In this document: positions 1 through 23,713 of the stretch, one piece after another
Numbering within the stretch: the first letter of the stretch is position 1
Layout: every line of letters starts with the position of its first letter
Source of the DNA: a virus
IMG/VR virus record: IMGVR_UViG_3300030419_006882
Span: 1 to 23,713 of that record
Reading direction: 5' to 3' (one strand)
DNA: 23,713 nucleotides
Position numbers and translations under genes: made by a program
Notes under the pieces: model-generated
The model's input: only the letters and a program-made list of their open reading frames with translations
Databases searched by the model: none
What the model was told of the DNA's origin: nothing

Positions 1-3000
1 ACTGAATAAATTTATTACCTATAAACCAATCTGCTGTGCTGGTTCTGAACTGAACCAACGCCATAGACCCAACAGTACTATTATCATTTTCTATTCGCAG
101 ACCGTTGCCGCCCCAATCCCCTCCACTGCCTCCGCTAAAGGAAGTGTCTGAATTGTCGAAACGTAGGTCTAATTTATAGTACGGAGCATTTGTTCCTATA
201 CCGACATCACCGCCAGCATCAATACGTACAGCTTCTGCACCATTAGCTGACCGCAAAGCAACTTGCCCGTCTGCAACTTGAGTACCTAATGTTAACAGCT
301 TATCATTAGGCGCATAAAATATATTAGCTCCATTTGCATCTGAAGCAGAACCAAAAATTAAAGATCCATATCCATTATTTGCGGAAAAAATTTGTATACC
401 AGCACGATCATTATTTCTTATTACTAGTTCTTGGGCATCACCATCTGCCGCAGCATCCACCGTACCATTAGATCCTACAATATCTAGTGTTCCGGAAGGT
501 ACCGTATTTCCGATACCTATGTTACTCCCATTATCATAAATAATCGAATTACCGATTGTATCGGAGTCTTCCCACTTTGGAACATAGTTGGCGGTTCCGT
601 TACCCCCAACACCCGACAAAACTTCCTCAATCATCTTCCATTGAGGACCATCTTCCTTACTTGTTAAGACATAACCATCAACTCCTGTGGAGTTTGTTGA
701 GTCGTAAAGATAACCGCTGATTATAGCGTCGCCAGCAACATGAAGTCTGTGCTCTGGTGATGTATTATTGATTCCGACATTACCATCTGTATTTATTAAA
801 AACTGAGAGCTTCCGCCTTTTTGTATTTGGAAATTATTGTCCCCGTTACCTGCGAATGATCTATCTAGAATAAAGTTATGGTTACCATCACTATCTGAAT
901 CTTGATCTGCTCTTATCTTACAATTATTATCATCTACTATAAACTCTAGGTCTTGACCTGTATCTCTTCCAACTACCAACCTAGCTCCATAGCTAGGAAG
1001 TGCTGTAGAATCTATTATCCTAACCGGCCCACCTTCGACATGAAGCTTTGCAAGAGGAGCCGTTGTTCCTATGCCAACATTGCCGTCAGATATAATCCTA
1101 ACAGCCTCAACCCCATTACCTGCTTGGAACGCAAGGCTATCATCAGGATTAGTATTACCAATAGTCATAAGACTAGTGGCATCACTATATTTTATTTCGG
1201 CTCCTGTAGCATCGTTTGGAGAAGCAAAAACAATTCTGGAAGTGTTAGCTGCTGCGGTAGCAATGGTAATTCCTGCGTTTCCATTTCCTTCGACTATTAG
1301 AGTATCCGCTGTTGAATCATAAACGAATGAGCCCGGGTTAGACTCACGAATATGCAGTTTGCCAGATGGAGCATTTGTTCCTATGCCGACATTAGCATGA
1401 GTAACAGTAAGAATCTGAGGTATGTTTGAAGTGCCATGTTCTCTACCTCCAATATGGACCATACCAGCATATTGCCCGTCTCCCGCATTAGGTCGACTCG
1501 CCCATACCCCTGCTAAAACAGTTTGTGTTTCGCTACTGTTATATGCTCCTCCAAAAGCAATGCCTCCAGCATGGCCATTCGCATAGGTATTAGACGAAGA
1601 TATTACTACATTTAAATTCAAGCCATTCCAACCACCTGTAGTAGCACCTAAAACGTGCAATCTATGACTAGGTGAATTTGTTCCTATTCCAACATTACCG
1701 TTACTATTAATAACAAGCCTATTAGTTCCGGCTAAATCTATGCTAAATCCGGCGTTTGAAACTCCAACAATAGCGGGAATAAAGTCAACTGTGTTACCTC
1801 CGGCAAAATTACTGTTTAAACGTAGTCCTTTTTCTCCACCGCTTGTTATATAACTTTCTAGCTTTCCTCCGGGAGTTGTGGTTCCTATGCCAACATTTCC
1901 ATCAGCGATAACCCGCACATGCTCACTACCGTCTACTTCTAAAGTAAGAAAAGAACTTGCTGTCTCATCACTAGCGTCAGCTTGTAGTTTTAATGCGCCG
2001 TCGGATGCGTCTATATAAGCTAATGGGGTTCCCGACGCGTCACTATCTCTAAATCTTATTATAGGACTACTACCGTTTATCATTAGCATGTTGAGAGGAT
2101 TATCTGTCCCTATACCAACATTACCCGCTTGATTAATTGAAACATTAGCGGCTCCTGCACTGGTGAAAGTTAATGTATGATCTGTCCCACCCGTAACTTG
2201 AGTATCATTTTTAATTCTCCACTTTGTCGCGCCTGCCGCTTCCCACCTTAAGGTAACGTCAGTGGTTGCGCCGGAAGAGTTCAATGTAGCGTCGCCATAA
2301 ACCTCAAGAAGATATTGAGGATCATTTGTTCCTATACCGACATTACCGTCATGCAATATGCGCATCCTTTCAACAGGGTTACCGGTTCCCCCTGTAGCAT
2401 GAGTGTAAAATGCCATGTCCCCCACGTCATGAACGGAAGTGGAATTTTTTATTACTGATATTTTTCCTAACTTCTCATTAGCGTTATGATTTTCAAATAC
2501 GATAGACCCTACCGCTCCTGAACTTGCAGCAGCTCTATAACCTTCTAAATGCAGTTCGGCTTCTGAATTGCCCCCACTGTTACCTTGAATTTTGACGACA
2601 GGAGTTGCCGAGGCATTGTAGATGTGCAGAAGAGTTTCTGGGCTATCTGTTCCTATACCGACATTACCGTCAGATGCAATGCGCATTCGCTCATTGGCAC
2701 CAGCAGTATAAAACTGAATGTTTTGATAACCACTACTGTTATCTCCGCCATCATCCGCATATAGCTTTAAGTTAAAATCTGATTTAATTGTGCCATCTGC
2801 CCCACTAGTATCAAATTTCAAATAACCATCTGATCCTCTAACATGTAATTTTGCTCCCGGACTACTTGTTCCTATCCCAACATTTCCATCATACTGAATC
2901 GTCATCCGCGTGTCTGCTATAGTTGCACTATTAGAACCATCTTGAGCGTTATTAAGAAGATGTATTTTTCCTCTAGCCGCACCGTCCTGACGTTCAAATA

Positions 3001-3652
3001 CTAAAGCTGACTTCCTGTAATTTTTATTAGCTTTCTCTAAATAACCAAAATGAATACCTCCCCAATTATTAGTAGATGAAGTTTGAAGGGTCATTCCGAA
3101 TGACGCTGCAAATTCATTATATGCGCCTTGATAAACATCCAAGCTATACTGCGGTGTGGCATTCCCAATACCAACATCAGTAGCGTTATCATACAAAACT
3201 CCAGAAGTTAGAGTATCCTCATCAGACCAACGAGCTACATAGTTTGCAACACCGGAACCTCCAACGCCCGAAAGAACTGATTCAATATTTTTCCAATTAA
3301 CACCAGTTGTTCCCTCGTTAGTGAGAACCATACCTCCATTACCTACGGAGTTGTTAGAATCATAAATGATTCCACTCATGGCAATGGTGTTAACTGAGAG
3401 CTTACTGCCATCAAAAGTTAAATTGGCATTCCCGCCGAAAGCTCCTGCATTGTTATATTGAACTTGAGTATTAGATCCTCCCGGAGATCCTCCTCCACCT
3501 CCTCCCGCAAGGGTAGTCCAAGTTCCATTCCTTAAGACTTTTTGAGAGAGGCTACCGGTATTAATAAGATATGCGCCATCAAGCACCCCTGTAGGTTCAA
3601 CGTCACTTCCGCCTACTACAAATCTGTCTCCTGCATATCTCGTAATTGCCAT
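1..3652 (-). CDS. Repetitive tail fibre protein, partial (C-terminus beyond left edge)
   Basis: An open minus-strand frame starts at ATG 3652 and runs off the window after about 1,217 codons. The N-terminus (MAITRYAGDRFVVGG) leads to a Gly-rich linker (residues ~50-60) and a QVQYNNAGAFGG segment (~64-74), a pattern known from fibres of marine phages. The rest is a series of 12 NVGIGT/DVGIGN-type motifs spaced about 65-105 residues apart, each followed by a short strand like PxxxLHV. I checked that seven of the twelve, spread along the gene, share one frame, so the gene looks intact. It starts 2 bases after the stop of the 309-residue gene, at the end of the tail block, so it is probably the distal receptor-binding fibre. 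The C-terminal tip or any self-cleaving chaperone domain would lie outside. Role inferred; coding status very likely. Confidence 0.93.
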   Translation of the reverse strand, partial: MAITRYAGDRFVVGGSDVEPTGVLDGAYLINTGSLSQKVLRNGTWTTLAGGGGGGSPGGSNTQVQYNNAGAFGGNANLTFDGSKLSVNTIAMSGIIYDSNNSVGNGGMVLTNEGTTGVNWKNIESVLSGVGGSGVANYVARWSDEDTLTSGVLYDNATDVGIGNATPQYSLDVYQGAYNEFAASFGMTLQTSSTNNWGGIHFGYLEKANKNYRKSALVFERQDGAARGKIHLLNNAQDGSNSATIADTRMTIQYDGNVGIGTSSPGAKLHVRGSDGYLKFDTSGADGTIKSDFNLKLYADDGGDNSSGYQNIQFYTAGANERMRIASDGNVGIGTDSPETLLHIYNASATPVVKIQGNSGGNSEAELHLEGYRAAASSGAVGSIVFENHNANEKLGKISVIKNSTSVHDVGDMAFYTHATGGTGNPVERMRILHDGNVGIGTNDPQYLLEVYGDATLNSSGATTDVTLRWEAAGATKWRIKNDTQVTGGTDHTLTFTSAGAANVSINQAGNVGIGTDNPLNMLMINGSSPIIRFRDSDASGTPLAYIDASDGALKLQADASDETASSFLTLEVDGSEHVRVIADGNVGIGTTTPGGKLESYITSGGEKGLRLNSNFAGGNTVDFIPAIVGVSNAGFSIDLAGTNRLVINSNGNVGIGTNSPSHRLHVLGATTGGWNGLNLNVVISSSNTYANGHAGGIAFGGAYNSSETQTVLAGVWASRPNAGDGQYAGMVHIGGREHGTSNIPQILTVTHANVGIGTNAPSGKLHIRESNPGSFVYDSTADTLIVEGNGNAGITIATAAANTSRIVFASPNDATGAEIKYSDATSLMTIGNTNPDDSLAFQAGNGVEAVRIISDGNVGIGTTAPLAKLHVEGGPVRIIDSTALPSYGARLVVGRDTGQDLEFIVDDNNCKIRADQDSDSDGNHNFILDRSFAGNGDNNFQIQKGGSSQFLINTDGNVGINNTSPEHRLHVAGDAIISGYLYDSTNSTGVDGYVLTSKEDGPQWKMIEEVLSGVGGNGTANYVPKWEDSDTIGNSIIYDNGSNIGIGNTVPSGTLDIVGSNGTVDAAADGDAQELVIRNNDRAGIQIFSANNGYGSLIFGSASDANGANIFYAPNDKLLTLGTQVADGQVALRSANGAEAVRIDAGGDVGIGTNAPYYKLDLRFDNSDTSFSGGSGGDWGGNGLRIENDNSTVGSMALVQFRTSTADWFIGNKFIQ
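508..725 (-). repeat. Second copy of a ~70-residue duplicated fibre module
   Basis: Encodes about residues 976-1048 of the long fibre. It contains YDSTNSTG, EEVLSGVGGNGTANYVPKW, SDTI and YDNGSNIGIGN, and matches the N-terminal module at 3160-3385 in the same element order. The protein similarity is plain by eye. The DNA has diverged, so this is an old duplication. Confidence 0.8.
3160..3385 (-). repeat. First copy of a ~70-residue duplicated fibre module
   Basis: Encodes about residues 90-164 of the long fibre, with YDSNNSVG, ESVLSGVGGSGVANYVARW, EDTLTSG and YDNATDVGIGN. It lies near the N-terminus, while its sister copy (508-725) follows ten NVGIGT repeats. Confidence 0.8.
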
Positions 3653-3654
3653 AA

Positions 3655-4584
3655 CTATACAAATTTAAAATCAAAACCATAAAAGGCTCCGCTATTATAT
3701 ACTCCGTCAACTGTGGAAACATTTATCTCTATTATATAATCCCCAGCTGTTAAGCCGTAACGGATACCTGTTCCTATGCCGTTTACCGTAGTATAACCGT
3801 CTCTACGGGTCTCTTGACTTACCGCTTCTGAAACGCTACCCCTAGGCTCCCCTTTAGGGCTATCAGTAGTGTTTATTATAGAAGGGTCAGTCCCTGAATA
3901 AAGTTTTACTTGCTGCATATCGTAATTAGGAATACCTTGGGCCGCTAATCCTAAAACGTCTCTATTGTCCTCAGGAGATCTTCCTGATAATAAAAGAGTA
4001 CTATCGACAGACAGTTCCATTGAGTCTCTATACTGACTTCCAAAATATATATTCTCGCTGTTATAATCTTCTCCTAGTCCTGAACAGGAGACCTCCAAAG
4101 TTTTAGTTGAAGATAAAGTGAAAGATCCTGTTGCGTTGCCGCTTTGAACGAAAGGGTTATATATATCTTTTTTGTTAATTGCATCCTTACTGTAAGCCGT
4201 TTTCCAGTCGGCTTCAAAATTGGCCCCTAAACTAAGGCCCGAAACCCCTATTTCCCACGGATTATCTCTATGATAAGAACTAAGATTGTTCTCCCCTCCA
4301 TCGTCGTATCCGCCACTCAGATACCACCCAAAATAAGGCTCACTAGTGCCACCGGCGCCCACTTGCCAATTATTACTGTTATAATCAAAAGGGCCGTACT
4401 CATAACCTTCGGCTCCAACCACGAAAGGAAAAGATGTTTTAAACTGTTGGGGTATGTTGACATCATCAGGATGCACATTATTCCCCCTGCTCCAAACCAT
4501 ACCGGTTTCCCACGTTATAGAAATTCCCTCCGAAGAATCTTCAGTAGGTTGCTTTTTCCAAAATGCTGTAGGAAAAGTTGACAT
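3655..4584 (-). CDS. Virion-associated protein of unknown function (309 aa)
   Basis: I do not recognise this family. The protein is acidic and rich in Ser, Gly, Tyr and Asn, with no signal peptide or membrane segment. The C-terminal half (from about residue 150) has many short beta-type stretches and ends in FYGFDFKFV, a composition typical of secreted or virion beta proteins. Its ATG overlaps the upstream stop codon by one base (TAATG), and the long fibre starts 2 bases after its own stop, so it is translated with the fibre genes. I infer a tail, baseplate or fibre-associated protein from this context only. Confidence 0.85.
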   Translation of the reverse strand: MSTFPTAFWKKQPTEDSSEGISITWETGMVWSRGNNVHPDDVNIPQQFKTSFPFVVGAEGYEYGPFDYNSNNWQVGAGGTSEPYFGWYLSGGYDDGGENNLSSYHRDNPWEIGVSGLSLGANFEADWKTAYSKDAINKKDIYNPFVQSGNATGSFTLSSTKTLEVSCSGLGEDYNSENIYFGSQYRDSMELSVDSTLLLSGRSPEDNRDVLGLAAQGIPNYDMQQVKLYSGTDPSIINTTDSPKGEPRGSVSEAVSQETRRDGYTTVNGIGTGIRYGLTAGDYIIEINVSTVDGVYNSGAFYGFDFKFV

Positions 4585-5591
4585 TAATAAACATATCCAG
4601 TTACCGCGGACGCAAATATTCCAGTATTTATCCTCACAAAAGTATAAACGTTTGTTCTGTCAGCGGCGATAGAAGGAGCTGTATTAGAATATTCGCCGCC
4701 CCACACCACCGCACTTCCCGAAGCAAAAGTTGCTGTTCGAGGGTTAGAAGCATCAGTGTTTTCTACATACATTGTCAGAGTTTGACCATCACTTACGTTA
4801 TTAAAATTAAAAGTGGTATTACTCGATATAGAAGCGTAGGCGATATTAGAGATAGCCCAATTCATTCCTACTGGATTCCCCATTACTAATACTTGATTAG
4901 GTACACTGTGAATAGCCCCCTTAACGTTTAAAGAGGCATAGTCACCTACAGTTCCCGTAGCTTGAATTTCATTAACAATTAACTTACTTGAAGAATCTAT
5001 TTCTAAATTTCCTCCAGTTATTGTCACGTTTCCCGTAATAGGAGTGTCTGTTAGATCTAGAGATGGAGCATTAATATCTACCGTGCTCGCTCCAGAAAGG
5101 ATCAAATCGCGCCCCGCTTTTAAAGTAAGATCATCTGTTGCCGTATCGTTTCGTACATAAGAAATGGAATTATAAAACTCTATATCATCTACATCTTCAA
5201 TGTCAAAACCTTGCATTTTTAGGGGTTCAGTAGCTGTATGATTCCCTAAGTCGTCTCCACCAACAGGAGAAGCTATACCGCTGCCAGTAGTTAGCAGTCC
5301 ATCAGATTTTCTTATCATTACGTAGCCATAAGTGTCAGGACCTGCAGCGGTACTATTAACATAACTTGAATTATTTAAATAAACATTAGTTGTTCCTGAA
5401 ACGTATATGGGATTACCCGCTGAATCAGCTGTCGGTAGCGGACTTACGACATATTCTGCTACCTCCAGAGCGGAAGTATTAAGAGTGGTATAAGGGCCAC
5501 CGTCGTTCCCTGAAGCTACGGGAAATAGGCACGTGTCGGTAATTCCGACTTCGCCCATTGCCGTAAGTTGAGATATCTTTTTATTTGCCAT
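4584..5591 (-). CDS. Tail fibre / fibre-adaptor protein (335 aa)
   Basis: The N-terminus (MANKKISQLTA, then TDTCLFPVASG, residues ~1-28) matches the KIS.L.A...T..ELLPVV.. virion-attachment motif common at the start of phage fibres. The middle (~130-215) is rich in short beta repeats (LTLKAGRDLILSG, NVTITGGNLEI) suggestive of a beta-helical shaft. The C-terminus (~265-335, with AVVWGGEYSNTAPSI and NVYTFVRI) resembles terminal domains of phage fibre proteins. A purine-rich AAGGAAAA lies just before the ATG, and an AGTGTATATTATAAT element lies upstream, so this gene probably opens the fibre unit 5591 to 1. It probably links the tail to the longer fibre. Family inferred from motifs. Confidence 0.85.
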   Translation of the reverse strand: MANKKISQLTAMGEVGITDTCLFPVASGNDGGPYTTLNTSALEVAEYVVSPLPTADSAGNPIYVSGTTNVYLNNSSYVNSTAAGPDTYGYVMIRKSDGLLTTGSGIASPVGGDDLGNHTATEPLKMQGFDIEDVDDIEFYNSISYVRNDTATDDLTLKAGRDLILSGASTVDINAPSLDLTDTPITGNVTITGGNLEIDSSSKLIVNEIQATGTVGDYASLNVKGAIHSVPNQVLVMGNPVGMNWAISNIAYASISSNTTFNFNNVSDGQTLTMYVENTDASNPRTATFASGSAVVWGGEYSNTAPSIAADRTNVYTFVRINTGIFASAVTGYVY

Positions 5592-5621
5592 TTTTCCTTA
5601 AACCTTATTATAATATACACT
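5592..5621 (-). promoter_or_regulatory. GTGTA-type promoter element before the fibre unit
   Basis: The minus strand has AGTGTATATTATAAT from 5621, followed by AAGGAAAA and ATG 5591. The hexamer end lies 24 bases from the start, the longest spacing of the series, and there is room for a ribosome site. It overlaps the stop region of the upstream tail tube-like gene. Confidence 0.5.
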
Positions 5622-5624
5622 ATT

Positions 5625-7043
5625 TTAATACGGAGGAATTAGATTTGTTACTAATAACGCTTCCGTCTCTTGCTGGAGATAGTATCCTTCATTATCTCCC
5701 CCCTCTAAAAGTACAAAATCTTCTACTTTTTCCATTCCTAACACTCCGCTGATGAATAAACCTTTATCCCTATTGTCAGGATCTATTTCTACCGAAAATG
5801 AAGCCTCAAAGGTTTTACTTGGGCCTATAGATGCCGTATAACCAAAATTTTCACATTTAGCTTTTTTAAAAGTATATCTAAGCGCTTCATCTTGTTGTAA
5901 GATTGGAATAGCTCCTGCGTTTACTGGTGCATCTAAAGTTCCCGGACATCCTTTCGGATCTACTTTTATAGTAAAATCATAACCGCTATTTAAAGCTACT
6001 AAGTCTACGAGAGATCCACTATTGCCTGATTCGATAATACCCCCGATAGAAAGATTTCCGTAAATAGGGCATGTGGCAGGAGTATCAACGGGGAACTTAT
6101 ATCCCAAATTATTTAAAGGTTCCCTGTTGAAATCTATACTTATTTCATAATTTTGAATATGAAGTTTATTAAAATCTACCCCTAATCCGGAAAAAGAATC
6201 TGTAGTAACTGTTATGTCTCCCGGCTTTAAAGCTGAATAGCCCTCTTCCGATAATGAACGAGGTATAACTACCTCATTAACAGGGCTTATAGTGCCACTA
6301 TGGGACTCAATGTTGGGGGCAGTAAAACCACTTCCACTTAAGTCAAAATTAGTATTGTAGCATATATATGAAGCAGCGGCTCTTGGGAGATCTCCTACCG
6401 CAGCTTCGGTAGCGTAAGAATTCAAATAACAATTTCCAAAAGAGATAATATGATAATCTGGAGCGGTAGGATCAATACTTTGGTAAGAATCGGGATCAAC
6501 AAAGTCTTCTTTAAAATAATATTTGTTTAAGTCGTTACCTTCTTGATTAACCGCTACGTATATGTTTTTACAGTCTCGGTATTGACTTAAAGGAAAATCT
6601 TCCCATGTTCTTTGAATTTTTCTTCCTTTGTCTGTTTCAAAAAAACCAGAGAGAAGAGACACGTCTTCATTATCCGAATAATATGGCTCACCGCTAAATG
6701 GATAATTGAATAAAGGGTAATTTACATTTAACCCTAAACGGGCTTCATTTTTAGTACCACATAATAAATAATTAAAATTTAGATTGACGGTAGGGTGCTG
6801 GATAATCGGCCTGTCCACAAGGCCCCTTTTATTTAATTGAGTAATGTCTCGATGAGGAGTATTGATGGTATAGCTTACTCCCTGTACCCTGTCAATAGGG
6901 TAAAGGCGATTCATTTTCGCCACTAAATTTGACGAATCGTTTATGGGTAGGCCACCCGTATAATGAAAAAAATTATAACCTGTCTCCGGAGCCGGTCCTA
7001 CAAATAAGCCCTGACAACTGTAAATTACATTGGGCCGAGCCAT
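5625..7043 (-). CDS. Probable tail tube-like structural protein (472 aa)
   Basis: The C-terminal half carries IQNYEISIDFNREPLNNLG (~305-323) followed by FPVDTPATCPIYGNLSI, then a long beta-rich stretch and FEASFSVEI near 425. I recognise this as resembling tail tube proteins, where INREPL..LG and P....FP strands occur, but this is pattern memory and not a verified match. At 472 residues it is longer than usual tube proteins. The extra N-terminal 290 residues include several aromatic segments and scattered Cys. The ATG overlaps the portal stop by one base (TAATG), so it is translationally coupled to the portal. It could also be another head-tail or baseplate protein. Confidence 0.85.
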   Translation of the reverse strand: MARPNVIYSCQGLFVGPAPETGYNFFHYTGGLPINDSSNLVAKMNRLYPIDRVQGVSYTINTPHRDITQLNKRGLVDRPIIQHPTVNLNFNYLLCGTKNEARLGLNVNYPLFNYPFSGEPYYSDNEDVSLLSGFFETDKGRKIQRTWEDFPLSQYRDCKNIYVAVNQEGNDLNKYYFKEDFVDPDSYQSIDPTAPDYHIISFGNCYLNSYATEAAVGDLPRAAASYICYNTNFDLSGSGFTAPNIESHSGTISPVNEVVIPRSLSEEGYSALKPGDITVTTDSFSGLGVDFNKLHIQNYEISIDFNREPLNNLGYKFPVDTPATCPIYGNLSIGGIIESGNSGSLVDLVALNSGYDFTIKVDPKGCPGTLDAPVNAGAIPILQQDEALRYTFKKAKCENFGYTASIGPSKTFEASFSVEIDPDNRDKGLFISGVLGMEKVEDFVLLEGGDNEGYYLQQETEALLVTNLIPPY

Positions 7044-8917
7044 TACTTTTCTCCTTCATAAACACTTGAATACAGGATTCCGGCTAAAAAATCATCTACT
7101 TGATGTTCGTAGGCTACGTCTTGAACTTTCTTAACCCTATCATGATTTCTATCCGTAGGTTCTGCAGCATATCTTCCCGCTTTAGCTAGCCAGTTTTCTG
7201 GATTTTCGTTAGCTATTACAATATTAGTTATTTCCTTAGCTACTTCCTTCTGCTGTTTGCTTAATCTTTTTCTATTATGAAGTTGCCTTAGGGACGCTTC
7301 CACTTCTAAATTTAGCTTATCAGATAAATTTAAATTTTCTTGTATCTTAGATAAGCTAAAATTAAGTCTAGCCTTAGCTCCTACGGGAGTTTTCGTTTCT
7401 TTTTCTTTTGGAGTTTTAGTTCCCGGCGGTCTACCTGTCATCTGTGGAGCTTTAGCTCCCCCTATTAGAGGTTGATAAAGTCCCTCCTCTTTCATTTCTT
7501 GAAATTTCTTTTGAGATTCCAACGACTCTTCAGGAGTAGGAAAACGGCCAGACTCTATCGCCTGCATTCCTTCTTCCGCGGTTAAAACTCCAAGCTCTAT
7601 CAAACGACTATAGATACGAGAATATACAGAAGTATCCCTCAAATCGACATCTTCAAAATGAGCATCGGGATAATTCTTGAATCCCATCTCTTTCGAAATC
7701 CTTCTTATTTCAGGCATTAAGAAATTCTCTAAGAAAACCCTTCGGCCTTGCTTAAGTCTCTCCATGAATACTTGAACCTTAATACTGGTATTAGCAAATT
7801 TTTCATCACTAAGAAGAATATTATTAAGCCCCATTTGGATATCTTGATTAACTACATCATATTTTTTAGGATCAAGAATGTTTCCAATATCAGGAATAAC
7901 AAATTTGGCATCTGTAGTATAATCTGAAATAAGAACCCTCCCCACAGACTCATTCTCAAAAAGCTTTTGCATCGCCATGAGATTCTTTTGGTTCACGCCT
8001 CCATCTTGAGGTTTTGCCCCCATAGTGATGAGTAGAATGGCTTGATTTGTAGTCCTAGCTACCGCCATATCCATTTGCTTCATCTCTTGCTTCCAGTTAA
8101 TATCCTCTAATACCGGATACCCCATAGGAACAGCAAAAGGTTCGTAGTCTTGTTTTTTATAGAATACGGCAACGAGCTTATCAGTATTAAGAGGAATGGT
8201 CACGGCGCTCATTCCTACTCTTTTCGTATCGTTGATTAATTCTTTAGTTTGCTCTGGTAAACTGTCAAATACTTCCTGCTGCTCTTCAGTTTGTGGATGA
8301 CGTAGTAATTGGAGCTCGTAATCGGTCACCACTTTATAATATACTCCACTGCTAAAAGAAATGCTTCCTTGTAGCTGAATATCAGAAGGATTCAAGATTA
8401 TATACTTAGAAGGAATTTCAATAGTCTCAGAAGCTTCGGATAAACCGAAAGTTTGATTTATTTTAAAAGCGTCCGACTTATCTACTTTAGCATTAAATCT
8501 ATAAAGGAAAACATTTCCAGAGCGGTAATATTCTCTAAAAAATCTACTTTGCAGGTCATCAATATTAATCTTCCTAAAAAGGGTTTCAAAAAACTCTCTA
8601 GATTTGCGACTTCCCCCTGTATAGAATAGATTACTAATGGAGAACTCGGTCATTAAATCGATAGTGTTTCTAAAAACTGAGAAATTATAATAAGCTTTTT
8701 GGCATAAAATAATAGTATCCCGCACATCTATATTGGAAGTGTTAGAAACTCCATGCGAATACTTAAAAGGAATCATCCCGTCTTCTATGTTCCTAAAACG
8801 GTCTGTTCTTGGGATATCGGCAGCCTTATTCCTGCGGGTACGCGTAGCATTACCTACGGCTTGCTCCATCGCCATCAATGGTTCCGCACCTTGTTCCGTT
8901 TTCTTCCTTACAGCCAT
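7043..8917 (-). CDS. Portal protein
   Basis: At 624 residues this has the size and position (directly after the large terminase) of a portal, the dodecameric ring at the head vertex through which DNA is packaged and ejected. The N-terminal part has a long helical region (FRNTIDLMTEFSISNLFYTG, ~80-100). A mixed central domain follows, and then the typical NILLSDEKFANTSIKVQVF segment with FLENFLMPEIRRISKEMGF (~370-420), which fits the portal wing/stem. The C-terminal 150 residues are charged with long helices and probably form the crown. The call rests on context and fold-like pattern. The start is preceded by an AGTGTAAA element and no strong Shine-Dalgarno. Confidence 0.9.
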   Translation of the reverse strand: MAVRKKTEQGAEPLMAMEQAVGNATRTRRNKAADIPRTDRFRNIEDGMIPFKYSHGVSNTSNIDVRDTIILCQKAYYNFSVFRNTIDLMTEFSISNLFYTGGSRKSREFFETLFRKINIDDLQSRFFREYYRSGNVFLYRFNAKVDKSDAFKINQTFGLSEASETIEIPSKYIILNPSDIQLQGSISFSSGVYYKVVTDYELQLLRHPQTEEQQEVFDSLPEQTKELINDTKRVGMSAVTIPLNTDKLVAVFYKKQDYEPFAVPMGYPVLEDINWKQEMKQMDMAVARTTNQAILLITMGAKPQDGGVNQKNLMAMQKLFENESVGRVLISDYTTDAKFVIPDIGNILDPKKYDVVNQDIQMGLNNILLSDEKFANTSIKVQVFMERLKQGRRVFLENFLMPEIRRISKEMGFKNYPDAHFEDVDLRDTSVYSRIYSRLIELGVLTAEEGMQAIESGRFPTPEESLESQKKFQEMKEEGLYQPLIGGAKAPQMTGRPPGTKTPKEKETKTPVGAKARLNFSLSKIQENLNLSDKLNLEVEASLRQLHNRKRLSKQQKEVAKEITNIVIANENPENWLAKAGRYAAEPTDRNHDRVKKVQDVAYEHQVDDFLAGILYSSVYEGEK

Positions 8918-8938
8918 AATTTACTTTAAATTTACACT
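8918..8938 (-). promoter_or_regulatory. GTGTAA-type promoter element before the portal gene
   Basis: The minus strand reads AGTGTAAATTTAAAG from 8938, with 15 bases between AGTGTA and ATG 8917. It fills the whole gap between the large terminase stop and the portal start. Confidence 0.5.
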
Positions 8939-10770
8939 TAAGCTATCATTCTGGGAGTAAATGTATGATTAATTTGCTCCTGTTGAGTATTTTTAAGATC
9001 ATTATAGGCTTTAACTGCCCAGTTTCCTAACATTAAAGTTGTATAATTATCTCGCCTTGCCCTATTGGCTGAAGTGCTTCGCTTTAAGTGTTGTGGGAGG
9101 TCGAATGTTTGAGTGCCTTTAGCGGTAGTTTTAACTTCTATTAAGGCGCATTGTTTTTTTGTTTGGTAGATTATGTCATCTTGAAACTCGATTAAGTCGC
9201 CCTTGTTTTCGTAGGGCATCAGTTTTATAGGAACCGCCTGAGCAGAAACTTTATCAAAAAAACTACCACAAGCTGCCGTACGAGAAGCGAACCATATCCT
9301 TTTATGATCAATAGAAGCTTGTAAATACTCATTAGCTTCACGCAAGAAAGTAGTAGAGAAAAGCTGTTTATAACAAATAGTTCCCTCTTTTTTATTGTAT
9401 TCGCTTTTAGCGGAAAGTAACATTTTTTGATAATCAACGCCACTTTTATCGCTATTAAAATTAAAAAATTTAATATTTATTTTATGACTTTGGAATAACT
9501 CCGATTCATTAGCGCTGTCTATAAATTGATATCCGGCATTATCAATTATAATTAATGAAAAGTTAAAATGAGTCACTAGGTAATGAAGATATTTTATATG
9601 ATCCTTCAAATCTCCTCCCGCCACAGCGTAAGCATGAACTAACGTAGAATGATTACTTCTTTCTGGATCCAACTCTAATACTGACATTGCAAAATAGTCA
9701 GAACTCGGACTGTTACTAAAGCTGGGGTCAATAGCTAATATATACTCTTTATCCGTTTCCCCTTTAATTAAAGTATGTTGTTTTTCTCCGTCCGGAATCG
9801 TGCAGTCATGCATTTTTTTAGCACTAAAATAACTATCACTTCCATCAGTGAACTGAGCACAATATTCCCGTTGAAAAGAAGAGTTGGAAGAACCCCCTGA
9901 CTGAGCTTCTTCAATAACCGTGCTGTCTATCATATCTGGAGGTATGGAATCAAAAGCCATTTGTGAAATAAAATAATTAGACTGTTGAATCTCCTCGGAG
10001 TAGATGTTATTCATCCATTCCTTGTAAGTTTTATAAAGGTTTTCAAAACTGAAGCTAGCTGAAGAGAGCGCTATCATTTTAGAGTTATTCTCGAAAACGA
10101 TTCGGTCTTTTTCTTGCATTTGCCCTTTTTTAATTAAATCGTCTTCCATCTCACGTATCTTAATACGCTCAGCCATATCTTGAGGGGCTACGAGGAAGGG
10201 CATTAAAACAGTTTTAATTGTATCTTCAGGTAAAAGTAAAAACTCATCAAGTACTAGAATATTAGCGCGAAAACCACGTATTTTTTCACCACTGAGGGGA
10301 ATTGCCGTTATAGTTCCGTCATTAATCTTCCATTCGAATTGATCGTTACGCTTTGATTTGGCTCCAAAAGCGTGAGCAAGCATCTGAGCTTCTTTAGACT
10401 CTACAATTTTTTCCAAATTGTTAAATATGAATCTAGCGGTACGAAAAGTAGGCCCAGCGATAAGAATTTTAGTGCGCGGTTCAAAAATGCACTGAAGAAA
10501 ACAATATACCGCAGCGATAAAACTTTTACCGCAACCACGACCCCAAACGCACATGCTAAAATTTCGATTAAAGAAAGCTTTGAGGGTTATTTCTTGATAT
10601 AAAGCTAATTTAATCCCTGAAAGCAGTTCGGTAGTAAAACCTAAATTAGAACGCATGAATTTAGCTAATGTTATTTTAGCCTGCCTGTCGGGTAATTCTC
10701 CTTTTAAATTAAGAAATTCTTCATTTAAATTCGGGAGAGGCTTTTTATATTTTTCGGGACAGTACCACAT
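8938..10770 (-). CDS. terL: Terminase large subunit (ATPase and nuclease)
   Basis: The motor that cuts and pumps phage DNA into the prohead. The ATPase half shows a Walker A-type GRGCGKSF (residues 77-84), a Walker B ILVLDE (171-176) followed by FLLLPED, and an ALSSAS coupling-type segment (234-239). The nuclease half has an RNase H-like fold pattern: AIDPS with Asp 348, IIIDNAGYQ with Asp 410, and GDLIEFQDD (524-532) as the likely third acidic motif. The 610 residues match a full-length T4 gp17-type protein. The gene starts 2 bases before the stop of the upstream nuclease gene is passed and is followed by the portal, the usual order. Confidence 0.96.
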   Translation of the reverse strand: MWYCPEKYKKPLPNLNEEFLNLKGELPDRQAKITLAKFMRSNLGFTTELLSGIKLALYQEITLKAFFNRNFSMCVWGRGCGKSFIAAVYCFLQCIFEPRTKILIAGPTFRTARFIFNNLEKIVESKEAQMLAHAFGAKSKRNDQFEWKINDGTITAIPLSGEKIRGFRANILVLDEFLLLPEDTIKTVLMPFLVAPQDMAERIKIREMEDDLIKKGQMQEKDRIVFENNSKMIALSSASFSFENLYKTYKEWMNNIYSEEIQQSNYFISQMAFDSIPPDMIDSTVIEEAQSGGSSNSSFQREYCAQFTDGSDSYFSAKKMHDCTIPDGEKQHTLIKGETDKEYILAIDPSFSNSPSSDYFAMSVLELDPERSNHSTLVHAYAVAGGDLKDHIKYLHYLVTHFNFSLIIIDNAGYQFIDSANESELFQSHKINIKFFNFNSDKSGVDYQKMLLSAKSEYNKKEGTICYKQLFSTTFLREANEYLQASIDHKRIWFASRTAACGSFFDKVSAQAVPIKLMPYENKGDLIEFQDDIIYQTKKQCALIEVKTTAKGTQTFDLPQHLKRSTSANRARRDNYTTLMLGNWAVKAYNDLKNTQQEQINHTFTPRMIA

Positions 10771-10771
10771 T

Positions 10772-11710
10772 TTATAACAATTTTAAGTCGTACGCTAATT
10801 GTAAATCATACTTTTCTTTCAATGCCCCGGAAAGTAAAAGTTTTTTCACTATTCTAACACACTCCTTCCTTCCATTCACAAAAAGAAATTGAATGTGAGA
10901 AAATTCCTGTATCAAATCCCTAACATTATGAAAGATAAAATCTGGAGTAACACGAGTATTTTTTTTATAAACATGCTTCAGCCGATTAAAAGCCAAACAA
11001 TCAGAAAGACTTCTTTCTACTAAAACTACCATATAAGCCTTTTCTTCGGCCGCTCTATTTATTTCGTTCTTAAATCTTTCCAGACCTGAGCTTAAAGTAC
11101 CTATTAAGTCTGGAACCGATTTCCTTTCTATATAAGTATTTTTAGTTTTCTTTTTATCATTTAAACAATAATCTCCAAACTTGAGACCTTTTACCTCAGT
11201 AGGAAAATCATCTATCTCAAGAGGATTCTGCTCCCTTGAATCTACGTAAATAAGATGATCCTTGTTAAAGGTTTCTCTGTAGTTTTTTTTCGTGGGGACT
11301 TTTTGAAATTTATTTTTATACCCTATCTCCTCGCATAAGGAATAGTAACTACCAAACAATTCCTCATAAAAAGGTATAGGGGGCATAGGTAATGTCCTCA
11401 ACTCCACTTCGCTTAGAGAGTAAACTAGATTTTTTTCTTCTTTTCTTTTTATTAATAATTCCTTACAGTATTCTCTAGCGTCTGAAATAGGTATTTTTTT
11501 AAGCCAGCTTTTTAAATTCCTCTTATTGTTGAAGTCTGAAGAAAAGTACTGCTCTTTATTTTTAAATTTAATTAATTCGCCTGTATGCTTATCTTTACGC
11601 GGATAATATTTATGATAATAATCTCCAATAGATAATTTATGAGCTTTGATATGAAGATGCAATCCTCTATCTTTATCAAATTCTTTTCCACATTCTGCGC
11701 ATTTAACCAT
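10772..11710 (-). CDS. C2H2 zinc finger + ERCC4 (XPF-type) nuclease
   Basis: Two parts are visible. Residues 4-24 form a C2H2 finger (C4, C7, H20, H24) followed by LSIGDYYHKYYP, similar to the MucR/Ros style of single fingers. Residues ~153-290 form an ERCC4-type nuclease: VDSRE (156-160), GDY (179-181) and the signature ERKX3D as ERKSVPD (195-201), then LERFKNEI. This family (XPF/MUS81/Hef) cuts branched or flap DNA with a metal ion. The gene overlaps the upstream gene by 8 bases and ends one base before the large terminase start, so it is embedded in the packaging operon. I infer a role in resolving branched replication DNA before or during packaging. Confidence 0.9.
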   Translation of the reverse strand: MVKCAECGKEFDKDRGLHLHIKAHKLSIGDYYHKYYPRKDKHTGELIKFKNKEQYFSSDFNNKRNLKSWLKKIPISDAREYCKELLIKRKEEKNLVYSLSEVELRTLPMPPIPFYEELFGSYYSLCEEIGYKNKFQKVPTKKNYRETFNKDHLIYVDSREQNPLEIDDFPTEVKGLKFGDYCLNDKKKTKNTYIERKSVPDLIGTLSSGLERFKNEINRAAEEKAYMVVLVERSLSDCLAFNRLKHVYKKNTRVTPDFIFHNVRDLIQEFSHIQFLFVNGRKECVRIVKKLLLSGALKEKYDLQLAYDLKLL

Positions 11711-12815
11711 TTAAAACTTCCTCTTCGCTAATACCCATTATACGAGATTTAATCTCTTCCATCGAAGAAAGTCTTTCTATTTCTGATGAAACATTCTTTT
11801 TGCGAATCTCAGCAATCTTAATCATTTTGTTTCGGGATTCTTCATCTTTCCAAAGTTCCACAAGATTCAAAATGGAGGCAGACTCTTGAAGTATCTTACT
11901 CATCCGCTGACTTCTTTTTTCTTTCAGCTCATTAAGTAGTTTAGTTTGTCTATTTACGCATTGGTTATATTCTGTTTGAGCTGTATTGATAGCCTCTACC
12001 AAACTCATCGCCATTCTTCTCCCTTCAGTATCTTCAGCGTTCTGATCCAATAGCTGCTGTAGTCTTTCTACGCGTCTTTGAATGTTAGAGGCGATAACTA
12101 CTTCGGCTGAGAGCACGATGTACTGGTCAACTTCTTCTTGCGTTAAATCCGATTTATCCCACGTATACCTAACAAAACTACTCTCAAACAGATCCCTATC
12201 TGTTTCAATAACATACGTGCTCATCTGATGCAAGAACCTAAAAGTATGCATGTAGCCTATAAGAGTAGATAAATTTTTCTTAACTTTAGTAGTAATTTTT
12301 TCTTTATCTATTCCATTATGGACATATTTATTTACTCGAACTAAAGCACGAGATTCTGATTTAGGAGGGGCATACCCCCCTTCCGGAATAGCTTCTTCAT
12401 TAGTGACGTCTGAATATTTTACCTTATTATCAATTGTCCCTAAAAAATCTACTAACACCTTATAACGTATATCTAAGGGGGATATACCTCTATCATCGAA
12501 AACCATGCGAGCTAATTCCATTGGCTTCATAGCGCCACAATTATTGGTAATAAACTCTTTTTGATCCTCGGTTAGTTGAGGTTTTTCTTTAGGATAATGC
12601 TTATGAGAAACTTTTGCTTTTAAGCTCCTTTCAGCTAAAAACTTTTTAACTACTCTGCCATATTTCGATCTTCCATCCCTTTTCTCTTCTGGGACATCGG
12701 GAAAAACTAACTCTATCAACTCTTTAATATAAGGAGGGTCATCGGGACGACTATTCCATTCATTAAGGAGCGCCAGTTGTTGCTCTTCAGTTAGTTCTAT
12801 GTCTTTAGAGCTCAT
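11703..12815 (-). CDS. Helix-turn-helix/coiled-coil protein; candidate small terminase
   Basis: The 370-residue protein has an N-terminal part with two similar helical DNA-binding-like segments: LTEEQQLALLNEWNSRP (~8-24) with GRSKYGRVVKKFLAER, and LTEDQKEFITNNCGAMKPME (~81-100) with SPLDIRYKVLVDFLG. From about residue 230 to the end it is almost entirely charged helix with long coiled-coil stretches. The start overlaps the sigma-like gene by 4 bases (ATGA). Small terminases combine a helix-turn-helix with an oligomerising coiled coil and lie just upstream of terL, so this is a reasonable candidate. The family is not recognised and it could instead be a transcription co-factor for the adjacent sigma-like protein. 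Confidence 0.88.
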   Translation of the reverse strand: MSSKDIELTEEQQLALLNEWNSRPDDPPYIKELIELVFPDVPEEKRDGRSKYGRVVKKFLAERSLKAKVSHKHYPKEKPQLTEDQKEFITNNCGAMKPMELARMVFDDRGISPLDIRYKVLVDFLGTIDNKVKYSDVTNEEAIPEGGYAPPKSESRALVRVNKYVHNGIDKEKITTKVKKNLSTLIGYMHTFRFLHQMSTYVIETDRDLFESSFVRYTWDKSDLTQEEVDQYIVLSAEVVIASNIQRRVERLQQLLDQNAEDTEGRRMAMSLVEAINTAQTEYNQCVNRQTKLLNELKEKRSQRMSKILQESASILNLVELWKDEESRNKMIKIAEIRKKNVSSEIERLSSMEEIKSRIMGISEEEVLNG

Positions 12816-13498
12816 AAGATTTCAATCTCTCCCTCTTCTAACATTTTTTTCGCTTTTTGAATTATAGCTTTTTTTACGTTTTTAATCTGTTTGTATCCCG
12901 GCACACGATTTTTTTCATTTGTCTTGTACCCCATTAAAGTCGCCGCTTCCTCTTCAGACATATTATCTATGTAAAGAGCTTTGTATATTCTCCACTCAAT
13001 AGGCTTTAACGTGTCTCTCATTTTAAAGTTTAACTTACGAAGAACAGAAACTACGTCCAACCCTGTATATTCAGCAGAATTTATTTCATGAGAATGATCA
13101 TCAATGGAAACCGGAAGCTTAGCATCATAAGCTTGTTTCTTGGTTCTGATCCAATTAGCAAAAAGAGGGCATGCATCTGACTGCTTTCCGTAAATATAAC
13201 ATAAATCTCCCGATTCCGCTGCCGCGCATTTCAAACAAGGCCTACAATAATTACCATAATTGTTTCTTATAAGATTTTTGATTTGGTTGGATATAATTCG
13301 ATTAATCCATGGATTAAGAGGCTTTTTAGTGTCGTACAAATGCCACTTTTTAAATATATGAATTCTTAGAATTTGGGAAACGTCATCAAAGTCCATCCAT
13401 GAAAGTGCAGTCAAGTTCCACTTAGGTTTTCTCTTTTTTATTTCCGCATCTATTTGATCTATATAATCTTCAAATTTTGGTTTCTTACGTCTGGGCAT
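12812..13498 (-). CDS. Sigma-70-like transcription factor with Cys-rich insert
   Basis: From the start at 13498 (MPRRKKPKFEDYI, 228 aa) residues ~33-82 resemble sigma region 2: WMDFDDVSQILRIHIFKKW, YDTKKPLNPWINRII and NQIKNLIRNNYG. Residues ~166-220 resemble region 4, a helix-turn-helix with MSEEEAATLMGY. Between them lies a Cys cluster (C85, C88, C91, C100, C110) likely to bind zinc, not part of ordinary sigma factors. An upstream ATG at 13609 would add 37 residues that overlap the preceding gene by 125 bases and read like out-of-frame sequence, so I prefer 13498, which leaves a 14-base overlap. It probably redirects host RNA polymerase to phage promoters, perhaps the GTGTAAT elements. Function inferred. 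Confidence 0.88.
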   Translation of the reverse strand: MPRRKKPKFEDYIDQIDAEIKKRKPKWNLTALSWMDFDDVSQILRIHIFKKWHLYDTKKPLNPWINRIISNQIKNLIRNNYGNYCRPCLKCAAAESGDLCYIYGKQSDACPLFANWIRTKKQAYDAKLPVSIDDHSHEINSAEYTGLDVVSVLRKLNFKMRDTLKPIEWRIYKALYIDNMSEEEAATLMGYKTNEKNRVPGYKQIKNVKKAIIQKAKKMLEEGEIEIL

Positions 13499-13889
13499 TA
13501 TCGGTAGACCGGGATGATGAACCAGCATCTCGAAGAAAATCTGCAGCGATAGAATCTTTCGAGTATGTGGTATCTGTTTCCCTCGTATAACCGTCATCCG
13601 ATACTCCACCAGAATCCTTACCTACAATATCTTCTATCTTGTGGATATTTGAAGGCATTGAAGATCCTATTAATTCGATGTCTAGTTTTTCCATATTTGG
13701 AGCTTGGAATTCGTCCTCTTCCACCTCTTCTTGAACCATAGCTATTGGATTATTAGGCGCTGTTTTAAACACTCTCTTGGCGGGTACTTTAGATATACTG
13801 GCAAAAGCAGACCCACATCCCCCACAATATTGAGGTTTTTTTAGAGAGTATTCTGTTCCTGAACCGCAACTAGGGCAATATACTTTCAT
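13485..13889 (-). CDS. Zinc-ribbon protein with acidic tail (134 aa)
   Basis: The N-terminus shows a four-Cys zinc ribbon (YCPSCGSG at residues 4-11 and YCGGCGSA at 21-28). The rest is low complexity and acidic (VQEEVEEDEF, ~52-61) and probably disordered. It is the first gene of the packaging block, immediately before the sigma-like factor, and overlaps it by 14 bases. The start has an AGTGTAATC element 9 bases before the ATG and no Shine-Dalgarno. A partner role in transcription is a guess based on the ribbon, the acidic tail and the neighbour. Confidence 0.85.
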   Translation of the reverse strand: MKVYCPSCGSGTEYSLKKPQYCGGCGSAFASISKVPAKRVFKTAPNNPIAMVQEEVEEDEFQAPNMEKLDIELIGSSMPSNIHKIEDIVGKDSGGVSDDGYTRETDTTYSKDSIAADFLRDAGSSSRSTDNAQT

Positions 13890-13904
13890 AACTATGATTA
13901 CACT
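13890..13904 (-). promoter_or_regulatory. GTGTAA-type promoter element before the packaging block
   Basis: The minus strand reads AGTGTAATCATAGTT directly before ATG 13889, with 9 bases between AGTGTA and the start and no ribosome site. It would drive the long minus-strand operon from the zinc-ribbon gene to the large terminase. Confidence 0.55.
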
Positions 13905-13940
13905 CTATATATTACCAAAAATAATAGATTTTTCAAAAAA

Positions 13941-13953
13941 AGTGTATACCTAT
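13941..13953 (+). promoter_or_regulatory. GTGTA-type promoter element before the metallopeptidase-like gene
   Basis: The plus strand reads AAAAAAAGTGTATACCTAT before ATG 13954 (7 bases after AGTGTA; 13 if the ATG at 13960 is used). It is divergent from the element at 13904. Confidence 0.45.
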
Positions 13954-14229
13954 ATGAATATGGAAAATGTCAAATTCAAAACTTCGGACGGGATAGAGTA
14001 CGAATTGATATGGAAAAAACCTCACCATACTTATAACGCTGATGGTTTGTGCTACTCACCGGAAGCTGATAATCCTAAAATTCTGGTTGACCCAAAGCTT
14101 AAAAAAAGACGTAAAATGAGTACTCTTATAGAAGAGGTCACTCATGCATTCTTTTGGGATAAAACAGAAAGGGAAGTCCGAAAATTCTCATCTGTCCTTG
14201 CGGGTTTAATTAATAAGCAAATTAAATAG
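13954..14229 (+). CDS. Small metallopeptidase-like protein with degenerate HExxH
   Basis: Starting at 13954 this gives 91 residues. The open frame extends up to 13894, but that would swallow the promoter-like AGTGTATA element and add an unlikely leader, so I chose MNMENVKF (13954) or MENVKF (13960). The helix MSTLIEEVTHAFFWDKTE (~55-72) matches the zinc-helix pattern TLIHExxHAxxWDxxE of a small phage/prophage protein family, but the first His is Glu (EEVTH). The second half of the helix and a downstream Glu are kept. Catalytic zinc binding is therefore doubtful and it may be a binding protein. It overlaps the convergent PhoH gene by 8 bases. Confidence 0.8.
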   Translation: MNMENVKFKTSDGIEYELIWKKPHHTYNADGLCYSPEADNPKILVDPKLKKRRKMSTLIEEVTHAFFWDKTEREVRKFSSVLAGLINKQIK

Positions 14230-14983
14230 TATCGCAATCCGCTAATTTTGAGACAATAAATTTGGTCAACTCTGATCGAACAATATCTTCTTCGTTAAAC
14301 TCGAAAGTGTGAATACCCATATCCCTGCTCTCTTTATTATTGAAAATATCATAAAGTTTAACGAACCCTCCCCGATTTCCATTTTTTAAATCGGTTTGCA
14401 TTGGATCAGCCATAATAATACATCTTGAATACTTACCAATTCTGGTAAGAACAGTTACTATTTCCCTGAAAGAACTGTTTTGAGCTTCATCCATTAATAT
14501 AGCTTTTCCATTCCAACTCATTCCTCTCGCAAAATTAACCGGATGAATAGAGACTCTTTTTTCTTTTTGAAGCTTTTTAACCGTTTCTTCACTAAGTAGC
14601 TCATCCAGTTTATCCATGAAAGGTAAATTATAATAATGAAGTTTTTCATCTGCGTCACCGGGAAGGAACCCTAATCTAGAATCAGAACTTTCTACAGCTG
14701 AACGCATATATATAACATCTGAAACTTTTGATTGATTAAGTAAGCTTAAAGATGAATATACTGCCGTTAAAGTTTTTGAGCTCCCTGCCGGACCTTTACA
14801 TAAAATAAGACGAGTATTTTTGTCTTGAGAAATTTCAATAAAACGTTTCTGTTTTTCCGTCCAAGGTAATTCTTCTATGTAGAAATTATCCTTAGGTTTA
14901 ATTGGATCTCGTTGATGAATCTTGATCCGTCCGTCCGCAACTTCGAGAGAATCAAAATTCCCTGCGCTTTTTACTTTTGGCAT
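14222..14983 (-). CDS. phoH: PhoH-like ATPase
   Basis: A 253-residue P-loop ATPase. LPWTEKQKRFIE (39-50) precedes the Walker A GPAGSSKT (64-71). AILMDEAQN (161-169) is Walker B, and DPMQTDLKNGNRGGF (193-207) is the typical PhoH arginine-rich sensor segment. PhoH-like genes are frequent in marine phages. The family is linked to RNA metabolism or phosphate stress in bacteria, but its role in phages is not settled. The ATG is preceded by AGTGTAATTTACTATA. The gene stands alone on its strand, divergent from the MscS-like gene. Confidence 0.94.
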   Translation of the reverse strand: MPKVKSAGNFDSLEVADGRIKIHQRDPIKPKDNFYIEELPWTEKQKRFIEISQDKNTRLILCKGPAGSSKTLTAVYSSLSLLNQSKVSDVIYMRSAVESSDSRLGFLPGDADEKLHYYNLPFMDKLDELLSEETVKKLQKEKRVSIHPVNFARGMSWNGKAILMDEAQNSSFREIVTVLTRIGKYSRCIIMADPMQTDLKNGNRGGFVKLYDIFNNKESRDMGIHTFEFNEEDIVRSELTKFIVSKLADCDTI

Positions 14984-14999
14984 TATAGTAAATTACACT
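14984..14999 (-). promoter_or_regulatory. GTGTAA-type promoter element before phoH
   Basis: The minus strand has AGTGTAATTTACTATA then ATG 14983, with 10 bases after AGTGTA and no ribosome site. It forms the left half of a perfect inverted repeat TTACACT-AAATA-AGTGTAA (14993-15011). Confidence 0.6.
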
Positions 15000-15003
15000 A
15001 AAT

Positions 15004-15027
15004 AAGTGTAACACTTATAGAAAAGTT
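15004..15027 (+). promoter_or_regulatory. GTGTAA-type promoter element before the MscS-like gene
   Basis: The plus strand has AAGTGTAACACTT (15004-15016, itself a palindrome around one A) and then TATAGAAAAGTT before ATG 15028. It is the right half of the inverted pair with the phoH element, so the two divergent units share one 44-base control region. Confidence 0.55.
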
Positions 15028-15519
15028 ATGAATGAATTAACAAACGCTATTCCCGAGATTGTGAATTTAACCTCTAATATTGAAAAAGAAGAGGTAAAAG
15101 GCTTTCTGGAAAATTTAATCGGTGAATATGGGTGGCTCTTGTTTGCGGCGGTACTAACAATCTTAGCGAAAGATATGATTATGAATTTTGTTCAGGGACT
15201 GCTTGTTTTTATGGGGAATGATTTTAATAATGACGACATTATTTATATTTCCGGCCGTCAAGCGCGTATAGTTCGCGTCGGAATTCGTAATACGGTTTTT
15301 TACATGACGGACCGCAGGACTAAAATGTTGGTTCCCAACGAACAATTAAAGTTACTGACTATCGAAAAAAGATTACCTAAAAACGGGGGAGAGCCTTATC
15401 TTCCCAAAGGTAGCGATTCCAATTTCATGGGATTTGAAGAAGTCCCCATAGCTCCTTCTCCTGTACAGGTAGAAGTAGTGGAGACGCCTTCTCCTCCCTC
15501 CAAAAGAACAAGAAAATGA
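15028..15519 (+). CDS. Single-helix MscS-like (mechanosensitive channel domain) protein
   Basis: Residues ~34-62 form one hydrophobic helix (YGWLLFAAVLTILAKDM, then FVQGLLVFM) that lines up with the pore helix TM3 of MscS. Residues ~65-113 match the MscS beta domain: FNNDDIIYISGRQARIVRVG, then TVFY, and MLVPNEQL, against the family pattern F..GD.V.I.G..G.V..I..R.T....D...V.IPN..L. Full MscS proteins have about 280 residues, with two further helices upstream and a C-terminal cage. Both are missing here and the tail is Pro/Ser rich. The next gene overlaps by 4 bases (ATGA). It may form a pore or membrane ring at lysis or infection. The function is inferred. Confidence 0.85.
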   Translation: MNELTNAIPEIVNLTSNIEKEEVKGFLENLIGEYGWLLFAAVLTILAKDMIMNFVQGLLVFMGNDFNNDDIIYISGRQARIVRVGIRNTVFYMTDRRTKMLVPNEQLKLLTIEKRLPKNGGEPYLPKGSDSNFMGFEEVPIAPSPVQVEVVETPSPPSKRTRK

Positions 15520-15746
15520 AAAAAGTAATAGTATTAGCATCTATCTTTCTCATGGGATGTACTAGCGTTCCCAATCTTAAAGAAGTCGATTTAAGTATAA
15601 CAGGATTAGAAATGGAATTCTATGAAAGCCGAGAAGCCCCCATTATTTTTGACTATAACGCAGATATAGAAAGAAGGTACCAAGAAAGAAAAAATCGAGA
15701 CAAAGTCACTAATTATGGAAAATTAATGCCCATGACCAAAAAATAG
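15516..15746 (+). CDS. Small lipoprotein, spanin-like candidate (76 aa)
   Basis: The N-terminus MKKVIVLASIFLMGCTS is a lipoprotein signal with the lipobox LMGC, so Cys 15 would be lipidated and the protein held at a membrane. The mature part (~60 residues) is charged and ends in a Lys/Arg-rich tail. The ATG overlaps the MscS-like stop (ATGA), which suggests that the two are made together. Small lipoproteins coupled to an inner-membrane protein are typical of phage spanin pairs, but the partner here is an MscS-type protein and no endolysin is in sight. Spanin function is therefore a hypothesis. Confidence 0.85.
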   Translation: MKKVIVLASIFLMGCTSVPNLKEVDLSITGLEMEFYESREAPIIFDYNADIERRYQERKNRDKVTNYGKLMPMTKK

Positions 15747-15763
15747 GTGTAAAGATTATTGAA
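15745..15763 (+). promoter_or_regulatory. GTGTAA-type promoter element before the Lys-rich gene
   Basis: The plus strand reads AGGTGTAAAGATTATTGAA before ATG 15764, with 12 bases after GGTGTA. It is a variant site (GGTGTA instead of AGTGTA) and overlaps the stop of the lipoprotein gene. Confidence 0.4.
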
Positions 15764-16306
15764 ATGAAAGAAATCGATTTTACAGAGCAGATTATTAAAT
15801 GGCGCGAAGAAGAAGCTGCTAAAACAAAGAAGCAGTGGGAAAAGATAGACACTAAAGAGCTTAAACGTGACACTAAGAAAGAAAAGAAGGAGCACGAAAA
15901 AGACGCCATAGAAGATGACGAAAGCAAAATTAAAAAGCTAAAAAAAGGAAAACCGTCCGAGAAAAAGAGTGTTGAAATTCATGACATTAAGAAGGACGAG
16001 AAGTACGATAAAGCTAAAGCTGCTAAACTGAGCACTAAACAAAAAAACGATTTGCCCGATTCTGATTTCGCTTATATAGAGCCCGGTGGAAAAAAAGATT
16101 CCGAAGGAAAAACAACTCCTCGGTCATTACGTCATCTTCCTATTAATGACGCAGCGCATGTGCGAAATGCTTTAGCCAGACTCGATCAAACTGATATTAG
16201 TGAAGAGGCTAAAAAAGCGGCTCTGAAAAAAATTAAAGCCGCAGCCAAAAAATTCGGTATTAAGGTTAGTGCGTCAGCTCAAATTGACTATTCTGACTTG
16301 TACTAA
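15764..16306 (+). CDS. Lys-rich protein with conserved phage C-terminal domain
   Basis: The first ~90 residues are extremely Lys/Glu-rich and probably disordered or helical. Residues ~91-168 contain LPDSDFAYIEPGGKKD, TPRSLRHLPINDAAHVRNAL, then AKKAALKKIKAAAKKFGI. I recognise this as a domain seen in many phage and prophage proteins, often near head-maturation protease genes (the DUF6582-like pattern, named from memory). Its helical end with an AAAKKFGI motif suggests binding to DNA or to another virion protein. The gene stands alone between a GTGTAA element and a strong terminator. The function is unknown. A head-associated role is possible but not shown. Confidence 0.88.
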   Translation: MKEIDFTEQIIKWREEEAAKTKKQWEKIDTKELKRDTKKEKKEHEKDAIEDDESKIKKLKKGKPSEKKSVEIHDIKKDEKYDKAKAAKLSTKQKNDLPDSDFAYIEPGGKKDSEGKTTPRSLRHLPINDAAHVRNALARLDQTDISEEAKKAALKKIKAAAKKFGIKVSASAQIDYSDLY

Positions 16307-16331
16307 TCTTTTCTTTTAGTTTCGCTAAAGA

Positions 16332-16357
16332 AAAAGCCCCGCGACGGCGGGGCTTTT
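16332..16357. terminator. Strong bidirectional intrinsic terminator
   Basis: Stem GCCCCGC (16336-16342) pairs with GCGGGGC (16347-16353) around the loop GACG, extended by AAAA/TTTT pairs on both sides to 11 bp. T-rich tracts follow on each strand. It lies between the convergent genes ending at 16306 (+) and 16377 (-), so it can stop both. Confidence 0.92.
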
Positions 16358-16376
16358 GTTTTACATGTATCTTAAA

Positions 16377-16892
16377 TTATTCTCCGGGTTCGTTGCCGTC
16401 AATAACCTTGTCTCTGTTGTTTTTAAACTCTTCGCGGATTTCTTTAATCCTTGAGTGCACTTCTTTTTGATGAGCCCTCATTGCTTCCGTCCATTCTTTG
16501 CGAGAAGCCTTCATCTGCTCCCGAAGAGCTGCTTTTTCTTCGTCGGTGGCATCTTTCCATTTGTTTTTGTCAAATCCACCTTTCATTTTTTCAGTAGCTT
16601 GTTTAAACGCTTCCTTCAACTCTTTGATTTTTGCGTCGTCTCTAATAAGCTTACCAAAAGCCTTACCTCTATGGTTGATTTTATTGCCACGTTTTTTAGC
16701 GTCTCCTCTACGCTTCTTTCTTTTATCAAAAGCGGCTTTAAGGCGTTCTTTAATCTTCTCGCGATCAATTTTATTTTCAGGACGTGGCTTCTCTGGTTTT
16801 TCCTTGTCTTTTTTAGGTCGAGCTTCCGCGGTTGATAACACTGATGCAATAACTGCGACCAGTCCGTATTTTAGTATACGAGATGTAAACAT
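16377..16892 (-). CDS. Secreted, highly charged helical protein (171 aa)
   Basis: The N-terminus MFTSRILKYGLVAVIASVLS with TAEA is a clear signal peptide (cleavage near residue 24). The mature part is rich in Lys, Glu and Arg with long predicted helices (DREKIKERLKAAFDKRKKRR, ~43-62, and EWTEAMRAHQKEVHSRIKEI, ~132-151). It contains no Cys and no recognised enzyme motif. It would act in the periplasm or outside the cell. It has its own GTGTAAA element and ends at the shared terminator. It could bind nucleic acid, envelope or phage particles. The function is unknown. Confidence 0.82.
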   Translation of the reverse strand: MFTSRILKYGLVAVIASVLSTAEARPKKDKEKPEKPRPENKIDREKIKERLKAAFDKRKKRRGDAKKRGNKINHRGKAFGKLIRDDAKIKELKEAFKQATEKMKGGFDKNKWKDATDEEKAALREQMKASRKEWTEAMRAHQKEVHSRIKEIREEFKNNRDKVIDGNEPGE

Positions 16893-16907
16893 AACATTCT
16901 TTACACT
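16893..16907 (-). promoter_or_regulatory. GTGTAA-type promoter element before the secreted protein gene
   Basis: The minus strand reads AGTGTAAAGAATGTT directly before ATG 16892, with 9 bases after AGTGTA and no Shine-Dalgarno. Confidence 0.55.
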
Positions 16908-16970
16908 GCAGGAAATGTGCCAAAAAAAATGTTTGCTTTTATTAGGAGTTTATTATAGTGAGTAGAACTC

Positions 16971-17021
16971 ATTGGGAAATAATTCTCATGTCATTAAATT
17001 AATTGGGAAATGCCCCCCAAT
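16971..17021 (+). promoter_or_regulatory. Repeated ATTGGGAAAT boxes, possible operator
   Basis: ATTGGGAAAT occurs at 16971-16980 and again at 17002-17011, 31 bases apart (about three helical turns). The second copy also forms an inverted repeat ATTGGG (17002-17007) / CCCAAT (17016-17021), immediately before the AGTGTAAT element at 17022. An XRE-type regulator lies in the same downstream unit, so this could be its operator. Binding is a guess. The rest of the 16908-17021 gap has no gene I can support. Confidence 0.35.
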
Positions 17022-17036
17022 AGTGTAATATATGAA
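17022..17036 (+). promoter_or_regulatory. GTGTAAT promoter element before a GTG-start gene
   Basis: The plus strand reads AGTGTAATATATGAA directly before GTG 17037, with 9 bases after AGTGTA and no ribosome site. The same spacing in four units supports a fixed distance between the element and the start codon. Confidence 0.55.
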
Positions 17037-17249
17037 GTGAAAAAGAAACATATCATTATTGGCACGATATCACTCGCTGTGGCCATTTTAGCTTTCTGGC
17101 TGGTCCGTGGTGAGGAAATTAAAGAAAAGGCCGCAGAGACAGCGAAAGAAGCCGCAAAAGAAGCTGTCGTAAACAAAGTGGTCGACGAGGTGGCTGACAA
17201 AGCTAAAGAAGAACTAAAAGATAAAGTATTAGATAAATTATTGCCTTGA
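17037..17249 (+). CDS. Small membrane protein with amphipathic helix (70 aa, GTG start)
   Basis: An ATG at 17010 would include the AGTGTAATAT element inside the gene and place hydrophilic residues before the membrane segment. I prefer GTG 17037, which gives MKKKHIIIGTISLAVAILAF, a classic positively charged N-terminus plus a single membrane helix. The rest is an Ala/Lys/Glu-rich repeated helix (KEKAAETAKEAAKEAVVNKV). Its stop overlaps the TTG start of the next gene. Function unknown; small one-helix membrane proteins in phages are often lysis or exclusion factors, without further evidence here. Confidence 0.72.
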   Translation: MKKKHIIIGTISLAVAILAFWLVRGEEIKEKAAETAKEAAKEAVVNKVVDEVADKAKEELKDKVLDKLLP

Positions 17250-17626
17250 GTAAATATAGCGAAAAACGCCCTTGGGGCTCCTTTACAGTATTGGACGAAG
17301 GAAAGGGATTTAAAGTGAAACGTATCACAGTTGATGCGGGGGAAAAATTATCCCTTCAATATCATAAGCATCGCTCAGAACACTGGACAGTGGTCTATGG
17401 TAAAGCTACGGTTACAGTAGGGGAAAAGGTCCACGACCTTAAAGTCAATGAATCGATATATATTCCCGTAGAAGAGAAACATTGTATCGCAAACCATAGC
17501 GACGATTTTATAGAGATAATTGAGGTTCAAGTTGGTGATTACCTTTTTGAGGATGACATCGTAAGACTGGATGATCGTTATGGCCGCACAACTCCTAAGA
17601 ACAGTGAAGTTTCACCTCTACCTTAA
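17246..17626 (+). CDS. Mannose-6-phosphate isomerase-type cupin (type II PMI domain)
   Basis: A 126-residue single-domain cupin. RPWGSFTVLDEGKGFKVKRI (8-27), then LSLQYHKHRSEHWTVVYG (35-52), ESIYIPVEEKHCIANH (69-84), VQVGDYLFEDDIVRLDDRYGR (95-114) match the isomerase domain at the C-terminus of bifunctional ManC/AlgA proteins, with likely metal ligands His 40, His 42, Glu 45 and His 79. It would interconvert fructose-6-phosphate and mannose-6-phosphate, feeding sugar-nucleotide synthesis. The guanylyltransferase half is absent, so it stands alone. The TTG start overlaps the previous stop by 4 bases. In a phage this is an auxiliary metabolic gene, possibly for surface sugars or modified nucleotides. 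Confidence 0.93.
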   Translation: MSKYSEKRPWGSFTVLDEGKGFKVKRITVDAGEKLSLQYHKHRSEHWTVVYGKATVTVGEKVHDLKVNESIYIPVEEKHCIANHSDDFIEIIEVQVGDYLFEDDIVRLDDRYGRTTPKNSEVSPLP

Positions 17627-17951
17627 AGAACTACGCCAACGTAGGTTTAAAGATACAAAAAAAATGTGCATGATGCTGGGAGTTAGTAAAGATATGTGGC
17701 GTAAACTAGAACGCGGAATTAACCCTCCCCCTAGAAGATCACTACTAAGAAAATTTTGCATCTTAGTAAACGCTTTAAGCTACGAAGAAAATCAATTGTA
17801 TACTTTAGCCAGAAGATGGGAGCCACATGAAGACACTAATACCGCCAACCACATTTTAATGGATTCTCGATCTAAGCCAGAATGGAAAGAAGCACTCATG
17901 GATCAAAACCGTCCTGACTATGCTCATAAATATTGGAAACCTCTAGATTAA
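17571..17951 (+). CDS. XRE-family helix-turn-helix regulator
   Basis: Residues ~15-70 contain an HTH_3-type fold: LKELRQRRFKDTKKMCMMLG, VSKDMWRKLERGI, then a hydrophobic helix FCILVNAL. This is the Cro/CI-like pattern. The C-terminal ~50 residues are aromatic and charged and unrecognised. The first ATG (17571) gives a 56-base overlap with the isomerase gene; ATG 17580 would shorten it to 47. It may repress the unit it belongs to, since the possible operator boxes lie before the first gene of that unit. The binding site is not proven. Confidence 0.85.
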   Translation: MIVMAAQLLRTVKFHLYLKELRQRRFKDTKKMCMMLGVSKDMWRKLERGINPPPRRSLLRKFCILVNALSYEENQLYTLARRWEPHEDTNTANHILMDSRSKPEWKEALMDQNRPDYAHKYWKPLD

Positions 17952-18262
17952 CGAATACGAGTTAATAAATCGTTTAGATTTTCAAAAGCTATACGGTCTA
18001 CCCTTATGGAAGGTGGTCTTACTCTAGTGTTGGCTATACGAAGCCCAAAAATATCATCCGAGGGAGAAACTATATCTTCTACAAAATCCCACAGGCCGGT
18101 GTGCTTAGCCCAGTTGTAGTAAAGATCAGTATTATCTTTCTGAGCTTCTAATAATATCTGTCGCTCTTTTTGAAATATACTTAAATAAAGACATACTCCC
18201 CGAATGGCTAGTGAGTCACTAGGAGGCTCCACTACGCTTTCATAAAAAATGAGGGAATGCAC
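17948..18262 (-). CDS. Unknown protein, GTG start (104 aa)
   Basis: I do not recognise this protein. It has a helical central part (YLSIFQKERQILLEAQKDNT, ~27-46) and a W-rich segment (YYNWAKHTGLWDFVED), with no signal peptide or membrane segment. The start codon is GTG at 18262, 9 bases after an AGTGTA element. The gene overlaps the convergent XRE gene by 4 bases. It is a stand-alone unit with compact coding spacing, so the call of a real gene is good but the role is unknown. Confidence 0.75.
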   Translation of the reverse strand: MHSLIFYESVVEPPSDSLAIRGVCLYLSIFQKERQILLEAQKDNTDLYYNWAKHTGLWDFVEDIVSPSDDIFGLRIANTRVRPPSIRVDRIAFENLNDLLTRIR

Positions 18263-18277
18263 TCACTGTTTTACACT
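18263..18277 (-). promoter_or_regulatory. GTGTAA promoter element before a GTG-start gene
   Basis: The minus strand reads AGTGTAAAACAGTGA directly before GTG 18262. It has the same 9-base spacing as the GTG gene at 17037 and no ribosome site, between the stop of the 243-residue gene and the 104-residue gene. Confidence 0.5.
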
Positions 18278-19009
18278 TTATATATCGTGGTATATTTTAG
18301 ACCTTAATGGAGATGGCTTTTTATTCGATTCCGTTTCTTGCGTATTTTGTTGCTCTTTCTTTTCTCCGTCCGGATAATGGTTGTAAAAAAAATAAGGACT
18401 ATTACCATATGATCGATCAATATCTTCTGAAGTCATTTCTTTATCATAGATTTTAACTCGAGGAGGGCTTTCCTTATCATACGGAATAATAAAATCAGGA
18501 TTATGCCAGCGCAAAAGATTATTGGGAGGTATGGCATAGTTTCCATCATCCATTTCCAGAAAGTGATAACATTTCGAATCTTGGTCGTTAGCGTATCCAA
18601 TGTTGAGCTCATTAAGGTCCCCCTCGTAATCATCAATAGTAAATACATACTTACCAGAACGCCATACTCTGTCGCGGCAGAATACGTCCACGCGACGGTT
18701 TTGCAGAAAACCGAATGTTGTAACTGCGATATCATTATCTTGACAATCCCACGTCTGTAGGAGTGACAATCTTGTTTGCTCATCTTCAGATAACACATCG
18801 TAGTCCTCTTTATGGCAAAAGGCCGAAATTGGCATCTGCCAAAAAATCGCCCCAAAGCACGATTGGAAATGAAAGTGCATAGGGCGATTGATCATTGATT
18901 TTACACCAAATATGTACCCTTCTGTCAAGCCTGAGCTTTCCGGGCCAAAAATATAACTGTTTCTTATGAAGCATCCAATATATGGAGTGTTAGCGTTTAG
19001 TTGAGCCAT
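18278..19009 (-). CDS. Conserved phage protein of unknown function (243 aa)
   Basis: The N-terminus NTPYIGCFIRNSYIF, followed by GYIFGVKSMINRPMHFHFQS and LPIS-like QMPISAFCHKE, then LQTWDCQDN, GKYVFTIDDY and DDGNYAIPPNNLLRWHNPDF, is a layout I recall from a conserved protein in many marine phages. The function has not been established to my knowledge. The C-terminus is charged and probably disordered. It has no signal peptide. The region between its start (19009) and the next plus-strand gene (19042) contains a GTGTAAT element pointing away from it, so its promoter is not clear. Confidence 0.85.
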   Translation of the reverse strand: MAQLNANTPYIGCFIRNSYIFGPESSGLTEGYIFGVKSMINRPMHFHFQSCFGAIFWQMPISAFCHKEDYDVLSEDEQTRLSLLQTWDCQDNDIAVTTFGFLQNRRVDVFCRDRVWRSGKYVFTIDDYEGDLNELNIGYANDQDSKCYHFLEMDDGNYAIPPNNLLRWHNPDFIIPYDKESPPRVKIYDKEMTSEDIDRSYGNSPYFFYNHYPDGEKKEQQNTQETESNKKPSPLRSKIYHDI

Positions 19010-19022
19010 TTTTAATTAATCT

Positions 19023-19041
19023 CGTGTAATATTATTCTATA
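19023..19041 (+). promoter_or_regulatory. GTGTAAT promoter element before the membrane/HMA unit
   Basis: The plus strand reads CGTGTAATATTATTCTATA before ATG 19042, with 13 bases after CGTGTA. The minus-strand gene starting at 19009 has only the reverse of this element upstream. Confidence 0.5.
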
Positions 19042-19332
19042 ATGCCAAGTGAAAATAAAAATAAAATAACTTTTGCGGATCTGGATGGGTTCCTCAAAAT
19101 TGCTCCAATATTAGGTATATGTGTTTTAGCTTATCTTCAAACTATGTTTCCAAGTAAAGTAGAATTTGAAAAATTAGAAAATCATTTAATTCAAATGGAT
19201 AAGAAACTAACTGAAATGGCAGTAGTCAATAAGACCATAACTAATAACTCAAGTGAAATAAGAAATATCAACGACAGAGTAAGACAATTAGAAATTCAAC
19301 TAGCAAAACACGATAATCACGACAAACCATGA
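19042..19332 (+). CDS. Membrane-anchored coiled-coil protein (96 aa)
   Basis: A single hydrophobic helix (~15-34, FLKIAPILGICVLAYLQTMF) is followed by a heptad-like helix (FEKLENHLIQMDKKLTEM, then EIRNINDRVRQLEIQLAKH) from ~42 to 92. This is the size and form of holin/spanin-type phage membrane proteins. The stop overlaps the ATG of the secreted metal-binding-like gene by 4 bases (ATGA), so the two are coupled. The family is not recognised. A role in the envelope or lysis is inferred from shape alone. Confidence 0.85.
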   Translation: MPSENKNKITFADLDGFLKIAPILGICVLAYLQTMFPSKVEFEKLENHLIQMDKKLTEMAVVNKTITNNSSEIRNINDRVRQLEIQLAKHDNHDKP

Positions 19333-19640
19333 AATGGATACTACCTCTTCTTTTCGTCGCTAGTTCATATGCATCCCCCAATATAAATCCAGACATAGAA
19401 ATCAAAATACCGGGCTTGGTTTGTCAATCTTGTGCTATTGGTGTTAAAAGAGGGTTAAAGAAGACTAACCTCATTAAAGCTATAAAATTTAACGTCGAAA
19501 AAGAAATATGCCTTGTTGAATACATCAGTATAGAAATTCACCCAAGCCAAATTAAAAAAATTGTTAAAGACGCCGGGTATGAAGTGAGATCCATTAAATG
19601 GCTTAAAGACAAAAAACCAAATAGGTACAACAAGCCATGA
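19329..19640 (+). CDS. Secreted heavy-metal-associated (HMA, MerP-like) domain protein
   Basis: A signal peptide (MKWILPLLFVASSYA, cleavage near residue 15) precedes an HMA-type ferredoxin-like fold: IEIKIPGLVCQSCAIGVKRG (~23-42) with the metal-binding CxxC (Cys 32, Cys 35), then KAIKFNVEKEICLVEY and IKKIVKDAGYEVRSI (~76-90). In the family GMTCxxC binds copper, mercury or zinc; here the loop is GLVCQSC. The tail is basic. It would act in the periplasm. It is coupled on both sides: ATGA overlap with the coiled-coil gene upstream and with a small Cys-rich gene downstream. A phage-encoded secreted metal-binding domain is unusual; host transfer or a lysis-related role are both possible. Confidence 0.9.
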   Translation: MKWILPLLFVASSYASPNINPDIEIKIPGLVCQSCAIGVKRGLKKTNLIKAIKFNVEKEICLVEYISIEIHPSQIKKIVKDAGYEVRSIKWLKDKKPNRYNKP

Positions 19641-19765
19641 TCTGCAAAAACAGATATTGTTTCGACGATACCTGTAAAGGCGAATGCACAAAAAAACAAA
19701 CTAAAAAAAACCCCCCACCAGTTAAGGTGAGAGGTTCTGATTATAAGCTACTTTCAGACAACTAA
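19637..19765 (+). CDS. Small Cys-rich protein (42 aa)
   Basis: Reading from ATG 19637, which overlaps the HMA gene stop by 4 bases (ATGA), gives 42 codons ending TAA 19763-19765. The N-terminal half has four Cys at residues 3, 8, 13 and 17 (MICKNRYCFDDTCKGECTKK), then a Pro/Lys stretch (NPPPVKVRG) and an end in KLLSDN. The Cys spacing suggests a small metal or disulfide knot. The coupling and the clean fill of the gap up to the convergent gene at 19769 support it as real. Its position after an HMA protein points to metal handling, inferred only. Confidence 0.65.
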   Translation: MICKNRYCFDDTCKGECTKKQTKKNPPPVKVRGSDYKLLSDN

Positions 19766-19768
19766 AAA

Positions 19769-20095
19769 TTATTTAGTCTCAATAGTTAGTCCATTGGTGA
19801 AATGAAGCACCCAGTTAGCAATCCACGCATAAACTGCGCCTCCTACCCAGCCGCCAATTCCAAATGCCGCGATACTACCTAAGTCAGCAGAAACCGCCTC
19901 ACTAATCTTATTTATTCCACCATCAACATCACCTAATGCTCCAGCGCCGATTAAAGCTAACACAGGGAGCACTACGCCTTTGATAGCGCCAGTAGCTACT
20001 CCGAGCAAACCTAAAAAGTTAGCAGCAGAGCGTGTATGTATTTTTGTAATAGTCAGTTTTTTCATAACAACAATTAACCGTTTAATCGCAATCAT
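19769..20095 (-). CDS. Small Gly/Ala-rich membrane protein (108 aa)
   Basis: Residues ~28-52 (FLGLLGVATGAIKGVVLPVLAL) and ~72-98 (IAAFGIGGWVGGAVYAWIAN and WVLHFTNG) are hydrophobic, giving two membrane segments with Gly-rich faces; the end GLTIETK follows. The layout recalls small bacterial membrane proteins with a C-terminal GG.YA.....GG.E pattern (DUF3566-like, from memory). A start at ATG 20065 (MKKLTITKI) is also possible. A holin-like role can be imagined, but nothing in the sequence proves it. Confidence 0.75.
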   Translation of the reverse strand: MIAIKRLIVVMKKLTITKIHTRSAANFLGLLGVATGAIKGVVLPVLALIGAGALGDVDGGINKISEAVSADLGSIAAFGIGGWVGGAVYAWIANWVLHFTNGLTIETK

Positions 20096-20117
20096 AAACG
20101 ATTAATTATATTACACG
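20096..20117 (-). promoter_or_regulatory. GTGTAAT promoter element before the small membrane protein
   Basis: The minus strand reads CGTGTAATATAATTAATCG before ATG 20095, with 16 bases after CGTGTA. It lies just past the terminator that closes the upstream minus-strand unit. Confidence 0.5.
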
Positions 20118-20146
20118 CTCTAGTTCCTTGGGGAATAACGTATACG

Positions 20147-20176
20147 AAAAAATCGCAGCCCCCGAAGAGGCTGCGA
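20147..20176 (-). terminator. Intrinsic terminator of the paralog/Pro-rich unit
   Basis: On the minus strand TCGCAGCC pairs with GGCTGCGA (plus-strand arms 20153-20160 and 20169-20176; 8 bp, 8-base loop), followed by six T. An outer inverted pair AGTTCCTT (20122-20129) / AAGGAACT (20179-20186) flanks it. It follows the 66-residue gene by about 24 bases. Confidence 0.9.
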
Positions 20177-20199
20177 CTAAGGAACTTATTTATTAATTA

Positions 20200-20400
20200 T
20201 TAAGTTGCTCCGGCGCCAACGTTTCCACCTTCACCCACGTTGCTTTCTGGCTCAGGGGTAGGTGTTGGTTCAGGCGCTGCTGGGGGAGGAGTACTGGAAC
20301 CTGCTCCAACATTACCTCCTGAAGTTCCTGCGCCTACGTTTCCTTCTTTTTCTTCTGGGAGGCCCATGCGACGTCTCCAATAATTTGCATCTCTACTCAT
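20200..20400 (-). CDS. Small Pro/Gly-rich protein with NVGAG repeats (66 aa)
   Basis: The N-terminus MSRDANYWRRRMGLP is basic and aromatic. The rest is low complexity: GNVGAG appears three times with a variant SNVGEG, separated by a Pro-rich linker (PPPAAPEPTPTPEPES). The start has a strong AGGAG about 9 bases upstream, in contrast to the leaderless-type starts nearby. It is the last gene of a three-gene unit after the two paralogs and before the terminator. The basic end might anchor it to DNA or to the particle, with a flexible tail. Function unknown. Confidence 0.82.
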   Translation of the reverse strand: MSRDANYWRRRMGLPEEKEGNVGAGTSGGNVGAGSSTPPPAAPEPTPTPEPESNVGEGGNVGAGAT

Positions 20401-20418
20401 GATATTTTATCTCCTAAA

Positions 20419-20853
20419 TTAATCTGGATAGACTTGGCCTGTTACTACTGCTCCTGAAAAAGCAGGAACACAAGCTAAAGCCCATGCTTGAGCACCGTTA
20501 CGAATATCGGAGCTGTTAGCCATCCAGCCAGAAACACTATTAGCTGTCCAACTCCAATCAGATGGAAGGGCTGGGCCGAGTCTCTTGGTTCCGGTTACTT
20601 CGCCGCTGACACCAGTTAAATCTTGATAAGGGTAGTGATCAGTACCACTAACCATACCACAAGAGTAACTATTCCATCTTTCGATAGGTGGTTTCTTTTG
20701 GTTGTAGTAATCTACATCGTGATAACCCCAAATATTTACATTTGCAGATTGGTCAGCTTTTGCTGATGCAGATGTATTAACCTCAACAATACCAAAATCC
20801 CAATAACTAAGTGTCGAGCCAGCGTCCGTTGTAATTGCTTTATAAAGTCCCAT
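20419..20853 (-). CDS. Virion-like protein, paralog B of a tandem pair (144 aa)
   Basis: The start MGLYKAITTDAGSTLSYWDF resembles small phage proteins of the MxLKxxIxxDSGxxxxYW type. The C-terminal half contains DLTGVSGEVTGTKRLGP, then LPSDWSWTANSVSGWM and CVPAFSGA. These are shared almost word for word with the gene at 20858-21286, so the two arose by duplication. Two Cys are at matching positions. A clear AGGAG lies 7-8 bases upstream of the ATG. Possible roles are decoration, tail or fibre tip; none is shown. Confidence 0.87.
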   Translation of the reverse strand: MGLYKAITTDAGSTLSYWDFGIVEVNTSASAKADQSANVNIWGYHDVDYYNQKKPPIERWNSYSCGMVSGTDHYPYQDLTGVSGEVTGTKRLGPALPSDWSWTANSVSGWMANSSDIRNGAQAWALACVPAFSGAVVTGQVYPD

Positions 20854-20857
20854 TATA

Positions 20858-21286
20858 TTATTCTCCTGCTGTTAATGCATCGGTTGCTCCAGAAAAGAAA
20901 GGTACACAGTTCTTTAACCAAACGTATGCTCCACTTCTAAGGTCGTCACTTCTCTGCATCCATCCGGACACACCGTTTTCTGCCCAATCCCAACCATCAG
21001 GTAGATCGGGTCCGAGACGTTTCGATCCAGTTACTTCTCCGGATACGCCTGTAAGGTCCTCATAGTCATAGTAATCTACGGCACCAGAATATGGGCAGTT
21101 ATACATATTGCCATCAACCGAGGGAGCTCCTTGATTACGAAAGGTTTCATTAGTGAATCCCAAGGTATTGATATTGGACCCGTAGTCAGTGCCCTGTGTG
21201 CCTTGGAACCAGTTTTCAACTCGGCTAATTTTCCAATAGTTAGCCTGTTGTCCATCATCCTTGGAAAAATTTACATTTAGTCCCAT
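20858..21286 (-). CDS. Virion-like protein, paralog A of a tandem pair (142 aa)
   Basis: Shares the frame DLTGVSGEVTGSKRLGP, LPDGWDWAENGVSGWM, DDLRSGAYVW and NCVPFFSGA with the gene at 20419-20853, over roughly the last 75 residues. The N-terminal halves differ more, apart from MGL, a D.G..YW segment and a central Tyr/Cys segment. The gene is the first of a unit of three and has a TGTGTAATATTC element before its ATG. It ends 5 bases before paralog B. Divergence of the N-terminal halves would fit different partners and a shared attachment or folding domain. Confidence 0.87.
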   Translation of the reverse strand: MGLNVNFSKDDGQQANYWKISRVENWFQGTQGTDYGSNINTLGFTNETFRNQGAPSVDGNMYNCPYSGAVDYYDYEDLTGVSGEVTGSKRLGPDLPDGWDWAENGVSGWMQRSDDLRSGAYVWLKNCVPFFSGATDALTAGE

Positions 21287-21304
21287 GTTAAAGAATATTA
21301 CACA
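21287..21304 (-). promoter_or_regulatory. GTGTAAT promoter element before the paralog pair
   Basis: The minus strand reads TGTGTAATATTCTTTAAC directly before ATG 21286, with 12 bases after TGTGTA and no Shine-Dalgarno. Together with the terminator at 20147-20176 it delimits a complete three-gene unit. Confidence 0.55.
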
Positions 21305-21313
21305 TTAAAAAAG

Positions 21314-21328
21314 AAAAGTTCCACTTTT
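21314..21328 (-). terminator. Weak hairpin after the glycosyltransferase-like gene
   Basis: AAAAGT (21314-21319) can pair with ACTTTT (21323-21328) around three bases, followed on the minus strand by CTTTTTT. The stem is all A/T but one pair, so it would be weak. It lies 10 bases after the stop at 21338. Confidence 0.35.
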
Positions 21329-21337
21329 TTTGAAATC

Positions 21338-22303
21338 TTACTTAATAAAGCTATTCAACACAAGGTCGAGGTCTTTGACAAATTTACTGTTACTTACTAG
21401 GCTTTGGCGGCTTTGTAAATAATCAGATGTTTCTTGTATTAAATCATCGTCTTCGAGCTTTTCCGCCGCTTCATCTAATGAATAGTAATAGAATGGGTAA
21501 TCTTTACCGAGATACTCTACTACAGAATCAATAGGGTTAACCAAAATAGGAGTCTGGCGAGATATGCATTCAACAACGGCGTTATTTGCAATAGCATCAT
21601 ATAAATCAAGGAATACGACAGAACGGGACATAATTTCATCGTATTCATCATTAGAGAGCCGATGGTTTATCAAATGGGTGCAATTTTGTTTATGTCTTGT
21701 TTTAAGATTAACTTTACTTATGAAATAATCATCCTCCCCATAGCTTCCGGGGCCTTGAAGTAATATTTTTTTATATTTGGTTTTAAGCCTAAAAAAAGAA
21801 TCAAAATTCCTCATCCACCAGCCGACATGTATTACCTGACGCCGAAAGTTCTTAATATTAAACTTTACGTCACATTCCTCGGATGGGTGATGCACGAATC
21901 CCACAGGGATATCTATATCCAAATGACTCAAGGAGTTTTTAACCTTCAGAGCGTAGCATTTACTAAAAGTAATAAGACCAATACAATTCTCCATAAAAGC
22001 CCTGTAATATTTATTACCGTACAGGGAAAATATATTCTGCTCCCATCTTGTGTTCATAGAGCCCAAAGAAGTACAAGGATTATGAAACATGCTAATCCAT
22101 TTCTTCTTCATGTGGGGAAAATAGTTGAAATCCATTTTTTTACCCCTCCCAACGTTAAAGGTGTGCTCAATCATGGCGTCAAGCATTACCTCCGCATTAT
22201 CGTTATGGAAATGTTTGGTAATTAATGCGGAAACCCCATTCCAACCCCACCTATGTATTGTCGTTGGGAAGGGTTGGGGGTTGTAAAGGTTTATTTCTGC
22301 CAT
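21338..22303 (-). CDS. GT-B-type glycosyltransferase-like protein (321 aa)
   Basis: The C-terminal half has the layout of a GT-B donor-binding domain: FRRQVIHVGWWMRNFDSFFR (~153-172), KILLQGPGSYG, then LSNDEYDEIMSRSVVFLDLY, NNAVVECISRQTPILVNPID and EYLGKDYPFYY (~245-270). The Ala-Asn-Asn-x-x-x-Glu-Cys stretch matches a family where an acidic residue holds the sugar nucleotide. The N-terminal half (WGWNGVSALITKH, HNP, FSKCYAL) fits the acceptor domain. It would move a sugar to a DNA base, protein or surface target. Its start overlaps the zinc-ribbon gene by 53 bases. The donor and target are unknown. With the mannose isomerase gene it hints at phage-directed sugar chemistry. Confidence 0.85.
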   Translation of the reverse strand: MAEINLYNPQPFPTTIHRWGWNGVSALITKHFHNDNAEVMLDAMIEHTFNVGRGKKMDFNYFPHMKKKWISMFHNPCTSLGSMNTRWEQNIFSLYGNKYYRAFMENCIGLITFSKCYALKVKNSLSHLDIDIPVGFVHHPSEECDVKFNIKNFRRQVIHVGWWMRNFDSFFRLKTKYKKILLQGPGSYGEDDYFISKVNLKTRHKQNCTHLINHRLSNDEYDEIMSRSVVFLDLYDAIANNAVVECISRQTPILVNPIDSVVEYLGKDYPFYYYSLDEAAEKLEDDDLIQETSDYLQSRQSLVSNSKFVKDLDLVLNSFIK

Positions 22304-22517
22304 AATATGATTTTTTGTAGCCTTTTACCTTTTCTGGATTGTTTTTTTGCCACTCCTTAACTTTCCCTACTATTTTCTTTTTGTTTTTTTTGTAATAAGA
22401 TTTAGCTGTTTTGTTATCGCAACTTTTACAATAATATTTCAAACCGTCCTTAGTACTACTTTGTTTCCTAAATTCGGATAAAGGAAGAGTTTCCTTACAT
22501 CTAGTACATGCTTTCAT
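22251..22517 (-). CDS. Zinc-ribbon protein, HNH-endonuclease N-terminal type (88 aa)
   Basis: MKACTRCKETLPLSEFRKQS (1-20) followed by YYCKSCDN gives a C4 zinc ribbon (CxxC and CxxC), then a basic helical tail (YKKNKKKIVGKVKEWQKNNP). This is the layout of the N-terminal part of many phage HNH/endonuclease VII proteins, but the catalytic HNH half is absent. The ATG overlaps the stop of the adjacent HNH gene (ATGA), and the C-terminus overlaps the glycosyltransferase start by 53 bases. It may act as a partner of, or be a split-off piece from, the neighbouring nuclease. Confidence 0.82.
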   Translation of the reverse strand: MKACTRCKETLPLSEFRKQSSTKDGLKYYCKSCDNKTAKSYYKKNKKKIVGKVKEWQKNNPEKVKGYKKSYYGRNKPLQPPTLPNDNT

Positions 22518-23131
22518 TTTTTTCTTTCTATAATATTTTTATATTTTTCCCGGTTTTCTTCGGGGATCATTTCCCAGACTATTTTATTGGTTTTATTTAT
22601 ATTGTCTTTTCTCCATAAAGGTTGAAAATTTATATAATTATTAAGAGCCATTATTTCTTCCTCTGTTTTCCCCAAGGAAACAGGAATAATATGATCCAAT
22701 TCCCACTCTCCGTAATTTTTCCAATTCATCCCTTCCTTAAATTGCGATTCTATATGGGATACAAAAAAATCGTAAGAACACCCCAACACTTGATGAGTTC
22801 GAGACCTTTTGGTATAACCTTCTCTTTTTAGAGATGTTCTAAGGGCGGCGCTTATAGATAATTTCATTCGAAAAGCGGGATTATTGTCACGCTGCTTATT
22901 TTTCCATTCCTGAATTTTCTTTCTGCGTTTTTCCTTATTTTTATGATACCATTCCCTTGTTTTTTTATTTCTCTCCTCTCTCCATTCGGGATCAGCCCTT
23001 AGGCGGGTTTGGCGCTCCTTACAAGCGGCAAGTAATTTTTCTCTATTTTTTAGATAGTATTCTTTGCGGTAAGCTTTCCGCTGGGGACTTTGGGAGAATG
23101 CCTTTCTTTTTTCGGGATCTTTATATGGCAT
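22514..23131 (-). CDS. HNH endonuclease (205 aa)
   Basis: The C-terminal part has the HNH core: WELDHIIPVSLGKTEEE (~143-159) followed by NYINFQPLWRKDNINKTNK (~165-183), with the DH...N..N.QPL.....N pattern typical of phage HNH enzymes. The first ~90 residues are a very basic helical region (EYYLKNREKLLAACKERQTR, then WYHKNKEKRRKKIQEWKNKQ) that probably binds DNA. It has no zinc ribbon of its own; that is in the next gene. It may be a free-standing homing endonuclease. The promoter is not evident; the upstream 200 bases lack a GTGTAAT site. Confidence 0.93.
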   Translation of the reverse strand: MPYKDPEKRKAFSQSPQRKAYRKEYYLKNREKLLAACKERQTRLRADPEWREERNKKTREWYHKNKEKRRKKIQEWKNKQRDNNPAFRMKLSISAALRTSLKREGYTKRSRTHQVLGCSYDFFVSHIESQFKEGMNWKNYGEWELDHIIPVSLGKTEEEIMALNNYINFQPLWRKDNINKTNKIVWEMIPEENREKYKNIIERKK

Positions 23132-23345
23132 ATGAATATTATAAAAACCCTTTCTTTAAATTCTAAAGTATTTTTGAAAATATATATTTTGCTTAGAGTC
23201 GGGTATTTTTGAAAAAGTATAATAAAAAGGCTTGGGTAGAATGAAATTAGACACCCCCCGCGCCCCCCGCGAAAAAACAGGCTTTCCCCTTTTAGAAAAG
23301 GGGGTGGTTATTATAATGAGGGGGGAGTGTACCCGGAAGGCTGGG
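23132..23345. other. Intergenic region with GC-rich tract and CCCCTTTT/AAAAGGGG hairpin
   Basis: No gene that I can support lies here. From about 23230 the base composition changes abruptly from AT-rich to GC-rich, with runs of C (ACACCCCCCGCGCCCCCCGC, 23251-23270) and G. The palindrome CCCCTTTT-AG-AAAAGGGG (23286-23303) can form a hairpin on either strand; on the minus strand a run of T follows about 8 bases later, so it could be a weak terminator for the upstream 98-residue gene. TATAAT occurs on the minus strand just after position 23317. Confidence 0.55.
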
Positions 23346-23642
23346 CTATGGCTGCTCGCCGTATTCCCAAGGGTCGGTGCTGTTCCCATCCGGTTTGGGC
23401 CAGAATTTACCATCCGCGCAAGTCTCGCACACAGGGATTTCTTCGCCATAGTCACCGTGATTGACCACGCAGCTTGACGCAGGAAACCAACCCTTGCATG
23501 AAAAGCACTTGGTAACATCCTCGTCACCATAGTCCATCTCATTATCCTCCAGCTTGGGTGGTGCACCATAGGGAAAATTATTGGATGCGTGCATTGGCAG
23601 GTGGTTGTTGGTGTTATCGGTTAAGGCGTGGAATCTAGTCAT
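23346..23642 (-). CDS. Zinc-ribbon protein in a GC-richer segment (98 aa)
   Basis: Residues ~46-75 contain CFSCKGWFPASSC and VCETCA, a zinc-ribbon-like set of five Cys (CxxC, C, CxxC). Around them are acidic and Pro-rich stretches. No catalytic motif is visible. The sequence TGAGGATT lies about 7 bases before the ATG, a usable ribosome site. The start overlaps the stop of the upstream partial gene by 8 bases (ATGACTAG). GC content is clearly higher than in the rest of the window, which suggests a separately acquired module. Function unknown. Confidence 0.8.
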   Translation of the reverse strand: MTRFHALTDNTNNHLPMHASNNFPYGAPPKLEDNEMDYGDEDVTKCFSCKGWFPASSCVVNHGDYGEEIPVCETCADGKFWPKPDGNSTDPWEYGEQP

Positions 23643-23713
23643 GCGTAATCCTCAAATCATCGGGGGCAATCGAATCCTCATAAAAGGAAACTTCAACTAC
23701 TCGGTGAATGTCA
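23635..23713 (-). CDS. Partial gene at right edge (C-terminal 25 residues)
   Basis: The minus-strand frame entering from the right edge reads VVEVSFYEDSIAPDDLRITH, one more residue (Asp), then TAG at 23635-23637. No internal stop occurs in these codons, while the frame before it has two. The 8-base overlap with the following start suggests translational coupling. Too short to assign a family. Confidence 0.55.
   Translation of the reverse strand, partial: DIHRVVEVSFYEDSIAPDDLRITHD

Follow-up and report, generated by a model that had tools for sequence, protein, structure and literature searches.

What is the minimum needed for an MscS channel? The question is raised by a gene, called here MscS1, in a 23.7-kb fragment of a tailed phage (the window, by which we mean the whole stretch of DNA analysed). 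Its closest functional precedent is TcMscS, the miniature MscS of Trypanosoma cruzi. This cage-less heptamer with two short helices has been called a minimal functional unit among verified MscS-like channels, and it conducts about 478 pS with an unusually thin membrane part, too thin for crossing an intact bilayer (PMC12334622). MscS1 goes one helix beyond this: TcMscS keeps TM2 and an N helix, and in the phage protein a single membrane helix is left. The features of the locus are the following, in window positions.

14222..14983, minus strand: PhoH-like ATPase (PF02562, E=6.6e-49), divergent neighbour and synteny anchor
14984..15027, between PhoH (-) and MscS1 (+): divergent control region, with the palindrome TTACACT-N5-AGTGTAA at 14993-15011
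14998, minus strand: second copy of the motif GTGTAA, serving PhoH
15006..15011, plus strand: GTGTAA promoter-like motif, 22 nt before MscS1, enriched before ORFs in the window-type genomes G001 and G002
15028..15519, plus strand: MscS1, single-helix MscS-like protein of 163 aa (PF00924; MscS fold by AlphaFold2 and Foldseek; layout common to 58 distinct full-length members)
15028..15126, plus strand: MscS1 N-tail, residues 1-33, net charge -5, residues 20-33 being modelled within one long amphipathic helix
15127..15168, plus strand: hydrophobic stretch of 14 residues (Y34-A47) in the TM3-like helix
15169..15213, plus strand: TM3b-like amphipathic segment, residues 48-62 (KDMIMNFVQGLLVFM), near-invariant, aligned to MscS, YnaI and MSL1
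15214..15369, plus strand: beta domain, residues 63-114 (PF00924), with strands predicted at 71-74, 77-84, 88-93, 98-103 and 112-114 in the AlphaFold2 model and the lowest dN within the protein
15370..15516, plus strand: Pro-rich C-tail, residues 115-163, of low model confidence, variable, missing in T4-like members of 98-109 aa
15516..15746, plus strand: partner lipoprotein of 76 aa, lipobox FLMGC (C15), in ATGA overlap with the MscS1 stop
15764..16306, plus strand: DUF6582 protein (PF20223, E=1.9e-8), third in the stretch and preceded by a GTGTAA of its own at 15747
16332..16357, plus strand: intrinsic terminator-like hairpin 3' of the DUF6582 gene, closing the stretch

A first-pass annotation had read MscS1 as a truncated channel that keeps a TM3-like helix and the whole MscS beta domain and lacks TM1, TM2 and the C-terminal cage. 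This description is confirmed apart from one motif and the word 'truncated'. In a protein profile search PF00924, the MscS beta domain, matches residues 49-107 at 28.5 bits (E=1.7e-6), against a curated gathering cut-off of 20.2 bits, and the same profile run against the window DNA scores 30 bits (E=1.2e-8). The cut-off is also passed by three of four diverged family members, the fourth, from L183, remaining slightly under it at 17.7 bits. With phmmer, PDB sequences return weak matches to MscS and YnaI (best E=0.027) in which pore helix and beta domain are in register, the best being with H. pylori MscS and YnaI-type channels. The single helix ahead of the beta domain aligns with TM3 of MscS: K48-D49 coincides with the TM3 kink, the conserved Asn and Gly of TM3b are matched by N53 and G57, and, further on, V102-P103-N104 lies on the IPN/VPN loop. 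Three of the four motifs named in that early reading are literal (I74-x-G76, R87-x-T89 and V102-P103-N104), while its 'GD' is matched by position only, the residues being N68 D69 D70 (NDD in the family). A calcium site, suggested by a partial DxNxD pattern in NDFNNDD, was considered and dropped.

There is no room for the missing parts. Only 33 residues precede the helix of the window protein (11-43 among the members listed), with no second hydrophobic helix predicted, so that the TM1/TM2 sensor paddle is absent; likewise, where the C-terminal alpha/beta cage would be, the protein has a variable tail of some 49 residues, poorly predicted or disordered in the model.

Fold prediction leads to the same place. 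From a 50-row alignment AlphaFold2 models the window protein as one long helix (20-62) followed by the MscS strands (71-114), and a 103-residue member from L183 yields identical elements, both with moderate confidence (mean pLDDT 62.9 and 77.1, respectively). When these models are compared with the PDB by Foldseek, the leading matches are all of the MscS family, with probability 1.00 (E 2.7e-4 for the window protein, 1.5e-3 for the L183 member); the cage-less TcMscS is among them, with a TM-score of 0.36 of target. VIA-align places the model on FLYC1 (Z 8.9, rmsd 8.6, 113 aligned), H. pylori MscS (Z 7.9, rmsd 4.0, 88 aligned) and TcMscS (Z 7.4, rmsd 6.5, 93 aligned, model residues 15-115). Other Sm/SH3-like barrels such as Tudor and Hfq reach Z 6-7, as expected of a beta domain that is itself an Sm-like barrel. 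These Z values are modest when taken alone; it is the profile match, together with leading Foldseek matches that are solely MscS, that makes the assignment firm. By sequence alone, a profile search of the PDB gives a weak match (E 0.0057), and there the fold evidence carries the assignment. The architecture is very probably that of MscS TM3 and the beta domain alone. Neither result that would have refuted the first-pass annotation came about: the profile search did hit MscS, and the fold as modelled resembles MscS. MscS1 is a variant within the MscS fold in which two typical features, the sensor helices and the cage, are absent.

Is this a remnant or an intact protein? A profile-guided scan with tblastn confirmation placed relatives on 163 viral contigs, the best 80 being retained, and an MscS1 HMM collected 94 distinct stop-to-stop ORFs. 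All 58 distinct full-length members have the one-helix layout, and neither extra helices nor a cage were seen in any family member, be it among these 58 or among the 94 ORFs. Sizes range from 98 to 163 aa, with some slightly longer, and the 98-109 aa members of the L183 clade consist of one helix and the beta domain. In the 58 members 14-18 uncharged residues (median 14) separate the (Y/W)GW motif from the (K/R)(D/E) motif. Median pairwise dN is 0.075 for TM3b and the beta domain, 0.25 for the helix, 0.39 for the C-tail and 0.54 for the N-tail; dS being largely saturated for many pairs, regions are compared by dN and omega is left aside. This demonstrates a conserved layout under strong purifying selection. 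The word 'truncated' in the earlier reading is therefore misplaced, since in the relatives the one-helix form is the intact state. We also reject a decayed or frameshifted full-length MscS: with 58 of 58 full-length members of one-helix form, no sensor or cage sequence is left. Charge is distributed just as regularly. In each of the 58 members the N-tail is net negative (-1 to -7) and the 70 residues that follow are net positive (+1 to +6), which, by the positive-inside rule, would place the N-terminus outside and the C-terminus inside, the orientation of TM3 in MscS.

The phages that carry the gene include the siphophage-like group of the window, whose putative tape-measure protein is very long and whose tail-tip proteins are lambda-like according to our reading of the G001 ORFs, and T4-like phages with a gp23 capsid (G003, G008 and G012). 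PhoH served as an anchor: out of 80 PhoH loci, 65 have MscS1, 6 are without it and 9 end too early. Missing from 6 of 71 testable loci, the gene must be dispensable in some lineages. Family patterns searched in 84,980 cellular genomes hit one locus, on a 77-kb contig of a Flavobacteriales MAG which is probably a phage contig in the bin, and the idea of a recently acquired host gene is rejected on this account. Among isolated phages, tblastn of several family members against 50,697 phage records gave weak chance matches only. An mscS match in 'Acinetobacter phage MD-2021a' was set aside as it sits among host genes, and so was one in BF1-TP2, where a long ORF annotated on the opposite strand encloses it.

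The lipoprotein gene that follows MscS1 had been noticed for a start codon overlapping the stop of the channel gene, and both the ATGA overlap and the lipobox (FLMG-C15) are indeed there. Comparative genomics extends the coupling well beyond the window. The lipoprotein family, which comes in two flavours (LKEVDxSITGLEMEFY and LEKVRFSVPAFFQVEMDYY) with one common core, L(K/E)(E/K)V..S(I/V)(T/P)(G/A)..(E)ME(F/Y)Y, adjoins MscS1 in 45 loci, including most of those of window type. It lies downstream in 37, nearly always with the 4-nt overlap, and upstream in 8 from other lineages, where the junction is mostly -4, 0 or +2 nt. Two reciprocal coupled arrangements argue for a joint function. The two genes also go missing together, in L255 and L262, where PhoH upstream and the DUF6582 gene downstream are retained. 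We conclude, from gene order and joint loss, that MscS1 and the lipoprotein gene overlapping it are true partners. It is not adjacent in the L030, L042, L055, L133, L147 and L183 types, and in the Flavobacteriales MAG 43 kb of the shared contig separate it from MscS1; with several clades in this situation, MscS1 does not need an adjacent lipoprotein everywhere.

Other genes of this neighbourhood may be recorded here. Further along the window, a conserved gene on the minus strand (16377-16892) codes for an exported, very basic helical protein of 171 aa that recalls periplasmic proteins of the Spy/CpxP type, and a gene for a TM and coiled-coil protein (19042-19332) overlaps one for an exported protein with a heavy-metal-binding-like GLVCQSC motif (19329-19640), a pair conserved across the group. 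Next to MscS1 in other lineages are envelope genes for signal-peptide proteins resembling outer-membrane beta-barrels (L174 4218-4898, with a weak NCBIfam match, L133 5450-6736 and L139 5501-6763). A C-terminal segment of roughly 55 aa (KTIGxE...YWxDRxxKG) is found just before MscS1 in L270 (4181-5017), L271 (4409-5017) and L272 (4076-4267); borne by a PAP2 phosphatase, by a NUDIX protein or alone, it looks like an exchangeable tag.

When would MscS1 be made? Between PhoH and MscS1, two copies of GTGTAA stand back to back and form the palindrome at 14993-15011. Variant forms of it are present upstream of MscS1 in most relatives. At up to three mismatches such a palindrome, alone, is not rarer than chance, and its weight comes from conservation in the relatives and from the enrichment of GTGTAA. 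Counting ORFs of at least 100 aa, the motif occurs 14-34 nt before 17 of 117 ORFs in G001, where 0.8 would be expected, and before 13 of 141 in G002, against 0.4 expected. Genes so preceded include the portal, tail genes, MscS1, DUF6582 and, in G001, the putative tape measure and PhoH; none lies in the first 40 kb of G001. Within the window the motif is at 15006, 14998(-), 15747, 16906(-), 19024 and 8937(-). GTGTAA is probably a late promoter element of these phages, and MscS1, which shares it with structural genes, would be a late gene. The window also has a sigma-factor-like gene at 12812-13609.

A late membrane protein calls to mind lysis, and the genes around MscS1 were read with this in mind. 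In one T4-like clade, that of L183, and in that clade only, a wall hydrolase lies near MscS1 in three of five genomes. In L183 an Amidase_2 gene overlaps the MscS1 start by 1 nt; in L270 a glucosaminidase with a TM segment lies 0.4 kb downstream; and in L271 an SLT-like transglycosylase with a signal peptide lies 0.7 kb downstream (19.9 bits, slightly under the Pfam cut-off of 21.3). L272 and L273 have no wall hydrolase within 1 kb. Three unrelated hydrolases in five genomes are, on a rough estimate, more than chance would bring. The endolysin of the window's group belongs to PF07486, carries a signal-like segment at its N-terminus and is encoded 11-15 kb downstream of MscS1 on the same strand (135057-135581 in G001). 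Amidase, glucosaminidase and SLT are absent from G001 and G002, and phage lysozyme from the six records searched. As for holins, MscS1 has no PHROG match, whether to their families or otherwise, and the T-holin profile is also absent from the records searched. On the minus strand of G001 (96469-97044), an Rz-like lipoprotein gene (phrog_456, E=2.3e-5) stands beside that of a 64-aa holin-like membrane protein, the two being likely lysis genes apart from the endolysin.

What, then, might the protein do? By homology, and because TcMscS conducts, MscS1 probably makes a pore. We picture it as the stand-alone pore module of MscS in tailed marine phages. Its helix would insert N-out/C-in as TM3 does, and the Sm-like beta domain would bring subunits together in a ring, probably a heptamer, opening a small pore through the inner membrane of the host during the last phase of infection. 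Dissipation of the membrane potential, or venting of solutes, would then contribute to lysis, much as a pinholin does next to an exported endolysin, and the lipoprotein may act from the periplasmic face, localising or gating MscS1. Since the whole sensor paddle is missing, a pore that is leaky, or gated by lipids or by a partner, is more likely than classical tension gating. This lysis-phase pore is the reading that we rank first, tentatively and short of an even chance. The hydrolases close to MscS1 in the T4-like clade suggest it, and so does the exported endolysin of the window's group, since such an enzyme needs only a small pore, which would fit a narrow MscS ring. Against it, the endolysin of that group is not adjacent and G001 has its separate holin and spanin candidates, facts that also count against the lysis pair with the lipoprotein proposed at first pass. 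The wider claim, that in marine phages a one-helix MscS ring without sensor or cage forms a new class of lysis-phase pores regulated or positioned by a lipoprotein, is more speculative still, and we regard it as unlikely. The main rival, a rather unlikely one in our judgement, keeps the pore and reverses its purpose: a late ring would vent solutes as turgor or membrane tension rises while virions build up, preventing a premature burst. This would be in line with the MscS family as osmotic safety valve, with the late motif before MscS1 and with the lack of lysin adjacency in most lineages, and the thin, cage-less TcMscS still gates under tension (PMC12334622). Yet, TM1 and TM2 being missing, the tension sensor is largely gone from MscS1, and a valve leaves the hydrolase coupling of the T4-like clade unexplained.

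The remaining explanations give the ring another partner or another task. MscS1 has kept TM3 and the interface of the beta domain, and its best sequence matches are H. pylori MscS and YnaI-type channels; it might, therefore, co-assemble with host MscS or YnaI and open or block them. However, strong self-conservation across siphophage-like and T4-like phages favours self-assembly over the matching of different hosts, and we hold this modifier to be improbable; the plugging of host channels, proposed early on, found no specific support and is weakened. About equally doubtful is a ring that is not a channel at all, a membrane-anchored Sm-like scaffold or a component of the virion or of injection. 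The beta domain does resemble Hfq and Tudor domains by fold, and MscS1 is controlled like structural genes and lies near them in several lineages, but its sequence matches are to MscS, including the pore helix with its KD..N..G pattern, and its hydrophobic run is of fixed length. Finally, a single N-terminal TM followed by an overlapping lipoprotein gene recalls Rz/Rz1, and the pair is conserved with swappable order, as if MscS1 in the inner membrane and the lipoprotein in the outer one fused the two membranes at lysis. Going by the charge bias the C-terminal domain is cytoplasmic, a beta domain stands where a spanin has its periplasmic C-terminal coiled coil, several clades have no adjacent lipoprotein and G001 offers a better Rz-like candidate. 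A two-component spanin is highly improbable, and a lysis pair of this type is contradicted by the N-out/C-in bias and by the many lineages without the adjacent gene.

Among known systems, MscS1 shares the TM3 kink helix and the Sm-like beta domain with the MscS superfamily (E. coli MscS, YnaI, H. pylori MscS, plant MSL1 and MSL10) and differs from it by the absence of TM1/TM2 and of the alpha/beta cage or barrel, by its 14-residue hydrophobic helix and by a phage-specific signature, NDFNNDDIIYISGRQARIVRVG. Like pinholins and class III (T4 t) holins it is a small membrane protein, presumably late, and close to lysis genes in some genomes, but it has the MscS fold and no holin-family match. The T4 t holin has a topology opposite to that predicted for MscS1. 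Virus-encoded MscS-like channels exist elsewhere, as in the Aureococcus anophagefferens virus (261 aa, three TMs; PMC6163359), but those are three-helix proteins of eukaryotic giant viruses, unrelated to the phage context. In the open-access literature we found no study of a one-helix phage MscS family, aside from a brief mention of gp51 of Paraglaciecola Antarctic GD virus 1 (PANV1, MW805361), a phage with a cultured host; as published, gp51 resembles MscS1 in that HHpred matches it to MscS and that it has one weak TM helix (PMC9239159). We take the MscS1 family for a new phage variant within the MscS superfamily, with one helix and no cage.

A natural family of small proteins, strongly conserved in many phages, makes the question of the minimal channel directly testable. 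If the lysis pore is true, no natural MscS channel would be smaller than MscS1, and pinholins would gain a new kind, a holin-type device whose parent channel family is not known to act in this way and which comes with a lipoprotein partner. If, instead, the protein is a valve, phages would have control of host turgor by a device of their own.
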